Shown piece after piece: positions 1 through 64,000 of a stretch of 64,000 bases of DNA (positions are counted from its first letter, which is position 1; each line of letters begins with the position of its first letter). Source of the DNA: Rhizobiales bacterium PAR1. GTDB lineage: Bacteria; Pseudomonadota; Alphaproteobacteria; Rhizobiales; Beijerinckiaceae. The position numbers and the translations under genes were made by a program. The stretch lies in the NCBI GenBank assembly GCA_002256205.1, contig NKIW01000004.1, positions 263,802 to 327,801 on the forward strand, given 5' to 3'. The notes beneath the pieces were generated by a model. It searched no databases. It was not told the DNA's origin and saw nothing but the letters and a program-made list of their open reading frames with translations.

Positions 1-489
1 AATCCGCGAAACCGGCTGCTGCACATAGGTTGCGAACAACGGCACGAAAACGAAGAGGCCCCACATGCCGTAAATGATCGAGGGCACGGCTGCGAGAAGC
101 TCGATGGTGGTAGCCACAGGCTGCTTGAGCCAGGGCGGGGCCAACTGGGTGAGATACACCGCAATGCCGAGCGAGAGCGGAAGGCCGATCACCAGCGCGA
201 TCACCGCCGTCGAAAGTGTGCCAACGATCGCTGGCCAGGCGCCATATTTATCGTTCTGGGTATCCCAGACGCTGGACGTCAGGAAGCCGAACCCCATCTC
301 GCGGAAGGCCGGCCAACCGCCAACGATCATCGAAATCATGATCCCTGCGAGCAGCACCAGAACCAAAAGCGCTGCGATAAAGCTGGCATTGCGAAAAATC
401 GGGTCGAACAAGCCACCGGATACCCCGCGATGGACTGACGCTCGGTTCGCGACCGTCTGGTCCTTCAGTGGACCCATGTTGGCACCCAT
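1..489 (-). CDS. pstC: phosphate ABC transporter permease PstC (3' part beyond window)
   Basis: Inner-membrane permease of the high-affinity phosphate importer PstSCAB. The first 163 codons are visible and the rest lies past base 1. I start at the ATG at 489, which gives a short cytoplasmic N-terminus and a first membrane helix at about residues 36-57. Residues 130-144 read ELLAAVPSIIYGMWG, the conserved cytoplasmic loop of PstC that contacts the ATPase. The gene lies 122 bp downstream of pstS on the same strand, as in standard pst operons, so it should share the PhoB-controlled promoter upstream of pstS. Identification is firm; the exact start is moderately sure. Confidence 0.93.
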   Translation of the reverse strand, partial: MGANMGPLKDQTVANRASVHRGVSGGLFDPIFRNASFIAALLVLVLLAGIMISMIVGGWPAFREMGFGFLTSSVWDTQNDKYGAWPAIVGTLSTAVIALVIGLPLSLGIAVYLTQLAPPWLKQPVATTIELLAAVPSIIYGMWGLFVFVPLFATYVQQPVSRI

Positions 490-560
490 CTCGTCATCCC
501 CCACGCCAAAGGCTGGCTTCTACAGCAGGTCATGCGATTGACCTCACTTCAAGACACGAT

Positions 561-593
561 CCGGGTGAGGCCCGCATCAGCGACCCCACCCGG
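561..593 (-). other. intercistronic inverted repeat between pstS and pstC
   Basis: Seven-base perfect arms (561-567 CCGGGTG, 587-593 CACCCGG) flank a 19-base loop that can pair a little further. It sits just after the pstS stop and before pstC. Hairpins in this place commonly let an abundant binding protein be made in excess over its permease by stabilising mRNA or partly terminating transcription. No T-run follows, so a stabiliser is likelier than a full terminator. The function is inferred. Confidence 0.5.
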
Positions 594-611
594 GATAGGA
601 TTGTACAAGCC

Positions 612-1652
612 TTAGAAGATCGGCTTGTCCGAGCCGTCAACAATGCTCTTCCAGCTCGCGCGAACCTTGTCCTTCACGTTGGCCGGCAGCGGAACATATT
701 CGAGGTCAGTCGCCATCGCATCGCCGCTCTTGTAGGCCCAATCGAAGAACTTCATCACTTCCTTGGCCTGCTCCACCTTGTCCGTCTTCTTGTAGACGAG
801 GATGAACGTCGCCGAGGTGATCGGCCAGGATTTTGCGCCCGGCTGGTCGTTGATGATGATGCCGAAGCCCGGCGCGGCATTCCAGTCAGCGTTGGCCGCC
901 GCGGCCTGGAAGGACTCGATGGTTGGAGCCGGATACTGGCCGTCCTTGTTCTGGACGAGGGCATAGGAGAGCTTGTTCTGCTTGGCATAGGCGTATTCGA
1001 CATAGCCGATCGAATTGGCGATCTGCTTCACCGAAGCGGCAACGCCTTCATTGCCCTTGCCGCCCACACCGACCGGGAATTGCACCGAGGTATTCGCACC
1101 GATCTTGCTCTTCCAGTCCGCCGAGACGCGGCTGAGATAATCGGTCCAGACGAAGGTCGTGCCCGAGCCATCCGAACGATAGACGACGTTGATGTTGATA
1201 TCCGGCAGCTGGAGGCCCGCGTTGATGCCCGCGATCTTCGGGTCATTCCACTTCTTCACAGTGCCCATATAGATCTCGGCAAGCAAGGTGCCGGTGAGCT
1301 TGAGCTTACCCGCTTCGATGCCGGGAACATTGATCGCGGGGACGAGAGCGCCCATCACGGTCGGGAACTGCAAAAGGCCGGCGGCGTCAAGTTCTTCGCC
1401 CTTCAGCGGCATGTCGGAGGCACCGAAGTCAACGGTCTTCGACTTGATCTGGCGGATACCACCACCCGAACCGATGGACTGATAATTCAGGCCATTGCCG
1501 GTTTCCTTTTTGTAGGCTTCTGCCCACTTGGCGTAGATCGGGAAGGGGAAGGTCGCGCCGGCGCCCGTCATGTCGGCAGCCTGAACCGCGCCAGCTATCC
1601 CGGTCACTGCCAGCCCACAGGACGCGGCGGCGATCATCAGAAATTTGCGCAT
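612..1652 (-). CDS. pstS: phosphate-binding periplasmic protein PstS
   Basis: Periplasmic phosphate receptor of the Pst importer, 346 aa. The ATG at 1652 follows an AGAGAGGA ribosome site; it opens a clear signal peptide with Ala-rich core and a likely cut after AVQA, about residue 25. Phosphate-contact segments typical of PstS are present: TGAGATFPFPIY near the mature N-terminus, GSGGGIRQI followed by DFGASD, and GSGTTFVWTDYL. Length is normal. It is the first gene of the pst operon, with pstC downstream, and a two-repeat Pho box lies about 50 bp upstream of the start, so induction by phosphate limitation through PhoB is expected. Confidence 0.96.
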   Translation of the reverse strand: MRKFLMIAAASCGLAVTGIAGAVQAADMTGAGATFPFPIYAKWAEAYKKETGNGLNYQSIGSGGGIRQIKSKTVDFGASDMPLKGEELDAAGLLQFPTVMGALVPAINVPGIEAGKLKLTGTLLAEIYMGTVKKWNDPKIAGINAGLQLPDININVVYRSDGSGTTFVWTDYLSRVSADWKSKIGANTSVQFPVGVGGKGNEGVAASVKQIANSIGYVEYAYAKQNKLSYALVQNKDGQYPAPTIESFQAAAANADWNAAPGFGIIINDQPGAKSWPITSATFILVYKKTDKVEQAKEVMKFFDWAYKSGDAMATDLEYVPLPANVKDKVRASWKSIVDGSDKPIF

Positions 1653-1700
1653 GGAGAAATCCTCTCTTGATCGGTGTGATCTCCCCTGTCCAAACATGTT

Positions 1701-1722
1701 CTTTATGACAGCTGGATGACAA
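1701..1722 (-). promoter_or_regulatory. Pho box upstream of pstS
   Basis: On the minus strand two adjacent 11-base repeats read TTGTCATCCAG and CTGTCATAAAG, matching the PhoB consensus of tandem CTGTCA half-sites spaced 11 bp apart. The box ends 48 bp before the pstS ATG, a usual distance. PhoB binding here would replace a -35 element. No convincing -10 hexamer stands out, as is common for such promoters. Confidence 0.85.
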
Positions 1723-1750
1723 TCTCCCTCGAGCGCCCCGGATTCCCCAA

Positions 1751-3358
1751 TCAGCGCGTTGCGGCGCGCTGATAATCCTTCACATCGGAGAAAGTGATCT
1801 CGGGAAAACGCTCGGTGTCATATTGCAGCGAGAATGGGCTCGGGGCCATGAACACCGGCGCACCGTCCAGATCGGTCGCCATGGCCGAGCCGTGACGCTC
1901 CATGAAAGTCGCGAGCTTCTTGGCATCCCCAGAGGTCACCCAGCGGCAGAGGGTGAAGCGCGTCACTTCGTAGCCGATGGGCAGGCCATATTCCTGCTTG
2001 AGGCGGGCGGCGAGCACATCGAGCTGAAGCGCACCAACCACGCCAACAATCGCGCCGGAGCCGTCATTCGGCACGAAGAGCTGCACCACGCCCTCCTCCG
2101 CAAGCTGCTGAAGCGCCTCGCGCAGCTTCTTCGCCTTCATCGCATCCTGAAGCGTGATGCGGCGGAGGATTTCCGGCGCAAAGCTCGGCACGCCACGAAA
2201 CTGGATATCCTCACCCTCGGTGAGCGTATCACCGATACGCAAGGTGCCGTGGTTCGGCAAACCGACGACATCGCCCGCCCAGGCCTCATCGGCAATCGAG
2301 CGATCCTGCGCAAAAAAGAATTGCGGCGTGTTGAGGCTGATCGGCTTGCCGGTGCGCACCAGCTTGGCCTTCATGCCGCGCTGGAGCTTGCCGGAACAGA
2401 TGCGCATGAAGGCGATACGATCCCGGTGGTTCGGGTCCATATTCGCCTGAATCTTGAAGACGAACCCGGTCATTTTCGGCTCTGCCGCCTCGACAAGGCG
2501 CTTGTCCGCCTCTTGGCCGCGCGGAGAAGGGGCATAGGCGGCCATGGCATCGATGAGGTCGCGCACGCCGAAATTCTTCAAGGCCGAACCAAAAAAAACC
2601 GGCGTCAGGTGCCCCTCGCGGAAAGCCACGAGATCAAACTTCCGGCAGCCCTCCTCAGCGAGCATGGCTTCTTCAAGCCAGGCATCCGCCTCATAGGGCG
2701 GAAGCAGCGCCGTGAGCGCGGGGTCATCAAGACCGCTGACTTGCATCGCCTCAGTATCATTATCAAGACGGCGGACAGTTTTCGTCTCGAAGGCATAAGT
2801 GCCGGCGAAGCTCTTGCCGCGGCTGATCGGCCAGGTGACAGGCGCCGTATCCAGCGCCAGTGTTTTCTCGATCTCGTCGAGCAATTCGAAGGGGTCGCGC
2901 GCTTCGCGGTCAAGCTTGTTGATGAAAGTGACGATGGGGATATCGCGCAGGCGGCAGACCTCGAAGAGTTTGCGCGTGCGTGCCTCGATGCCCTTCGCCG
3001 CATCGATCACCATGACCGCTGCATCGACAGCGGTCAGCGTCCGGTAGGTATCTTCCGAGAAGTCCTCATGGCCCGGCGTATCCAGCAGGTTGAAGACACA
3101 ATCGCCATATTCAAAGGTCATCACCGAGGTGACGACCGAAATCCCGCGTTCGCGCTCGATGCCCATCCAGTCCGAGCGGGTCTGGGTTGCGTTTTTCTTG
3201 GCCTTCACCTCGCCCGCGAGCTGGATCGCCCCACCGAAGAGCAACAGCTTTTCGGTCAGCGTCGTCTTGCCCGCGTCCGGATGCGAGATGATCGCGAAGG
3301 TGCGACGGCGGTCCACCTCGCGGCTGGCCGCAGCAAGTTCGGGCGAAAGGGTGTTCAT
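1751..3358 (-). CDS. prfC: peptide chain release factor 3 (RF3)
   Basis: Translational GTPase that removes RF1 and RF2 from the ribosome after peptide release. From the ATG at 3358 it is 535 aa, normal for RF3. The G1 P-loop SHPDAGKT is at residues 25-32, the effector region has RGISVVTSVM, G3 is DTPGHEDF and G4 is NKLD. The RF3 signature EDTYRTLTAVD separates it from EF-G. An in-frame upstream Met exists at 3403, but family alignment starts near residue 5 from 3358. It stands alone between the pst operon and a CitE-like gene; nothing indicates specific regulation. Confidence 0.96.
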   Translation of the reverse strand: MNTLSPELAAASREVDRRRTFAIISHPDAGKTTLTEKLLLFGGAIQLAGEVKAKKNATQTRSDWMGIERERGISVVTSVMTFEYGDCVFNLLDTPGHEDFSEDTYRTLTAVDAAVMVIDAAKGIEARTRKLFEVCRLRDIPIVTFINKLDREARDPFELLDEIEKTLALDTAPVTWPISRGKSFAGTYAFETKTVRRLDNDTEAMQVSGLDDPALTALLPPYEADAWLEEAMLAEEGCRKFDLVAFREGHLTPVFFGSALKNFGVRDLIDAMAAYAPSPRGQEADKRLVEAAEPKMTGFVFKIQANMDPNHRDRIAFMRICSGKLQRGMKAKLVRTGKPISLNTPQFFFAQDRSIADEAWAGDVVGLPNHGTLRIGDTLTEGEDIQFRGVPSFAPEILRRITLQDAMKAKKLREALQQLAEEGVVQLFVPNDGSGAIVGVVGALQLDVLAARLKQEYGLPIGYEVTRFTLCRWVTSGDAKKLATFMERHGSAMATDLDGAPVFMAPSPFSLQYDTERFPEITFSDVKDYQRAATR

Positions 3359-3461
3359 GGTGGTTCCATTCCAATGCGGTTGAGCCGCGCGTTGCGACAG
3401 CACCTAGCGGCCAGCCAGCGGTTTGGCGACCCCAAATTTAGTCAAACCAGCTCGAAGGTGA

Positions 3462-4349
3462 TCAAATTGCCCCTAATTCCGCTGCGCGCGTCAGAAGTCG
3501 CTTCGCCGCACGATACGTCGGGACCTCCACCATCAACCCGTCGACATCGACTCTGTCGAGCCCAGCCGCGCGCGCAGCCTCAAACGCCGTCACGCGTCGC
3601 TGTGCCAAGACAATCTCTTCGGGCGATGGCGTCAGCAAGCGGTTAACGAGATCGATTTGCGCGCCGTGAACGAGGCTCTTGGCCTTGTAGCCGAGCGAAC
3701 GCGCGAAGCGCATGTCGGCTTCGGCCTCTATGAGCCCCGTGAAAGTATACGGGCAATCAATCGCGACCACGCCCGCCGCCACGCATTCAACGAGGAATCG
3801 CTGGCGGACATAGGCCAGCTCGTCACAGCCGGGCGTACGCTCGGCATCCAGGTCCGCAACCATATCTTCCGCCGCAACCAGCATCGCGGTGACCCGGGGC
3901 GAGGCTGCGGCAATCGCGCCGGCCTGCACCAGTCCGGCTGCCGTCTCGATGTTCGGCACGATTTCCGTTGAGCCCGGCGCGATCCCGAGCAGCGCCTCGT
4001 GGCGGCTGACCGTCTCGTCGAGTTTACGAATCTGTGCCGGCGAGGTCACCATTGCCATCAGAACGGCATCGGGACAGCCGGGCATCGCGGCGACAAGATC
4101 GTCAAAGCCGCCGCTCTCCAGCGGATTGATCCGCACAGTGGCAACCACGCCTGCCGCGTGCCAGCCAGCGAGGATTTCCGGCACCAGCGCGCGGGCCTCG
4201 CTTTTGCGCTCCGGGGGCACGAAATCTTCCAATTCCTGAATGAGCACATCTGCACCGCCGTGCGTCGCCCTGAGAAGAATGTCCTTCTCCGCTCCGGGCA
4301 GAAACAGCCAGGAACGGCGATTGCGCGGGGTACGTTTATCGCTAGTCAT
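3462..4349 (-). CDS. HpcH/HpaI aldolase / citrate lyase beta-like (CitE-like) protein
   Basis: Predicted TIM-barrel lyase or thioesterase of the CitE-like group, which acts on acyl-CoA esters such as malyl-, citramalyl- or 3-hydroxyacyl-CoA, 295 aa. The N-terminus has RSWLFLPG and QELEDFVPPERKSEAR, the family's Mg- and CoA-site signature. AEDMVADLDAERTPGC in mid-protein matches the conserved GAEDLAADLG-type motif. No citrate lyase alpha or gamma subunit is nearby, so it is a stand-alone CitE-like enzyme. It is divergent from the nitroreductase gene (132 bp between), at the edge of the catabolic region. The exact substrate cannot be read from sequence. Confidence 0.82.
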   Translation of the reverse strand: MTSDKRTPRNRRSWLFLPGAEKDILLRATHGGADVLIQELEDFVPPERKSEARALVPEILAGWHAAGVVATVRINPLESGGFDDLVAAMPGCPDAVLMAMVTSPAQIRKLDETVSRHEALLGIAPGSTEIVPNIETAAGLVQAGAIAAASPRVTAMLVAAEDMVADLDAERTPGCDELAYVRQRFLVECVAAGVVAIDCPYTFTGLIEAEADMRFARSLGYKAKSLVHGAQIDLVNRLLTPSPEEIVLAQRRVTAFEAARAAGLDRVDVDGLMVEVPTYRAAKRLLTRAAELGAI

Positions 4350-4481
4350 ACGGCCCTCATCATCGGTCTGTCGTTGAAAGACGAACGCAAGGTCTGGTCA
4401 AGCGCGGGGCGCAAAATTTCGGGATGCCTTGCCCGTCTCTGCCTGTTACCACAAGATGACAGACCCTAGTTCGGAGCCTTC

Positions 4482-5201
4482 ATGTCCCTATCACCTTCCG
4501 TCGCGGAAGCGCTCGAAACGCGCAGTTCCATCCGCGCCTATCTCGATGAGCCGGTGCCGCTCGAGACCGTCACCCGTATTCTCGAACTCGCAAGCCGCGC
4601 GCCCAGCGGCACAAATATGCAGCCGTGGCAGGTAATCGTGCTCACTGGCGAAGCGCTGAAGACCTTCGGCACAAAGCTTGAAGCGCTCGCGCTCACCGGC
4701 GAACAGGGCACACCGACCTATCGCTACTACCCGAAGGAATTCCGCGAGCCTTATCTTGGCCGTCGCCGGAAAGTTGGTTGGGATCTCTACGGCGCGCTTG
4801 GCATCCAGCGCGGCGAGACCGAGAAAATGGCGAAACAGCATGCGAAGAACATGACGTTTTTCGATGCACCCGTCGGCATGATCTTCACCATCGATGCCTA
4901 TCTCGAAATCGGCTCGTGGCTCGATTACGGCATGTTTCTCCAGAACATCATGATCGCCGCACGCGGCTTTGGTCTGCACACCTGTCCGCAGGCAGCGTTT
5001 GCGACCTTCCACGCTGAAATCCGCGCCATGCTGGCGATTCCCGAGGAGCGACAGGTCGTCTGCGGCATGGCGCTCGGCAAGGCGGATATGTCCGCGCCGG
5101 AGAACCTTTTTCGCACCGAGCGCGCGCCGGTGGCGGAGTTCACCCGTTTTGTTTCCACCCTCCCGGTGAATTCTTGCCTCCCCGGCAAGACACCGGCGTA
5201 A
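4482..5201 (+). CDS. nitroreductase family FMN oxidoreductase
   Basis: Predicted FMN-dependent NAD(P)H oxidoreductase, 239 aa. The N-terminal RSSIRAYLDEPV and the APSGTNMQPWQV segment (about residues 38-49) are the FMN-phosphate and dimer-interface signatures of the nitroreductase fold; GFGLHTCPQ and the VVCGMALGKAD tail also fit. Members reduce nitroaromatics, quinones or enoates, so the substrate is open. The next gene, a carboxymuconolactone-decarboxylase-like protein, starts 15 bp downstream on the same strand. The two form a small operon closed by a strong palindromic terminator and convergent with the large liv/SDR block. Confidence 0.85.
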   Translation: MSLSPSVAEALETRSSIRAYLDEPVPLETVTRILELASRAPSGTNMQPWQVIVLTGEALKTFGTKLEALALTGEQGTPTYRYYPKEFREPYLGRRRKVGWDLYGALGIQRGETEKMAKQHAKNMTFFDAPVGMIFTIDAYLEIGSWLDYGMFLQNIMIAARGFGLHTCPQAAFATFHAEIRAMLAIPEERQVVCGMALGKADMSAPENLFRTERAPVAEFTRFVSTLPVNSCLPGKTPA

Positions 5202-5216
5202 TTCCAGAGGTATTCC

Positions 5217-5609
5217 ATGGCTGAAAGTGACCAGTTCGAAAAGGGCCTCAAGGTTCGCCGCGAAGTCCTCGGCAGCGAGTATGTCGACGGCTCGATCGCG
5301 CGCGCCGACGACTTCATGATGGCGTTCCAGCGAATCACCACCGAATGGTGCTGGGGCTACGCCTGGACGCGGCCCGGCCTCGACCTCAAGACGCGTTCGA
5401 TGCTCAACCTCGCAATGCTGACCGCGCTCGCCAAACCCGCCGAGCTGAAGCTCCACGTCAAGGGCGCGTTAAAGAACGGCGTCACGGTCGACGAAATCAA
5501 GGAAATCCTGCTGCACGCCACCGTTTACAGCGGCATTCCTTGCGGCCTCGAAGCCTTCAAGGCAGCCCATGAGGTGCTGAAGGCCGAAGGCGCGCTGGAC
5601 CCGAAATAA
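5217..5609 (+). CDS. carboxymuconolactone decarboxylase family protein
   Basis: Small all-helical protein, 130 aa, of the CMD family. The body LDLKTRSMLNLAMLTAL, the KLHVKGALKNGV segment and the DEIKEILLH motif closely follow true 4-carboxymuconolactone decarboxylases (PcaC) rather than AhpD peroxidase-like members, which carry a CxxC that is absent here. PcaC converts 4-carboxymuconolactone to 3-oxoadipate enol-lactone in the protocatechuate branch, but no other pca gene is nearby, so another ring-derived substrate is possible. It is translationally close to the nitroreductase upstream and is followed directly by a terminator. Confidence 0.85.
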   Translation: MAESDQFEKGLKVRREVLGSEYVDGSIARADDFMMAFQRITTEWCWGYAWTRPGLDLKTRSMLNLAMLTALAKPAELKLHVKGALKNGVTVDEIKEILLHATVYSGIPCGLEAFKAAHEVLKAEGALDPK

Positions 5610-5610
5610 G

Positions 5611-5638
5611 ATAAGGGCGCCAGATCTGGCGCCCTTAT
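5611..5638. terminator. bidirectional intrinsic terminator
   Basis: A perfect 28-base palindrome (ATAAGGGCGCC then AGATCT then GGCGCCCTTAT) begins two bases after the stop of the CMD gene. The GC core GGGCGCC is flanked by A-rich and T-rich ends, so it can end transcripts from both the nitroreductase operon and the convergent minus-strand ten-gene block that finishes at 5706. Confidence 0.88.
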
Positions 5639-5705
5639 TGTCATTTTCCGCATTTTCTTCACACGAACTGGAAGCCACTTCGCTTGAAAATGCTTCTTAG
5701 ATTTC

Positions 5706-6308
5706 TCAGCCCTTCAGCACCGTCGCAACCATCGAGGGTTGCTTCTCGAAGCCCGCATACCACGCAGCAAGTTTCGGGTGCGTCCTGCGCCAGTCGTATT
5801 CCGGGAAGCGCAGATCCAGATAGCTCAGGGCCGAGGCGAGCGTGATCGCGCCGATATCCGCGCGCCCTTCCGGTGCATGGGCTTCGAAATGCGCGAGCGT
5901 GGTGAAAATCTTGTCCCATTGGCCGCTGATCCAATCCGGCCAACGCAGGGCTTCCGGGCGCACCGCGACTTCGTAGCGCAAGATAAGCGCAGCACCGAGG
6001 ATGCCATCGCCCAGCGCCTGATCGATCTCCGCCTGAAGGCGCGCCTTGGGATCGGCCGGAAAGACCGAGCCCTTCGCCAGATCGTTGAGGTAGGCGCAGA
6101 TCACACGGCTATCTGCGATCACGGTGCCATCATCGGCAATCAGCGTCGGCACCTGCCCGAGCGGGTTCTGTGCGATGATCGTACGGTCCCGGTTAACCGG
6201 ATGCGCGGCACTTCCGAGCATCTCGATCTTGTCCGCAAGACCGACTTCATGGGCGGTGATCATCACCTTGCGAACATATGGCGAGGTGGGAGAGAAAAAG
6301 AGCTTCAT
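5706..6308 (-). CDS. glutathione S-transferase family protein
   Basis: Cytosolic GST-like protein, 200 aa from the ATG at 6308. The thioredoxin-like N-domain begins MKLFFSPTSPYVRKV, with Ser or Tyr rather than Cys at the glutathione-activating position. NPLGQVPTL carries the cis-proline that binds the gamma-glutamyl moiety, and DSRVICAYL opens the glutathione-contact helix. The helical C-domain is complete. It is the last gene of a minus-strand block and starts 11 bp after the flavoprotein stop, so it probably acts in the same catabolic pathway, for example on an electrophilic or maleyl-type intermediate, or in detoxification. The substrate is unknown. Confidence 0.85.
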   Translation of the reverse strand: MKLFFSPTSPYVRKVMITAHEVGLADKIEMLGSAAHPVNRDRTIIAQNPLGQVPTLIADDGTVIADSRVICAYLNDLAKGSVFPADPKARLQAEIDQALGDGILGAALILRYEVAVRPEALRWPDWISGQWDKIFTTLAHFEAHAPEGRADIGAITLASALSYLDLRFPEYDWRRTHPKLAAWYAGFEKQPSMVATVLKG

Positions 6309-6319
6309 CGAAGAGCCTT

Positions 6320-7999
6320 TCAGAGTTTGCCAGCGAGGCTGAGACCCGCGATATAGCCGAAAGTCAGCGCCGGACCGAGGGTAATTCCGGCGGAGGGATA
6401 GCTCCCCGCCATGATCGAATTCATATCGTTGCCGCAGGCGTAAAGACCGGGAATCGGCGCACCATCCTTGCCGAGTACCCGCGCTGCGGTATCGGTCTCC
6501 AGCCCTGCCGCCGTACCGATGTCTCCGGGAAAGACCTTCACGGCATAGAAGGGCGCTGTCTCGACCGGGCCGAGGCAAGGGTTCGGCTTATGGGCGGCAT
6601 CCCCGAGATAGCGGTTATAGGCCGTCGAGCCCTTGCCGAAGGCGCGGTCTTTACCTGAGCGCGCCGCAGCGTTCATCTCGGCCACGCTTGCGGCGAGGTT
6701 TTTGGGGTCGACGCCGATTTTTGCAGCAAGTTCGGCGATGGAATTGCCGGTGAGGAGATAGCCCGCATCGATATAGCGCCTAGGGCTGCCTGGGCCGGGG
6801 CGGACAAGCCCGATTCCATAGGTTTTCAGGAACTTGGCATCGCAGACGAGGAAAGCAGGGATAGCCGCCGGGCTGCGGTGCATCGCCTCGACAAACTCGT
6901 GATAGGAGGTCGATTCGTTGACAAAACGACGCCCGTTCTGGTCCACGGCAACAAGACCGGGCTTGGCGCGATCGAGAATGAGATGCGGAAAGCGCACCTC
7001 GCGGCCATCGGCCTCGCACATCACCGAAACCGGCGTCCAGAAGGCATTGCCGACGTTCTCCGCGCCAAGCGTCCCCCCCGCGTCGAGCCCAAGGCCGATG
7101 CCGTCACCCGCATTATCCTGCGGTGCCATCGAGTAATGCTGGCGCGCGTGCGGCACAAGTTTGTCACGCATAGCCGCGCTGCCGGGAAAGCCACCACTCG
7201 CGAACACCACGCCACGCCGCGCACCCAAGCGGCGCTCGCCCTGAGGCGTATCAACCACCAGCCCTGCCACGCGCCCCTCTTCGAGAATGAGATCGCGTGC
7301 GGCGTGATTCTCGCGCATCGGAATGTTGCGGTTGAGGGCGGATTTGATCAGCCGCGCTGCCAGCGCATTGCCCATGAGGAGACGCGTGCCGCGCGGATGG
7401 GTGATCCGGTCCGCCGCATATTTCAGGATCAGTTTCGCTGCACCCCAGAAATTCGGCAGGGTTTTTGTCGCGCCGAGCAGCATGTCGATGTCCTTGCGGT
7501 TCACCATCATGCCGCCGAAGACAAGAAATTCATTGAGCGGCCGCTTCAGTCGCGTGAAAGCGGCACCCAGTGCCTTGCCGTCATAGACTACGGGGTCGAG
7601 CGTGCGCCCGCCTGTCGCCGCACCGGGAAGGTCGGGCTGGTAATCCGGTGAGACTGCGCGCGGCGCGAGGCGCAGCTCGGTGTTCCTTTCGAGGAAGCTG
7701 ATCATTTCCGGGCCGCGATCAAGAAAGGTCTCGATCATCGGCAGGTTCATCCGGTTGCCAAGAATCGCACGGAGATAGGTCAGCACCGCCTCGCGGCTTT
7801 CGGTGAAGCCGACTTCGGACAGATGCGGATTCCCCGGCACCCAAACCGCGCCGCCGGAAATCGCGGTCGAGCCACCAAGCGTTGCGGCCTTCTCGATCAC
7901 CAAGACCGAGAGCCCATGGATCGAAGCCGTCAGCGCGACGGAGAGCCCCGCCGCGCCGGAGCCGACCACCACGACATCAAAGGTTTCGTCAAAGCTCAT
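6320..7999 (-). CDS. FAD-dependent dehydrogenase, 3-ketosteroid-delta1-dehydrogenase-like
   Basis: Flavoprotein of the succinate dehydrogenase/fumarate reductase/KstD superfamily, 559 aa. It opens with the Rossmann FAD motif VVVGSGAAGLSVAL (about residues 10-23), followed by the EKAATLGGSTAISGG segment. The C-terminus has GLYACGNDMNSIMAGSYPSAG, the ending typical of 3-ketosteroid and related 1,2-desaturases. Such enzymes introduce a C=C bond next to a ring ketone, which would suit alicyclic or steroid-like substrates. It lies 3 bp from the upstream SDR and 11 bp from the GST, so it is co-transcribed. No other steroid ring-degradation genes (for example hsaC or kshA) are in view, so a steroid substrate is not shown. 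Confidence 0.84.
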   Translation of the reverse strand: MSFDETFDVVVVGSGAAGLSVALTASIHGLSVLVIEKAATLGGSTAISGGAVWVPGNPHLSEVGFTESREAVLTYLRAILGNRMNLPMIETFLDRGPEMISFLERNTELRLAPRAVSPDYQPDLPGAATGGRTLDPVVYDGKALGAAFTRLKRPLNEFLVFGGMMVNRKDIDMLLGATKTLPNFWGAAKLILKYAADRITHPRGTRLLMGNALAARLIKSALNRNIPMRENHAARDLILEEGRVAGLVVDTPQGERRLGARRGVVFASGGFPGSAAMRDKLVPHARQHYSMAPQDNAGDGIGLGLDAGGTLGAENVGNAFWTPVSVMCEADGREVRFPHLILDRAKPGLVAVDQNGRRFVNESTSYHEFVEAMHRSPAAIPAFLVCDAKFLKTYGIGLVRPGPGSPRRYIDAGYLLTGNSIAELAAKIGVDPKNLAASVAEMNAAARSGKDRAFGKGSTAYNRYLGDAAHKPNPCLGPVETAPFYAVKVFPGDIGTAAGLETDTAARVLGKDGAPIPGLYACGNDMNSIMAGSYPSAGITLGPALTFGYIAGLSLAGKL

Positions 8000-8002
8000 G
8001 GT

Positions 8003-8731
8003 TCAGATCCCCATGCCACCGCCGAGCGATTTCCCGCCATCGACCAGCAGCACCTGCCCGGTGATAAAATCCATCGCCGGATTGGCAAGGAAGGAGACCG
8101 CGTTGGCGATATCCTGCGGACGGCCCGCCTTGCCGGTGGGCTGAAGCGCAAGCTGTGCCGCCATGCGCTCGGGCGTCAGGGCGTGAAGGAGCGGTGTATC
8201 GATCAACCCCGGCGCTACCGCGTTCACCAGAATACCCTTGGCAGCAAGCTCCATCGCCATGGCGCGCGTGAGGCCGACAACCGCCGCCTTCGATGCCACG
8301 TAATGCGCATGATTGCGTGCGCCGAGAAACGCGCGGCTCGCGATGTTGACGATTTTCGCGCCGCGTTCCATTCGCCGCGCCGTCGCCTGAGAGAGCGCGA
8401 AAAGCGCGATCAGATTGACATCATACATGCGGCGAAAATCCTCGATCGAGAGATCGAAAAAGCCGCGTTCGTCGAAAATTCCGGCGTTGTTGACGAGCGC
8501 CGAGACCGGACGTTCGCGTTCGACAAAGGCGGCAATGCCCTCACGGTCGAGAAGGTCGAGCCCGGCCGCACGCGCTGAAGCGCCGATTTCAGTGGCGGCC
8601 TTGGCGGCTGCATCGCCGTCGCGGTCGAGCACAATCACCTCGAAGCTATCGCGCGCGAACCGTTCGGCAATGCCGCGCCCGATGCCGCGTGCGCCGCCAG
8701 TGACAATCGCGAGGGGAAGCGTGGAGGCCAT
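8003..8731 (-). CDS. short-chain dehydrogenase/reductase (SDR)
   Basis: Classical NAD(P)-dependent SDR, 242 aa. The cofactor motif TGGARGIG is at residues 11-18, NNAG forms the central sheet motif, and the catalytic Tyr-Lys pair appears as YVASK. The Asp-Arg pair after beta-2 (LDRDGD) favours NAD(H). The C-terminus FITGQVLLVDGG is typical. It is the second of three SDR genes in the block and sits 12 bp after another SDR and 3 bp before the flavoprotein. The three probably oxidise successive hydroxyl intermediates of one pathway, such as 3-hydroxyacyl-CoAs or ring alcohols. Confidence 0.9.
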   Translation of the reverse strand: MASTLPLAIVTGGARGIGRGIAERFARDSFEVIVLDRDGDAAAKAATEIGASARAAGLDLLDREGIAAFVERERPVSALVNNAGIFDERGFFDLSIEDFRRMYDVNLIALFALSQATARRMERGAKIVNIASRAFLGARNHAHYVASKAAVVGLTRAMAMELAAKGILVNAVAPGLIDTPLLHALTPERMAAQLALQPTGKAGRPQDIANAVSFLANPAMDFITGQVLLVDGGKSLGGGMGI

Positions 8732-8743
8732 TTCAAATTCCGT

Positions 8744-9553
8744 TCAGTTTTTTGGGGGAATGGATTTGGCACCGAAGGCTGCGCCATGCTGATGCGTCAT
8801 GAAACCCGCGGTGACCCCGCCATCAACCTCGACCACGGCGCCGTTGACATAAGCCGCCTCGTCCGAGAGCAGGAAAGCGATCACCGCCGCGATTTCCTCT
8901 GGCTTTGCGAGCCGTCCGAGCGGCGTGCGATCCAACATCACGCCTTCGAGGAAATCCGGCGGAATACCGTCACGGATCATGGGCGTATCAACGCCATTCG
9001 GAGCGACAGCGTTGACGCGCACGCCGCGATGGCCCCATTCGACCGCGAGCGTTTTCGTGAGCCCGACAAGGCCCCATTTCGAGGCGGCGTAATTCGCCCG
9101 GCCCGGCTGACCACCTTTCGAGGTGATGGACGCGAGGTTCACAATCGCGCCAGCCCCTTGCGCCAGTAGCACGCGGCCCACCGCGCGGCAGGTGTAAAAG
9201 ACAGCCGTCAGGTTGATGCCGAGCACATCCTCAAACGCTGCATCGCTCATCTCTTCAGCACGTGCCGAGCGGGCGACGCCGGCACAAGGCACCGCGCCGT
9301 CGAGCCTTCCGAGTTCGCTGATGGCACGGGTTACAAAGGCGTCTGTTGCAGCAGAATCGCGGGTATCTAACGCCGCCGTGACAATCCGCGAGCCTTGCGC
9401 CGTCAGATCGACGGCAAGCGTCTCCAGCCCGGCGGCATCGAGGTCCGCCGCAGCAATCGCCGCGCCCTCCGAAGCAAGGCGTCTCACAACGGCTTCACCA
9501 ATGCCGCGCGCGGCGCCGGTGACGAGATAAGCCTTGCCCGAAAACCGCCCCAT
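8744..9553 (-). CDS. short-chain dehydrogenase/reductase (SDR)
   Basis: Classical SDR, 269 aa from the ATG at 9553. A GTG at 9562 overlapping the livF stop is an alternative start. TGAARGIGEAVV is the nucleotide-binding motif, and the catalytic Tyr-Lys is in YAASKWG. The usual NNAG is replaced by CAG in VPCAGVA, which is seen in some family members. AADLDAAG after beta-2 points to NAD. The C-terminus extends about 20 residues past the usual VDGG end. It lies between livF and the next SDR in the same transcription unit, tying these oxidoreductases to whatever the Liv-type importer brings in. Confidence 0.88.
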   Translation of the reverse strand: MGRFSGKAYLVTGAARGIGEAVVRRLASEGAAIAAADLDAAGLETLAVDLTAQGSRIVTAALDTRDSAATDAFVTRAISELGRLDGAVPCAGVARSARAEEMSDAAFEDVLGINLTAVFYTCRAVGRVLLAQGAGAIVNLASITSKGGQPGRANYAASKWGLVGLTKTLAVEWGHRGVRVNAVAPNGVDTPMIRDGIPPDFLEGVMLDRTPLGRLAKPEEIAAVIAFLLSDEAAYVNGAVVEVDGGVTAGFMTHQHGAAFGAKSIPPKN

Positions 9554-9558
9554 CGCCG

Positions 9559-10269
9559 TCACCCGATATAGGAGCGGCGGACGGCATCGTCCTGCTTGAG
9601 ATCCGCAGAAGTGCCTTCGACCGCGACCTCTCCGTTCTCCAGAATATAGGCGTAACTCGAGGCTCCGAGCGCAACGGAAGCGTTCTGCTCGACGAGCAAA
9701 ATCGAGAGCCCATCGGCATTGAGGCGGCGAATGATCGAGAAGATTTTCTCGACCAGCAGCGGCGAAAGGCCGAGCGAGGGTTCGTCGAGGAGCAGCACCC
9801 GCGGACGCGCCATCAGCGCGCGGGCGATCACCAGCATCTGCTGTTCGCCGCCCGAGAGCGTACCCGCCTTCTGCGCGATGCGCTCCTTGAGAATCGGGAA
9901 ATAATCAAAGGCGCGCTCGATATCGCTGCGGATGCCCGCACGATCGTTGCGGCCATGCGCACCCATTTCGAGGTTTTCGGCGACACTCATGTCTCGGAAG
10001 ACCTCACGGCCCTCTGGCACCTGCGAGATGCCCGCGCGCACCACGGCGTGCGAACTTGCCCGCTCGATAGGCTTGCCCTCGAAGAGAATGCTGCCACTGG
10101 TCACCGGCACGAGGCGGGAGATGGTGTTGAGGGTCGTTGTCTTGCCCGCACCATTCGCGCCGAGCAGCGCGATGATCGCACCCTCAGGCACTTTGAGCGA
10201 AATGCCGGAAATCGCCTGAATGCGGCCATAAGCAGCGGACACGCTACGAAGTTCGAGAAGATCAGCCAT
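9559..10269 (-). CDS. livF: branched-chain amino acid-type ABC transporter ATP-binding protein LivF
   Basis: Second ATPase of a HAAT/Liv family importer, 236 aa. It has Walker A GANGAGKT, signature LSGGEQQM, Walker B VLLLDEPSLGLSP and the switch His in the LLVEQNA region typical of LivF. It overlaps livG by 8 bp, showing translational coupling, and overlaps the GTG alternative start of the next SDR. The name reflects family. The real ligand may be an aromatic or alicyclic acid, because the set is embedded in catabolic oxidoreductases rather than amino-acid genes. Confidence 0.93.
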   Translation of the reverse strand: MADLLELRSVSAAYGRIQAISGISLKVPEGAIIALLGANGAGKTTTLNTISRLVPVTSGSILFEGKPIERASSHAVVRAGISQVPEGREVFRDMSVAENLEMGAHGRNDRAGIRSDIERAFDYFPILKERIAQKAGTLSGGEQQMLVIARALMARPRVLLLDEPSLGLSPLLVEKIFSIIRRLNADGLSILLVEQNASVALGASSYAYILENGEVAVEGTSADLKQDDAVRRSYIG

Positions 10270-11026
10270 GGAGTGCCACCTCCTTGCCGAGATAGGCCTC
10301 GATCACCGCCGTATTGCCCTTCACTTCGGCAGGTGTCCCTTCCGCGATCTTGGTGCCGAAGTTCAGCACGGTGACCCGGTCCGAAATCGACATCACCAGC
10401 GCCATGACATGCTCGACGATGATGATCGTCAGCCCCTCCTTGCGTGCCAAATCCGTGAGCAAGGTATCGAGCGCCGCGATTTCGCGGTTTCGGAGGCCGG
10501 CCGCCGGCTCGTCGAGCAGCAAGAGGCGCGGCTTGATGGCGAGCGCGCGGGCGAGTTCGAGCAATTTCTGGTGGCCGAAATCGAGATTGCGCGCCTTGGT
10601 CTCACGATAGGGCGCGAGGCCTGTCCGCTCGATGATCGCGTCAATCTCACGCATCACGGCAGGCGGATGCGCCGCGAGCCGATCGCCGAACGAGCCACCG
10701 CAATGGACATGCGCGCCGATCAGCATGTTTTCGAGCACGGTCAATTCATTGAAGAGCTCGAGGTTCTGGAACGAGCGCGCAATGCCCAGACCTGCCATCG
10801 CCGAGGACGGCAGATGGGTGATTTCCTGTCCATCGAAGATGATGCGTCCGGCATTGGGTTTATAGAGCCGCGAAATGCAGTTGAAGGTCGTGGATTTTCC
10901 CGCGCCATTCGGGCCGATCAGTGCGTGGATGGTGCCTGGCTCGACCGCGATGGAGAAGTCGCGTACGGCGACAATGCCGCCAAAGGAAATCGTCAGGTTT
11001 TCAACCGAGAGCAACGGGTTAGCCAT
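10262..11026 (-). CDS. livG: branched-chain amino acid-type ABC transporter ATP-binding protein LivG
   Basis: First ATPase of the Liv-type importer, 254 aa from the ATG at 11026, which is preceded by GGGAGGG at good spacing. It has Walker A GPNGAGKST and Walker B LLLLDEPAAGL. The signature is the relaxed LivG form LDFGHQKLLELARAL rather than LSGGQ. IAEGTPAEV near the C-terminus is typical of LivG. It overlaps livM by 8 bp on one side and livF by 8 bp on the other, a compact, translationally coupled operon. The substrate is set by the binding protein at 13007-14218. Confidence 0.93.
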   Translation of the reverse strand: MANPLLSVENLTISFGGIVAVRDFSIAVEPGTIHALIGPNGAGKSTTFNCISRLYKPNAGRIIFDGQEITHLPSSAMAGLGIARSFQNLELFNELTVLENMLIGAHVHCGGSFGDRLAAHPPAVMREIDAIIERTGLAPYRETKARNLDFGHQKLLELARALAIKPRLLLLDEPAAGLRNREIAALDTLLTDLARKEGLTIIIVEHVMALVMSISDRVTVLNFGTKIAEGTPAEVKGNTAVIEAYLGKEVALHG

Positions 11027-11945
11027 GTCGAGCCCTCCCGAATTTATCGGCAAGGAAGGCGAAAAGCCCCTTTGGCGCATACATCATGAAGATGATCAGG
11101 ATCAGCCCATAGGCGATTTCCTGAAACGAGGGCGCCTGCCGCAAGAGCTCTGAAATCAGCCCGAAGACGATCGCACCACCGACCGCACCGCCGATAGAGC
11201 CGAGACCACCCACAACGACCATCGTGAGCGCAAGCATGGTGGTCGAGAAGCCGAGGCTTTCGGGGTGGATGAAGGTCGAGAACAGCGTGAACATGCCGCC
11301 CGCGATGCCGGCAAAGAAGGCCGAAAGACCGAAGGCCAGGAGCTTGGCGCGTTGGACCGGAATGCCCATCGCCTGCGCCGCAACCTCCGATTCCCGCACC
11401 GCGCGCAAGGCGCGACCCAGGCGGGCGCGGGAGATGAGGATCGTGAGGCCAATCATCAGCAGCGCGAACAGCACAACAACCGGGTAGGCATCCTTGTCGG
11501 TCACGAATTCGTGGCCAAAGAGGTGCGCCGGCGCGATGCGAAGACCATTCGGGCCGCCGGTCACGGCATCCCAGTTTTGGAAAAGCCATTGCATCGCCTC
11601 GCCGAAGGCGAAGGTCGCGAGCGCGAGGTAGATATCGCGCATCCTGAGTGCGATCACGCCGATCACGAAACCAACCGCAGCCGCCGCAACACCGCCGATC
11701 AGCATCGTCACGGGAAACGGCAGGCCGTATTTCGTGCCCGCGATGCCGGTCACGTAAATCCCGATGCCGTAGAAGGCGGCATGGGCGAGGCTGAACTGCC
11801 CCGCTTCGCCGATGACAATATGCAGCCCGAGGCAAAGCACGGTGAAAGTCAGCAGGATATTGGCAAGATAGATCACATAGCCGGTCGTAAAGAACGGCAG
11901 CGCGATCAGAACAATAGCAGCGAGGAGAAGTCCGAAAATCCGCAT
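11019..11945 (-). CDS. livM: branched-chain amino acid-type ABC transporter permease LivM
   Basis: Inner-membrane permease, 308 aa, with about nine hydrophobic segments. HIVIGEAGQFSLAHAAFYGIG near residues 42-62 is the classic LivM signature, and the ATP-binding-subunit contact region follows as RVRESEVAAQAMG-like sequence (AVRESEVAAQAMGIP). It starts 3 bp after the livH stop and overlaps livG by 8 bp. Together with LivH it forms the transmembrane channel of the importer. Confidence 0.92.
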   Translation of the reverse strand: MRIFGLLLAAIVLIALPFFTTGYVIYLANILLTFTVLCLGLHIVIGEAGQFSLAHAAFYGIGIYVTGIAGTKYGLPFPVTMLIGGVAAAAVGFVIGVIALRMRDIYLALATFAFGEAMQWLFQNWDAVTGGPNGLRIAPAHLFGHEFVTDKDAYPVVVLFALLMIGLTILISRARLGRALRAVRESEVAAQAMGIPVQRAKLLAFGLSAFFAGIAGGMFTLFSTFIHPESLGFSTTMLALTMVVVGGLGSIGGAVGGAIVFGLISELLRQAPSFQEIAYGLILIIFMMYAPKGLFAFLADKFGRARHG

Positions 11946-11948
11946 CGC

Positions 11949-12851
11949 TCAGACCTTCTTGATCGCGAAGCGGCCACCAAAAAGGCCCTGCGGACGAAAG
12001 ATCAGCACCAGCATGATGACAAGGAACGGCGCGACCACAATGGCACGTGAGGAAATGAACAAACCGACGAGGTTCTCGACAATGCCGATCACAAAGCCGC
12101 CGACGACCGCGCCTGGAAGGCTGGTGAAGCCGCCGACAATCGCTGCCGCGAAGGCCATGGTGACAACGGAGCCCATTTCCGCGGTCATCAGGATTTTCGG
12201 CGCGATCAGCAACGCGGCAATCGCGGAAATCACCGCCGAAAGCCCCCAGACCAGCATGTGAACCCGCTCGATGTTAACGCCCATGAGGCGCGCAGCCTTG
12301 GGGTTCATACCGACAGCACGCATCGAGCGGCCCACCTTGGTGTAGGCGAAAAGCCAGAACACGGCCGCCATCACCACCACCGCCGCAACAAAAATCGCCA
12401 TATCGAGCCGGGTGAGGCTCGCCTGCCCGATCATCACGGAATCGGTCGAGACCAGCGCCGGGAACGAGCGCGGCGTATCACCATAGCCGGTACGGCGCAC
12501 GAGGCCCTTTAGCACATAGGAAAGCCCAAGCGTCGCGATGACGAGATTGACCGGGCTGCCGCTCGCTTTCGCCACCTGCGTCAGCACCCCACGCCGGAAC
12601 AGCGCCGCGACCAGGAAGGAGGTCGCCAGCGTCAGCGGAATAGCGAGCCACACCGGCAGAGCACGAAACACCATCAGGAACAGCGCACAATAGGCGGCCG
12701 CCATGAAGACCTCGCCGGCGGCGAAATTCGGCACCTCTGAGGTCTTGAAAATCATCACAATGGACAATGCCAGCAGCGCATAGACGCTGCCGATCACCAG
12801 CCCCGAGACAAGGCCCTGCTGGAGAAAGAGGATGGCAAGCTCGAGATCCAT
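11949..12851 (-). CDS. livH: branched-chain amino acid-type ABC transporter permease LivH
   Basis: Inner-membrane permease paired with LivM, 300 aa. I choose the ATG at 12851 (MDLELAILFLQQG), where family similarity begins, rather than an upstream in-frame codon at 12986. GLVIGSVYALLALSIVMIFKTS is the usual first LivH helix, broken here only for description, and AVGMNPKAARLMGVN is the ATPase-contact loop. A 155-bp gap with two inverted repeats separates it from the binding-protein gene upstream, the only large gap within the liv set. Confidence 0.92.
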   Translation of the reverse strand: MDLELAILFLQQGLVSGLVIGSVYALLALSIVMIFKTSEVPNFAAGEVFMAAAYCALFLMVFRALPVWLAIPLTLATSFLVAALFRRGVLTQVAKASGSPVNLVIATLGLSYVLKGLVRRTGYGDTPRSFPALVSTDSVMIGQASLTRLDMAIFVAAVVVMAAVFWLFAYTKVGRSMRAVGMNPKAARLMGVNIERVHMLVWGLSAVISAIAALLIAPKILMTAEMGSVVTMAFAAAIVGGFTSLPGAVVGGFVIGIVENLVGLFISSRAIVVAPFLVIMLVLIFRPQGLFGGRFAIKKV

Positions 12852-12884
12852 CCGGCACCTGCGGTCTGGAGAAAAGGGAAAAAC

Positions 12885-12981
12885 CGCGCAGCGGCGCCGG
12901 ACCAGGGGGAGAGAACCGGAACGGAAAGTGCCGCTGCGCGAAGTCGACCCGGTCAGCGGCACAGAAAGGCCGTCGACCGGG
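12885..12981 (-). other. paired inverted repeats between livJ-like gene and livH
   Basis: Two inverted repeats lie in the 155-bp gap. One has 11-base perfect arms (12885-12895 and 12930-12940, core GCGCAGCGGC) around a 34-base loop. The other has 7-base arms (12948-12954 CCCGGTC and 12975-12981 GACCGGG). No U-run follows either. Their place just after the binding-protein gene suggests mRNA stabilisation or partial attenuation to set binding protein above permease, as in many ABC operons. The function is inferred. Confidence 0.45.
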
Positions 12982-13006
12982 ATCACAAAGGATCAAACCA
13001 AAGGCC

Positions 13007-14218
13007 TCAGCCCTTGTACTTCCAGCGGCTGGTGAAGACGCCGGGCACCATCGTCTGGTTGGTGCCGTCATACTTGATGAACACGGTCGCCTTGTTGGCG
13101 GCGCGCTCCGTGGCGCTGAACACCACCGGACCGGCCATGACACCGGAGTCAAAGTTGAGCTTCTTCATCTCTTCGAGGAATTTCTCGCGCGTCACATTCG
13201 GGCCTGCAGCCTGCAAGGCCTTCACGATCGACATCGCGGAGGGGATACCATAGGGCATGTAAGTCTGCGGGTGCTCTGCCTTTGCTGAGAGTTCCGGGTA
13301 GGCCGCCTTGTACATGTCATAGACCCACTTGATCTTCGGGCCACCCGGCAGATCAGAAAGCACTTCCTGAATGTAGAAGTTCTTGAGGGCATCCGGGCCG
13401 CCGACGTTCTGCGCAAGCTGCGCGAGGTTCGCGGTGCCGGTCACGGACAGGATGATCGGCTTGTTGAAGCCCATTTCCGCTGCCTTCTTGATCAGAAGTG
13501 CCGCCGGGCGGGCGTAGGTGACGATCACGAGGGCGTCGGCATTGGCCGCGCGCAGCTTCAGAAACGGCGCGGTGACATCGGTGATGGTCGGGCTGACGCT
13601 TTCGACCGCGAGATCAACCTTGAGCGCCTCGGCATCGAACTTCGAGGCTTCGAGGTTCCAGGCGCCGTAGGCGTCGTCGTGGTTCACGTAGGCAATCTTT
13701 TTCGCGCCGAGGTTCTTGGCAGCGAAATCGACCATCGCGCCACCGACCGCATATTGCGAGATCGAGAAGGCGCCGAAGATATAATCGGTCGGCGGGTAGA
13801 GCGCGCCGTCACCCGAGGCGTTCAGCATCACCAGCGGCACTTTCTGGCGAACGACATATTCCTTCGCCGCGACAACCGCCGCCGAGCAGGAACCGCCGTG
13901 CAGCAGGAACACCTGATCCTGCTCGACGAGCTTCTTCACCGCCGCGACGAGATCGTTGGCGTTGCAGCGGTCGTCTTCGAGTACAACCTCGATCTTGCGA
14001 CCATGAATGCCGCCATCCTTGTTGATCTTATCGAAGTACATTTTCGCAGCGTTGGCGACGTCGAAGCCATAGGCGAAATTTGCGCCGGAGAGCGGCGCGA
14101 ACATGCCGATTTTGATCGAATTGGCCGTAATCCCTGCCTCCTGCGCCTTGACCGGCGAGAGACCCGAGGCGGCAAGGCAAAGCCCGGCCAGCGTGAGAAG
14201 TCGTCTTGAAAGCTGCAT
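13007..14218 (-). CDS. Liv-type ABC transporter substrate-binding protein
   Basis: Periplasmic binding protein of the Leu/Ile/Val (HAAT) family, 403 aa. The signal peptide spans residues 1-25, ending SPVKA. The mature start IKIGMFAPLSGANFAYG is the family's ligand-loop opening, and DDRCNANDLVAAVKKLV follows as expected. It carries two periplasmic-binding lobes of usual size. Its placement with livHMGF and three SDRs suggests it binds an aromatic, alicyclic or similar carboxylate; residues alone do not tell. It is 42 bp downstream of an SDR gene and belongs to the same ten-gene minus-strand run. Confidence 0.9.
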   Translation of the reverse strand: MQLSRRLLTLAGLCLAASGLSPVKAQEAGITANSIKIGMFAPLSGANFAYGFDVANAAKMYFDKINKDGGIHGRKIEVVLEDDRCNANDLVAAVKKLVEQDQVFLLHGGSCSAAVVAAKEYVVRQKVPLVMLNASGDGALYPPTDYIFGAFSISQYAVGGAMVDFAAKNLGAKKIAYVNHDDAYGAWNLEASKFDAEALKVDLAVESVSPTITDVTAPFLKLRAANADALVIVTYARPAALLIKKAAEMGFNKPIILSVTGTANLAQLAQNVGGPDALKNFYIQEVLSDLPGGPKIKWVYDMYKAAYPELSAKAEHPQTYMPYGIPSAMSIVKALQAAGPNVTREKFLEEMKKLNFDSGVMAGPVVFSATERAANKATVFIKYDGTNQTMVPGVFTSRWKYKG

Positions 14219-14260
14219 TTTCGTTCCTCCAGAGGGGTAAATCCGGGCTCTTCGACCCGG

Positions 14261-15028
14261 TTATTGCATGCGATAACCGCCGTTGACGTCGATGGTATTA
14301 CCGGTGACATACGAGGCATCCGGCGAGACAAGATAGGAAACCGCGCCCGCAACATCTTCAGGCGTGCCGATCCGCCCGAGCGGAATGCCCGCTGCGGCCT
14401 TGGCATCATCCGCAGGGTCAAGCGAGAGCCGGAGCATCGGCGCGTCGATCAGACCGGGCGCCACCGAATTCGCGGTGACGCCGAAGGTCGCCAACTCCCG
14501 CGCGAGCCCCTTGGTGAAGCCGAGCACCGCCGCCTTGCTGGCGATATAGGAGGAGGATGAGCGGTAGCCGCCAAGCTGCGCCGCGACCGATCCCACCGTC
14601 ACCACCCGGCCCCCCTCACGCGGCTCTGTGACACGGCGCGCATAGGCGCGGCAGAACAGGAATGTGCCACGCGCATTGATATCGAGCGTCTGCTGCCACT
14701 CCTCAAGACTGGTTTCGGCGATGGGATTGCGTGAACCATCCGGGCGCAGCAGGAGAATACCCGCCGCCGTCACTAGCACTGAAACCGGACCAAGGCGGCG
14801 CTCAACTTCCGTGAAGGCGGTTTCCGCCGCCGCTTCCTGCAAGACGTCAGCCTCGATGCCGATATGACCGGCACCCTTGAGCTGCGCAGCAATCTCGCCC
14901 ACCGGCGCGCCGGGGCGATCCACAACAGCCACCAAAAGGCCATCCGCAGCCAGACGACGGCATATCGCCGCGCCAATCCCGCCGCAACCGCCGGTCACAA
15001 GCGCCACGCGCCTTGTGCCTTCAGGCAT
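14261..15028 (-). CDS. short-chain dehydrogenase/reductase (SDR)
   Basis: Classical SDR, 255 aa from the ATG at 15028, which has GGAG nine bases upstream. A TTG at 15034 is a less likely start. The cofactor motif is TGGCGGIG, the catalytic pair is in YIASKAAV, and the Asp after beta-2 in VVDRPG favours NAD. TAAG replaces NNAG. The end YVTGNTIDVNGG is typical. It is the first gene of the ten-gene block, so the promoter for the whole unit should lie in the 117-bp gap shared with the divergent GntR regulator. Confidence 0.9.
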   Translation of the reverse strand: MPEGTRRVALVTGGCGGIGAAICRRLAADGLLVAVVDRPGAPVGEIAAQLKGAGHIGIEADVLQEAAAETAFTEVERRLGPVSVLVTAAGILLLRPDGSRNPIAETSLEEWQQTLDINARGTFLFCRAYARRVTEPREGGRVVTVGSVAAQLGGYRSSSSYIASKAAVLGFTKGLARELATFGVTANSVAPGLIDAPMLRLSLDPADDAKAAAGIPLGRIGTPEDVAGAVSYLVSPDASYVTGNTIDVNGGYRMQ

Positions 15029-15078
15029 CTTCAAACTCCGTCCTTGCGTTTCCCAGTTCTTATTTTGGATACATTAAT

Positions 15079-15091
15079 GCGAATAATTCGC
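15079..15091. promoter_or_regulatory. candidate GntR operator (13-nt palindrome)
   Basis: GCGAATAATTCGC is a perfect palindrome with a central A, lying midway between the divergent SDR start (15028) and the regulator gene. Regulators usually bind such palindromes in the intergenic region they share with the target operon. The surroundings are AT-rich, with imperfect repeats containing CATTAATGCG and CATTATGCG at about 15072 and 15134. Assignment to this GntR is inferred from position only. Confidence 0.5.
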
Positions 15092-15145
15092 CTTGAGTCA
15101 AACATTCTGCGTGACATGGAGCCAATAATTTATCCATTATGCGTC

Positions 15146-15868
15146 ATGGAATTGCGAAGCACCACCACAGCCTCGGAAATTGCAGGGCATTTGCGCGAAC
15201 GGATTCTCGCCGGAGAATTCGCGCCGGGCACGCGCATGCATCAGGTTCAACTCTCTGAAATGCTGGGAATTTCCCGCACCCCGATCCGCGAAGCTCTGGC
15301 ACATCTCGCCAATCAGGGGCTTCTGATTTACGAGCCCAATCGCGGTTATGCCGTGCGCGCGTTTTCGGTGGAGGAAATCCGCGCCGCGTTCGAGGTTCGC
15401 GCGCGGCTCGAAGCGTTGGCCTGTGGGTTATGCGCCCGCAACGGGCTCACCAAGCCGGTCCTTGCGCGACTGAAAGCCTGTCTCGCGGAAGGGGACGCCC
15501 TGCTCTCAAAGGGGTTTCTCGATCCGGATGATCTTGCGCCGTATCGCGCGATGAACGTCGAGTTTCACGAGACTATCCTGCAAAAATCCGGCAATCCGTT
15601 TCTCGGTGATTTCGTTCGTCAATGCCACAACGTCCCGCTGGCATCGGACCGGGTATTCGTGTGGAAGGACTACGGGATCATCACCCGTTCGCACGATGAT
15701 CACCACCGCATTCTCCACGCCATCGAAACGCGTGACAGCGAACGCGCCGAAGCCCTGATGCGCGAGCATGTCGTTTACGCCAGCCTGGTGCTGCTGCGCA
15801 TGCTCGACGAAGTGAAAGCTGCGCCTAAAGCGGACGATAGTCCGCTTCGTCCGCGCCGGATCGCCTGA
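15146..15868 (+). CDS. GntR-family transcriptional regulator, FCD domain
   Basis: DNA-binding regulator, 240 aa. The winged helix-turn-helix covers about residues 10-75, with LRERILAGEFAPGTRMHQ and LSEMLGISRTPIREAL as the GntR signature. The FCD ligand domain follows; FEVRARLEALAC begins it, and His residues in NVEFHETIL and DDHHRILHAIE supply the metal-binding site typical of FCD proteins, which usually sense an organic acid. I start at 15146 because the domain begins close behind; an in-frame ATG at 15116 is possible, and neither has a clear ribosome site. It is divergent from the ten-gene block and convergent with the CoA-transferase (2 bp apart). It is probably the block's repressor. Confidence 0.88.
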   Translation: MELRSTTTASEIAGHLRERILAGEFAPGTRMHQVQLSEMLGISRTPIREALAHLANQGLLIYEPNRGYAVRAFSVEEIRAAFEVRARLEALACGLCARNGLTKPVLARLKACLAEGDALLSKGFLDPDDLAPYRAMNVEFHETILQKSGNPFLGDFVRQCHNVPLASDRVFVWKDYGIITRSHDDHHRILHAIETRDSERAEALMREHVVYASLVLLRMLDEVKAAPKADDSPLRPRRIA

Positions 15869-15870
15869 GT

Positions 15871-17235
15871 TTACCGCCAGACCGCCGGTTTGCTTCTAAG
15901 TTTGGTCGCCGGATACGGCCATGATGGCGCTATGGCATCCAGCCTCAGCGGAAAACGGACGCGCCGGGCGGCGCCCCAATCGGTGGTCTCGATACCGGCA
16001 GCCAAATCGCTCTCTCCTGCTTTTGCCATGCCGGGACCGGCCTCCCCCCGCAAGGAGGGGATCAGGAAGGCCGCAGTACGGGCAAGCGAAACCTTTGCTG
16101 TCAGCACACGCCCGCTTGATGCGCGATGGCGTAGCGCCCGCAAGGCCGAGGCCGCCAGAAGATAGCCTGCGGCGTGATCGAGTGCCTGCACCGGCAGCGG
16201 CACTGGGCGATTTGCGCCCGCACGCCGCATCCCTTCCGCCGCGATACCGCTCGACATCTGCACAAGACTATCGAACCCGCGGCGCCCGGCCCAAGGCCCG
16301 GTCCAGCCATAAGCACAGAGCGTAACCTCGATCAGCGTCGGGTTGCGTTTGCGGAGCGTATCGGCATCGAGGCCGAGTCCGGCGAGCGCGCCGGGCCGAT
16401 AGCCATGCAGAAGGATATCCGCCTCCGCTGCCAGGCCCTCAAACCGCGCGCGGTCTTCGGGAAGCGTGAGATCCAACCCGGCGCACCGCTTGCCCAGCGT
16501 CACTTCCGGCACCACTGCCGGTTCATCCCAACTCGGCGGATCGATTCTCAGGACATCGGCACCATAGGCCGCGAGAAAGCGTCCCGCGACAGGTCCGGCC
16601 AGAACGCGCGTCAAATCGAGCACACGTAATCCACTCAGCGGCGCGGCGGCATGGCCTGACAGTGCCTTTGGCGCGATCGTGCCAGCCTCATGCCAATGGA
16701 TAAGCGGCTCACTCGCGACGGCTCGGCCTTGCGGATGCTGTTGCCAATGTTCCAGCGTCATCATAAAGGCCGCGCAGCCCCCTGCCTCCACCACAGCGTG
16801 CTCCAGCGCGAGGCCATCCCATGTCGCCACAGCGCGCGCCACCGCCTCACGATCCACGCCGACGCCGAGCACGGAGAGCGCCGCTGCGCGATGATGCGGC
16901 GCGTTGGTGTGCAGCCGTATCCAGCCATCGCGGGTCGGATAATCCCCGGCAACCGGATCCCAGATCGACGGGAGTTCCCAGCCCTGCGGCTGGATCGACA
17001 TGCCGAACCAGAGAGACGCAAGTCGCCGATCCACCGTGATCGCCGTTTCATTCGTCTCGTCGGCGAGCGCCTGAAGCTCAGCGCCAGCCGCTCCGATGCT
17101 GGCAACAGCAAGATCGGTCACGGCGAACCATGAAGCCAGATCACCCTGTCCGGCCGAACTGAACCGAGACCGCTGCCGGAGAACTCCGGCGGTATCGAGA
17201 GCCATTCCGATGTCGGAAAAAAAGCGCTGATCCAT
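15871..17235 (-). CDS. family III CoA-transferase (CaiB/BaiF-like) with unusual domain order
   Basis: Predicted CoA-transferase moving CoA between carboxylic acids, 454 aa. The ATG at 17235 sits at ideal distance from GGAGGAA; a GTG at 17241 is too close to it. The usual N-terminal signature GLRVLDLTRVLAGPVAGRF starts only at residue 202, and the probable catalytic Asp is D353 in QALDHAAGYL. The first 190 residues contain YPTRDGWIRLHTNAPHHR and a helical segment that resemble the part normally found near the C-terminus. The protein therefore looks permuted or like a fusion with a worn first half. It lies at the edge of the catabolic region and may activate the imported acid. Confidence 0.82.
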   Translation of the reverse strand: MDQRFFSDIGMALDTAGVLRQRSRFSSAGQGDLASWFAVTDLAVASIGAAGAELQALADETNETAITVDRRLASLWFGMSIQPQGWELPSIWDPVAGDYPTRDGWIRLHTNAPHHRAAALSVLGVGVDREAVARAVATWDGLALEHAVVEAGGCAAFMMTLEHWQQHPQGRAVASEPLIHWHEAGTIAPKALSGHAAAPLSGLRVLDLTRVLAGPVAGRFLAAYGADVLRIDPPSWDEPAVVPEVTLGKRCAGLDLTLPEDRARFEGLAAEADILLHGYRPGALAGLGLDADTLRKRNPTLIEVTLCAYGWTGPWAGRRGFDSLVQMSSGIAAEGMRRAGANRPVPLPVQALDHAAGYLLAASALRALRHRASSGRVLTAKVSLARTAAFLIPSLRGEAGPGMAKAGESDLAAGIETTDWGAARRVRFPLRLDAIAPSWPYPATKLRSKPAVWR

Positions 17236-17278
17236 TCCCACTTCCTCCGTTTGCCGCCGATGAGGAAACTGCCAATCC

Positions 17279-17307
17279 TATTTTAAGTCAATATTGCTGA
17301 CTAAAAT
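17279..17307. promoter_or_regulatory. AT-rich inverted repeat upstream of the CoA-transferase
   Basis: Arms ATTTTAAGTCA (17280-17290) and TGACTAAAAT (17298-17307) are inverted with one bulged base, around ATATTGC. The element lies about 45 bp upstream of the CoA-transferase start in the 212-bp divergent gap. It may be an operator or overlap the promoter. No regulator can be assigned. Confidence 0.35.
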
Positions 17308-17447
17308 GCGATCCTCTGACTGCCAACAATTGAAAAAGTGTCTCGGCCTTACGGCACAAAGCCAGATATTTCATCGCTTTTTAGGGAGTTTTTTGAACGA
17401 AATCACAAAGTCTCCCCGCTATTCTGTCCATTCTAGGGGAGGCCCGG

Positions 17448-18794
17448 ATGTTTCGGAAACTGCTGGAATTTGCATCCAATCGTGCCGGTGGTGTGGCCAT
17501 GGTTTTTGCTCTCGCCGTTCCGAGCCTTGTCGGCGTCACCGGCGCTGCGGTGGATTACACCAGCATCAGCCGCCAGCGCACCAGCCTCGCGGCACTCACC
17601 GATGCCGCCGCACTTTCGGTCGGCCGCCAGATGACCCTTTCCACAATGACCGATTCTCAAATACAGGCTGCGGCGGCGAACTTTGCCCAGAGCAACGTTG
17701 ATGCAAGCTCCCTGACGGGCCTTACCCTGTCCGCTACCGTCTCGACGGACCGTCTGGCTGTCACGGTCGCGACCACGGCCGGAGCGAAATCGAGCTTCGG
17801 GCTGCTTGAACTGGCCGTCGGAGCGATCACCCTCAATGCTTCTGCAACGGCACGCGTAGGGCAGAACACAAAACTGTGCCTGCTTTCCGTGGCCGAGGCG
17901 AAATCCAACGAAATCAAATCAGGACTTTTCGTATCGGCGGAGAAAACCGGAATCGCGTTGATGGATAATTCCCGCATTTCGGCGCCGGGATGCCTTCTTC
18001 ACACCAATGTGGCGGATAGATCAGCCTTCACGATCGGACCGGGCGCACAAGTTACCGCCGATGTGCTTTGCGCCGTGGGGGGCGTCACCAACACCGGCGG
18101 CCTGATCGATGCGGCCGTTGTCGACACCTGCCCGAAGGTTACCAACCCGATGGACGGCCGCTTTTACCCGAACCTCGGCCAGAATTGCCCCACGACAGCC
18201 TACAAGAACATCACCCTGACAACCGGGACACATACACTCTCTCCGGGGAATTACTGCGGCAATATTACCATTTCCGGTGACGCCAAGGTGCGCCTCGGAT
18301 CGGGCAATTTCTCCATTCAGGGCAAGCTTGTCGTTCAGGGCAATGCCGAACTGACCGGCACGGGCGTCGGAATTTATCTTTGGGGCGGCAAGGCCAGCGT
18401 GCTGCAAGCCGCAACCTTCGCCTTCCTCGGGAACGCGCTGATCGATCTCACCGGTCCGGAAACCGGACCGATGGCGGGCATCGTAATCTGGGAAGGGGTC
18501 AACGGCGCGGCCTATGATGTGATCAGCGGCTATTCCACCGGCAATTATCACCAGATCAGCACCTTGCGCGCCAAACGCCTCACCGGCACGATCTATCTCC
18601 CCGGTGGCCGCCTGCGCATCGACGCACCGGGCAAAGTCGCCGATCAGTCCGATTATACCGTCATGGTCGTCAATCGGCTTGATCTTGCGGCGGGTCCGAA
18701 CCTTGTCCTGAACTCGGACTACGCAAAATCCCGCATCCCGGTTCCGGTCGGTCTTGGCCCGATTGGTGCCAAGAACGTGCGACTGGTGAACTGA
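17448..18794 (+). CDS. TadE/TadG-like pilus-associated protein
   Basis: Membrane-anchored, probably surface or periplasmic protein, 448 aa. The N-terminus has the TadG-like pattern: a short basic lead (FRKLLEFASNRAGG), then a hydrophobic helix with VAMVFALAVPSLVGVTGAAVD (described only to locate it, residues about 15-35), then DYTSISRQRTSLAALTDAAAL, as in putative Flp pilus assembly proteins. From about residue 230 the chain turns into Gly-rich strands (for example TLTTGTHTLSPGNYCGNI and RLGSGNFSIQGKLVV) suggestive of a parallel beta-helix. No other tad or cpa gene is in the window, so it is an orphan. The ribosome site AGGGGAGG is strong. The function is unproven. Confidence 0.72.
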   Translation: MFRKLLEFASNRAGGVAMVFALAVPSLVGVTGAAVDYTSISRQRTSLAALTDAAALSVGRQMTLSTMTDSQIQAAAANFAQSNVDASSLTGLTLSATVSTDRLAVTVATTAGAKSSFGLLELAVGAITLNASATARVGQNTKLCLLSVAEAKSNEIKSGLFVSAEKTGIALMDNSRISAPGCLLHTNVADRSAFTIGPGAQVTADVLCAVGGVTNTGGLIDAAVVDTCPKVTNPMDGRFYPNLGQNCPTTAYKNITLTTGTHTLSPGNYCGNITISGDAKVRLGSGNFSIQGKLVVQGNAELTGTGVGIYLWGGKASVLQAATFAFLGNALIDLTGPETGPMAGIVIWEGVNGAAYDVISGYSTGNYHQISTLRAKRLTGTIYLPGGRLRIDAPGKVADQSDYTVMVVNRLDLAAGPNLVLNSDYAKSRIPVPVGLGPIGAKNVRLVN

Positions 18795-18800
18795 TCGCTT

Positions 18801-19916
18801 CTAGCGCTGGCCGAAACGGGCCCCGGAGAAGAGATCCTTGAACTCGCGCGGTTGCGAACGCCAGTACTGCGGCGGCGCCTCGACCTGAGCCCCAAGCTTT
18901 GCCGCGGCGTGCCAGGGCCAATGCGGATCGTAGAGAATGCCGCGCGCAATCCCGATGGCATCGGCCTCTCCCCGCGCGAGAATACCCTCGGCCTGCTCAG
19001 GCTCGGTGATCAGCCCGACAGCGATGGTGGGAAGTCCGGTTGCCGCCTTGATCGCTTTGGCAAAAGGTACCTGATAGCCCGACCCAAGCGTGATCTGCTG
19101 CTGTGCAGAAACCCCGCCGCTACTGACGTGGATCGCATCACAACCACGCGCCTTGAGCGCCTTCGCCAGTTCGATCGTCTGCTCGACATCCCAGCCACCC
19201 TCGACCCAGTCGGTCGCGGAAACGCGGACCCAGATCGGCTTTTCTGCCGGGAAAGCGGCGCGCATCGCCTCGAAGATCTCCAGAGGAAGTCGCATCCGGT
19301 TCTCGAGACTGCCACCGTAGTCATCCTCGCGTTTGTTGGCGATGGGCGAGAGAAACTGGTGCAAGAGATAGCCGTGGGCCGCATGGATTTCGAGCCCGTC
19401 AATGCCGAGGCGGGCAGCACGAAGCGCAGTCGCAGCAAAGGCTTCGACAACCTCCCTGATCCCCGCACGGTCAAAGGCGAGAGGTGGTACTTCATGCGCG
19501 CCATGCGGGATGGCAGATGGGCCCATGGTCACCCAGCCACCCGGTTGCCCAGGAGGCACCTGCTGGCCGCCCTCCCAAGGCTTCTGGCTTGCCGCCTTGC
19601 GGCCGGCATGTCCCACCTGCATGGCGATGGGCATTGCTGAGTAGGTGCGAACGATCTTCAGAACCCGGGCCAGCGCCGCTTCGTTCTGATCGGAATAGAG
19701 CCCGATATCGCCGGCAGAAATGCGCCCTTCTGGTGCGACTGCCGTCGCCTCGAGGATCAGCATGCCGGCACCGGAAAGCGCGAGTTGACCGAGGTGAAGG
19801 ATATGCCAGTCACTTGCATTGCCATCGACCGCAGAATACTGGCACATCGGCGCAATGATGATGCGGTTCGGCAAAGTCAGCGCGCGCAAGGCCAGCGGCG
19901 CGAAAAGAAGGCTCAT
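18801..19916 (-). CDS. old-yellow-enzyme family NADH:flavin oxidoreductase (YqjM-like)
   Basis: FMN-dependent ene-reductase, 371 aa from the ATG at 19916; a TTG at 19922 is less likely. The N-terminal APMCQYSA carries the Cys typical of thermophilic-like OYEs such as YqjM. DGLEIHAAHGYLLHQFLSP and KREDDYGGSLENR are the substrate-His and phosphate-loop signatures, and the C-terminal RGILYDPHWPWHAA matches the arginine-finger end of this subgroup. Such enzymes reduce activated C=C bonds. It is convergent with the TadG-like gene (6 bp) and divergent from the flavin reductase gene, with which it may share flavin metabolism. Confidence 0.9.
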   Translation of the reverse strand: MSLLFAPLALRALTLPNRIIIAPMCQYSAVDGNASDWHILHLGQLALSGAGMLILEATAVAPEGRISAGDIGLYSDQNEAALARVLKIVRTYSAMPIAMQVGHAGRKAASQKPWEGGQQVPPGQPGGWVTMGPSAIPHGAHEVPPLAFDRAGIREVVEAFAATALRAARLGIDGLEIHAAHGYLLHQFLSPIANKREDDYGGSLENRMRLPLEIFEAMRAAFPAEKPIWVRVSATDWVEGGWDVEQTIELAKALKARGCDAIHVSSGGVSAQQQITLGSGYQVPFAKAIKAATGLPTIAVGLITEPEQAEGILARGEADAIGIARGILYDPHWPWHAAAKLGAQVEAPPQYWRSQPREFKDLFSGARFGQR

Positions 19917-20111
19917 CGACAAATCCTTACCGTTTTCCGGATAGCCGCATGGAAATATGCACTGCGGCCCCTATGTTAGGATTGTTGAAGCACGAAGCCC
20001 CCTCCCCGGCAACCGAGGCGCTCGCTGTTGATGCACAAGCAAAATTCACCATGCTCAAGCATTCTCCGTACCCTTTAACCGAATACGACGGATCACCCTG
20101 TAGGATTGTTC

Positions 20112-20660
20112 ATGAAAAACTCGGGGTGGACGATGGGATTGCCCGCAAAAATCCGGAAAACAGACGTCAGCATGGATTCATCCTCAATCCCGGCGGCGGA
20201 ATTCCGTCAGGTCATGGGCCAGTTCGCGACTGGCGTGACCATCATCACCACGCGTGACGCCCATGGCGCAGCGCAGGGGCTGACGATAAACTCGTTCGCC
20301 TCACTTTCGCTCGATCCGCCGCTGGTGATGTGGAGCCTGCGCCTGAACTCGACCTCGCTCGCCGCCTTTCGTGCAGCCACTCATTTCGCGATCAACGTTC
20401 TTTCCGCCGAGCAGGAAGATACGTCCAAGACCTTCGCACGCCCTGGTGACCGTTTCGCCGGCATCGACTGGCAGGCCGGTGAAAACGGCATGCCGCTGCT
20501 GAACGGGTCGCTGGCATGGATCGAGTGTGAGCGCTTCGCCGAATATCCCGGTGGCGATCATGTCATCTTTGTCGGCCGCGTCATCCGCGCGCGTCATTCC
20601 GAAGGGATGCCGCTGCTCTATTGGCGCGGTGCCTATTTCCCGGCAGGCGACAAGGCCTGA
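20112..20660 (+). CDS. flavin reductase domain protein (HpaC/RutF-like)
   Basis: NAD(P)H:flavin reductase-like protein, 182 aa, likely supplying reduced FMN or FAD to a two-component monooxygenase. FRQVMGQFATGVTIIT and the SFASLSLDPPLVMW segment are the family's FMN-binding signature, and HFAINVLSAEQ follows. I place the start at the ATG at 20112 because AGGA precedes it by six bases; the domain itself begins near an in-frame ATG at 20172, which is an alternative. No partner monooxygenase is adjacent. It is convergent with the GH2-like gene, with a hairpin between them. Confidence 0.87.
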   Translation: MKNSGWTMGLPAKIRKTDVSMDSSSIPAAEFRQVMGQFATGVTIITTRDAHGAAQGLTINSFASLSLDPPLVMWSLRLNSTSLAAFRAATHFAINVLSAEQEDTSKTFARPGDRFAGIDWQAGENGMPLLNGSLAWIECERFAEYPGGDHVIFVGRVIRARHSEGMPLLYWRGAYFPAGDKA

Positions 20661-20689
20661 AAATCTGATCTCGCCTGAGGGACTGATCT

Positions 20690-20710
20690 GGCTTGAGGAC
20701 AGCTCAAGCC
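20690..20710. terminator. hairpin between convergent flavin reductase and GH2-like genes
   Basis: Perfect 8-base arms GGCTTGAG (20690-20697) and CTCAAGCC (20703-20710) surround a five-base loop in the 69-bp gap between convergent genes. The stem is stable but lacks a T-run on either side, so it may be a weak or Rho-assisted terminator or an mRNA 3' stabiliser. Confidence 0.45.
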
Positions 20711-20729
20711 TGAAACACAGCTGGACCGC

Positions 20730-23201
20730 TTATCCGCCGTAACGCGCCGCATCCAGACCGTTCACGGCCCGGACTTCCCCGGCGGGCGCATGCTTCTCCC
20801 GGCACGCGCGAGCCACCAGTTTCACTCGCTTCACGCCGCCCGGCGCAAGGTGAAACCAATTGTCCGAGGCGCGCCAGTTCTCATCGACGAGATGCACCGA
20901 TTGCGCAAAGCGCGTGGTAGCGATGTCGAGAAAGCATTCGCCGTTTTCCCCAACCAGCGTCGCCGAAAGCCCAAGCGTTTCGCGCGCGTTGCCGCGCCCT
21001 TGCGGGAAATGAAAGGCTTCAGCCAGCGTTTCCCCTGTCACGGAATTCGACAGCCGCGCCGAGGTCGCGCTATGGCCCGGTGGGCCAAAACGATAGGCAT
21101 AGGTTAGGTCGAAAAACGCATCGAGCATCTCGAACGCCGGGATAGTGAGATCAGTCCGCGGAGCGAGCATGAGATCGCGGGCCGCCGAGACCACAGGTGT
21201 CGCACCATCACGCCATGCCGTGAAGGAGAGGGTCGCAGCGAGCGGTTCGGCACGCTCATTGAGGACATGCAGTGCGAGACCGTTGACGCCCTCATCCGTC
21301 ATGGCGAGCTGCACCGGGCGAAAGGCGCGCTTGAGCGCATACCAGCCCGATTTCGGCTCGCCATCCGAGGCGATCACGCCCCAGCCGGCGCCGGGCGCAA
21401 GGTCTTGCAGGAACCACACCAGCGCGCCGCGAGTCGGCGAGGCAGGGCGGCGCCATTCGGCGAAACTCGCTTCCATCACCTCCGCAACAACCGCGCGAGC
21501 GCGCGCGAAATAGCGCTCTGGATCATCGCGCCGGAGGTGCAGCGCGGAGACGCCATAGAGGCGCTCAAGGTAATGATCGCGCACATCATCAAAATCCCAC
21601 GAGGCGCCGGCATCGCGCGGCACGCCGCGTTTCCAATCCGGGTGATGCAGGATCGCTGGCGGTGCACCATGCCCGAGCGAAGCCTCCTCCGGCACATTAG
21701 CGAAGGCGAGGCATTCAGCGGCAAAGCGCACCCCGGCGCGGCGCGCGTCATCGAGATCACGCATATAGGCGCCGACGCCGTAATAATGTGTCACGCCCTC
21801 ATTGGCGATGAAAGGCAGCGCGCCACCGGAGGGGGAGTTTGGCACATAGGCGATATCAGGCCGGAGTTTCGCAACCGTCTCCGGCAGCACCGTCTCGAAC
21901 ACCGGGCCGGACCAGACCTCGCGCGGTGCACCGAGCATCGCGGCCTGCTGGAACACCTCGCTGCCGCCGCACAGCACGACCAGCGAAGGCGACGTTTGCG
22001 CGCGATCGAGCAGCGTTTCCACCTCCGCGCGGATGGCGGCAAGAAAGCCCTCATCCGCTTGCGGATAATCGAAATTCGCCAGCATCATGTCCTGCCAGAC
22101 CATGATGCCGAGCTCGTCGCAAAGATCGAAGAACGCCTCGCTCTCGTAGGTCATGACCCCGCTGACGCGCAGCATGTTCATGCCCGCCTCTTTGGCCAGC
22201 GTCAGCCAGCGGGCATAGGCCGCGCGACCACAGGGCAAGGCCGAGACCTCGGCATTGGTCCATGACGCCCCCCGGCAGAAGACCGGCACGCCATTGAGGA
22301 TGAGGCCGAAGCCCTTGCCATCCGCCCCGCGATCCACTTGGAGCGTACGAAAGCCTATTTTTCCGAGGTCGAACCGCGTGCCGGCAATGTCCAGCGCAAG
22401 CGGATATAACGCCGGTTCTCCATGGGTATGCGGGAACCAGAGGCGGACATCGGGAACGATAACCTCGCCCTCAAGGACATCGGGCGCAACGGTACGCAGC
22501 GCACCGGAGGCCTCGCCGCAATGTGCAACGCCAGAGTGCGTCTCGCCAGATTTGAGTGTGAAGCGCAGTGACACAATGCCGGTTTCACCCTCGACACGGG
22601 TGCGGACATCGCAGGCCAGACAATTGAGCGAGGAAAGCGCATCGCCCTTCCGGGTTACGCCAAGGATCGGCCGATAGGGGCCGATGGGTCGCCCCTCCGG
22701 ACACCATCCGGGCATCGAGCCCAGCGCCGTCGTCCGAAAGCAGCGCAGGCCGTTGGGCTGCACCATCGCCGGGCGCCAGCGCGAGCGACGCGGCGCAGCG
22801 GCAAGCTTCGGCGCCAAGGCGCGGAAGCAGAGCGCGATTTCCGTGCCGCTCGCGAGGTCCACATCCAGCGCAACCGGCTCGAACATCGAGACGCTTTGGG
22901 CACGCTTTTCGCCGTTGATGAAGATGTCGCAGAGCGTCGCAAGGCCCTCGAACACGAGCTGCCCCTCGAGAGGCGCGTCAAGCCGGGTGCGATACCAGTG
23001 ATCCTGCTGATCGAACGCACCCGCCACCGGGCCAACCACCTTGAGGCTGGTCGCCAGGGTGCCCGGCACGACAGCCGGAATCCAACCGGGGGTTCCCGCC
23101 AAACCCGAAGGATCGGTGTGTGCGCCCGCCGTCGTCGAAAGACATTCCCAGCCGGAAAGCTCGCGCCGGTCTTCGCCCGTTGAGGTGCGGATCAGCGCCA
23201 T
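20730..23201 (-). CDS. glycoside hydrolase family 2-like protein with altered active site
   Basis: Cytoplasmic protein of GH2 (beta-mannosidase/beta-galactosidase) architecture, 823 aa with no signal peptide. An N-terminal sugar-binding domain (DHWYRTRLDAPLEG, about residues 67-80) is followed by an immunoglobulin-like domain and a TIM barrel from about residue 295, with KEAGMNMLRVSGVMTYESEAFFDLCDELG-type strand and helix order. The acid/base motif, normally N-E, is CGGSE, with E415 kept but Asn replaced by Ser414. The probable nucleophile is E496 in RFAAECLAF, where SEFG is usual. It starts 6 bp after the DUF1839 stop and is the last gene of the carrier-protein cluster, so it may act on an aminoacylated sugar rather than a polysaccharide. 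Hydrolytic activity is uncertain. Confidence 0.8.
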   Translation of the reverse strand: MALIRTSTGEDRRELSGWECLSTTAGAHTDPSGLAGTPGWIPAVVPGTLATSLKVVGPVAGAFDQQDHWYRTRLDAPLEGQLVFEGLATLCDIFINGEKRAQSVSMFEPVALDVDLASGTEIALCFRALAPKLAAAPRRSRWRPAMVQPNGLRCFRTTALGSMPGWCPEGRPIGPYRPILGVTRKGDALSSLNCLACDVRTRVEGETGIVSLRFTLKSGETHSGVAHCGEASGALRTVAPDVLEGEVIVPDVRLWFPHTHGEPALYPLALDIAGTRFDLGKIGFRTLQVDRGADGKGFGLILNGVPVFCRGASWTNAEVSALPCGRAAYARWLTLAKEAGMNMLRVSGVMTYESEAFFDLCDELGIMVWQDMMLANFDYPQADEGFLAAIRAEVETLLDRAQTSPSLVVLCGGSEVFQQAAMLGAPREVWSGPVFETVLPETVAKLRPDIAYVPNSPSGGALPFIANEGVTHYYGVGAYMRDLDDARRAGVRFAAECLAFANVPEEASLGHGAPPAILHHPDWKRGVPRDAGASWDFDDVRDHYLERLYGVSALHLRRDDPERYFARARAVVAEVMEASFAEWRRPASPTRGALVWFLQDLAPGAGWGVIASDGEPKSGWYALKRAFRPVQLAMTDEGVNGLALHVLNERAEPLAATLSFTAWRDGATPVVSAARDLMLAPRTDLTIPAFEMLDAFFDLTYAYRFGPPGHSATSARLSNSVTGETLAEAFHFPQGRGNARETLGLSATLVGENGECFLDIATTRFAQSVHLVDENWRASDNWFHLAPGGVKRVKLVARACREKHAPAGEVRAVNGLDAARYGG

Positions 23202-23207
23202 GATGAC

Positions 23208-24218
23208 TTAACGGGACAGCGCGCGACGGAGGCTCGCGATCACAGCGTCATAGTCGGCGACAAGCGGTTCCAGTGCACCGTCGAACCGGTCGAAGCGGCG
23301 CTGACGCAAGGCACGCGCGAGCTGGAACTGCGCGATCTTCGAGCCTTCCGCGAGCCGGAGCGCAGCCGCTTCGGGTGCGGCAAAATCGCCGCCAATCCAG
23401 CCCAGATGGCTCGCCAGAAGTTCGAAGTTCGCACCGAGCTGACGCAGCGTGTTGAAGGCGTAATGATGGAAGGCGTGCGGGGCGCGTTCGGCCAACACTT
23501 CTGCCTGAGCCGAGGCGACCGCGCGATAGGCTGCGACCGGGTTCTCCACCGGAACGCGCGCGAGATGATGCGCCAGCAACCGGACGGCTGTGGCTTTCAA
23601 TTCAGAAGCCTCTGTTGGTGCTGTCGGCAGTTTCACCATTTCCGCGTAGGGGAAAAGCGTATCCTCCCGCATCTGCCCCGGCAAAAGGCGGAACAGGCCG
23701 TCGAAATCCTCACCGGAGGCGTGGAAGAAGCCATCGTTATGGAAGTAATCCACCTCGCGCGCGACAGGGTCGAGCCGGTTGATGCCGATCGTCGTCTTGC
23801 CGTGTGTCTCGCGATAGGACACGCCGCGCGTATCAGGCATATAGAAGCTGTCGAGTTCGATCAGCACCAGCCGATGCCGCGCGATCTGCTGGCGGAGATG
23901 GCCGATGAGATCGTCATAAAGCGCGAGTTCCGTGACACGCAGGCCGAACAGTGCTTCGAGATCATCGAGCGGTGGTTTGAAGAAGGTGAACTGATCGCCT
24001 TCGAAATCCTGCGCCACGGTGAAGCCGAAAGCTGCCGCCGGCTCGGTGCCAAGCCGGTGCAAGATCTCGATCCAGAGATCGGCGTAACAGTTGGTCTGCG
24101 GCCAGTGACGCTCAGGCCCATGCATCGCATGAACCTGATATCCCGCTGGCGAGACGGCAAAAATCCGCTCATCGCCCGTTTTGGGCACGAAGATCGCCGG
24201 TTTGGGATGAGCGGTCAT
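23208..24218 (-). CDS. DUF1839 family protein, possible carrier-protein acyltransferase
   Basis: Protein of a family without assigned function, 336 aa from the ATG at 24218 (GGGGTAAG upstream). QTNCYADLWIEILH places C44 at the start of a helix, as in papain-like and BtrH-type proteins. LVLIELDSFYMPD (about 117-129) and then H139 in SYRETHG followed by TTIGINRLD resemble the His-bearing strands of that fold. BtrH-type enzymes move an aminoacyl group from a carrier protein to a sugar amine. The gene starts 14 bp after the aminoacyl ligase stop and 6 bp before the GH2-like gene. The acyltransferase idea rests on motif resemblance and context, not on shown homology. Confidence 0.75.
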   Translation of the reverse strand: MTAHPKPAIFVPKTGDERIFAVSPAGYQVHAMHGPERHWPQTNCYADLWIEILHRLGTEPAAAFGFTVAQDFEGDQFTFFKPPLDDLEALFGLRVTELALYDDLIGHLRQQIARHRLVLIELDSFYMPDTRGVSYRETHGKTTIGINRLDPVAREVDYFHNDGFFHASGEDFDGLFRLLPGQMREDTLFPYAEMVKLPTAPTEASELKATAVRLLAHHLARVPVENPVAAYRAVASAQAEVLAERAPHAFHHYAFNTLRQLGANFELLASHLGWIGGDFAAPEAAALRLAEGSKIAQFQLARALRQRRFDRFDGALEPLVADYDAVIASLRRALSR

Positions 24219-24232
24219 GCTACTTACCCCGC

Positions 24233-25147
24233 TTAGCCCCAGAGCGCCTTGCGAACGGCCTTCGGCCATTTTTCCGGGTCCATGCCGTGATGCTTGAAGA
24301 GCGCCAGCGCCACGCGCTCCATGCCGAAACCGACACAGGCGGTGTGCGCGATTTCGCCATCCGGTGTGCGGATTCCCCAGGTCGAGCCGAAGTGATCCTG
24401 ATGGTAGTTGAACGAGAGGCAAGCCGTCGGGCCGGCACCATCGTTAATCGGAATCAGAAGTTCGAACTTCAATTGCTGGTCGCGCTGGTTATTGGCGAGC
24501 ATGCGGCCGGCGCGACCAAAAAACGGATCATTCGCAACATCAACATCGATTGGCACACCGAGTTCCGCCATCATTTTCTGGCCGCGTTCGAGCCAGAGCG
24601 CCCGGAAATCCGTGCCCTGCGCAGGCGTGCCGAAGCGGACGTATTCGCGCATGCGGAAAAGCTGCATCCGCGTCGGTTCTTTCGAGGGCTCGTGGCGGAA
24701 GCAATAGGATTGCAGGTCGAACAGGCCGCCCTTTTCGCTCAACGCGCCGCGCTTGGCGACCACCGGGTAGAGCACATAGCAGGCCGCGGGCGTCAGCACG
24801 ACATCCGTCGGTTTTTGCCAGCCGGTCCAATCCTTGCCGTTTGCGACATTGTCGAGCAGCTCGGCGTGATCACGCTCGTTACCGGCGAAGGAATGAACCG
24901 TGCCAGCGAGATGCGGGAAACCCTTGAGGTAGCCCGACTTCTCGAAGTGTACGCGGTTCATCGCTGGCGGAAAACGCATGACTTCCGGACCATCGCCACC
25001 GCCCCAGCGGGTGATGAGATCGTCGAAGCGCGAGACGACATCCTCGAACTGCCCGGAGCGGCCATAGAGGCCGTCCACGCCCATTTCGATGAGATGACCG
25101 TGACGGATGAGGTTATCGAGCAAAGTATTGGTACAGGACTGGCACAT
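24233..25147 (-). CDS. amino acid:[carrier protein] ligase (SerRS-like, no tRNA-binding arm)
   Basis: Class II aminoacyl-tRNA-synthetase homologue that activates an amino acid with ATP and loads it on a carrier protein, 304 aa. It is only a catalytic core. Motif 2 lies around [21 protein letters not shown] and motif 3 is [12 protein letters not shown]. The long N-terminal tRNA-binding coiled coil of SerRS is missing. C123 (in [11 protein letters not shown]), E168 and C271 (in AHTACVGFG) match the Cys-Glu-Cys zinc site of characterised Bradyrhizobium enzymes, which prefer glycine; an Agrobacterium relative uses alanine. The dedicated carrier protein is encoded two genes upstream. A small amino acid is expected, though which one is not decided here. 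Confidence 0.9.
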
Positions 25148-25205
25148 GGCTTTTCAAAACCTCGGATTTCCGGGCAAACGCACTGACTATTTCGCATCTT
25201 CTTTC

Positions 25206-25259
25206 CCGCCAACCGGTACTCACCCCCGGATCAAGTCCGAGGGCATGTCTGGCGGGAGG
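25206..25259. repeat. intergenic palindromic repeat (RIME-like)
   Basis: Nested palindrome in the 117-bp gap between the dehydrogenase-like gene and the ligase. Outer arms TCCCGCCA (25206-25213) and TGGCGGGA (25252-25259) are perfect. An inner stem, 25225-25232 with 25238-25245, has one mismatch around loop TCAAG, giving the core CGGACTTGATCCGG on the minus strand. Cores of this kind recur in palindromic intergenic repeats of rhizobia and relatives. Only one copy is in this window. It could fold in the mRNA and lower expression of the genes after it. Confidence 0.6.
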
Positions 25260-25264
25260 GGGCT

Positions 25265-26518
25265 CTAGCGAACCAGGCTCGGGTCGTGCTTGTACACGGC
25301 GAGCAGGTTCGAGGTGTTGCCGAGGATGCGATCGTTGTTGATCATGATCGGGGTCGACATCGCATCGCGCATATGGCGCCCGAGGCTATGGGGGCTGTCA
25401 TTGCGATAGCCGTGGATGCCACAGATCAGGAACGCAAGCTGGACGATCTCGCACAGCCCTTGCGAGGCCGAGACCTTGATTGAGTTCATCGCAACGACAA
25501 AACCGATCGAGGAGAGTTCATCCGGATCGGCCTTGGCACTTTCATAGCGCTCAATGCCGGCGACGATCAGCGCCTTCATGCGCTGCAGCAGCGTGAGAAG
25601 CTCCGCGAGGCGCAGCGCGCCCGGCGGCGTGATGCCGGGGCGACGGCGCGCTTCGGCGCGAACAAAGGCTTCCGCCCGGCCCACGGCGTCGGCGGCAATG
25701 CCATACCAGGTCGCGGCCCAAAGAAGATGGGCGTGCGCGAGCATCGATTGCGCCGCGATATCCGCAAACGGTGCGGGAATGATCTGCTCGACCGGGGCTG
25801 CGCCTTCAAAGGTGAAGTTGTCCGAGCAGGTGCCGCGCATACCGAGCGTGTTCCAGACCTGCGTGCGCTCGAGCGTGTACTGGTCGCGCGTCATCACGGC
25901 CATCACCTGATCGGAGGGCGGCGCATCCGGGCTGCGGCGCGCGGTGATCAGGATGGAATCGGATTCGATACCGTAGGAAATCAGGCAACCTTCCTTGCGG
26001 AGCTGGAAGATCGTGCCCTGCTGGTCCACACCACAGTTCGATGAGCGGAGATCGCCGCCGACGCCGCCACCTTCCGTGGTCGCCGACCCGAGCAGAAGCT
26101 GCTCCGATGCGATGCGCCGCATGAAGCCACGATGCCACTCGGCGTCTTGCGCATGCGTCACAAGGCTTGAAACCTTGATCTGGTGCATGGCGTAGATCAT
26201 GCCGGTGGAGGCGCAGTTCTGCGCGAGCAGGCTGCAAATCTCGGCAATCGCCGTGAGGCTCGCTTCCGGACCGCCCAGTGCTTCCGGGATCATGATCCCG
26301 AGCAGGCGCTCCTTGCGTAGCGCATCGAAGGCTTCCTTCGGAAAGCGCGCCTCGGCATCGACCGAAGCCGAATGTTCCGCGACGAGCTTGCGCAGGGCAC
26401 GCGCCTTTTCCACCAGCACCTTGTCGGACGCCTTGCGGTCGACCGGAGCCAGCGAAGCGGGAACGAGGGAGAAGTCTTCCGCTTGTTCGGCGCGGCGAGC
26501 CGTGGAATTGCGAGTCAT
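25265..26518 (-). CDS. acyl-CoA dehydrogenase-like flavoprotein of the carrier-protein cluster
   Basis: Acyl-CoA dehydrogenase-fold protein, 417 aa from the ATG at 26518. The flavin-contact segment TEGGGVGGDLRSS (about 148-160) stands where TEPGAGSD is usual, and IHGYRNDSP...RHMRDA (369-386) is the conserved C-terminal region. The position of the catalytic Glu in YEGT-type members aligns with I393 (IMINNDRILGN), and no isovaleryl-type Glu is evident. It may therefore catalyse something other than alpha,beta-desaturation, for example oxidation or hydroxylation at a carrier-bound aminoacyl group. ACAD-fold enzymes working on prolyl-carrier proteins are precedent. Its start is one base after the carrier-protein stop (TGATATG), so the two are tightly coupled. 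Confidence 0.85.
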   Translation of the reverse strand: MTRNSTARRAEQAEDFSLVPASLAPVDRKASDKVLVEKARALRKLVAEHSASVDAEARFPKEAFDALRKERLLGIMIPEALGGPEASLTAIAEICSLLAQNCASTGMIYAMHQIKVSSLVTHAQDAEWHRGFMRRIASEQLLLGSATTEGGGVGGDLRSSNCGVDQQGTIFQLRKEGCLISYGIESDSILITARRSPDAPPSDQVMAVMTRDQYTLERTQVWNTLGMRGTCSDNFTFEGAAPVEQIIPAPFADIAAQSMLAHAHLLWAATWYGIAADAVGRAEAFVRAEARRRPGITPPGALRLAELLTLLQRMKALIVAGIERYESAKADPDELSSIGFVVAMNSIKVSASQGLCEIVQLAFLICGIHGYRNDSPHSLGRHMRDAMSTPIMINNDRILGNTSNLLAVYKHDPSLVR

Positions 26519-26519
26519 A

Positions 26520-26768
26520 TCAGGCCGCCATATCCTGCTGGATCTTTTCCAGCGCGCCCTCAATGGCTGCGACCGACGCAAAGTTGCGACGGTTCATCAT
26601 CCGGTCCGGATATTCGATGTCGAACGCTTCCTCGAGCGCCATCATCAACTCGACCGAGGCAAAGGACGTCAGGCCTGCCGCATGTAGATCATCCGTGTCC
26701 CCGAGCGTGTCGATTGCAACGGGAAGGCGGCCATGCTTGGCAAGAATTTCGCGGATCTTCGCTTTCAT
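26520..26768 (-). CDS. acyl/aminoacyl carrier protein
   Basis: Small carrier protein, 82 aa, with an acidic helix II. The phosphopantetheine Ser is S35 in AGLTSFASVELMMALEE, where DSL is the common form; Thr-Ser replaces Asp-Ser, as in other dedicated aminoacyl carriers. The rest (IEYPDRMMNRRNFASVAAIEGAL) matches carrier helices III and IV. It is the first gene of the cluster, directly coupled to the ACAD-like gene and two genes before the ligase, which should load its thiol arm. A phosphopantetheinyl transferase must come from elsewhere. A 7-base inverted repeat lies in its 149-bp leader. Confidence 0.9.
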   Translation of the reverse strand: MKAKIREILAKHGRLPVAIDTLGDTDDLHAAGLTSFASVELMMALEEAFDIEYPDRMMNRRNFASVAAIEGALEKIQQDMAA

Positions 26769-26810
26769 TGTTCAGTCCCACCTGTTTTAACCAAGATATT
26801 GCTCAGGAAA

Positions 26811-26834
26811 CCATACCCATTCGTCTTGGTATGG
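26811..26834. promoter_or_regulatory. inverted repeat in the carrier-protein gene leader
   Basis: Arms CCATACC (26811-26817) and GGTATGG (26828-26834) around a ten-base spacer lie about 45 bp upstream of the carrier-protein start, in the only sizeable gap between the cupin gene and the cluster. It may be an operator or a leader hairpin. No other evidence bears on it. Confidence 0.35.
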
Positions 26835-26917
26835 GGAGGTTCCCTTCTGTTCATTTTCCTGGAAGACTTCCTGTCTTCGTCGATCATTCAACCAAATGCT
26901 TTCCGTCCAAGGACGTT

Positions 26918-27433
26918 TCAGGCCAATTCCGTTGCTTTGTAGCGAGTTTTGATTAAATTCGGGTTGTGCGAATGCTCGAATTCCTCCTGCCGACCCGGCG
27001 GATTGTCGAGCTCGACCGGAAAGAAGATCCGCCCGAGAAACTTCAGCGCCCGCAAGAGAAAGCCACCGGCCACGGGCAACGAATGGCGGCAGACGCAGAT
27101 CTTGCGAACCGAAACCGGCACATGCCAGACACACCAGGTGCCATTGCGGAACAGCGCCACATCGCCAGCGGAGAGCGTCATCGGCGCTTCACCGGGCTTC
27201 TTGACGATCACCTCGCCTTCGAGAATGTGAACGGTCTCGTCCATCCCGAAGTACCAGTTGAAGGTGCCTGCGGTGCAGGACCAGTGCGAGGTCACGGTGG
27301 TCTTGTCCGTGGAGCGTGAAAGCTCCTGAACCTTTGCGACCGGTGAACCGGAAATGATCCACGACGGGCGGATTGGCGAATCCACCAGAGAGGCCACATC
27401 CGGCCGCGCTACGACGATGGCTTGTGCAGACAT
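26918..27433 (-). CDS. cupin domain protein (DUF861/ureidoglycine-aminohydrolase-like)
   Basis: Single-cupin protein, 171 aa. GTFNWYFGMDETVHILEGEVIV and the later GDVALFRNGTWCVWHV are the two cupin motifs of the ChrR/EutQ/DUF861 type, in which only part of the metal-binding His set is kept. A Pro- and charge-rich C-terminus follows. It precedes the carrier-protein gene on the same strand with 149 bp between, so it might belong to that cluster or be a separate unit. No reaction can be assigned. Confidence 0.8.
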   Translation of the reverse strand: MSAQAIVVARPDVASLVDSPIRPSWIISGSPVAKVQELSRSTDKTTVTSHWSCTAGTFNWYFGMDETVHILEGEVIVKKPGEAPMTLSAGDVALFRNGTWCVWHVPVSVRKICVCRHSLPVAGGFLLRALKFLGRIFFPVELDNPPGRQEEFEHSHNPNLIKTRYKATELA

Positions 27434-27592
27434 TCCCTTGTCTTCCCAACTGCCTGAGTTGAGGGAATTTCTACACGGGAGTCATAAACAAGCAGTTTTG
27501 ACGCAGCCAAATCAGGTTTTTCGCTTAATGAAGCGTCAATCCGGCCTGCGATGATATCTTCGTCTTCTGTTGACGATCTTCGCGCGGAACAG

Positions 27593-28891
27593 TCAGCCCG
27601 CCTTGAGAAGCCGTTCGACCGCTGCACCGATCGCAAACATCCGGCGATCCGACATCGGCGCGCCCAGCAGCATCAGGCCCACCGGCAGGCCCGCGACGGG
27701 AAGCGGAAGCGAGAGTCCTGGCACATCGAAGAAATTGCCGAAATTCGTGTTGCGCAGCGCCAGAATGTTCACGGCATTGAACAGCGTATCGTCCGCTTCC
27801 AGCGGTGCAATCATAGGCGCGCGGATCGCCACCGTCGGCAGCGCCAGAACATCATAGGCGCTCAGGCGCGCGGCAAAGGCAGGCTTGAGCATCTCGCGCC
27901 GCTGCATCGCTTCGATATAGCCGCGCGCGGGGGTGTTATAGCCCAACATGATACGGGAAAGGACACGGCGATCAAAAGCCTCCGGCGTCTTCTCCACGGC
28001 ACCCGCGTGGATTTGTGCCGCTTCGCAAGCCGCGATGGGGCCGATGGCCAGCGCCTCGCGCATCGCTAAAATAAGGTCGTCGATGCTCATCTCGACAACC
28101 CTTGCACCGGCTTTGACAAGACTTGCTAGGCCGGCCTCGAACGCTTCGGACACCTCCGGCTCGAGAGCCTCGAACATCAGCCCGCGCGGCACACCGATGC
28201 GCAACCCGGCAAGATCCACTGCGGGCAAGGTCGAAGGTTCATCACCGGCCATGATGGCGTCCGCTGCCGCGCAATCGGCAACGGTGCGCGCCAGTGGACC
28301 GATGCTGTCCAGTGCATAAGAGAGCGGGAAGCAGCCTTCCTTCGGAATGCGTGTGCTGGTCGGCTTGAAGCCGACAATGCCGTTGAACGCGGCGGGAATT
28401 CGGGTCGAACCGCCGGTATCTGTCCCCAGCGTGAAGTCTGCGATACCAAGTCCGACCGAGACCGCACCGCCAGAGGTCGAGCCGCCGGGCGCGCGGTCAT
28501 GCGCGGCAGCATTCCCCGGCGTGCCGTAGTGCGGGTTAAGGCCGAGGCCGGAGTAGGCGAATTCGCTCATGTTGGTGCGGCCGATGATCACCGCACCAGC
28601 CCGGCGGATACGCGCAACAGCAACGGCATCTTTTGTTGCGGCAGGCGCATTGCGCAGCATGGCTGAGCCCGCGGGTGTCGGACTTCCGGCAATATCAAAA
28701 AGGTCTTTCACCGAGACGATCTTGCCGTCCAGCGGTCCAAGCGAAAGCCCAGCTTTCCGGCGGGCATCAGCAGCATCGGCCTCGGCGCGCGCGGTCTTCG
28801 GCATCCGTACCGTAAAGACATGGCGGGCGGCAGGGGCTTCGGAGGCTTCCAATGCGGCTTCGAGCTTGTCACGAACGGCAGGAGGGGTCAT
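27593..28891 (-). CDS. amidase (amidase signature family)
   Basis: Ser-Ser-Lys hydrolase of the amidase signature family, 432 aa from the ATG at 28891; an in-frame ATG at 28906 is possible. The catalytic Lys is in GKIVSVKDLFD. The Gly/Ser loop GGSTSGGAV holds the cis-Ser, and GTDTGGSTRIPAAFNG holds the nucleophile Ser. The family splits a wide range of amides, and no GatB or GatC is nearby, so it is not the glutamyl-tRNA amidotransferase subunit. It lies upstream of the cupin on the same strand (159 bp between). A role with the carrier-protein cluster, such as trimming an amide product, is possible but unsupported. Confidence 0.88.
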   Translation of the reverse strand: MTPPAVRDKLEAALEASEAPAARHVFTVRMPKTARAEADAADARRKAGLSLGPLDGKIVSVKDLFDIAGSPTPAGSAMLRNAPAATKDAVAVARIRRAGAVIIGRTNMSEFAYSGLGLNPHYGTPGNAAAHDRAPGGSTSGGAVSVGLGIADFTLGTDTGGSTRIPAAFNGIVGFKPTSTRIPKEGCFPLSYALDSIGPLARTVADCAAADAIMAGDEPSTLPAVDLAGLRIGVPRGLMFEALEPEVSEAFEAGLASLVKAGARVVEMSIDDLILAMREALAIGPIAACEAAQIHAGAVEKTPEAFDRRVLSRIMLGYNTPARGYIEAMQRREMLKPAFAARLSAYDVLALPTVAIRAPMIAPLEADDTLFNAVNILALRNTNFGNFFDVPGLSLPLPVAGLPVGLMLLGAPMSDRRMFAIGAAVERLLKAG

Positions 28892-28990
28892 CGGGCACCA
28901 TGGCATTAAAAGGCGTCGGGCAGCAAAACGGGGTTGCGCCCATGGTAGGCGCAACCCCGTCTGATTGCCTAGGGTCTTGAGCCCGAAAAC

Positions 28991-30829
28991 TCACTCGTCC
29001 GGAAGGATGCGCACCGCGCCCTTGTCAGCGCTGGCAGCCATCAGGCCATAGGCGCGCAGCGCCTGCGTCACATTCCTTTTGCGCGGCTTCGCCGGCTTCC
29101 ACCCGAGCTTGTCCTGCTCAACGCGGCGCTTGGCCAGTTCCTCATCCGAAACCTTGAGGTGAATGCTGCGCGCCGGGATATCGATCTCAATGATATCGCC
29201 CTCGCGAACGAGACCGATCGGTCCGCCCGAAGCGGCTTCCGGTGAGATATGGCCGATCGAGAGCCCTGAGGAGCCACCGGAGAAGCGGCCATCGGTGATC
29301 AGCGCGCAAACCTTGCCGAGCTTTTTCGATTTGAGATAGCTTGTGGGATAGAGCATTTCCTGCATGCCCGGCCCACCCTTCGGGCCTTCGTAGCGGATCA
29401 GCACGACATCACCCGGCACAACATCGCCGTTGAGAATGCCGAGGATCGAGGCATCCTGGCTCTCGAAGATGCGCGCGCGGCCGGTGAAGGTGAGCGAGCC
29501 CTCATCGACGCCCGCCGTCTTCACGATGGAACCGTTAGGCGCAATATTCCCGTAGAGCACAGCGAGGCCGCCGTCCTTCGAGAAAGCGTGGCTCGACTGA
29601 CGGATCACGCCCTTTTCACGATCCGAATCCAACTCGCGGAAGCGCGATTCCTGACTGAAGGCGGTCTGCGAGGGCACGCCACCGGGCGCGGCCTTGAAGA
29701 AGGTGCCCACGGTTTCCGAATTCGAGCGCTTGATATCCCAGCGCGCGAGGGCCGCGCCGAGGTTTTCGGCATGGATTGAGCCGCACTCCGAATGGATCAG
29801 TCCGGCGCGGTCGAGTTCGCCCAGAATGCCCATGATGCCGCCGGCGCGATGCACATCCTCGATATGCACATCCGCTACAGCCGGCGCGACCTTGCACAGC
29901 ACGGGAACCTTGCGCGAGAGACGGTCGATATCCTTCATCGTGAAGTCGACGCCAGCTTCATGCGCAGCGGCAAGCAGATGGAGCACGGTGTTTGTCGAAC
30001 CGCCCATCGCGATATCGAGGGTCATCGCGTTCTCGAACGCCTTGAAGGTCGCGATGGCGCGCGGAAGCACGCTCGCGTCGTCCTGCTCGTAATAGCGCTT
30101 GGCGAGATCGACGATGAGATGCCCGGCCTCGACGAAGAGGCGCTTGCGATCCGCGTGGGTCGCGAGCACGGTGCCGTTGCCCGGCAGCGCGAGGCCCAGC
30201 GCCTCGGTGAGGCAATTCATCGAGTTGGCGGTAAACATGCCCGAGCAGGAGCCGCAAGTCGGGCAGGCATTCTGCTCCATGCTCTGGACTTCCGCATCGG
30301 AATAACTGTCGTCGGCAGCGTAGACCATGGCATCGATGAGGTCGATGGCGCGCTCTTTGCCCTTGATGGTGACCTTGCCGGCCTCCATCGGTCCGCCCGA
30401 AACGAAGACGACCGGGATATTGAGGCGCATCGCCGCCATCAGCATACCCGGCGTGATCTTGTCGCAGTTCGAAATGCAGACGAGCGCATCGGCGCAATGC
30501 GCGTTGACCATGTACTCTATGCTGTCCGCGATAATCTCGCGGGACGGTAGCGAATAGAGCATCCCGTCATGGCCCATCGCGATGCCGTCATCGACCGCGA
30601 TGGTGTTGAATTCCTTGGCAACACCGCCCGCCGCCTCGATCTCGCGTGCAACAAGCTGCCCGAGCGGGTGCAGATGCACATGGCCCGGCACGAACTGGGT
30701 GAAGGAATTGGCAATCGCAATGATCGGCTTGCCGAAATCGCCATCCTTCATGCCTGTCGCGCGCCAGAGGCCGCGCGCACCGGCCATGTTGCGGCCATGC
30801 GTGGTGGTACGAGAGCGATAGGCAGGCAT
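28991..30829 (-). CDS. ilvD: dihydroxy-acid dehydratase
   Basis: Fe-S dehydratase giving 2-keto-isovalerate and 2-keto-3-methylvalerate in branched-chain amino acid synthesis, 612 aa. Cluster-binding cysteines are seen in [11 protein letters not shown] and [19 protein letters not shown], and [11 protein letters not shown] and the [15 protein letters not shown] end are diagnostic. The length fits the E. coli-type enzyme. It stands alone on the minus strand, 202 bp upstream of the mutB end, with AT-rich sequence and GAATTC repeats in the leader (about 30940-30955) but no recognisable attenuator. Confidence 0.96.
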
Positions 30830-31032
30830 GGGTGTTTCCTCAGTTTTGGATCTTGGGGTATCCTTACGCCAAGAGGCGCCCCCCCCTCAAGTGAATGCGC
30901 ACATTATATCGCTGCCCGCGCAGACGGAAAGCCCCTGCATACAGAATTCGGAATTCCAAATTTCCTGGTCAGGAGCAAAGGGTCGACGCGGAATCGCCTC
31001 GGCCTCTGGCCGTCTCAGGTGAGGTTGGTGCC

Positions 31033-33192
31033 TTACGCCACCTTCGGCTGGGCGTAGCCGAGCTTCTGGTTGAGACCGTCGAGCAGTCTCTCCGCTGCAT
31101 CGGCGATGACCGTACCCGGCGGGAAGATCGCGGCGGCACCGGCATCAAGCAACGCCTGAAAATCCTGCGGCGGGATGACGCCACCAACGACGATCATGAT
31201 ATCCGCACGTCCGAGCTTTTCGAGTTCCGCCTTGAGCGCCGGAACCAGCGTCAGGTGCCCCGCAGCGAGAGACGAGACGCCAATGATATGCGCCTTGCCA
31301 CCCACCGCCTGCTGCGCGGCTTCTTCAGGTGTCGCGAAAAGCGGGCCGATCTCGACGTCAAACCCAAGGTCGGCAAAGGCCGAGGCAATGACCTTCTGGC
31401 CGCGATCATGCCCGTCCTGCCCCATCTTGGCGACGAGGATTTTCGGGCGGCGACCATCGTTTTCCGCAAAGGCCTGCGTCATGCCAGAAACACGCTGGAA
31501 CGCCGGGTTTTTCTCGCCAACCTGATCGCGATAGACACCGGAAATCGCCTTGATCTCGGCCTTATGGCGAGAGAAAGCACGTTCGAGCGCGAGGCTGATT
31601 TCGCCAACGGTCGCCTTGGCGCGGGCGGCATCGACCGCGAGGCCGAGGAGGTTGCCGGTTTTTGAGCGCGCCGCGTGTTCGAGCGCCGCGAGGGCCGCCT
31701 TCACATCATCCGGGTTGCGCTCGGCCTTGAGGCGCTTGAGCTTCTCGATCTGCATCGCGCGGACAGCCGCGTTATCGACCTTCAGAACGTCGATCGGCTT
31801 TTCATCCGTCAGGATGAACTTGTTGACGCCGATGATGGTCTGCTCGCCGGAATCGATGCGCCCTTGCGTGCGTGCCGCCGCTTCCTCGATGCGGAGCTTC
31901 GGAATGCCCGCCTCGATGGCTTTCGCCATGCCGCCGAGGCGCTCGACCTCCTCGATATGGCTCCAGGCGCGCGCGGCGAGATCCGCCGTCAGCTTCTCGA
32001 CATAGCGCGAGCCGCCCCAGGGATCGATGATGCGGTTCGTGCCGGCTTCCTGCTGGATCAGGAGCTGGGTATTGCGGGCGATGCGCGCGGAGAAATCCGT
32101 CGGCAGCGCCAATGCCTCATCGAGTGCGTTGGTATGGAGCGACTGGGTGTGGCCTTGCGTCGCCGCCATAGCTTCGACGCAGGTGCGGATTGCATTGTTG
32201 AACACGTCCTGCGCGGTCAGCGACCAGCCCGAGGTCTGGCAATGGGTGCGCAGCGGCAGCGATTTCTCGCTTTTCGGGTTGAATCCCTTCACGAGCTTCG
32301 CCCAAAGGAGGCGCGCGGCGCGCATCTTGGCGACTTCCATGAAGAAGTTCATGCCAATCGCCCAGAAGAACGAGAGGCGCGGCGCGAAGCGATCGACATC
32401 CAGCCCCGCCGCGATGCCCGCGCGGAGGTATTCGACGCCATCGGCCAGCGTATAGGCGAGTTCAAGGTCCTGCGTCGCGCCGGCTTCCTGCATGTGGTAG
32501 CCGGAAATCGAGATCGAGTTGAATTTCGGCATATGCTGGGCGGTATAGCCGAAGATATCCGAGATGATCCGCATCGACCCTTCAGGCGGGTAGATATAGG
32601 TATTGCGGACCATGAACTCTTTCAGAATATCGTTCTGGATCGTCCCCGAAAGCTGCTCGGGCTTCACGCCCTGCTCTTCCGCCGCGACAATATACAGTGC
32701 GAGAATCGGCAGCACCGCGCCGTTCATCGTCATCGAGACCGACATCTGATCGAGCGGAATGCCGTCGAACAATGTGCGCATGTCGTAGATCGAATCGATC
32801 GCCACGCCCGCCATGCCGACATCGCCCGAGACGCGCGGATGATCGGAATCGTAGCCGCGATGAGTGGCCAGATCGAAAGCGACTGAAAGACCCTTCTGCC
32901 CCGCCGCGAGGTTGCGGCGATAGAAGGCGTTGGAATCCTCCGCTGTCGAGAAACCGGCGTATTGGCGGATCGTCCAGGGCTGGTTGACGTACATCGTCGG
33001 GTACGGCCCGCGCACGAACGGCGCGACGCCCGGCCAACTATCGAGATGGCTGATACCCTTGAGCGCAGATTCTTCCGTCAACGCCAGGATCGCGATGCCT
33101 TCCGGCGTCGCCCAGGCCTCGACATCGGGCGCCGCAACCGAAGCGTGGCTGCGGGCGAAGGGAATGGTCGAAAAATCAGGAATGCTACCCAT
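31033..33192 (-). CDS. mutB: methylmalonyl-CoA mutase large (catalytic) subunit
   Basis: Adenosylcobalamin enzyme converting (R)-methylmalonyl-CoA to succinyl-CoA, 719 aa. The TIM-barrel half has RPYPTMY-like [19 protein letters not shown] and TNAL-type segments. The C-terminal B12 domain starts near residue 590, with [15 protein letters not shown] holding the base-off His, then [12 protein letters not shown] and VVVGGVIPP. It starts 14 bp after the small-subunit stop and ends the propionate operon pccB-pccA-mutA-mutB. No mutase chaperone (meaB) or epimerase is in view. Confidence 0.96.
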
Positions 33193-33206
33193 TATTCTTC
33201 TCCCTG

Positions 33207-35102
33207 TTACGCCCCGGCCGCGCCGAGCAATATGTCGAGAAGGTTCAGCACATTGCAGCCGACAAAGGCGAAGTTGCCGATACCGGCTTCGCGCAAGGCG
33301 GCTTCATACTTGCCGGGACGCCCGGCCAGCAGAAGCGACGTCGCTCCTGCCTTGGCCAGCCTACGCGCAGCTTCCTCGACCAAAGTATCCTCCGGCCCCA
33401 GAGCCTCCTGCGCCGGGCCGAAGTAGACCACATCCGACGAGGCGAGGCAGACGAATTTGGTCTCAGCCGCGCGGAAGGCGGCGATCAGCGCGCCAAGATC
33501 GGTGATGCCCTCTGCATCAGCAAAGCCATCGTTCGTGATGACCTCGAAGCCGCCAGCCTCGAAGAAATTCTTCGCAAACATCGCGCGCGCCGTGAAATCC
33601 GCGACGCGGCCAAGGTTGGCGAGAAAAATCGTCGGGCGTTTGCCGCTTTTGGTCTTGGCGGCATCGGCGCGGTCGCGCAGAGCCTCGTAAGGCTCGGCAA
33701 GACGCATCGGCGGCAACGGCACATCCGCCAGCTTCACCTTGATCGGGGCGAGAACCTCGACAGGCTTCTCGGCGATGTTCGGAAACTCGCTGACGCCAGT
33801 GATCGGCGTGCGGCGGGTCGAGATATCCTTGACCCGTGCATCGCGGGTATCTCGGATCATCTCCGGGACGAAGCCGTTGCCGAGCGCAGCAGCGAGACCC
33901 TTATCGCCTTCGTGGCTTTGGGTTTCAATGAGCTGGAACAGGCCCCAGGCCTTGGCGGCGATCTCTTCCGTCAGCGCTTCGATGCTCCCTGCACCAGCAG
34001 CGGGATCGATGACGCGATGGAGATTGGTTTCCTCTGTGAGAATGAGGCTCGTGTTCCGCGCAAGGCGGCGCGCCGCGCTATCGGCGAGACCGAGTGCCGC
34101 CGTGAAGGGCTGCACCTCGATCGAATCCGCGCCGCCAATTCCGGCTGCGAAGGTCGCGATCGTGTTGCGCAGCAGGTTCACATAGGGGTCACGCCGCGCC
34201 AGCATCCGCCAGGCGGTTTCGGCGTGGAGGCGGACCGGCTTGGCTTCCAGCCCGCACGCTTCCTCGATCCGCGACCAGAGAAGGCGCAGTGCACGGAATT
34301 TCGCGATGGTGAGAAACTGGTCGTCATCTGCTGCCAGTGTGAAGGACAGCATCGCCGGGATATCAGCGAGCGCGACGCCGCGCTCGGAAAGGCCGCGCAA
34401 ATAGGCCGCGCCCTGCGCGATCACGACCGCAAGCTCCTGCCCTTCGCTCGCACCGGCCTCATGGAACGGGCGGCCATCACAGCGCAGGAACGGGCCCTTG
34501 AAGCCCTGCTCCTGCAGGTGGGCGATCACGTCTCGCGTGTTGTTGAGGATCGCGGGAAAAGCGAGCGGCAGCCGGCCGGTGACGGCATAATCCGCCAGCG
34601 GCTGGAGGCCGAAATCAACATCCAGCGTCGCGCCGGGCAGACGGTTGCGCTTGGCGTAAGTGGCGAAGGCTTCCGCAACTGCACGCCCGCCGAACGGCGC
34701 CGATTCAAGCCGCACGGCGATGAGATCGACATGGACGCCCGCGAGCGCCGCATCGAGGACGCCCGGCGAGGCATCGCGCAGGCCGAATCCACGCGCATGG
34801 TGCGCGCCGGAGAAGGCGAGCACCACGCTATCGGCCGCGCCCAGCAAATCCTCATGGATCAGCGCATTGCCCCGCTCGGCATCCGGATCTTCGAGCCGGG
34901 CGACGATACGCCAGCGGTTCGCACCGCGCGCGCCAGCAACCGGCGCGACATCGGCCCGGCGCGGGTGCAACGGGAAAATGGCGATGCCATCTGCTGTGCG
35001 GCCCACGAGGGTTTTTTCGAAATCCGCGCCCTTGAGAACGCGGTCCACCGCTGCCCGCCATTCGGTCTCGGTGGCCTTCGGGAAAGCAGCGGCGAAATCC
35101 AT
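33207..35102 (-). CDS. mutA: methylmalonyl-CoA mutase small subunit
   Basis: Structural partner of MutB in the heterodimeric mutase, 631 aa from the ATG at 35102; a GTG three bases earlier is an alternative. It follows the mutase fold ([32 protein letters not shown]) but the C-terminal B12 domain is degenerate. It lacks the DxHxxG His motif and ends [15 protein letters not shown]. This fits the inactive subunit of MutAB enzymes rather than a second catalytic copy. The start overlaps the pccA stop as TGATG, so the two are translationally coupled. Confidence 0.94.
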
Positions 35103-37114
35103 CACGCAAACTCCATGATCGTGGCATCGACCGCGAGGCTGTCGCCCGCCTTGGCCTTGAGCTTCTTGATGGTGACGTCACGCTCGGCGCGCAGCACGTT
35201 CTCCATCTTCATCGCCTCGACCACGGCCAGCGTTTCACCGGCCTTGACCTCCTGCCCTTCGACCACCGCGATGGACTTGATGAGGCCCGGCATCGGGCAG
35301 AGCAGTGCCTTGGAGGTATCCGCGCCCTGCTTTTCCGGCATCAACGCAGCAAACTCGGCTTCGCGCGCGGTATAAACCCGCGCTTCCGCCGCCGCGCCGC
35401 CCTGAGAGAGGCGCACGCCGTTGGGGATTGCCGAGACCTGCACCGCAACCTCTTCGCCCGCGATAGTGCCGTTCCAGACGAGATCGCCCGGCAGCCAATG
35501 CGTGACGAGCGTGAGGCTCTCCGCGCCGAAGCGGACATGCAATTCGCCCGGCCCATCTTCCACCGTTACAGCAAAGGATTGGGCAGCCGCATGCTTGCCG
35601 AGCACGACGATGCGCTCATCCTGAAACGCGACCGGCTTCGTCGTCGGCATCTGGCCGGAAATCTTGCGCTTGCGGGCATTCAGGGTGTGATCAATCGCCG
35701 CCGCAATCGCAGCAAGGCGCTTGGCCGCCGCGCCTTGCGGCATCGGCACCGAGAAGCCTTCGGGGAATTCCTCGGCGATAAAGCCGGTCGAGAGCCGGCC
35801 TTCCTTCCAGCGTGGATGCGCCATCAGCGTTGAGAGGAACGGGATGTTGTGGCGAATGCCGTCGATGGCAAAACCATCGAGCGCTTTCGCCTGACTTTCA
35901 ATCGCCTCGATGCGGGTCGGCGCATGGGTCACGAGTTTGGCGATCATCGGATCGTAGAACATCGAGATCTGGCCGCCCTCTTCCACGCCCGTATCGTTCC
36001 GGACAGTGACGGTGCCAAACTGCCCTTCCGCCGGGGGACGATAGCGCGTGAGGCGACCGATGGAGGGAAGGAAGTTACGGGTCGGGTCTTCGGCGTAGAT
36101 ACGGCTTTCGACCGCCCAACCGTTCAATTTGATGTCCGACTGCGCATAACGCAGTTTCTCGCCATAGGCGACGCGGATCATCTCTTCGACGAGATCGAGG
36201 CCGGTGATCATCTCGGTCACGGGATGCTCGACCTGAAGGCGGGTGTTCATCTCAAGGAAGTAGAAGCTCTTGTCCTGCCCCGCGACAAATTCCACCGTGC
36301 CGGCGGTGTCGTAATTCACGGCTTTGGCGAGCGCGACAGCCTGCGCGCCCATCTTGGCGCGGGTCGCTTCATCGAGCAGCGGTGACGGCGCCTCTTCCAC
36401 GACCTTCTGGTTGCGCCGCTGCACCGAGCATTCGCGTTCGCCGAGGTGGATCACATTGCCGTGCTTGTCACCGAGCACCTGAATTTCGATGTGGCGCGGA
36501 TTGACGATGAACTTCTCGACGAACATGCGATCATCACCGAAGGATGAGGCGGCCTCGGACTTCGAGCGCTCGAAACCTTCCTTCACCTCATCGGCGGACC
36601 ACGCAATGCGCATGCCCTTGCCGCCACCGCCCGCCGAGGCCTTGATCATTACAGGATAGCCGATTTCATCGGCGATGCGGGTGGCGTGCGCGGCGTCCGC
36701 AATCTCGCCGAGATAACCCGGAACGGTCGAAACGCCCGCGGCTGCTGCAGCCTTCTTGGATTCGATCTTGTCGCCCATCGCCGCGATGGCATGGGCGTTC
36801 GGGCCGATGAAGGTGATGTTCGCGGCCTTGAGCGCATGGGCAAAGGCCTCACGCTCGGATAGGAAGCCGTAGCCGGGGTGAACCGCTTCGGCACCCGTTT
36901 TCTTGCAGGCCTCGATGATCTTCTCGATCACGAGATAGCTCTCGGAGGCAGCGGGCGGGCCGATATGCACCGCCTCATCCGCCATCGCGACATGCATCGC
37001 GTCCTTGTCGGCATCCGAATAGACGGCAACCGTCTTGATGCCCATTTTCTGCGCGGTCTTGATGACCCGGCAGGCGATTTCACCGCGATTGGCGATCAGG
37101 ATCTTCTTGAACAT
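35102..37114 (-). CDS. pccA: propionyl-CoA carboxylase alpha subunit (biotin carboxylase + biotin carrier)
   Basis: Biotin-dependent carboxylase subunit, 670 aa. The biotin-carboxylase domain (1-450) has the ATP loop KASAGGGGKGMR, and FLEMNTRLQVEHPVTE carries catalytic residues. A linker (BT) domain follows, and the C-terminal biotinyl domain has VVEAMKMENVL with the biotinylated Lys. The domain order and length match PccA. With PccB it makes (S)-methylmalonyl-CoA from propionyl-CoA. It sits 21 bp after pccB and overlaps mutA by one base. Confidence 0.95.
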   Translation of the reverse strand: MFKKILIANRGEIACRVIKTAQKMGIKTVAVYSDADKDAMHVAMADEAVHIGPPAASESYLVIEKIIEACKKTGAEAVHPGYGFLSEREAFAHALKAANITFIGPNAHAIAAMGDKIESKKAAAAAGVSTVPGYLGEIADAAHATRIADEIGYPVMIKASAGGGGKGMRIAWSADEVKEGFERSKSEAASSFGDDRMFVEKFIVNPRHIEIQVLGDKHGNVIHLGERECSVQRRNQKVVEEAPSPLLDEATRAKMGAQAVALAKAVNYDTAGTVEFVAGQDKSFYFLEMNTRLQVEHPVTEMITGLDLVEEMIRVAYGEKLRYAQSDIKLNGWAVESRIYAEDPTRNFLPSIGRLTRYRPPAEGQFGTVTVRNDTGVEEGGQISMFYDPMIAKLVTHAPTRIEAIESQAKALDGFAIDGIRHNIPFLSTLMAHPRWKEGRLSTGFIAEEFPEGFSVPMPQGAAAKRLAAIAAAIDHTLNARKRKISGQMPTTKPVAFQDERIVVLGKHAAAQSFAVTVEDGPGELHVRFGAESLTLVTHWLPGDLVWNGTIAGEEVAVQVSAIPNGVRLSQGGAAAEARVYTAREAEFAALMPEKQGADTSKALLCPMPGLIKSIAVVEGQEVKAGETLAVVEAMKMENVLRAERDVTIKKLKAKAGDSLAVDATIMEFA

Positions 37115-37135
37115 GTTTCTCTCCCGAGGCCCGGA

Positions 37136-38665
37136 TTAAAGCGGCATATTGTCGTGCTTGCGCCACGGCTGCTCGACCTTCTTGGAGCGGAGCATCGCCA
37201 GCGCGCGGGAAATGCGGGCACGGGTCGAGTGCGGCATGATGACCTCATCGATATAGCCGCGCTCGGCAGCGACGAACGGCGAGAGGAAGCGCGCCTCGTA
37301 TTCCTTCGTGCGCTGCTCGTTCTCCTCCGGCGTGCCACCCCGGAAGATGATCTCCACCGCGCCCTTCGCGCCCATCACAGCGATCTGCGCTGTCGGCCAG
37401 GCATAATTGACATCGCCGCCGATGTGCTTCGAGGCCATAACGTCATAAGCGCCACCGAAAGCCTTGCGGGTGATGCAGGTAACGAGCGGCACGGTCGCCT
37501 GAGAATAGGCGAACAGCAGCTTCGCGCCATGTTTGATCAGCCCGCCGTATTCCTGCGCGGTACCCGGCAGGAAGCCCGGCACATCGACGAAGGTAACGAT
37601 CGGAATTTCGAACGCATCGCAGAAGCGCACGAAACGCGCGGCTTTCCTTGAGGCGTCGCTGTCGAGCACGCCCGCCAGCACCATCGGTTGGTTGGCGACG
37701 ATGCCCACCGTGCGCCCCTCGATGCGGCCGAAACCGGTGATGATGTTGCCGGCGTGCTTCTCGCCGAGTTCGTAGAAATCACCTTCATCGACCGTTTTGG
37801 CAATCAGTTCTTTCATGTCGTAGGGCTGATTGGCATTATCGGGGATCAGGGTATCCAGACTCGGATCACGCCGCAGCGGATCATCCGCGCTCGGCCATTC
37901 CGGCACACCCTCAGTGTTGTTCGCAGGCAGGAAATCGAGCAAGCGACGGATCTGTAGCAGCGCCTCGACGTCGTTGTCGAAAGCGCCGTCCGAAATCGAG
38001 GATTTCGTGGTGTGGACCGAGGCACCGCCGAGTTCCTCGTGCGTGACGATCTCGTTCGTCACGGTCTTCACGACATCCGGGCCGGTGACATACATGTAGG
38101 AGGTGTCACGCACCATGAAGATAAAATCGGTCATGGCAGGCGAGTAGACGTCGCCGCCCGCGCAAGGCCCCATGATGACGCTGATCTGCGGGATGACGCC
38201 CGAGGCGGTCACGTTGCGTTTGAAGATATCAGCATAGCCCGCGAGGGAGGCCACGCCTTCCTGAATGCGCGCGCCGCCGGAGTCATAAAGCCCGATCACG
38301 GGTGCACGGCACTTCAGCGCCATTTCCTGAATCTTGCCGACCTTCTGCGCATGGGTCTCGGAGAGCGAGCCGCCGAGCACGGTGAAGTCCTTCGCAAAAA
38401 CGAAGACCTTGCGGCCGTTGACCGTGCCCCAGCCGGTGACAACACCATCGCCGGGGATCTTCTCGGCTTTATCCATGCCGAAGTCGACGCAGCGATGCTG
38501 CACGAACATGTCGAACTCTTCGAAGGAGCCGTGATCGAGCAGAAGTTCGATGCGCTCGCGCGCCGTCAGCTTGCCCTTGGCGTGCTGGGCGGCGATGCGC
38601 TTGTCGCCGCCGCCCTGACGCGCCTGCGCACGGCGCTCTTCGAGTTGATCGAGGATATCCCGCAT
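37136..38665 (-). CDS. pccB: propionyl-CoA carboxylase beta subunit (carboxyltransferase)
   Basis: Carboxyltransferase subunit, 509 aa from the ATG at 38665, where GGGAGAG precedes at good spacing. An in-frame upstream ATG at 38689 lacks this. The acyl-CoA and biotin oxyanion-hole loops are seen in [17 protein letters not shown] and in [10 protein letters not shown] with [10 protein letters not shown]. It heads the propionate operon (pccB, pccA, mutA, mutB) and is divergent from the ScfR-type regulator across 221 bp. GTGCAAAC at 38684-38691 in its leader resembles an ScfR half-site (TTTGCAAA). Confidence 0.96.
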
Positions 38666-38835
38666 CGTTCTCTCCCTGAAACCGTGCAAACATGGGGTTG
38701 CGCGGCTGACGTTTGTTGTTGCCCGCTTCGGTCCTCACTTTCCGAAAACCAAGGCTTTCGTGCAGCATAAGAACGAATTCGGGCATCTCGCCATCCGTCT
38801 TTCGGCCATTTCGCGCGCGTGACAAGGGTGTAAAA

Positions 38836-38857
38836 TGCTGATATGCAAATATTAGCA
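38836..38857. promoter_or_regulatory. candidate ScfR/PccR operator
   Basis: Arms TGCTGATAT (38836-38844) and ATATTAGCA (38849-38857) are inverted with one mismatch around GCAA, and the middle reads TATGCAAAT. PccR of Rhodobacter binds repeated TTTGCAAA-like sites near pcc genes. The element lies 30-50 bp upstream of the regulator's own start and in the gap shared with pccB, a fitting place for autoregulation and pcc control. The match is approximate. Confidence 0.5.
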
Positions 38858-38886
38858 ATTCATCTATTTGAGGTTTCGGCAAAAAG

Positions 38887-40299
38887 ATGCGTGATCGCAA
38901 GCTCTTCGTGGGTGCAGGCATCCGCCGCCTGCGCGACAGCCGAACCATGACGCAGGCCGATCTGGCGCGCCAGCTCCGGATTTCCACAGCCTACCTCAGC
39001 CAGATGGAGACCAACCAGCGGCCGGTGTCCGCCTCGGTGCTCTACGGCCTCAGCCAGCTTTTCGGCGGCGAGGCTGCAAACCTGATGTCCGAGGATCCGG
39101 ACCGCCTCGCCGCCGACCTGCGCGAAGCCCTCTCGGACCCGATTTTCTCGCAGCAGGAAACCAGCCACGTTGATATTCGCGCGCTGGCACTCTCCGCCCC
39201 TTGGCTTGCGCATCGGTTTATCGAGTTGCATTCGGCGTTCCGTCGCACGCTCGACCCTGCAGCCCCCTCGGACGAGCCCAATACCGAGCAGGCGCGCGGC
39301 ATGAATGCGCATCCGTTCGAAGTGGTGCGCGATTTTTTCCACTACACCGACAACTACATCGATGATCTCGATCAGGCCGCCGAGCGCCTCGCGGGCCGCG
39401 CTTTCGACCAGCGCGGCCGGGATACCGGCGCCTTCATCTCGTTCCTGCAGTCGCGGCATGGCGTGCGGGTGCGCGATATGCAGGAGGATGATCCGCGCCT
39501 CCGCTCCTTTGATCCGAAGAGCCGCATCCTCAGCCTCAATCCGGCGATTGATCCGACAACGCGCGCCTTCCAGCTCGCCTATCAGATCGCGCGGCTTGAA
39601 GGCGGCTCGATGATCGATGCGCGCGCGGAAGACGCGACCTTGCGCACGCCCGATGCAAAGGCTATCGCGCAGGCCGCGCTGACCAACTATTTTGCCGCAG
39701 CGCTGCTGATGCCCTATGCCGCCTTTGCCGGTGAGGCAAAGCGCCTCCGGCATGATCTCGTGCGCCTCGGGCATCTCTTTGGTGCGAGTTTCGAGCAGGT
39801 CTGTCACCGCCTCTCGACGCTTCAGCGCACCGGGGCCAAGGGCGTCCCGGTCTATTTCGTCAAGCTTGATCGAGCGGGCAATATCGTCAAACGCCATTCG
39901 GCGACGCGCTTCCAGTTCGCGCGGTTCGGCTCGGCCTGCCCGCTTTGGAATGTGCACGAGGCGTTCGAAGCGCCGGATCGCATTCTCGCCCAGCAAGCGG
40001 AAATGCCGGATGGCACGCGCTATCTCTGCCTTGCGAAGTGTATCGTAAAACCCGCCCAGCATCACGGGGGACCGATGCAGCGTTTCGCCATCGGGCTCGG
40101 TTGCGCAATTTCGGACGCTCATCACTTCGTCTATGCCGACGAGATCGATCCGCGCGGGCGCTCGGGCGTGGCCAAGATCGGTGTTTCCTGCAGGCTCTGC
40201 GCGCGGGAAGATTGCGCGCAGCGTTCCGCGCCACCGCTCTCACGCCGCCTCACGCTCAATCAGGATGAGCGCGAGGCGTTGCCCTATTCGATTGTTTAA
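38887..40299 (+). CDS. ScfR/PccR-type short-chain acyl-CoA regulator (XRE-ImmA/IrrE-DUF2083)
   Basis: Transcription factor, 470 aa, with three parts. An XRE helix-turn-helix (about 5-65) contains TQADLARQLRISTAYLSQME. A middle ImmA/IrrE-like DUF955 region runs about 150-280. A C-terminal DUF2083-type region carries paired cysteines (CPLW, CLAKC, CRLCAREDC) likely to bind zinc. Relatives are the RamB, PrpC-region and PccR regulators that sense short-chain acyl-CoA. Divergence from pccB makes it the probable activator of propionyl-CoA assimilation. Its stop codon overlaps the stop of convergent mmsB in the shared bases TTAA. Confidence 0.92.
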   Translation: MRDRKLFVGAGIRRLRDSRTMTQADLARQLRISTAYLSQMETNQRPVSASVLYGLSQLFGGEAANLMSEDPDRLAADLREALSDPIFSQQETSHVDIRALALSAPWLAHRFIELHSAFRRTLDPAAPSDEPNTEQARGMNAHPFEVVRDFFHYTDNYIDDLDQAAERLAGRAFDQRGRDTGAFISFLQSRHGVRVRDMQEDDPRLRSFDPKSRILSLNPAIDPTTRAFQLAYQIARLEGGSMIDARAEDATLRTPDAKAIAQAALTNYFAAALLMPYAAFAGEAKRLRHDLVRLGHLFGASFEQVCHRLSTLQRTGAKGVPVYFVKLDRAGNIVKRHSATRFQFARFGSACPLWNVHEAFEAPDRILAQQAEMPDGTRYLCLAKCIVKPAQHHGGPMQRFAIGLGCAISDAHHFVYADEIDPRGRSGVAKIGVSCRLCAREDCAQRSAPPLSRRLTLNQDEREALPYSIV

Positions 40300-41198
40300 G
40301 GTGCCTTACCCGGCGTTCCGTTGAGGAAGGTCACGATGGCCGAGAAATCGAGCCCGCCATGGCCTTGCGCCGCGAAGAGTTCGAAGAGCTGCGAGGCGGC
40401 CGCGCCCATCGGCGTCGCGGCACCCGAGGCGCGCGACGCTTCCTGGCTGAGGCGCAGATCCTTCAGCATCAGATCAACTGCGAAGCCCGGCGCGTAATTG
40501 CGATTTGCCGGCGAGGTCGGTACCGGGCCGGGTACCGGGCAATAGGTGTTGAGCGACCAGCACGAACCCGAGGAGGTCGAGGCGACATCAAACAGCGCCT
40601 GCTCGGAAAGCCCGAGCTTTTTGGCGAGTACGAAGGCTTCACCCACGCCGATCATCGAGATGCCGAGCACCATGTTGTTGCAAATCTTTGCGGCCTGACC
40701 GTTCCCCGCGCCACCGCAGTGGACGATCTTCTTGCCCATGGCTTCAAGGATCGGCTTGGCCTTGGCGAAAGCTTCATCCGCACCGCCAACCATGAAGGTA
40801 AGCGTTGCGCCGGAAGCGCCGCCGACACCACCCGAGACCGGGGCATCGACCGAGAGCATCCCGGCCTTGGTCGCCGCCGCGCTCGCCGCACGGGCCGAAG
40901 CGATATCGATCGTCGAGCAATCGATGAAGAGCGTGCCCGGCCTCACCACACCAAGCAGGTTCATCGAACCGGAATAGGCGTCGAGCACGTGCTTGCCGGC
41001 AGGCAGCATGGTGATGACGGTATCGGCATCCCTCACCGCATCGGTCGCGTTGGTTGCAACCGGAACGCCGGCGTCCGCGCTCATCTTGCTGGCAGCTGCA
41101 GAGAGATCGAAGCCCAGCACCTTGTGCCCCGCCTTGACGAGGTTGAGCGCCATCGGGCCGCCCATGTTGCCAAGACCCAGAAAGCCGATCGTGCTCAT
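40296..41198 (-). CDS. mmsB: 3-hydroxyisobutyrate dehydrogenase
   Basis: NAD-dependent beta-hydroxyacid dehydrogenase of valine degradation, making methylmalonate semialdehyde, 300 aa. GFLGLGNMGGPMA (5-17) is the NAD and family signature, DAPVSGGVGGASGATL is the substrate-binding motif, and the catalytic Lys is in GNGQAAKICNNM. A loop containing YCPVPGPVPTSPANR is typical of HIBADH over tartronate semialdehyde reductase. It lies 42 bp after the isobutyryl-CoA dehydrogenase gene, its pathway neighbour, and overlaps the ScfR gene end by 4 bp. Confidence 0.94.
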   Translation of the reverse strand: MSTIGFLGLGNMGGPMALNLVKAGHKVLGFDLSAAASKMSADAGVPVATNATDAVRDADTVITMLPAGKHVLDAYSGSMNLLGVVRPGTLFIDCSTIDIASARAASAAATKAGMLSVDAPVSGGVGGASGATLTFMVGGADEAFAKAKPILEAMGKKIVHCGGAGNGQAAKICNNMVLGISMIGVGEAFVLAKKLGLSEQALFDVASTSSGSCWSLNTYCPVPGPVPTSPANRNYAPGFAVDLMLKDLRLSQEASRASGAATPMGAAASQLFELFAAQGHGGLDFSAIVTFLNGTPGKAP

Positions 41199-41240
41199 GT
41201 GTTGTTCCTTCCCAATGGATTATTTGATGGATTGTGCGGT

Positions 41241-42386
41241 TCAGCGTGTTTCGGCGAGCAGCGCCCGCGCCACGATGAGGCGCATGATCTCGTTGGTCCC
41301 TTCGAGGATCTGATGGACGCGGAGATCGCGGACGATTTTCTCCATGCCGTATTCCGAGAGATAGCCGTAGCCGCCCAGAAGCTGGAGCGCGCCATTGGCG
41401 ACCTCGAATCCGGTATCGGTCACGAAACGCTTGGCCATGGCGATGCGCGTGGTTTTGTCCGCATCGCCCCGGTCGTAGGAGGCAGCCGCGGAATAGAGGA
41501 ACACCCGCGCGGCTTCGAGTTCGATCGCGAGATCGGCAAGGCGGAACTGGAGTGCCTGAAACTCGTTGAGCTTCTTGCCGAAAGCCTTGCGCTCGTTGGT
41601 GTATGCCAGCGCCTTGTCGAGCGCAGCCTGCGCGCCGCCGACCGAGCAGGCGGCGATGTTGAGGCGACCACCATCAAGTCCGGACATCGCGATTTTGAAA
41701 CCATCGCCTTCCTTGCCAATGAGGTTCGCGGCGGGGATACGGCAATTGTCGAAAATCACCGCGCGGGTCGGCTGGGCGTTCCAGCCCATCTTGCGCTCGT
41801 TGGCGCCGAAAGAGAGACCCGGCGTGCCGCCCTCGACCACAAAGGTCGAGATGCCCTTGGGGCCTTCGCCACCGGATCGCGCCATGACGACGTAGAAATC
41901 ATCGGCATTGCCTGCGCCGGAGATGAACTGCTTCTGGCCGGTAAGAACGTAAAAATCGCCATCCTTCACTGCGCGGGTCGAGAGCGCGGCGGCATCTGAA
42001 CCCGCACCGGGCTCGGTGAGGCAATAGCTCGCACATTTTTCCATCGCCACCAGGGAGGGCAGCCACTTATGGCGCTGAGTGTCGTTACCGTAGGTGTCGA
42101 TCATCCATGCGCACATGTTGTGGATGGAGATATAGGCCGCAACTGCCGGACAACCCCGCGACAGGCTCTCGAAAATCACCGCTGCATCAAGCCGCGAGAG
42201 GCCCGAACCACCGACATCATCCTTGACGTAAATGCCGCCCATGCCGAGCGTCGCCGCCTCGCGCATGACATCGACCGGAAAATGCTTCTTTTCGTCCCAT
42301 TCAAGGGCATGGGGCGCCAGCTTTTCCGCTGAAAACGCCTGCGCCATCTCGCGGATTGCCAAGGTGTCATCGCTGAGACGGAACAT
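41241..42386 (-). CDS. isobutyryl-CoA dehydrogenase (ACAD8-like acyl-CoA dehydrogenase)
   Basis: FAD flavoprotein oxidising isobutyryl-CoA to methacrylyl-CoA in valine catabolism, 381 aa. YCLTEPGAGSDAAAL binds flavin, and GGYGYLSEYGMEKIVRDLR with ILEGTNEI carries the catalytic Glu, in contrast to the Glu-less relative at 25265-26518. RAVIFDNCRIPAANLIG and RKAFGKKLNEFQALQF match ACAD8. The mmsB gene follows. A perfect 16-bp palindrome sits 10 bp upstream of the start codon, suggesting direct repressor control of this two-gene unit. Confidence 0.93.
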   Translation of the reverse strand: MFRLSDDTLAIREMAQAFSAEKLAPHALEWDEKKHFPVDVMREAATLGMGGIYVKDDVGGSGLSRLDAAVIFESLSRGCPAVAAYISIHNMCAWMIDTYGNDTQRHKWLPSLVAMEKCASYCLTEPGAGSDAAALSTRAVKDGDFYVLTGQKQFISGAGNADDFYVVMARSGGEGPKGISTFVVEGGTPGLSFGANERKMGWNAQPTRAVIFDNCRIPAANLIGKEGDGFKIAMSGLDGGRLNIAACSVGGAQAALDKALAYTNERKAFGKKLNEFQALQFRLADLAIELEAARVFLYSAAASYDRGDADKTTRIAMAKRFVTDTGFEVANGALQLLGGYGYLSEYGMEKIVRDLRVHQILEGTNEIMRLIVARALLAETR

Positions 42387-42396
42387 GATACCCCCC

Positions 42397-42412
42397 GGAT
42401 AGAATTCTATCC
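42397..42412. promoter_or_regulatory. 16-bp perfect palindrome before isobutyryl-CoA dehydrogenase gene
   Basis: GGATAGAATTCTATCC is a perfect even palindrome ending 10 bases before the start codon, next to the G-rich ribosome site. Its size and symmetry suit a TetR- or MarR-type dimer acting as a roadblock repressor. A matching regulator gene is not beside it. Confidence 0.55.
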
Positions 42413-42507
42413 AAGGGGTTTAGCTATCGCGATGAACGAAGAAAAGAGGCAATATTTCGCGTTCCGTGCTGCAAAAATCGCCATATCAGACGAAAGTCGC
42501 GGGCATT

Positions 42508-42900
42508 TCAGGCGGTGGCCGCCGAAAATCCCTCGTCCGCCCAGCCGGTCATGCCACCGATCATCACTTTCACGCGGCAACCGAGCTTTGCCAATTGCAG
42601 CGCCGCCTTGTCGGTTCCGTTGCAATGCGGGCCGGCGCAATAGACAACAAAGAGGGTGCCTTCCGGCCATTCCGCCATCTTGCGCGGAGTCATCTTGCCG
42701 CGCGGCAGGTTGAGCGCGCCGGGCACATGGCCCTTGGCGTAGAGCTGCGGCCCGCGCACATCGAGGAGCACAAAGCCGGGATTGCCCGAGGCCATGGCCT
42801 CATGCACATCCCAGCAATCGGTCTCGAAGGCGAGGCGCTTTGAATAATGCGCGATAACATCTTCAGCGGCGGCGGCGGGCACATCGGTGACGGCGTTCAT
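42508..42900 (-). CDS. rhodanese-like domain protein
   Basis: Single rhodanese domain, 130 aa from the ATG at 42900; a GTG at 42909 is an alternative. FVLLDVRGPQLYAKGHVPGALNLP is the entry motif, described to place it at about residues 45-68. The active-site Cys lies in VYCAGPHCNGTDKAAL, a loop form longer than the classic CxxGxR and shared by a subgroup. It may transfer sulfur or only bind an anion. It is divergent from the DHCW cupin gene with a 17-nt palindrome between them, so the pair may be co-regulated. The role is unknown. Confidence 0.88.
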   Translation of the reverse strand: MNAVTDVPAAAAEDVIAHYSKRLAFETDCWDVHEAMASGNPGFVLLDVRGPQLYAKGHVPGALNLPRGKMTPRKMAEWPEGTLFVVYCAGPHCNGTDKAALQLAKLGCRVKVMIGGMTGWADEGFSAATA

Positions 42901-42949
42901 GGTATCCACCCTTTCGAGTATGAGATTGCTCTCACTTGTCTCCCCTCAC

Positions 42950-42966
42950 TTGCGCATCATGCGCAA
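42950..42966. promoter_or_regulatory. 17-nt perfect palindrome between rhodanese and cupin genes
   Basis: TTGCGCATCATGCGCAA is a perfect odd palindrome centred on one C, in the 110-bp gap between two divergent genes, 50 bp from one start and 45 bp from the other. That place suits one repressor controlling both. No local regulator gene is a clear partner. Confidence 0.6.
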
Positions 42967-43010
42967 AGTTGTGAATATAGGTCAACACCATTGTCTTATC
43001 TGGAGGCTTT

Positions 43011-43343
43011 ATGGAAATCCCTGCCCTGCCTTTCACCGTGATCGACTGGTCCGCTGTGCCGCCAACCGAACACGCCGGCGAAACCGGCATGGCGCTCTGG
43101 CGCACTTTCGAGATCGGCACCTTGCGCATCCGGCAGGTCGAATACACGCCGGGGTATCTTGCCGATCACTGGTGCGATCGCGGACATGTTCTCTATGTCC
43201 TCGAGGGTGAACTTGAAACCGAACTCAAAGACGGGCGACGCTTTCTGATGAAGCCCGGCATGAGCTATCAGGTTTCGAATTTTGGCGATGCCGCGCACCG
43301 CTCCTCGACGAAAATTGGTGCGAAGCTCTTCATCGTCGATTGA
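43011..43343 (+). CDS. DHCW-motif cupin fold protein
   Basis: Small single-cupin protein, 110 aa. ADHWCDRGHVLYVLEGELE contains the DHxC-type motif that names the family and replaces the normal cupin-1 His pair; GMSYQVSNFGDAAHRSST is cupin motif 2. Members are widespread in Proteobacteria without known function. The ribosome site TCTGGAGG is strong. An M20 peptidase gene follows 58 bp downstream on the same strand and might be co-transcribed. Confidence 0.85.
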   Translation: MEIPALPFTVIDWSAVPPTEHAGETGMALWRTFEIGTLRIRQVEYTPGYLADHWCDRGHVLYVLEGELETELKDGRRFLMKPGMSYQVSNFGDAAHRSSTKIGAKLFIVD

Positions 43344-43401
43344 TCCCGTTGGACAGGCGTGCCAGCCTGCGCGCCTTCCCTCAAAACGAGATCCTCTCCC
43401 C

Positions 43402-44514
43402 ATGTTCGAAACCGCGCCGCTGCTCGACCATATCCGCCGCTGGGTCGAGATTGAATCGCCGACCGAAAGACCGGATCAGGTCAACACGCTGATCGATATG
43501 GTGATGGCGGATCACGCCGGATTGCCGGTCACACTCGAGCGCGTGCCGGGGCGTGAGGGGCGCGGCGATCATCTCGTCGTGCGCTCGACATGGGGACAGG
43601 ATGCGCCGGGCATCCTCATCCTCAGCCATCTTGATACCGTGCACCCCATGGGCTTCATCGAGAAGCGCCTGCCGTATCGCGTTGACGGCGATATCGCGTT
43701 CGGGCCGGGCATCTACGACATGAAAGCCGGTGCCTGCATCGCGCATCACGCGCTCCGGGCGGTTGGCACGGCCGGCGGCGGCAAACTCGGCGTGACGCAT
43801 CTCTACGTTTCTGACGAGGAGGTCGGCAGCCCGACCTCGCAAGCGCTGATCGAAGCACTCGGGCGCAAGGCGAAGTATGTACTGGTGACCGAACCCGCAC
43901 GCGATGGCGGCAAGATTGTCACGGCGCGCAAGGGCGTCGGACGCTTTGATGTGCACATCCGTGGCGTTGCCTCTCATGCCGGCGCAAAACCGCATGAGGG
44001 CCGGAGCGCGGTGCGCGAACTCGGCCATGTCATCCTCGCGCTCGAAGGGCTCTGCGATGATGCGCGCGGCGTGACCGTGACGGTCGGCGTTGTCTCAGGC
44101 GGCACCAAGGCGAATGTCATTCCGGAAGAGGCCTTCGCAGCCGTTGATCTCCGCGTGCCAAGCATGGCGCTGGCGGAGGAACTCACCGCGAAAATCCTTG
44201 GTCTTCAGCCAAAAACCCAAGGCGTGACGATCACCGTCACCGGCGGCATGAACCGCCCACCGTTCGAGCAGACGCCGGCTGCCAAGGTGTTGTTCGATCA
44301 TGCTCACAAACTCGCTGCCGGGATTGGCTTCGAGCTGATCGGAGTTGCGACCGGCGGTGGGTCGGACGGGAACTTCACCGCACCTTATGCCGCGACGCTC
44401 GACGGCCTCGGCGTCGATGGCAAGGGCGCGCATACCGATTACGAGCAGATCAACGTCTCGACGATTGTGCCGCGCGCCGAATTGCTCCGGCAATTGCTGG
44501 CGACGCTCGACTAG
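43402..44514 (+). CDS. M20 family metallopeptidase (carboxypeptidase G2-like)
   Basis: Di-zinc exopeptidase or amidohydrolase, 370 aa from the ATG at 43402. Metal ligands are visible in ILSHLDTVHP (His and Asp), YDMKAGAC (bridging Asp), SDEEVGS (catalytic Glu and Glu ligand), TEPARDG, and the His of the C-terminal GKGAHTDYEQI. The inserted dimerisation domain has GVASHAGAKPHEGRSA. The layout fits the CPG2/ArgE subgroup. There is no signal peptide, so it is cytoplasmic. The substrate is unknown; acyl-glutamates or small peptides are usual. Confidence 0.9.
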   Translation: MFETAPLLDHIRRWVEIESPTERPDQVNTLIDMVMADHAGLPVTLERVPGREGRGDHLVVRSTWGQDAPGILILSHLDTVHPMGFIEKRLPYRVDGDIAFGPGIYDMKAGACIAHHALRAVGTAGGGKLGVTHLYVSDEEVGSPTSQALIEALGRKAKYVLVTEPARDGGKIVTARKGVGRFDVHIRGVASHAGAKPHEGRSAVRELGHVILALEGLCDDARGVTVTVGVVSGGTKANVIPEEAFAAVDLRVPSMALAEELTAKILGLQPKTQGVTITVTGGMNRPPFEQTPAAKVLFDHAHKLAAGIGFELIGVATGGGSDGNFTAPYAATLDGLGVDGKGAHTDYEQINVSTIVPRAELLRQLLATLD

Positions 44515-44545
44515 GGTTGCTTGCGATCAGGGCAGTCTGGCCCGC

Positions 44546-46255
44546 TTACGGCAACTTGGCCGCCGCCTCGGCATCCTCAACTGTAGCGGCGTAGGTCACA
44601 TCCGGTTCCCGCAGACCCGCCTTGAACAGCGTGCGGCGCACGGAGGGGATCGCGCCCGCGATATAGAACCGCGTGCCATGCCGCTTGAGCTTGAGCGCGA
44701 AGGCTTCAAGGCTTTTTGCCGCAGTCGAATCCGCGAGCGGCACGGCGGAAAAATCGAAGACAAAGGCTTTCGGCATCTGCCCCATGCGGTCGAGCGTCGA
44801 GATGATAGTTGAGGTCGCGCCAAAGAAAAACGCACCGCGAATGCGGTAGACCTGCACATCCGCATTTGTCTTGGGGATGCCGGTATAGACCTCCGCCGGG
44901 CGGCTGACATCATCCGGCAGATCTTCGCCAAGGAGCGAACCGCCTCCGTCGATCTCCACCGCCTCAGCCATGCGATGCAGGAAGAGGAAGGCTCCGAGCG
45001 TCACACCCACTGCGATCCCCAGCGTTAGATCCTCGAAAATCGTCAGTAGGAAAGTCGAGAGCAGCACGAGGGCATCACCACGCGAGGTGCGCAGCAGCGC
45101 GGCAAACTCGTGCTTGTCCGCCATGTTCCACGAGACAACCGCCAACACGCCACTGAAAGCAGCGAGCGGAATGTAGGAGGCGAGCGGTGCAGCAACGAGC
45201 ATGAAGACGAGCAAACAAAGCGCATGCAACATGCCGGACACCGGCCCGCGTGAGCCGTGTCGCACATTGGTGATCGACCGTGCGACAGCCCCGGTTGCCG
45301 GAATGCCACCAAAGCAGACAGAAGCAATATTGGCTATCCCCTCGGCGACAAGTTCGCTGTTGGATCGGTGTTGTCGCCGGCTAATGCCATCGACAACAAC
45401 GGCAGACAGCAGGCCGGTGATGGCACCCAGAAGCGCAATCGCGAGGGCATCGGGCAGCACGGCGCGGAATTTCGTGAGGCTGAAAGCCGGCAAGGCCGGC
45501 GCTGGCAAGCTCGACGGAACACCGCCAAAGCGCGAACCAACGGTTGCCACCGGATAGCCCGCCTTTGCCAGCAACAGAGAGGCAATTGCCCCAACGACCA
45601 CCGCAATCAGAAAGCCTGGCCATGTCGGGCGAAGTTTGCGCAGCACGAGGATGATGGCAATCGCCAGCGCCGCGACCGCCATGGTCGGTAGGTGGAAGGT
45701 CGGCATCGCATTCCAGATTGTCTCGAGCTTCGGGATGAGCGCGGCAGGCTCCTTGTCGATTTTGAGGCCGAAGAGTTCCTTGAGCTGGCTGGCGAAAATG
45801 ATCACGGCGATGCCGGAGGTAAAGCCGACCGTCACCGGGAACGGGATGTATTTGATATAGGTTCCGAGCCGCAAAAACCCGATCACCATCATGATCGCGC
45901 CGGCCAGCGCGGTTGCCAGCACGAGGCCGTCATAACCGTTGCGCTCAACAATCGTCGCAATTAGCACGATGAAAGCACCCGCCGGACCGCCAATCTGGAA
46001 GCGGCTGCCGCCAAGCGCGGAGATGATGAAGCCGCCGACAATCGCAGTATAAAGCCCGCGATCCGGCGAGAGGCCGCAGGCAATTGCAATCGCCATGGAA
46101 AGCGGCAGCGCGACAATCGCCACCGTGAGCCCCGCGATGGCATCGGCGCGGAAGGCTGCGAGATCATAACCCTCGCGCATAACAGTCACGAGTTTCGGCG
46201 TGAACATTTCGGCAAAGGTGGGGCGGTGCGGACGGTAGGACGATGGATCGCTCAA
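44546..46255 (-). CDS. SulP family anion transporter with STAS domain
   Basis: Inner-membrane anion transporter (sulfate, bicarbonate or dicarboxylate class), 569 aa. Around 12 hydrophobic segments span about 25-425; GLSPDRGLYTAIVGGFIISALGG and the GGSRFQIGGPAGAFIV stretch form the SulP signature near residues 60-90. The cytosolic STAS domain is at about 450-560 (VQVYRIRGAFFFGATS, FDFSAVPLADSTAAKSLEAF). No carbonic anhydrase or sulfur-assimilation gene adjoins it, so the ion is open. It is divergent from the NnrD-like gene over 213 bp. Confidence 0.92.
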   Translation of the reverse strand: MSDPSSYRPHRPTFAEMFTPKLVTVMREGYDLAAFRADAIAGLTVAIVALPLSMAIAIACGLSPDRGLYTAIVGGFIISALGGSRFQIGGPAGAFIVLIATIVERNGYDGLVLATALAGAIMMVIGFLRLGTYIKYIPFPVTVGFTSGIAVIIFASQLKELFGLKIDKEPAALIPKLETIWNAMPTFHLPTMAVAALAIAIILVLRKLRPTWPGFLIAVVVGAIASLLLAKAGYPVATVGSRFGGVPSSLPAPALPAFSLTKFRAVLPDALAIALLGAITGLLSAVVVDGISRRQHRSNSELVAEGIANIASVCFGGIPATGAVARSITNVRHGSRGPVSGMLHALCLLVFMLVAAPLASYIPLAAFSGVLAVVSWNMADKHEFAALLRTSRGDALVLLSTFLLTIFEDLTLGIAVGVTLGAFLFLHRMAEAVEIDGGGSLLGEDLPDDVSRPAEVYTGIPKTNADVQVYRIRGAFFFGATSTIISTLDRMGQMPKAFVFDFSAVPLADSTAAKSLEAFALKLKRHGTRFYIAGAIPSVRRTLFKAGLREPDVTYAATVEDAEAAAKLP

Positions 46256-46404
46256 AACGGGCCTCTCTCAGGCTTCGAGGAGATCGTCGGCCGGGGGTCG
46301 GCGGTCGCCAAATGCGCTTTGGATGGGTGGCCCCCTGAAAAAGAGGTGCGACAAAAACGCTATCAGGGTCATAACGTCGATGCCAACAGGGCGTTGCATT
46401 TTGT

Positions 46405-46418
46405 GCACATCCATGTGC
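46405..46418. promoter_or_regulatory. small inverted repeat in sulP/nnrD divergent gap
   Basis: GCACAT-CC-ATGTGC, with perfect six-base arms, lies about 50 bp upstream of the NnrD-like gene and 150 bp from the sulP start. It could be an operator; nothing else supports it. Confidence 0.25.
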
Positions 46419-46468
46419 TGCATAGACGGCAAGGATAGCGTCGCGGGCCGTTGCCGGGAGATATTGCC

Positions 46469-47320
46469 TTGAATGCCCTTCCCCTCGCCGTCGAGAATGT
46501 CCCGAGCCTCTGGCGGCATGCGCTTCCGCTTCGTCGCGCGGAGGATCACAAATATACACGCGGTGCCGCGCTGGTCTGGAGCGGCGGTGAATTCGCGACC
46601 GGCGCTGCCCGGATGACGGCTCAGGCCGCGCTCCAGATCGGCGCGGGGCTGGTGACACTGGCGGGCGGACCGGCGGCGCTGCGCATCCATGCGACGCATG
46701 TCACCGCGATCATGTTGCGGGTGATTACGAATGCGGAGGACTGGAAAGTCGCCGTAGCGGAGCCCCGCCTGCGCGCCGTGGCAGTCGGCCCTGCCGCAGG
46801 CGTTGGGGACGCTACGCGCGAGGCCGCCCTCGCCGCGCTTGCCGCAGGACCGGCGATGGTGCTGGACGCTGATGCGCTAACCTCATTTGCGGGCAAGCTC
46901 GATGTCCTGGCAGCGGCGACCCGGGCCTTACCACGTCCGGTGATCCTCACGCCACATGAGGGTGAGGCGCGGGTGTTGTTTGGTGAGGCAGGAACAGCGA
47001 CGCGGCCCGAGCGCGCGCGCGCCGCCGCGCGAAGCGGCGGGGCGATCATCATTCTCAAAGGTCATGAAACCCTCATCGCAGCACCTGATGGCCGCATCGC
47101 GATCAACACCAATGCCCCACCAACCCTAGCGACCGCCGGTTCCGGCGATGTGCTTGCAGGGCTTATCCTCGGGCTCCTCGCGCAAGGTATGCCGGGGTTT
47201 GAGGCCGCGTGTTGCGGCGTCTGGCTGCACGGCGAAGCCGGGGGACGCGCAGGCGCGCATCCCATTGCCGAGGATTTCATCGCGGCCATTCGGGATCTGC
47301 CAGCCTTTGAGGCCCTCTAA
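46469..47320 (+). CDS. nnrD: ADP-dependent NAD(P)H-hydrate dehydratase, dehydratase domain only
   Basis: Repair enzyme that dehydrates hydrated NADH and NADPH using ADP, 283 aa with a ribokinase-like fold. HKYTRGAALVWSGG begins the domain, LTPHEGEARVLF and TLATAGSGDVLAGLILGLLAQG (the catalytic Asp loop) identify it. I use a TTG start at 46469, eight bases after GGGAG; no ATG is suitable. In most relatives this domain is fused behind an NnrE epimerase domain. Here only 213 bp separate it from sulP, and the leading VPSLW piece looks like the former junction, so the epimerase is lost or encoded elsewhere. Confidence 0.88.
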   Translation: MNALPLAVENVPSLWRHALPLRRAEDHKYTRGAALVWSGGEFATGAARMTAQAALQIGAGLVTLAGGPAALRIHATHVTAIMLRVITNAEDWKVAVAEPRLRAVAVGPAAGVGDATREAALAALAAGPAMVLDADALTSFAGKLDVLAAATRALPRPVILTPHEGEARVLFGEAGTATRPERARAAARSGGAIIILKGHETLIAAPDGRIAINTNAPPTLATAGSGDVLAGLILGLLAQGMPGFEAACCGVWLHGEAGGRAGAHPIAEDFIAAIRDLPAFEAL

Positions 47321-47352
47321 CCTCCATCCAAACAACTAACCCCCGATCAGGA

Positions 47353-47380
47353 TTGACAGTTTTTTCAAGCTTGCTACGTT
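47353..47380 (+). promoter_or_regulatory. candidate promoter of mntH
   Basis: TTGACA at 47353-47358 is a perfect -35 hexamer. With a 16-base spacer, TACGTT at 47375-47380 matches three of six -10 positions. The predicted start falls at the edge of the Mur box, which would let a bound repressor block transcription. Confidence 0.5.
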
Positions 47381-47387
47381 TGCTTTC

Positions 47388-47402
47388 TGCAAATCGTTTG
47401 CA
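47388..47402. promoter_or_regulatory. Mur box (manganese-responsive operator) upstream of mntH
   Basis: TGCAAATCGTTTGCA is a 15-base palindrome with a single mismatch, matching the TGCAAAT-type site bound by the Fur-family manganese regulator Mur in alphaproteobacteria. It ends 12 bp before the mntH start and just after a likely promoter, so Mur with manganese should repress mntH. The Mur gene is not in the window. Confidence 0.78.
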
Positions 47403-47414
47403 ACAAGGATTTTC

Positions 47415-48764
47415 ATGACGGATCGTATCGAGCCTCTGCCCCATCTGGACGGCTGGAAACAGAAGCGCGGAGAAGCCTCTTTGCTGGAGGTTTTCCGCTC
47501 GATCCCGGTTGGTGCCGGCGCCTCGCCATGGCGGAAGTTCCTCACCTTTCTGGGGCCCGGCTATCTCGTCGCGGTCGGCTACATGGACCCCGGCAACTGG
47601 GCGACCTCGCTCGCAGGCGGTGCGCAGTTCGGCTACACGCTGCTCGTTGTTGCGCTCGTCTCGAACATCATGGCGATCATCCTGCAAGCGCTCTGTGCCA
47701 GGCTCGCCATCGCGACAGGGCGTGATCTGGCACAAGCCTGCCGCGATGCTTTTCCGCGCTGGGTTGCATGGCCGCTCTGGCTCTTTGCTGAACTCGCGAT
47801 CTGCGCGACCGATCTTGCCGAAGTGATCGGCACAGCGATCGCGCTCAATCTCCTCTTCAAAATCCCGCTCGAAATCGGCGTACTGATCACCACGCTTGAT
47901 GTGTTTCTGGTGCTCTGGCTCCAGAATAAAGGCTTCCGCTGGATCGAGGCGATCATCATCGCGCTTCTGGGGGTGATTGCTCTCTGTTTTGCGGTGCAAA
48001 TCGCGCTCGCGGACCCGAATTGGGGTGCGGTTTTGCGCGGGTTTGCTCCGACGACGGATGTCATCACCAACCCCAACATGCTCTATCTCGCGCTGGGCAT
48101 TCTCGGCGCAACCGTGATGCCGCATAACCTCTATCTCCACTCTGGCATCGTGCAGACCCGCGCCTATGGCGACACCCTGCCGGAAAAGCGCGAGGCGTTG
48201 AGATACGCGACGCTCGACAGCACCATTGCCCTCACTTTCGCGCTGGCGATCAACGCCTCGATCCTCATTCTCGCGGCGGCGACTTTTCACAAGACCGGCC
48301 AACACGAGGTTTCGGAGCTCGCGCGTGCGCATGAACTGCTGGCACCGCTTCTGGGCGCCTCGATTGCTCCGGCGCTGTTCGCGATCGCGCTCTTGTGCTG
48401 CGGGCTCAACTCCACCGTCACCGCCACCATGGCAGGACAGATCGTGATGGAAGGGTTCATCGATATTCGCTTGCCCGCCTGGGCAAGGCGGTTGGTCACG
48501 CGCCTTGTCGCAATTGTCCCCGCTGTGGCCGTGACGCTGATCTATGGCGAGGGACAGACGACGAAGCTGCTGATCCTCTCTCAGGTCGTCCTGAGTTTCC
48601 AACTTCCTTTCGCTGTAGTGCCGCTCGTGATGTTCACAGCCTCGCGAAAAAAGATGGGCTTGCTGGTTGCCCCGCTCTGGCTGACAATCCTCGCCGGTAT
48701 TACCGCCGCGATCATCATCGCGCTCAACATCAAGCTCCTGATCGATACCGCGACGGGAGGCTGA
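47415..48764 (+). CDS. mntH: Nramp family divalent metal transporter MntH
   Basis: Proton-coupled manganese importer, 449 aa, with about eleven membrane helices. [10 protein letters not shown] (about 56-65) is the metal-binding DPGN of helix 1, and [16 protein letters not shown] holds the MPH motif of helix 6. [14 protein letters not shown] and the consensus transport loop also fit. The Asp, Asn and Met ligands are kept, so it should be active. A Mur box and a good promoter lie directly upstream. The SMP-30-like gene begins 14 bp after its stop and probably shares the transcript. Confidence 0.95.
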
Positions 48765-48778
48765 CTTCAGGGGTTTTC

Positions 48779-49693
48779 ATGCGCGCCGATCTGCCGACAC
48801 CCGTCATTCTCGACCCGCGCTTCAAGGCGTTGATTGTCGGTCACGCCAAGCTTGAACATCTCGGAACAGGCTATCGCTGGTCGGAAGGCCCGGCCTACTT
48901 TCCTGCCGGGCGTTATCTCATCTGGTCGGACATTCCCAACAACCGGATGATGCGTTTTGACGAAACTGACGGCTCAGTCTCGGTTTTTCGTCATCCCAGC
49001 AACAACTCCAACGGCAATACGGTAGATGCACAGGGTCGGCTTGTCACCTGTGAGCATCTGACACGACGCGTGACGCGCACCGAGCATAACGGATCGGTGA
49101 CTGTTCTGGCGGATCGTTTCGAAGGCAAGCGCTTCAACTCGCCTAATGATGTGGTCGTCAAATCCGATGGGTCGATCTGGTTTTCCGATCCGACTTACGG
49201 CATCGACAGCGATTACGAGGGTATCCGCGCAGAGCCGGAAATCGACGGCAGCTATGTCTATCGGCTCGACCCCGCAACTGGTGCACTGACGCTCGTCATT
49301 CCTGACCGTGTAAAGCCAAACGGGCTCGCGTTTTCACCGGATGAGCGCATCCTTTACGTTGCGGATACGGGCAATACGCATGTGCCGGGCCTGCCGGCAA
49401 CCATTCACGCCTACCCCGTCGCAGCGAATGGCCAGACGCTCGGCGCGCCGACGCATTTCGCGACCTGTCCAGAGGGGCACTTCGACGGCTTCCGACTGGA
49501 TCGCGAGGGCAATATCTGGACCTCCGGCGGGCGTAGTGTTCTCTGCTATGCGCCGGATGGCACGCATATCGGCACCATCCCGGTGGGGGAAATCGTCGGC
49601 AACGTCTGCTTCGGCGGCATCCGGAAAAACCGCCTTTTCATCTGCGGACAGACCTCCCTCTATTCGCTCTATGTGAAGACGAACGGGGCGTAG
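48779..49693 (+). CDS. SMP-30/gluconolactonase family lactonase
   Basis: Six-bladed beta-propeller lactonase, 304 aa from the ATG at 48779 (AGGGG upstream). WSEGPAYFPAGRYLIWSDIPNNRMMR carries the conserved first metal Glu (in SEGP), FNSPNDVVVKSDGSIWFSDP carries the Asn ligand, and VADTGN has the catalytic Asp. This resembles gluconolactonase over regucalcin. Metal dependence (Ca, Mg, Mn or Zn) is typical of the family. It lies directly behind mntH, perhaps sharing manganese control, and is convergent with the deaminase gene 9 bp away. Confidence 0.88.
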   Translation: MRADLPTPVILDPRFKALIVGHAKLEHLGTGYRWSEGPAYFPAGRYLIWSDIPNNRMMRFDETDGSVSVFRHPSNNSNGNTVDAQGRLVTCEHLTRRVTRTEHNGSVTVLADRFEGKRFNSPNDVVVKSDGSIWFSDPTYGIDSDYEGIRAEPEIDGSYVYRLDPATGALTLVIPDRVKPNGLAFSPDERILYVADTGNTHVPGLPATIHAYPVAANGQTLGAPTHFATCPEGHFDGFRLDREGNIWTSGGRSVLCYAPDGTHIGTIPVGEIVGNVCFGGIRKNRLFICGQTSLYSLYVKTNGA

Positions 49694-49702
49694 CGCGGGC
49701 TG

Positions 49703-51067
49703 TCAGGTGCCTGCCATCTCGATGAGTTTTTTCGATAGTCGGTTATGGGTCTCGACCTGGCGCGCAAGATCAAGCGTCACCAACTGGCCCTGTTTCACAA
49801 CCACGCGCCCGTTGATCAGGCTCCAAGAAACCTTCGCGGGCGTGCAGAATACCAAAGCCGCGACCGGGTCTGCCATCGCGCCAGCAAAATCAATGGTGCG
49901 CATATCGAAGGCCACGATATCCGCCGCCATGCCGGTTGCGAGATACCCGACATCATCGCGGTTAAGCACCTTGGCGCCGCCGCGCGTTGCGAGTTCCAGC
50001 GCCTCGCGCGCTGTCATCGCAGCCGGGCCGAAACCGACGCGCTGAAGCAGCATCGCCTGCCGTGCTTCGGCGAGGAGGTGCCCGCCATCGGCAGAAGCCG
50101 AACCATCGACACCGAGGCCGACCGGCACATTCGCCGCGCGCATCTTGCCAATCGGCGCGATGCCGGAGGCAAGGCGCATATTCGAGCAGGGGCAATGCGC
50201 GACGCCCGTTCCTGTGCGTCCGAAAAGCTTGATTGCCTTGTCATCGAGCTTCACGCAGTGCGCGTGCCAGACATCCGGGCCGACCCAATCGAGGCTTTCG
50301 ACATAATCTGCCGGGTCCTTGCCGAAAACTTCGAGCGAGTAGGAGATGTCGTTATCGTTTTCAGCCAGATGCGTATGGAGCGAGACGCCATATTGGCGCG
50401 CAAGCTTCGCGCTCTCGCGCATCAGATCCTCGCTCACGGTAAAAGGCGAACAGGGCGCGATGACGATGCGCAGCATCGCGAAACGGCCGGCATCGTGGTA
50501 ATCCTCGATGAGCCGCTGCATCTCTTTGAGGATAGCAGGCTCTTCCTCCACCACACGATCCGGCGGCAGACCGCCCTTTGATTCGCCTACGCTCATCGCC
50601 CCGCGCGCAGCGTGAAAACGGATGCCGACCTCGCGCGCCGCTTCGATGGCATCGTCGAGTTTTGAACCGTTGGGGTAGATGTAGAGGTGGTCCGAGGAGG
50701 TCGTGCAACCGGAGAGCACAAGTTCGCTCATGGCGGTGGCCGCGGAAACGCGGATCATCTCCGGTGTCACGTTCGCCCAGATCGGGTAATGCGCTTTCAG
50801 CCAGCCAAAAAGCTCGGCATCCTGCCCGGCAGGTGTCGCACGCGTCAGCGATTGCACCATATGGTGGTGGGTATTGATGAGACCCGGCAGCACGACGTGG
50901 CCGGAGAGATCAATCACCTCATCCGCTTCCGGCAACAGGTCTCCCGCATGGCCGATCTGTTTGATTTCCGGCCCTTCGACGAGGACAAAACCGCCCGGGA
51001 TTTCGCGGCGCGTCTCATCCATCGTCGCGATCACGAGGGCGTTCTTCAGCAGAATTTTCCGGGCCAT
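49703..51067 (-). CDS. 8-oxoguanine deaminase / atrazine-chlorohydrolase-like amidohydrolase
   Basis: Zinc amidohydrolase of the TrzN/AtzB/8-oxoguanine-deaminase group, 454 aa. LINTHHHMVQSLTRA (about 62-76) gives the first metal His pair. HTHLAENDNDI holds another His and the catalytic Glu, and WHAHCVKLDD and GVDGSASADGG provide the remaining His and Asp. The last two motifs are those of 8-oxoguanine and isoguanine deaminases. It likely turns 8-oxoguanine into urate. The neighbours are unrelated, although the ABC transporter downstream of it on the map runs in the same direction. Confidence 0.85.
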   Translation of the reverse strand: MARKILLKNALVIATMDETRREIPGGFVLVEGPEIKQIGHAGDLLPEADEVIDLSGHVVLPGLINTHHHMVQSLTRATPAGQDAELFGWLKAHYPIWANVTPEMIRVSAATAMSELVLSGCTTSSDHLYIYPNGSKLDDAIEAAREVGIRFHAARGAMSVGESKGGLPPDRVVEEEPAILKEMQRLIEDYHDAGRFAMLRIVIAPCSPFTVSEDLMRESAKLARQYGVSLHTHLAENDNDISYSLEVFGKDPADYVESLDWVGPDVWHAHCVKLDDKAIKLFGRTGTGVAHCPCSNMRLASGIAPIGKMRAANVPVGLGVDGSASADGGHLLAEARQAMLLQRVGFGPAAMTAREALELATRGGAKVLNRDDVGYLATGMAADIVAFDMRTIDFAGAMADPVAALVFCTPAKVSWSLINGRVVVKQGQLVTLDLARQVETHNRLSKKLIEMAGT

Positions 51068-51124
51068 GCCGCATCCATCGGTTAGACTATTCGCGGCAAG
51101 GATGGCGTGATCCGCGCGTGCCGT

Positions 51125-52171
51125 CTAGCCCGAGATGGCAATTGCCGCGCCGAGGTCGATTTCGAGCGAAACCCGCGTACCGGCTGCAATCGCGCGCTCG
51201 CGCAAGGGGCGGATCACCAGCATCTCGCCCCAGGGCGCGGTGACGAGATATTCCCGCGCATGTCCGACATAGGCGACGCGGTGGATGGTGAAGGCCCCGG
51301 CGGGATCGAGCGTCAGCTGGATGCGGTCTGGCCTCAGCGCCACGGCGCTTGCGCCCTCTGGCACCGGAATATCGCCAAGGCCAAAGCTGGTGCTGCCCGC
51401 CGCGAAGGTGACGCCGCCGGCATCAGCGCCAAACCGCCCTTCGACGATATTCGCCTCGCCAATGAAATCCGCGAGAAACCGGGTGCGCGGGCGCTCGTAG
51501 AGATCGGCGGGCGTGCCTTCCTGTGCTATCACGGCGTTATCCATCACGATCACCTTATCGGAGACGGCAAGCGCCTCCTGCTGATCGTGTGTCACGTAGA
51601 GCACCGTCAACCCGAGGCGCTGCTGGAGATCGCGGATATCATCACGCACCTTGCGGCGGAGTTTGGCGTCAAGGTTCGAGAGCGGCTCATCAAAGAGCAG
51701 CACGCTCGGTTCCAGCACGATAGCACGCGCCACCGCGACGCGCTGCTGCTGCCCGCCGGAAAGCTCGGAGGGCAGGCGCTTTTCAAACCCCGAAAGGCCA
51801 ATCAGCGCGAGCTTCTCGCGCGCCATGGCCTCCGCCTCCTTGCGGCTCGCGCCGGAGGCAAGCGGACCATACATCACGTTCTCGACGACGCTCATGTGCG
51901 GAAACAGCGCGTAGGACTGGAACACCATCGAGACATCGCGCTCAGCGGCCCCGAGTGCGGTGACATCCTGATCACCGATCATGATCTTGCCGCCGGTTGC
52001 GAGTTCAAGCCCGGCGACGAGACGCAACGTCGTGGTCTTGCCGCAACCTGAAGGGCCAAGGAGCGTGACCAGTGTGCCGGCCTCGACACGGAACGAGACA
52101 TCCCGAACCGCCGTAACCTGTCCATACTTCTTCTCGACGCCGATGAACTCGACCGATGCTGCCTTGGCCAT
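51125..52171 (-). CDS. ferric/spermidine-type ABC transporter ATP-binding protein (FbpC/PotA-like)
   Basis: ATPase of an importer in the Fe3+/thiamine/putrescine superfamily, 348 aa. Walker A is GPSGCGKTT, the signature is LSGGQQQRV, Walker B is VLLFDEPLSNLDA, and the switch His is in YVTHDQQEA. A C-terminal TOBE regulatory domain covers about 270-345. It is third in the operon binding protein, permease, ATPase, and starts 20 bp after the permease gene. The substrate class follows the binding protein. Confidence 0.92.
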   Translation of the reverse strand: MAKAASVEFIGVEKKYGQVTAVRDVSFRVEAGTLVTLLGPSGCGKTTTLRLVAGLELATGGKIMIGDQDVTALGAAERDVSMVFQSYALFPHMSVVENVMYGPLASGASRKEAEAMAREKLALIGLSGFEKRLPSELSGGQQQRVAVARAIVLEPSVLLFDEPLSNLDAKLRRKVRDDIRDLQQRLGLTVLYVTHDQQEALAVSDKVIVMDNAVIAQEGTPADLYERPRTRFLADFIGEANIVEGRFGADAGGVTFAAGSTSFGLGDIPVPEGASAVALRPDRIQLTLDPAGAFTIHRVAYVGHAREYLVTAPWGEMLVIRPLRERAIAAGTRVSLEIDLGAAIAISG

Positions 52172-52191
52172 TTATGCGGTTCCCTCAGGCA

Positions 52192-54318
52192 TTAATGCGC
52201 GCCCATCGTGACAACAGGTGACGCAACAGAGCGTCGACCGATCTTGCGTTCGCCGACCACACGCTGAATGCCGAGCACGACCGCCAGCATGAACAGGATG
52301 AGCAGCGAGGAATAGGCAATTGCGAGCGGATATTCCCCCGCCTCGACGCGGTTGACGATATAAACCGTCGCCATGTTGTACTTCGCGGTGGCGAGGAAAA
52401 TGATCGCGCTCACCGCCGTCATCGCATGGACGAACGAGAAAACCAGCGTCGCTATGATCGCGGGTTTCAGCAGCGGCAGGGTCACACGGCGCACGGTGGT
52501 GCCGGTGCGCGCGCCGAGGGTTGTCGAGGCTTCATCGAGTGAGCGATCCACCTGTGAGAGCGCCGCGAGACCTGCCCGCACACCGACCGGCATGTTGCGA
52601 AACACGAAGCAGAAAATGAGGATCAACCCCGTACCGGCGACTTCGACCGGCGGCACATTGAACGCGATGATATAGGCGACGCCGATCACCGTGCCGGGGA
52701 TGGCGAAGGAGAGCATCGTCAGGAATTCGAACGCCCACTTGCCGACAAAATTATGCCGCGAGAGTACATAGGCGGTGAGGATGCCGATCACGGTCGTCAG
52801 CGGCGCGGCGATCGCAGCGACAGTCACCGTGACGAAGAACGAATCCCATGCCGAGCCCGAGAAAAACAGACCTGATTTATCGATCTCAACCGCAAAGCCG
52901 GTGACAAAATGCTGCAGCGTCGGCGTCATCGCACCGCGCCCGATGTCGGTGACGAACCCGCCGACGAGGATGATGCCGTAGATCAGGATGGTCAGCACGA
53001 CCCATGGCACCACAACCGAAAGGGCGGCAAAACGCAGCGGCTTCGGGAGCGGCAACGGCAAACCTGCGTCACCCTTGCCGGTGACGGTGACATAGGATTT
53101 CTTGCCGAGCCATGCCGTCTGGAGCCAGAAGGCGGTGAGCGTCAACGCCAGCAGGATAATGGCGAGACTCGCGGCACGCCCCGGATCATGCTGCGCGCCG
53201 GCTACCGCGAAATAGATCTTGGTCGAAAGCACCTCAAAGGAACCACCAAGCACGAGAGGATTGCCGAAGTCGGCGAGGCTTTCGACGAAACCGAGCAGGA
53301 ACGCCGCCGCAACTGCCGGGCGCAACAGCGGCCATGTCACGGTGCGGAAGGTGAGCCAGGGCGACGCACGCAGGGTCTGCGCCGCCTCTTCGAGCGAGGG
53401 GGAAATGCCCTGCAAGGCACCGCGCAGGATCATGTAGGCGAGCGGGGTTTGCGAGAGCACCTGTGAGATCAGCACGCCCGGCAGGCCGTAGATCCAGCGC
53501 GAACGCGGGATATCGAAGGTACGATCGAGGAAGGTCGTGACAATCCCGGTCCGGCCGAAGATCACGACGAGTGCCAGCGCAATCACAAACGGCGGTGTGA
53601 TGATCGGCAGCAGCGAAAGAGCATCGAAAACCTTGGTGTTCTTCAGTCCACCACGTTGCGCCACCAGCGCGAAAGCAAGACCGAGAAAGGTCGAGCAGGC
53701 CCCGGCGCAAACGCCGAGCAGGATGGTGTTCGGCACAACGCCACAACCGCCGCGCCCGACGAGACAGTTGGCGTTCCAGATTTCCGGCGCGGAAAAACGC
53801 TCGGCGAAGGCACCGAGGTCAAAGTTGCCCTTGGTGTCGAGAAAGGCACTCGCCAACGCACGGACCACGGGGAAAAACACGAAGAGCAGCACCAGCGCGA
53901 CAATCGCCCATGTGGTCGTCGCGACCCAGCGATCCGCCTTGAAATCCCCCGCCGCCGCAAGGCTGCGTGTGCCCTGCACCAGCAGAGCGCCGGCAAGAAC
54001 CGCCGCCCCAAGGCCATGCGAGATCAGCGGCTGGCCATCCAGCCAGCTGCCGAAAAATGCGTAAGCCACGAGCAAAAAGAGGCCAAGGCCAGTCAAAACG
54101 ATGCGCAGCTTTGCCGTGTTCGGCCCACCACGCGCCAGAAGACCCGCGATGAGCGAGAGCAGCACCGGCGCCAGCATGAGCCAGCGCCCGCCTGTTGCCC
54201 AGGCAAGACCGCTCTGCTGGCTCCCGGCGTAAGACCACGGCAAGATGACAAACGCGACGAGAGCCAGTCCCGCCGCGATGAGCTCTACCCCTCCTCGATC
54301 CGCACTACGGCGGCGCAT
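52192..54318 (-). CDS. ferric-type ABC transporter permease, two fused permease domains
   Basis: Inner-membrane permease of the FbpB class, 708 aa, with two BPD-transport repeats. The ATPase-contact EAA-like loops are seen around SLEEAAQTLRASPWLTFRTV (first half) and SLDEASTTLGARTGTTVRRV (second half). A long N-terminal hydrophobic stretch adds about four extra helices over the shortest relatives. It starts 9 bp after the binding-protein stop. Fused permeases of this size are usual for Fe3+ and related transporters. Confidence 0.92.
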   Translation of the reverse strand: MRRRSADRGGVELIAAGLALVAFVILPWSYAGSQQSGLAWATGGRWLMLAPVLLSLIAGLLARGGPNTAKLRIVLTGLGLFLLVAYAFFGSWLDGQPLISHGLGAAVLAGALLVQGTRSLAAAGDFKADRWVATTTWAIVALVLLFVFFPVVRALASAFLDTKGNFDLGAFAERFSAPEIWNANCLVGRGGCGVVPNTILLGVCAGACSTFLGLAFALVAQRGGLKNTKVFDALSLLPIITPPFVIALALVVIFGRTGIVTTFLDRTFDIPRSRWIYGLPGVLISQVLSQTPLAYMILRGALQGISPSLEEAAQTLRASPWLTFRTVTWPLLRPAVAAAFLLGFVESLADFGNPLVLGGSFEVLSTKIYFAVAGAQHDPGRAASLAIILLALTLTAFWLQTAWLGKKSYVTVTGKGDAGLPLPLPKPLRFAALSVVVPWVVLTILIYGIILVGGFVTDIGRGAMTPTLQHFVTGFAVEIDKSGLFFSGSAWDSFFVTVTVAAIAAPLTTVIGILTAYVLSRHNFVGKWAFEFLTMLSFAIPGTVIGVAYIIAFNVPPVEVAGTGLILIFCFVFRNMPVGVRAGLAALSQVDRSLDEASTTLGARTGTTVRRVTLPLLKPAIIATLVFSFVHAMTAVSAIIFLATAKYNMATVYIVNRVEAGEYPLAIAYSSLLILFMLAVVLGIQRVVGERKIGRRSVASPVVTMGAH

Positions 54319-54327
54319 CGACTTGCC

Positions 54328-55368
54328 TCAGTTCCGCGGTGCGTTGCGCACTTCGGCGTCCCAGCGTTTGAGAAGGCGGGTCCGCTCGGCGGTGGAGCCG
54401 TATTTCGCGACGTCATAGTCGATCAGCTTGATCTGGTCGAGGCGCGGCGACTCGGGTGCCAGAACGGCCTTGACGTTGGAGGAGACCTGATAGGATTTCG
54501 CGGCAATCGCGATGTTCTGCGCCTCGGGTGTCAGCGCCCAGTCATACCACTTCTTGGCGTTTTCCATGTTCTTGGCGCCCTTGATGATCGACATCGAGCC
54601 GATCTCGTAGCCGGTGCCTTCACAGGGTGCGACGATCTGGAGCGGTGCGCCCATCACCGCCTGCTGAACGCCATCCTGCAGGAAGGTGATGCCGATCAGT
54701 GTCTCACCCGTCGCCACGGCGCGGGCCGGAGCGGCGCCGGATTTGGTATACTGGTTCACGTTCTTGTGGAGCGCCTTCATGAAGGCATAGGCCTTGTCCT
54801 CACCCCAGAGCTGCACGAACGTGGCCAGCATAGTGTAGGCGGTGCCGGAAGAATTCGGGTCCGCGACCTGAATTTCGTCCTTGAATTCGGGCTTGATCAG
54901 GTCGGCCCAGCACTTCGGCTCGGCAATCTTTTTCTTCGCCAGCTGCTCCTTGTTAAAGGAGAAGCCGAGCGCGCCGGCATAGATGCCGACAGTGCGGTAT
55001 TGCGAGAGTTCGGCCTGTTTCACCGCCTGCGGCAGCAACTCGGAAAGCTTGGGCGATTTGTAGGGCTCGGTGAGACCTTCCTCGGCGGCCTGCAAATGCG
55101 GATCACCGGTTCCGCCCCACCAGATGTCGCCGCGCGGATTGGCAGATTCGGCCTTGAGCTGCGCCAGCGTTTCGCCCGTCGATTTCCGCGTCATCGAGAC
55201 CTTGATGCCGGTCGCGCGCTCGAAGGTCTGGATCATCGGGCGGCACCATTCCTCCTGAACGGAGCAGTAGACGACCAGTTCGCCCGCGCCCTGAGCCATA
55301 ACCGGAAGTGGCGCAAACGCCATCACCAGCGACGAAAAGGCCAAAGCAGAAAAAACCCGACGCGACAT
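54328..55368 (-). CDS. ferric-type ABC transporter substrate-binding protein
   Basis: Periplasmic binding protein of family 1/FbpA-like fold, 346 aa from the ATG at 55368 (GGGAGG upstream). The signal peptide ends near PLPVMAQ at about residue 25. LVVYCSVQEEWCRPMIQTFERATGI and GDIWWGGTGDPHLQAAEEGL are typical of the Fe3+/2-aminoethylphosphonate/sugar-phosphate group. The adjacent Tyr pair used for iron by classic FbpA is not evident, so iron is only one candidate. It heads the three-gene operon; a 15-nt palindrome lies 50 bp upstream. Confidence 0.88.
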   Translation of the reverse strand: MSRRVFSALAFSSLVMAFAPLPVMAQGAGELVVYCSVQEEWCRPMIQTFERATGIKVSMTRKSTGETLAQLKAESANPRGDIWWGGTGDPHLQAAEEGLTEPYKSPKLSELLPQAVKQAELSQYRTVGIYAGALGFSFNKEQLAKKKIAEPKCWADLIKPEFKDEIQVADPNSSGTAYTMLATFVQLWGEDKAYAFMKALHKNVNQYTKSGAAPARAVATGETLIGITFLQDGVQQAVMGAPLQIVAPCEGTGYEIGSMSIIKGAKNMENAKKWYDWALTPEAQNIAIAAKSYQVSSNVKAVLAPESPRLDQIKLIDYDVAKYGSTAERTRLLKRWDAEVRNAPRN

Positions 55369-55417
55369 CCTGAAAACCTCCCATTCCCGGCGGCACTGCT
55401 CGCGCCGGGCGTCATCT

Positions 55418-55432
55418 TGACGTGACACGTCA
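55418..55432. promoter_or_regulatory. 15-nt palindrome upstream of the ABC binding-protein gene
   Basis: TGACGTGACACGTCA is a perfect palindrome with a central A, 50 bp before the binding-protein start and inside the 238-bp gap shared with anmK. It is a good candidate operator for the importer. It is unlike Fur, Irr or RirA sites, so it gives no support for iron control. Confidence 0.55.
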
Positions 55433-55606
55433 TTCATTCCAGCGTGCCTGCGAGCCGTCAATCCTTTGCTGGCGAAGAACAGCGGATTTCGAGGCAGGAT
55501 CGCCGAAGGTTTGCGCAATATGCAGGCTGAATTCGTGCCGGTCTTCCGGCATGATGACACGAATCGCCCTTGAATGAATCGCATCTGAAACACGAAAGCC
55601 GATGCT

Positions 55607-56713
55607 GTGGATCGTTTCTCGCCCCTCCGTGCCATTGGCGTCATCAGCGGCACCTCGATGGACGCCATCGATATCGCGCTCGTGGAAACGGACGGCGTGC
55701 ACCATGTCCGTCCGCTCGGCGGGGCGAGCTATCCGTATCCGCCCGACCTTCGCGCAGCCTTGCAAGCCGTGATTTCCGATCCGGGACGGGCAGAACATGA
55801 CCCGCTGGTTGAGATCGAGACCGCTGTCACGGATGCATTTTCGGCAGCGATCCAGCGCTATCTGGCCGAGAACACGCTCGCGGCCACCAGCATTGACCTT
55901 GTCGGCTCGCATGGCCAGACGATTTTCCATCGCCCCGAGCGCAGGATCACACGTCAACTCGGTGATGGTCCGCGCATGGCGGCGACGCTCGGACTGCCCG
56001 TTGTGAACCGCTTCCGCCACGCTGATGTCGCGGCGGGCGGGCAAGGTGCACCGCTCGTACCGCTCTATCATGCTGCGCTGGCGCACGAGCTTCCGACGCC
56101 GCTCGTCGTGCTCAATCTCGGCGGGGTGGCGAATATCACCTACCTTCACGGCGAGACGATCATCGCCTGCGATACCGGCCCCGCCTCGGCGCTGATCGAC
56201 GATGCGATGCTCAGGTATTTCGGCCTCGCCTATGATGCGGATGGCCGTATTGCGGCTTCCGGCAGCGTCCATGCTGAAACGCTCTCGGCCCTGATGGCCA
56301 ATCCGTTTTTTACAGCACCGCCGCCGAAATCGCTGGATCGCAATGATTTTCATGCCCGCGCGAAAATCACCGAGACGCTTTCGCCGGAAGACCAGATCGC
56401 GACACTCACGGCATTCACCGTCAACGCTACCGCGGCCATTCTCGATCACCTGCCGGCCAAACCGGTTCGCTGGCTGGTGACGGGCGGCGGACGGCACAAT
56501 GTTGCGATGATGCGCGGATTTTCCCAAGCGCTTGGGGTGCCGGTCGAGCCGGTTGAGACGGTGGGCTGGAACGGCGATCTTCTCGAAGCAGAATGCTTTG
56601 CCTATCTCGCGGTGCGCATGCGGCAGGGCCTGCCGCTCAGCGTGCCGACGACCACGGGCGTCCCCTCTCCCATGCCAGGAGGAGAGTACTGGCCAGCGCC
56701 AGAATCGGCTTAA
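55607..56713 (+). CDS. anmK: anhydro-N-acetylmuramic acid kinase
   Basis: Cell-wall recycling kinase that opens and phosphorylates 1,6-anhydro-MurNAc, 368 aa, sugar-kinase/actin fold. It uses a GTG start at 55607. GVISGTSMDAID at the N-terminus is the phosphate-loop signature, SHGQTIFH is the substrate region, VLNLGGVANITYL binds the sugar, and GGGRHN with ETVGWNGDLLEAECFAYLA ends the family domain. Its stop overlaps that of the convergent phosphatase gene in TTAA. In many relatives tyrS or other recycling genes are adjacent; not here. Confidence 0.94.
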   Translation: MDRFSPLRAIGVISGTSMDAIDIALVETDGVHHVRPLGGASYPYPPDLRAALQAVISDPGRAEHDPLVEIETAVTDAFSAAIQRYLAENTLAATSIDLVGSHGQTIFHRPERRITRQLGDGPRMAATLGLPVVNRFRHADVAAGGQGAPLVPLYHAALAHELPTPLVVLNLGGVANITYLHGETIIACDTGPASALIDDAMLRYFGLAYDADGRIAASGSVHAETLSALMANPFFTAPPPKSLDRNDFHARAKITETLSPEDQIATLTAFTVNATAAILDHLPAKPVRWLVTGGGRHNVAMMRGFSQALGVPVEPVETVGWNGDLLEAECFAYLAVRMRQGLPLSVPTTTGVPSPMPGGEYWPAPESA

Positions 56714-57156
56714 CCGACCCGGGGTCCGAGTTCATCCCGGATCAGCTTGTCGAGTGTATCTCGCACCCGGCGGAAGGCGTCGAGCCGCTGGTCGCGGGTA
56801 CCGCCGATCTGGGTCGCATCCTCGATGGGCCAAAAGAGAAGTTCAACAGCAGAAGCACGCAGCCGCTCTTCGGCAAAGCGATGCGCTTCAGGTGAGAGCG
56901 CCACAATGAGATCGAAGGATTCGCACTCGACCTCGTCGAGCGTATGCGGCTCGTCGTCCTCGAAGGCGAGACCGGCTTCGCGCAGCACGGCCAGTGCAAA
57001 ACCATCGCGATCCGATTTCGTCAGCCCGGCGGAATCGACAAACAGTCGTTTGCCAAAGCGCAGACGCGCCATCCCCTCGGCGATGGGGGAACGGACGGCA
57101 TTCATCGTGCAGATAAACAACACGGAATGCAGTTTTGACGGTGGCGCCGGATTCAA
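56710..57156 (-). CDS. low-molecular-weight protein-tyrosine-phosphatase family protein
   Basis: LMW-PTP/arsenate reductase-fold protein, 148 aa. The phosphate loop is CTMNAVRS with C16 and R22 (CX5R). The usual general-acid Asp region is FWPIEDATQ, closer to the ArsC-like branch. The start is a TTG at 57156 overlapping the UPF0262 stop, which signals translational coupling. The gene order hisD, UPF0262, LMW-PTP is shared by many Hyphomicrobiales and often lies near murA, as here. The substrate is unknown. Confidence 0.87.
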
Positions 57157-57647
57157 CGATCCTGCCCCTTCCAGGACAGCGCCGCGATCAGCGTGAAGAG
57201 CCGGCGCGCGGTTTTGTGGTCGATCTCGATCTTGCCGTCGAGACGTTCGATCACGAGGCCCGCGCCTTCATCGTGCACGCCTCGGCGGCCCATATCGATC
57301 GCTTCGATCCGCTCTGGCGAGGCGGAACGGATCGCCTCGTAATAGCTCTCGCAGATCATGAAGTAGTCCTTGATGACCTTGCGGAACGGCGACAGCGACA
57401 GGAGATGCAAAATGACCGGCGTCTCATCTTCCAGCTTGATATCGAAGGAGAGTCGCCCGGCGACAAGGCCGAGGGCAAGAACATAGGGCCCGCCCTCGTG
57501 CCCGGTAATGCCGAAGCGGTTTTCCTCGACAAGGTCGTAAATCGCGATCGCGCGCTCGTGTTCCTGATCGGGCGTGCCGCGCTCGATAGAGGCTTCGTCG
57601 ATCGTGACCGCAACAAGGCGGCGTCTGGTTTCGTCTTCTCCGCTCAT
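57153..57647 (-). CDS. UPF0262 family protein
   Basis: Conserved alphaproteobacterial protein of unknown function, 164 aa from the ATG at 57647. Recognisable family segments are [36 protein letters not shown] and [19 protein letters not shown]. There is no signal peptide or membrane helix, and the protein is acidic and probably cytoplasmic. It starts 4 bp after the hisD stop and overlaps the phosphatase gene, so these three genes form one unit. Confidence 0.92.
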
Positions 57648-57651
57648 GCTG

Positions 57652-59013
57652 TCACCGTCTGTTGAGGCGAATGGCGACCGAACGGGCATGGGCATGGAGC
57701 CCTTCCGCCTCGCCGAGTGCGATAGCCGCAGGTCCGAGCGCGGCCAGCTGTTCCGGTCCGCAGGACAAGATCGACGACCGCTTCATGAAATCGAGCACGC
57801 CAAGGCCGGAGGCAAAGCGCGCCGAACGTGCCGTCGGCAGCACATGGTTCGAGCCGCCGACATAATCGCCAATGGCTTCGGGCGTATGCCCGCCAAGGAA
57901 AATCGCACCCGCTTCACGGATACGGCTCGCAAGCGCCTCGGGATCGCGCGTCATGATTTCGAGATGCTCGGCGGCAAGACGATTGGCGAGCATCACGGCC
58001 TCATCCATCGAACGGACGAGGATGATCGCGCCGTTGTCGCGCCAGCTGGCCCCGGCGATCTCCTTGCGCGGAAGAAGCGCAAGCTGACCTGCCAGCGCAG
58101 CGGCTACAGCATCGCCCAGCGCTGCATCATCCGTGATCAGCACGGACTGAGCGGCCGTGTCATGCTCGGCCTGCGCCAGCAAATCCGCCGCAATCCATTC
58201 GGGGTTCGCTGAACCATCGGCGATGATCACGACCTCGGAAGGCCCCGCGATCATATCGATCCCGACCTGCCCGAAGACATGGCGTTTGGCCGCCGCGACA
58301 TAGGCATTGCCCGGGCCGACGATCTTCGAGACCGGGCGGATCGTCGCGGTGCCATAGGCGAGCGCGGCAATCGCTTGCGCGCCGCCGACGCGGTAAATTT
58401 CGTCCGCGCCGCCCAATGCCGCCGCAGCGAGTACCAGAGGGGAGACCTCGCCCTTCGGCGTCGGCACGACCATCACAACACGCTCGACACCCGCGACCTT
58501 GGCCGGAATCGCGTTCATCAACACGGAAGAAGGGTACGAGGCGGAACCACCGGGCACATAGAGGCCCACAGCAGCAATCGCCGACCAGCGCCAGCCGAGC
58601 TTGACGCCGAGGCTATCCTCAAAAATCTGATCCACGGGCTTCTGCCGCTCATGAAACGAGCGAATGCGCCCGGCTGCGAATTCCAGCGCCTCAAGGGCGG
58701 TGGGATCGCAGACTGCGCGGGCGGCCGCGATATCCGCATCCGAAATCCGCATGCTGACTTTATCAAGATCGATGGCATCGAAGCGGCGGGAATAATCCGC
58801 CAACGCTGCATCGCCTCTGGCACGGACATCGGCGATGATCGCCGCTGCCGCGCGCTCGACATCCTCGGAAACCTCGCGTTTGGCGCCGAGCAGATCGACA
58901 AAGCGGGCTTCGAAATCGGCATCAAGCGTCGAAAGGCGCCATGCCGGTCCGGGGCCGGTCGAGAGGGACGCGGGAGGAGAGGAAGATGCCGAAGGAGAGG
59001 AAGACATGGACAT
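57652..59013 (-). CDS. hisD: histidinol dehydrogenase
   Basis: Zinc enzyme for the last two oxidations of histidine synthesis, 453 aa. [18 protein letters not shown]-type, [15 protein letters not shown] and [13 protein letters not shown] segments are diagnostic, together with [12 protein letters not shown] and the zinc and catalytic His region AEHLEIMT and GGSNHVLPT. The N-terminus carries a Ser/Pro-rich lead of about 20 residues, so the true start may be a little later than the ATG at 59013 (another ATG is at 59007). It heads the hisD, UPF0262, LMW-PTP unit. Confidence 0.95.
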
Positions 59014-59146
59014 GAAAATCAATCGGTTGGGACGACGACGCTTTCCTGTTGTTATCCGCCTCGCTTGAAGGCTGCAACGGCGCGAAGCGGGTTTCCGCAC
59101 CGGTTTGCCCAAAAGTTGACATCCGGCTTTGCCCTGTTGCCGGGTC

Positions 59147-59166
59147 TGAACGACAAAAATCGTTCA
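59147..59166. other. inverted repeat in hisD / secreted-protein divergent gap
   Basis: Seven-base perfect arms TGAACGA (59147-59153) and TCGTTCA (59160-59166) flank CAAAAA. It lies 65 bp upstream of the small secreted protein gene and could be an operator or leader hairpin. Confidence 0.35.
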
Positions 59167-59230
59167 TGACAGCTTCAGCCTGCGTCTTTAGGATCAAGCG
59201 GTATTCGATGCCAAAGGAGTAAAGGCCATC

Positions 59231-59584
59231 ATGAATCGTTCGAGCCTATTTGGAAAATCTCTCGGCAAGGCTGCCACGATCGCGGCGGTTCTTGCCGGCG
59301 CCTTGGTCTCCTTTGCTGCCGCCAGCAGTGCTGAAGCGCAGTATTATCCGCCGCAGCGCGACGGCTATTATCGCCAGTCGCCGCCGCCGGGCTACTATCA
59401 GGAACGCCGCCGCTATGCGCCGCCGCAGGAGCGCTACTACGCTCCCCGTCCGCGCGCGATGCCGATGGGCATGGGCTGCGTCACCTCGCGCGGCACCTGC
59501 CAATACGGCCCGGTGCCGATCGGTCAGGGGTGCAAATGCCATATCCCCGGCTTCGGCACCAAGCGCGGTCACGTGCAATTCTGA
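59231..59584 (+). CDS. small secreted Tyr/Pro/Arg-rich protein
   Basis: Predicted exported protein, 117 aa, with no family I can name. A signal peptide (about 1-36) has a basic start, a long Ala/Val core and an AEA end. The mature part is rich in Tyr, Pro and Arg (for example SPPPGYYQERRRYAPPQERYY). The tail holds four Cys in CVTSRGTCQYGPVPIGQGCKC, which could make two disulfides. AAAGG precedes the ATG, and a strong terminator follows, so it is a single-gene transcript. It is perhaps an envelope or surface protein. Confidence 0.75.
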   Translation: MNRSSLFGKSLGKAATIAAVLAGALVSFAAASSAEAQYYPPQRDGYYRQSPPPGYYQERRRYAPPQERYYAPRPRAMPMGMGCVTSRGTCQYGPVPIGQGCKCHIPGFGTKRGHVQF

Positions 59585-59632
59585 TAACTGTTGCAGTTCT
59601 GATCATCGTGCCGATCTAGTGTGAGACGATCG

Positions 59633-59659
59633 AGCGGGGTGGAACCACCCCGCTTTTTT
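59633..59659 (+). terminator. intrinsic terminator after the small secreted protein gene
   Basis: AGCGGGGTG and CACCCCGCT form a nine-base perfect stem with a GAAC loop (59633-59654), followed at once by a run of T to 59659. It is a textbook intrinsic terminator in the plus direction, directly abutting the end of convergent murA. Confidence 0.9.
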
Positions 59660-60948
59660 CAGCCCCGGATACGCTCTATCTGCGCGCCGCAACGGCTGAG
59701 CTTGCCTTCAAGCCCTTCGAAACCGCGATCAAGATGATAGACGCGGTTGATCATCGTCTCGCCTTCCGCCGCCAGCGCGGCGATCACGAGACTGACCGAG
59801 GCGCGAAGATCGGTCGCCATCACCGGCGCGCCCTTGAGTGCCCCTGTGCCCTCGACAATCGCCATATCACCATCGAGCCGGATTTTCGCGCCGAAGCGGG
59901 CAAGTTCCTGCACGTGCATGAAGCGGTTCTCGAAAATCGTCTCGACGATTTTTGACGTACCGTTGGCGCGGCTCATCAGCGCCATGAACTGGGCCTGAAG
60001 GTCGGTCGGGAAGCCGGGGAAGGCTTCGGTTGTGACGTCCACCGCCTTGATTGGCGTCCCGTTGCGGCGGATGCGGATGCCGGTTTCGGTCGAAGTGACC
60101 TCCGCGCCGGATTCAACCAGCTTGTCGAGGGCGGCCTGCAAATGCTTCGCCTCGATGCCTTCCAGCGTGACATCTCCGCCCGCCATCGCCGCCGCGAAAG
60201 CGTAGGTGCCCGCCTCGATCCGATCCGGCAGGACACGGTGGGTCGCGCCATGCAGGGAGGTGACGCCCTCGATCACGAGATCGGAAGTGCCGATGCCGGA
60301 GATTTTCGCGCCCATCTTCACAAGGCATTCGGCGAGATCGGAGACTTCCGGCTCGCGGGCGGCATTGTGAATCGTGGTGGTTCCCCTCGCGAGAACGGCT
60401 GCCATCAGCGCAGTATGCGTGCCGCCGACCGTGACTTTCGGGAAGGTGATTTCCGCGCCCTTGAGCCCGTTCGGGGCCTTGGCAATGACATAGCCAGCAT
60501 CGATCTCGATATCCGCGCCGAGCTTTTCAAGCGCCATGATGAGAAGATCAACAGGGCGCGTGCCAATCGCACAGCCGCCCGGCAGCGAGACCTTGGCCTG
60601 CCCCATCCGCGCCAGCAGCGGCGCCACAACCCAGAAGCTCGCGCGCATCTGCGAGACGAGCTCATACGGCGCAACGGTATCGACGATATGCGCCGCAGTC
60701 AGGCGGACATCCTCGCCATCCTCGGTCGACATGCCAGGACGCTTGCCCGCGACCGTGACATCGACACCGTGATTGCCGAGAATACGCTTGAGCATGCGCA
60801 CATCCGAGAGGCGCGGCACATTTTCCAGCACCAGCGTTTCCGGCGTCAGAAGGCTCGCAATCATCAGCGGCAGCGCGGCATTCTTGGCGCCGGCAATCGG
60901 AATAATGCCGTTGAGCTTCGTGCCGCCGACGATCCTGATCCGGTCCAT
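59659..60948 (-). CDS. murA: UDP-N-acetylglucosamine 1-carboxyvinyltransferase
   Basis: First committed enzyme of peptidoglycan synthesis, adding enolpyruvate to UDP-GlcNAc, 429 aa from the ATG at 60948. [19 protein letters not shown] is the N-terminal signature. C126 in [12 protein letters not shown] is the active-site Cys, the fosfomycin target, so no natural Cys-to-Asp resistance change is present. [14 protein letters not shown] and [14 protein letters not shown] close the domain. A short conserved gene lies upstream on the same strand, 105 bp away. Confidence 0.96.
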
Positions 60949-61053
60949 ACCCTGCCCCAATTCCCTCGTGGCCGCCTCGCGAGGCGGCAAAAAACAGGCG
61001 CTCCTCTGCCATGCCAAACCGGCAATAGCAAATCCCAAGGCCGCGGCCTGACG

Positions 61054-61257
61054 TTATTTCTCGCCCGGTTCCCTGCCTGTCGCGGGACTTTGCGGCGGAT
61101 TGACGGCCAATTCGGTCTCGCCGCTTTCATTTTCAGATGTCGCGCGGCGTTTCGTCTGCGCCCGGCGGCGCTTAAGGTTAGCGCGCAGGGCCTCGGCCAA
61201 CCGGGCCTTCTTTTGCTGGTCCGCTGTCATGCGGGGCGGCTTATCCGGAGGACACAT
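61054..61257 (-). CDS. short conserved basic protein upstream of murA
   Basis: 67-aa protein from the ATG at 61257, with GAGGAAG upstream. The middle is a Lys/Arg-rich helix (MTADQQKKARLAEALRANL then KRRRAQTKRR). Similar small basic proteins occur next to murA in related genomes, to my recollection. The C-terminus is polar and low-complexity. There is no signal peptide. The function is unknown. It is divergent from hemA over 208 bp and might be co-transcribed with murA. Confidence 0.65.
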   Translation of the reverse strand: MCPPDKPPRMTADQQKKARLAEALRANLKRRRAQTKRRATSENESGETELAVNPPQSPATGREPGEK

Positions 61258-61465
61258 GCGATCTTCCTCGTGGCCGCCGCCGGTTCTTCCGAACGGCATG
61301 CCGAAAAACGAAAATCTTTCCAAAGTTGTTGCCGATCAATGCCGGGCCTTGGACCTCGATGGCAAGAGCCTTATACGGAGTTTCCTGACTTTTATGCCCG
61401 CTTCTCGCCATGAGAGCGAGGGATGGAGCGGGAAATAAGGCGGAAGCGTTCAGGGTAGAGACTTC

Positions 61466-62701
61466 ATGTTCGATTACAAGAGTGCATTTTCGGCTGTCAC
61501 CTCGACCCTTCAGGCCGAAAACCGCTATCGCGTCTTCACCGAAATCGCCCGCGATCAGGCGCGCTTCCCGAAGGCAACATGGCATCTTGCAAGCGGCGTC
61601 AGCGATGTCACCGTCTGGTGCTCGAACGACTACCTCGGCATGGGGCGCCACCCGGATGTTGTCGCCGCGATGATCGCGGAGGCCCGGCGCGGTTCGGTCG
61701 GTGCGGGCGGAACACGCAATATTTCCGGCAACAGCCATGCGGTTGTTGAACTGGAGGCTGAACTCGCTGATCTTCACAACAAGAACGCCGCGCTGGTTTT
61801 CTCCTCGGGCTACGTCGCCAACCAGACCGCGATCGCCACGATCGCGCAGTGCCTGCCGGGTTGCATCATTTTCTCGGACAGCGAGAACCACAATTCGATG
61901 ATCGACGGCGTGCGCCGCGCCGGCTGCGACAAGACTATCTTCCGCCACAACGATATCGCGCACCTCGAGGAACTGCTGAAAGCCGCCGACCCGGCCCGGC
62001 CCAAGCTTATCGTCTTCGAGAGCGTCTATTCGATGGATGGCGATGTCGGCCCACTCCACGCTTTTGCGGATCTCGCGCAAAAATACGGTGCGCTGACCTA
62101 TCTCGATGAGGTCCATGCCGTCGGGCTTTATGGTGCGCATGGCGCGGGCTATGCCGAGGAAATCGGCGCGATGGATCGCATCGATATTATTCAAGGTACG
62201 CTCGGCAAGGGTTTTGGCTGTTTCGGAGGCTATATCGCCGCCAGTGCCGAAATCGTCGATGCCGTGCGCTGCAACGCCCATGGCTTTATCTTCACCACCG
62301 CCCTGCCCCCGCCTGTTGCAGCCGCGGCAACAGCGTCGATCCGCCATCTCAAGGGCTCGCAAACCGAGCGTGCAGGCCAGCGCAAGCAGGTGGCGCGGAC
62401 CAAGCGGATGCTCGATGAAGCTGGCATTCCGGTGCTCGATAACCCGACGCATATCGTGCCGGTGATGATCGGCGATGCCGCCAATGCCAAAGCCGCGAGC
62501 GATCTCCTGCTCGAGCGGCACCATATCTACGTTCAGCCGATCAACTACCCGACCGTGCCGCGCGGAACGGAACGCCTGCGGATCACACCGACACCGTTCC
62601 ATTCCGACGCGCTCATCGACGAACTGACCGCAGCGCTCGTCGATGTGTTTGATACGCTCGGCCTTGCGCGAAGGCCCGGTCAGGTCCTCGCAGCGGAATA
62701 A
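61466..62701 (+). CDS. hemA: 5-aminolevulinate synthase
   Basis: PLP enzyme joining glycine and succinyl-CoA to start tetrapyrrole synthesis by the Shemin route, 411 aa. [21 protein letters not shown] and [12 protein letters not shown] are family motifs, and the PLP Lys is K248 in [11 protein letters not shown]. The end [11 protein letters not shown]-like region ([13 protein letters not shown]) fits ALAS over related oxoamine synthases. Presence of this gene supports an alphaproteobacterial origin. It is convergent with the phasin gene 5 bp away. Confidence 0.96.
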
Positions 62702-62706
62702 AGGCC

Positions 62707-63195
62707 TTACTTCTTGCCCTTGGTGACGCTGTCGACCGCAGCAGCAGCCTTGCGCGCAGTGGCAGCGCCTTCGGCCAGTGCATCCTTGGCCTTGGCCTGC
62801 ATCTTCGCCGCCTCAGCTGCAAAATTCTCGGCGGCGGCCTTGGCCTGCTGCTGGATATCGGCACCCGCCTCCTGAACGTGGTCGCGCACCGAGGCGAACT
62901 GCTTCGCCATATATTCGGACTGATGCTTCATCACTTCATCGAGGCTTTTGGCGCTCACCAGCTTCTGTGCGAGGTCAAACGCCGCCGCCATGCTGGATTC
63001 CGTGAAGGAAATGCTCTTCCGGCGCAGTTCGGCTGCTTTTTCCTGCGCGGTATCGGACTTCTGTTCCAGCGCGGAGACTGCTTCACCGGCGGCGCTCATC
63101 ACTTTGCCGAAACCCTCGCGCGCCTGCGTCACGCCCTGCTCGAGCAGGTTGCGCATGTCGTCGGGAACCTGAAACTTGCCATCTGGTTTGATCAT
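62707..63195 (-). CDS. phasin family protein
   Basis: Amphipathic helical protein expected on polyhydroxyalkanoate granules, 162 aa. It is almost wholly helical and Ala/Lys/Glu-rich. FDLAQKLVSAKSLDEVMKHQ and EYMAKQFASVRDHVQEAGA are the phasin_2 core, followed by an alanine-rich tail like those that bind DNA or PHA (KAAAENFAAEAAKMQAK). No PHA synthase is in the window. The leader has the short inverted repeat GCAGGTGAATTCCTGC (about 63222-63237), a possible regulator site. Confidence 0.88.
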   Translation of the reverse strand: MIKPDGKFQVPDDMRNLLEQGVTQAREGFGKVMSAAGEAVSALEQKSDTAQEKAAELRRKSISFTESSMAAAFDLAQKLVSAKSLDEVMKHQSEYMAKQFASVRDHVQEAGADIQQQAKAAAENFAAEAAKMQAKAKDALAEGAATARKAAAAVDSVTKGKK

Positions 63196-63471
63196 GTGCC
63201 TTCTCCTTACTCTTGCTGCAGGTGAATTCCTGCTTCGCTTTGACTTATAACAGATTACCTCGATCCGCCGTTAAGGTTGTTTTTCGGTAAATTCCAGCTT
63301 GCGCACCTGCAAGATAGACGAGTGGCTTGGCACGATTTATGGATAAAGCGTTAAGCCCCGTTCCAATTCGGCACAGATACCGGATTGGGCTGTTTTGACG
63401 AAGCGAAGTGCTATCCTGCGTTTTGCCTTCGGACGGGCCGCGTATGCGTTGAGTTGAGGTGAGGCGTGGTA

Positions 63472-64000
63472 ATGGCGATCGAGACCGCAAACCGGGCAGC
63501 GGGAAGTCTCCTTCCGGCGGGAATGCTGGATTCCGCTGCGCAGGACGCGCTGCTCGCGAACCCGATGCCCGGCATGCTGATCTCTCATGATGGCGGCCGC
63601 GTTCTCTGGTCCAGCCATGACGTGGCCCGCCGCTTTGGCCTGATGGACGGCACCGGCCTGATGCGGGCCGGGCTTCCAGTTCTTGCTGCCGGCACCCAGC
63701 GTCTTGCCATGCTGGCGCGCGGACTTGATGCCGATGCGCCGAAGCGACTGGAACGCCTGCGTTTCAATGTTGGCTTCCGCAGCCTTGTTCTAACGGCGCT
63801 TTGCGAGCCGCTGCGCCTTGCGGATGGCACGCAATCTCTCTTGGTTTCGCTGGTTGAGGCACGCCCTGTTCGCCTCAATGATGGGTTTGGTTATGAAGCC
63901 GGAGAGGCTCTCCTTCCGCCGCGTCAGATAACTGCACAGGGCGACACGGCTACACAGGACGACTCCGTCGCAGGAAGGGAAGCTGAGCTGGCCGAGATCG
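63472..64000 (+). CDS. N-terminal part of a probable PAS-type sensor protein (runs off window)
   Basis: An open frame of at least 176 codons runs to the window end without a stop. The ATG at 63472 has GAGGTGAGG upstream. The segment LANPMPGMLISHDGGRVLWSSHDVARRFG resembles the start of a PAS fold, and a second strand-rich part has RFNVGFRSLVLTALCEPLRLADG. Large PAS-containing histidine kinases with such N-termini occur near hemA and phasin genes in relatives, to my recollection. No kinase domain is visible here, so the class is a tentative call. Confidence 0.5.
   Translation, partial: MAIETANRAAGSLLPAGMLDSAAQDALLANPMPGMLISHDGGRVLWSSHDVARRFGLMDGTGLMRAGLPVLAAGTQRLAMLARGLDADAPKRLERLRFNVGFRSLVLTALCEPLRLADGTQSLLVSLVEARPVRLNDGFGYEAGEALLPPRQITAQGDTATQDDSVAGREAELAEI

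Follow-up and report, generated by a model that had tools for sequence, protein, structure and literature searches.

What becomes of an amino acid once a SerRS-like ligase has loaded it onto a carrier protein (CP) is the question raised by a locus of five genes in a 64,000-nucleotide stretch of DNA from Rhizobiales bacterium PAR1 (the window). Amino acid:[carrier protein] ligases, with Bll0957 and the carrier Atu2571, were reportedly described by Mocibob in 2010 and 2013 in studies that stop at the loaded carrier; here, genes for proposed later steps are linked. Structures of such ligases have been solved. The analysis leans, by a modest measure, toward a carrier-protein pathway in which an amine is N-aminoacylated, the amine most likely belonging to an amino sugar in a surface polysaccharide. 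If true, tRNA-synthetase chemistry would be redeployed for glycan tailoring, and rhizobia, Bosea, Azospirillum, and Burkholderiaceae would possess a route to amino-acid-modified glycans that bears on plant and soil life.

The first-pass annotation described five closely spaced genes on one strand, and their coordinates, order, and strand hold up. All are on the minus strand in the order CP, ACAD-fold flavoprotein, ligase, DUF1839, and GH2 glycosidase, separated by 1, 117, 14, and 6 nt, respectively. The carrier (26520-26768, 82 aa) scores 110.7 bits against NF005480 (cut-off 72), and its solved relatives include Atu2571 (2jq4, E 1.9e-26) and an aminoacyl carrier protein (4h2w_C, E 1.8e-26). 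The phosphopantetheine Ser35 and E46 are each conserved in 101/101 aligned carriers, E52 in 100/101, and an acidic residue at position 47 in 95/101 (3/103 rows dropped by length). The ligase (24233-25147) scores 498.8 bits against NF005479 (cut-off 357), so that its SerRS-like catalytic core exceeds the family's curated threshold, and matches the Bll0957 structures with an E-value of 2.6e-98. Its Cys-Glu-Cys zinc site, C123/E168/C271, is invariant in 114/114 aligned ligases (6/119 rows dropped by length; both alignments include the window sequence). Ligase and carrier are clear homologs of Bll0957 and Atu2571, and the zinc-site residues are identical to those of Bll0957, which we take to be C131/E176/C279 and matched by alignment. 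The annotation had named a carrier with Ser35 and a zinc-site ligase and had called the pair known biochemistry; both identifications are borne out, and both proteins belong to a characterised family. Aminoacylation of the CP by the ligase, known for the family, is predicted here by analogy. Work on such ligases, with Bll0957 and carrier Atu2571, is cited by PMC9437257 and PMC2922099.

The pathway itself had been regarded as undescribed, a view ruled out by a near-identical model in a note added in proof by Iyer and Aravind (2010; PMC2922099). The note predicts that an amino acid is amide-linked to the amine of a sugar at the cell surface, with Atu2574 as the ligase and a redox enzyme that modifies the amino acid. 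The gene set is alike, comprising an ACP, the redox enzyme, the conserved ORF Atu2574, a glycosidase, and liposaccharide genes; from gene order, Atu2574 would be the DUF1839 protein. For these proteins, the note specifies neither a fold nor catalytic residues nor the type of GH2; it calls the redox enzyme a Rossmann fold and presents the model as a prediction. In the open-licence literature, we found neither experiments on steps after carrier loading nor biochemical work on DUF1839 (PF08893, Atu2574).

The DUF1839 protein (23208-24218) scores 394.5 bits against PF08893 (cut-off 22.5), and its AF2 model has a pLDDT of 87.2 and a pTM of 0.87. All 19 Foldseek matches of this model to the PDB at E<=0.001 are CcbD, CtaG, or AziU3/U2. 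These matches extend over the whole length (319-364 alignment columns; E 3e-7 to 2e-4) and are loose (rmsd 5.5-7.9, TM 0.51-0.63, TMq 0.52-0.61), with TMq values of 0.29 or less from rank 20 onward. A profile search of solved structures with DUF1839 recovered no CcbD, CtaG, or AziU3, yielding a chance match at E 0.2. CcbD couples proline held on a carrier to an amino sugar, using a catalytic Cys in a ping-pong transfer from the CP onto the amine of an amino-octose (PMC12945683). While the fold match to this CP-dependent transferase of the CcbD/LmbD type is full length, DUF1839 has no sequence-level match to it, the triad described for it in the literature (C-(T/S)-H) is unlike the Cys-His-Glu of CcbD, and the amino acid is activated by a SerRS-like ligase here but by an A-domain in the lincosamide system (PMC4351081). 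CtaG (closthioamide) and AziU3/U2 (azinomycin) fall in the same fold group with other substrates and 11-17% identity. The substrates of CtaG and AziU3/U2 are carrier-linked, with some doubt for AziU3.

Conserved residues of DUF1839 are consistent with such a reaction. Among 96 aligned sequences (11/106 rows dropped by length; window sequence included), Cys44 is present in 93, and the genomes of the three sequences that lack it each have a second, Cys-bearing copy. H139, H160, E121, and D123 are each conserved in 96/96, T142 in 92/96, and T143 in 91/96. R302, also conserved in 96/96, lies in a basic patch (302-308) that, together with the conserved acidic residues of the CP, would fit a CcbD-like CP interface. 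DUF1839 is proposed to be a carrier-dependent aminoacyl transferase (amide synthase) with Cys44 as the nucleophile, based on the modelled fold and these residues. The structural link to CcbD, CtaG, and AziU3, drawn from a predicted model, is new here and lends support to the transfer of the amino acid to a sugar-like acceptor that the annotation had assigned to DUF1839. What had been a guess from gene neighbourhood thereby becomes a defined reaction, for which a nucleophile can be named and an assay is at hand.

The ACAD-fold flavoprotein (25265-26518, ATG at 26518; PF02771, PF00441) is a probable modifier of the carrier-bound aminoacyl group. The frame used for searches began at 26530, 4 residues ahead of the ATG, and residues are numbered in this 421-residue frame. 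The best Foldseek matches of its AF2 model (pLDDT 84.2) are a mixture of the TdsC monooxygenase, dehydrogenases, and KijD3; as monooxygenases, nitrososynthases, and dehydrogenases all match, the fold leaves the type undecided. A true dehydrogenase that converts the carrier-bound amino acid to a dehydroamino acid or imine, like the prolyl-carrier dehydrogenases, is a possible but doubtful reading. The ACAD fold agrees with it, the best sequence match is the dehydrogenase 7p98, the prolyl-ACP dehydrogenase 4irn matches at E 1.5e-6, and there is a weak match to a RedW-type model (25.6 bits, cut-off 650). However, the position of the usual C-terminal dehydrogenase Glu holds no Glu, being Ile (I397) in 105/107 aligned sequences and Val in 2/107 (10/116 rows dropped by length; window sequence included). 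This loss is compatible with dehydrogenation, since 7p98 is a true dehydrogenase with Thr at that position. Three FAD-type patterns sought in the alignment are absent from 107/107 sequences, and glycine, if the substrate, has no beta carbon; both points argue against dehydrogenation. A reduced-flavin partner would be expected for an ACAD-fold flavin monooxygenase; a flavin reductase is encoded at 20106-20660 in the window, and one is found near the cluster in 1/80 loci (L056). In a phaR mutant, the Bll0957 ligase and the ACAD Bll0958 each show a threefold change (PMC10888616).

The GH2 partner (20730-23201) scores 29.6 bits against PF22666 (cut-off 27) and matches the solved beta-mannosidase 5n6u with an E-value of 2.1e-48. 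The catalytic pair, consisting of the acid/base E415 and the nucleophile E496, is conserved in 100/100 aligned sequences, as is R345 (2/101 rows dropped by length; window sequence included). The motif NE, whose meaning is taken from PMC12243196, is replaced by SE, with S414 in 99/100. Residue 347 is Gly in 63, Pro in 29, Ser in 6, and Ala in 2 sequences, so that the loop-2 Trp of beta-mannosidases is missing, the loop-2 equivalence having been aligned by eye. A secreted enzyme is disfavoured, as 0/100 N-terminal stretches score 1.8 or more on a crude hydropathy measure, which is no true signal-peptide predictor; the enzyme is probably cytoplasmic.

A pathway for an N-aminoacylated amine would then run as follows. 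The ligase would activate a small amino acid, by analogy Gly or Ala, and load it onto the Ser35-phosphopantetheine of the CP. The flavoprotein may alter the aminoacyl group while it is held on the carrier, perhaps oxygenating it or oxidising its amine instead of desaturating it at the alpha,beta position. Cys44 of DUF1839 would accept the aminoacyl group and pass it to an amine in a CcbD-like manner, as the fold and conserved residues suggest. The substrate of the GH2 enzyme could be a beta-glycoside altered on its C2 side, which would be the acceptor or the product. From their linkage, a tandem alpha/beta hydrolase and polysaccharide export genes may carry the product onward. A more specific version is offered tentatively, with clearly less confidence than the general pathway: a lincosamide-synthetase-like transferase of papain fold would decorate exopolysaccharide amino sugars with a small amino acid in oxidised, perhaps N-hydroxylated, form, with a dedicated GH2 of widened C2 pocket for proofreading or trimming and a flippase-tied tandem alpha/beta hydrolase with a Cys nucleophile.

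The nature of the acceptor is informed by the genomic neighbours. These were compared in a small, hand-chosen set with DUF1839 (69 proteins from 7 loci and 72 from 9 loci) and without it (78 proteins from 9 loci), in which some short or doubtful frames and, in part, L173-L178 were left out. Among the 25 commonest families listed per set, those near DUF1839 clusters in several bacterial families include a sugar transferase, ManC, Wzc, flippases, and one polysaccharide deacetylase; the neighbours without DUF1839 include three Wzz-domain proteins too. The tandem alpha/beta hydrolase co-occurs with the cluster, forms a fusion protein with a flippase in at least one Rhizobium, and is found with ligase and CP in an actinobacterial polysaccharide locus. 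The recurrence of glycan genes in several families speaks against a diffusible, lincosamide-like aminoacyl-sugar small molecule that the GH2 enzyme releases or protects, a reading that we consider rather unlikely compared with polymer decoration. CcbD itself makes an antibiotic (PMC12945683), which favors the small molecule. No polysaccharide export operon was seen beside the cluster at 17-31 kb in the window or in the Azospirillum, Mycetohabitans, and Caballeronia stretches; the Mycetohabitans stretch has scattered glycan genes. The small-molecule reading also draws on a Priestia ligase locus that resembles a small-molecule cluster, a lone DUF1839 gene adjoining an NRPS on a Rhizobium plasmid, four of the genes carried by a conjugative plasmid, and a patchy distribution in family f174, where DUF1839 is present in 6 sampled genomes and absent from at least 9. 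The cluster is likewise patchy in Rhizobium. Counting against the preferred pathway, two plasmid records from this genus contain DUF1839 but no ligase.

DUF1839 has been grouped as a papain-like protein with a permuted C-(T/S)-H triad and a proposed role in cell-wall glycans in an acyl-CoA-dependent manner (PMC10318531). The papain-like assignment is shared here, while the available passages of that survey draw no link to CP-dependent amide synthases. The grouping would also suit a hydrolase or thioesterase that frees the modified amino acid from the carrier, with the glycan link being secondary, an alternative that we judge improbable. Many papain folds are hydrolases; the close fold matches of DUF1839, in contrast, are biosynthetic enzymes and not proteases, and the GH2 partner is constant.

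The preferred transfer pathway is also consistent with the distribution of the genes, which are conserved as a group of five in many soil and plant-associated bacteria. All five are found in the same order on one strand in 78/80 fetched relatives, which are the best matches of a longer list and favor close relatives; the other two loci end at a contig edge. In a phylum sample of 398 genomes, DUF1839 is present in 16, and the ligase adjoins it in 16/16 (hypergeometric p about 2e-21, with no correction for relatedness), a linkage far above chance; one of these ligases (G557) has an in-frame TAA within the matched stretch. The GH2 ortholog (680 bits or more) occurs in exactly the same 16 genomes and in none of the rest, in agreement with the co-occurrence proposed by the first-pass annotation. 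Measured against the refuting condition set by that annotation, ligases lacking both DUF1839 and GH2 are frequent (12/28 ligase genomes); the ACAD is present in 12/12 of these, and the CP was found in 5/12. Because the ligase so often lacks them, the last two genes are a linked addition to a more widespread module. The 12/28 ligase genomes, together with Priestia and Tsukamurella, rule out that ligase and carrier always accompany the other genes. That the five genes are a conserved neighbourhood with no common pathway is hardly credible: within one order, gene order may outlive function, and p-values ignore relatedness, but the order is the same in Azospirillum and Burkholderiaceae, and a genome with an unlinked GH2 gene (G186) retains it elsewhere. 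The Cupriavidus cluster has the usual gene order. In Rhizobium loci, the cluster is adjoined by EF-P and by genes resembling EpmA and EpmB.

The cluster comprises five genes on one strand, running from 26768 down to 20730 in the window in the order carrier protein (CP), acyl-CoA-dehydrogenase-fold flavoprotein (ACAD), SerRS-like amino acid:[carrier protein] ligase, DUF1839 and glycoside hydrolase family 2 (GH2) protein. Family scans confirm the identity of all five, and the close same-strand spacing described in the first-pass annotation is borne out. The ACAD gene starts at the ATG at 26518, one base past the CP stop, and the window's own genome has one match each to DUF1839 and the ligase. 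The cluster is best read as a putative pathway in which a small amino acid, once modified, is attached to an amino sugar. The first-pass annotation took such a pathway to be undescribed, yet the gene set and a model with an amide on a sugar are already given in a note by Iyer and Aravind in 2010 (PMC2922099). New here are the CcbD-type fold and the pattern of cysteine loss in DUF1839, the constant GH2 gene with its SE motif, the analysis of ACAD residues, a sixth gene and the counts.

Conservation of the set was followed in two overlapping samples, 385 evenly drawn genomes of the class and 398 of the phylum. The class sample has DUF1839 in five genomes, each with an adjoining ligase, and the ligase above cut-off in ten; all five genes are present in G280 and G358, and in G186 the first four lie together with GH2 on a different contig. 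The phylum sample has DUF1839 in 16 genomes and the ligase above cut-off in 28. DUF1839 and the ligase stand side by side in all 16, and the co-occurrence that the first-pass annotation proposed to check extends to all five genes, in order, in every one, including the window genome and G283. The matched stretch of the ligase in G557 contains an in-frame stop. With the window GH2 as query, 23 of the 398 genomes match at E 1e-30 or better; the 16 DUF1839 genomes score at least 680 bits (43 to 100% identity), and the next-best match reaches 166 bits at 29% identity. Among the best 80 loci of a pattern scan of the genome collection, which by title belong to Bosea, Rhizobium and kin, 78 carry all five genes in order on one strand and the other two run off the contig. 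Of the 59 plasmid records with DUF1839, 57 also match the ligase. The remaining two are Rhizobium plasmids: one has DUF1839 on its own, the other a partial DUF1839 match close to a gene annotated as a carrier. The distribution is patchy even inside a single family, f174 of the phylum sample, in which six sampled genomes have the cluster and at least nine lack it.

The ligase, carrier and usually the ACAD form a wider module, which DUF1839 and GH2 extend as linked genes, because 12 of the 28 ligase genomes in the phylum sample have neither a DUF1839 nor a GH2 ortholog and all 12 have an ACAD adjoining the ligase. The first-pass annotation held that its model would be refuted by a ligase and carrier found widely without the other three genes; this separation is found for DUF1839 and GH2, and in these 12 genomes the ACAD stays. 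The window CP detects a carrier near the ligase in five of these 12 genomes. In G131 and G316, both from the class sample, ligase and CP occur with no ACAD match nearby. A phaR mutant of Bradyrhizobium diazoefficiens is reported to show threefold changes in both the ligase Bll0957 and the ACAD Bll0958 (PMC10888616). On a Priestia plasmid (L125, 808-16695), CP, ACAD and ligase occur alongside genes for holo-ACP synthase, ATP-grasp enzymes, an alanine racemase and an alanine permease, a setting that hints at alanine as substrate. At L033 (6697-11189), where the loaded carrier may serve another purpose, ACAD and ligase adjoin genes for a Cys/Met-type PLP enzyme and a homoserine O-succinyltransferase-like protein.

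The AlphaFold2 model of DUF1839, built with 35 sequences (pLDDT 87.2, pTM 0.87), gave 19 Foldseek matches in the PDB with E values up to 0.001, every one of them AziU3/U2, CtaG or CcbD (TM 0.51-0.63, rmsd 5.5-7.9 over 319-364 columns). CtaG and, probably, AziU3 act on carrier-linked substrates, as CcbD does. CcbD and LmbD use a cysteine ping-pong mechanism, in which an amide bond joins an amino-octose to a carrier-bound proline-type unit, and Arg residues of CcbD at 312-324 contact Glu residues of the carrier (PMC12945683); near its C-terminus DUF1839 has a basic patch, in which R302 is kept in 96/96 sequences. Cys44 is present in 93 of 96, and H139, H160, E121 and D123 are invariant. The three copies without the cysteine (L124, L190 and L192) come from genomes with a second, Cys-bearing copy (in L124, L193 and L192, respectively), which argues from sequence that the cysteine would be needed. 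In these two-copy genomes, one of them Cupriavidus metallidurans, the operon copy has lost the cysteine and the second has kept it; a catalytic/structural pair is possible. The model suggests that DUF1839 works in a CcbD-like way; membership in the CcbD group is not claimed, since a DUF1839 profile search of PDB sequences did not find CcbD. DUF1839 has been described as papain-like, its triad being C-(T/S)-H, and a role in glycan processing has been suggested for it (PMC10318531). Rhizobium binae p4 (L126, 12552-15880) carries a CP-ACAD-ligase-DUF1839 cassette without GH2, with conjugation genes not far off, and the lone DUF1839 of Rhizobium sp. NZLR1 p3 has apparently the same plasmid setting. 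On the R. leguminosarum Vaf10 plasmid (L199, 9950-20927), DUF1839 lies near transposases and a large NRPS, with no annotated ligase adjoining.

Both catalytic Glu residues and the conserved Arg of GH2 are invariant (100/100). Ser precedes the acid/base in 99 of 100 sequences, and the loop-2 position that beta-mannosidases fill with Trp holds Gly, Pro, Ser or Ala. Among GH2 subfamilies NE is reported to be usual, with SD in place of it in glucosaminidases; GH2_14 combines SE with Gly, which it is suggested may admit substituted substrates, and the GH2_14 members assayed in that study were beta-galactosidases (PMC12243196). The likeness to GH2_14 is one of motif rather than a subfamily assignment, and from it we infer that the pocket may tolerate a changed C2.

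In sequence and in fold the ACAD matches dehydrogenases, FMN monooxygenases and nitrososynthases alike. Where dehydrogenases usually have Glu (YEGT), 107/107 sequences have Ile or Val, from which no firm conclusion follows because the dehydrogenase 7p98, the best sequence match, has Thr there. Three simple FAD-type dehydrogenase patterns match none of the 107. We lean towards oxygenation or amine oxidation; reaction and flavin type are both inferences. An HpaC/HsaB-like flavin reductase gene (20106-20660, plus strand), convergent with the GH2 gene, could supply a flavin monooxygenase, but such a gene is near the cluster in only one of the 80 best pattern-scan relatives.

The sixth gene encodes a tandem alpha/beta hydrolase akin to exosortase-A-associated hydrolases, scoring below the cut-offs of those families. 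All 15 DUF1839 genomes tested, the query's own included, have a match that covers 515 or more of the 576 query residues; in the window genome it lies on another contig, near a Wzz/AAA protein and a MurJ-like flippase. The 12 ligase genomes without DUF1839, to which the comparison was confined, gave no full match and one short partial. A set of 111 loci yielded 66 such proteins, 26 of them 1,103 to 1,122 aa long; the one long protein scanned, from L075, joins a polysaccharide flippase to a hydrolase. The second nucleophile elbow is GxCSG; of 67 rows, in which L027 counts twice, 62 have a residue at the Cys position and in 61 of these it is Cys.

The acceptor amino sugar would most likely belong to a surface glycan; that the cluster makes a diffusible product is a fair rival. 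Neighbours of DUF1839 loci include glycosyltransferases, sugar transferase, ManC, Wzc and flippases, with a polysaccharide deacetylase near the cluster at one locus. Among the 25 commonest families of a small set of control loci without DUF1839, there was no glycosyltransferase group 1, sugar transferase or ManC; three Wzz-domain proteins were present. On the actinobacterial Tsukamurella plasmid 13 (L197, 5722-16445), ligase, CP and phosphopantetheinyl transferase are set in a polysaccharide locus in which four genes are annotated as glycosyltransferases. The locus also has a polyprenyl glycosylphosphotransferase and a distantly related tandem hydrolase (30% identity, same Cys motif); no ACAD, DUF1839 or GH2 is among the annotated genes. 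Immediately upstream of the CP gene in the window lies an EutQ-like cupin gene (26918-27433, minus strand), and L172 has a stretch 43% identical to this cupin after its ligase. At Rhizobium loci, such as L070 (4520-7349), the cluster adjoins an EF-P gene, and other genes beside the Rhizobium clusters are presumably EpmA, another synthetase paralog, and EpmB.
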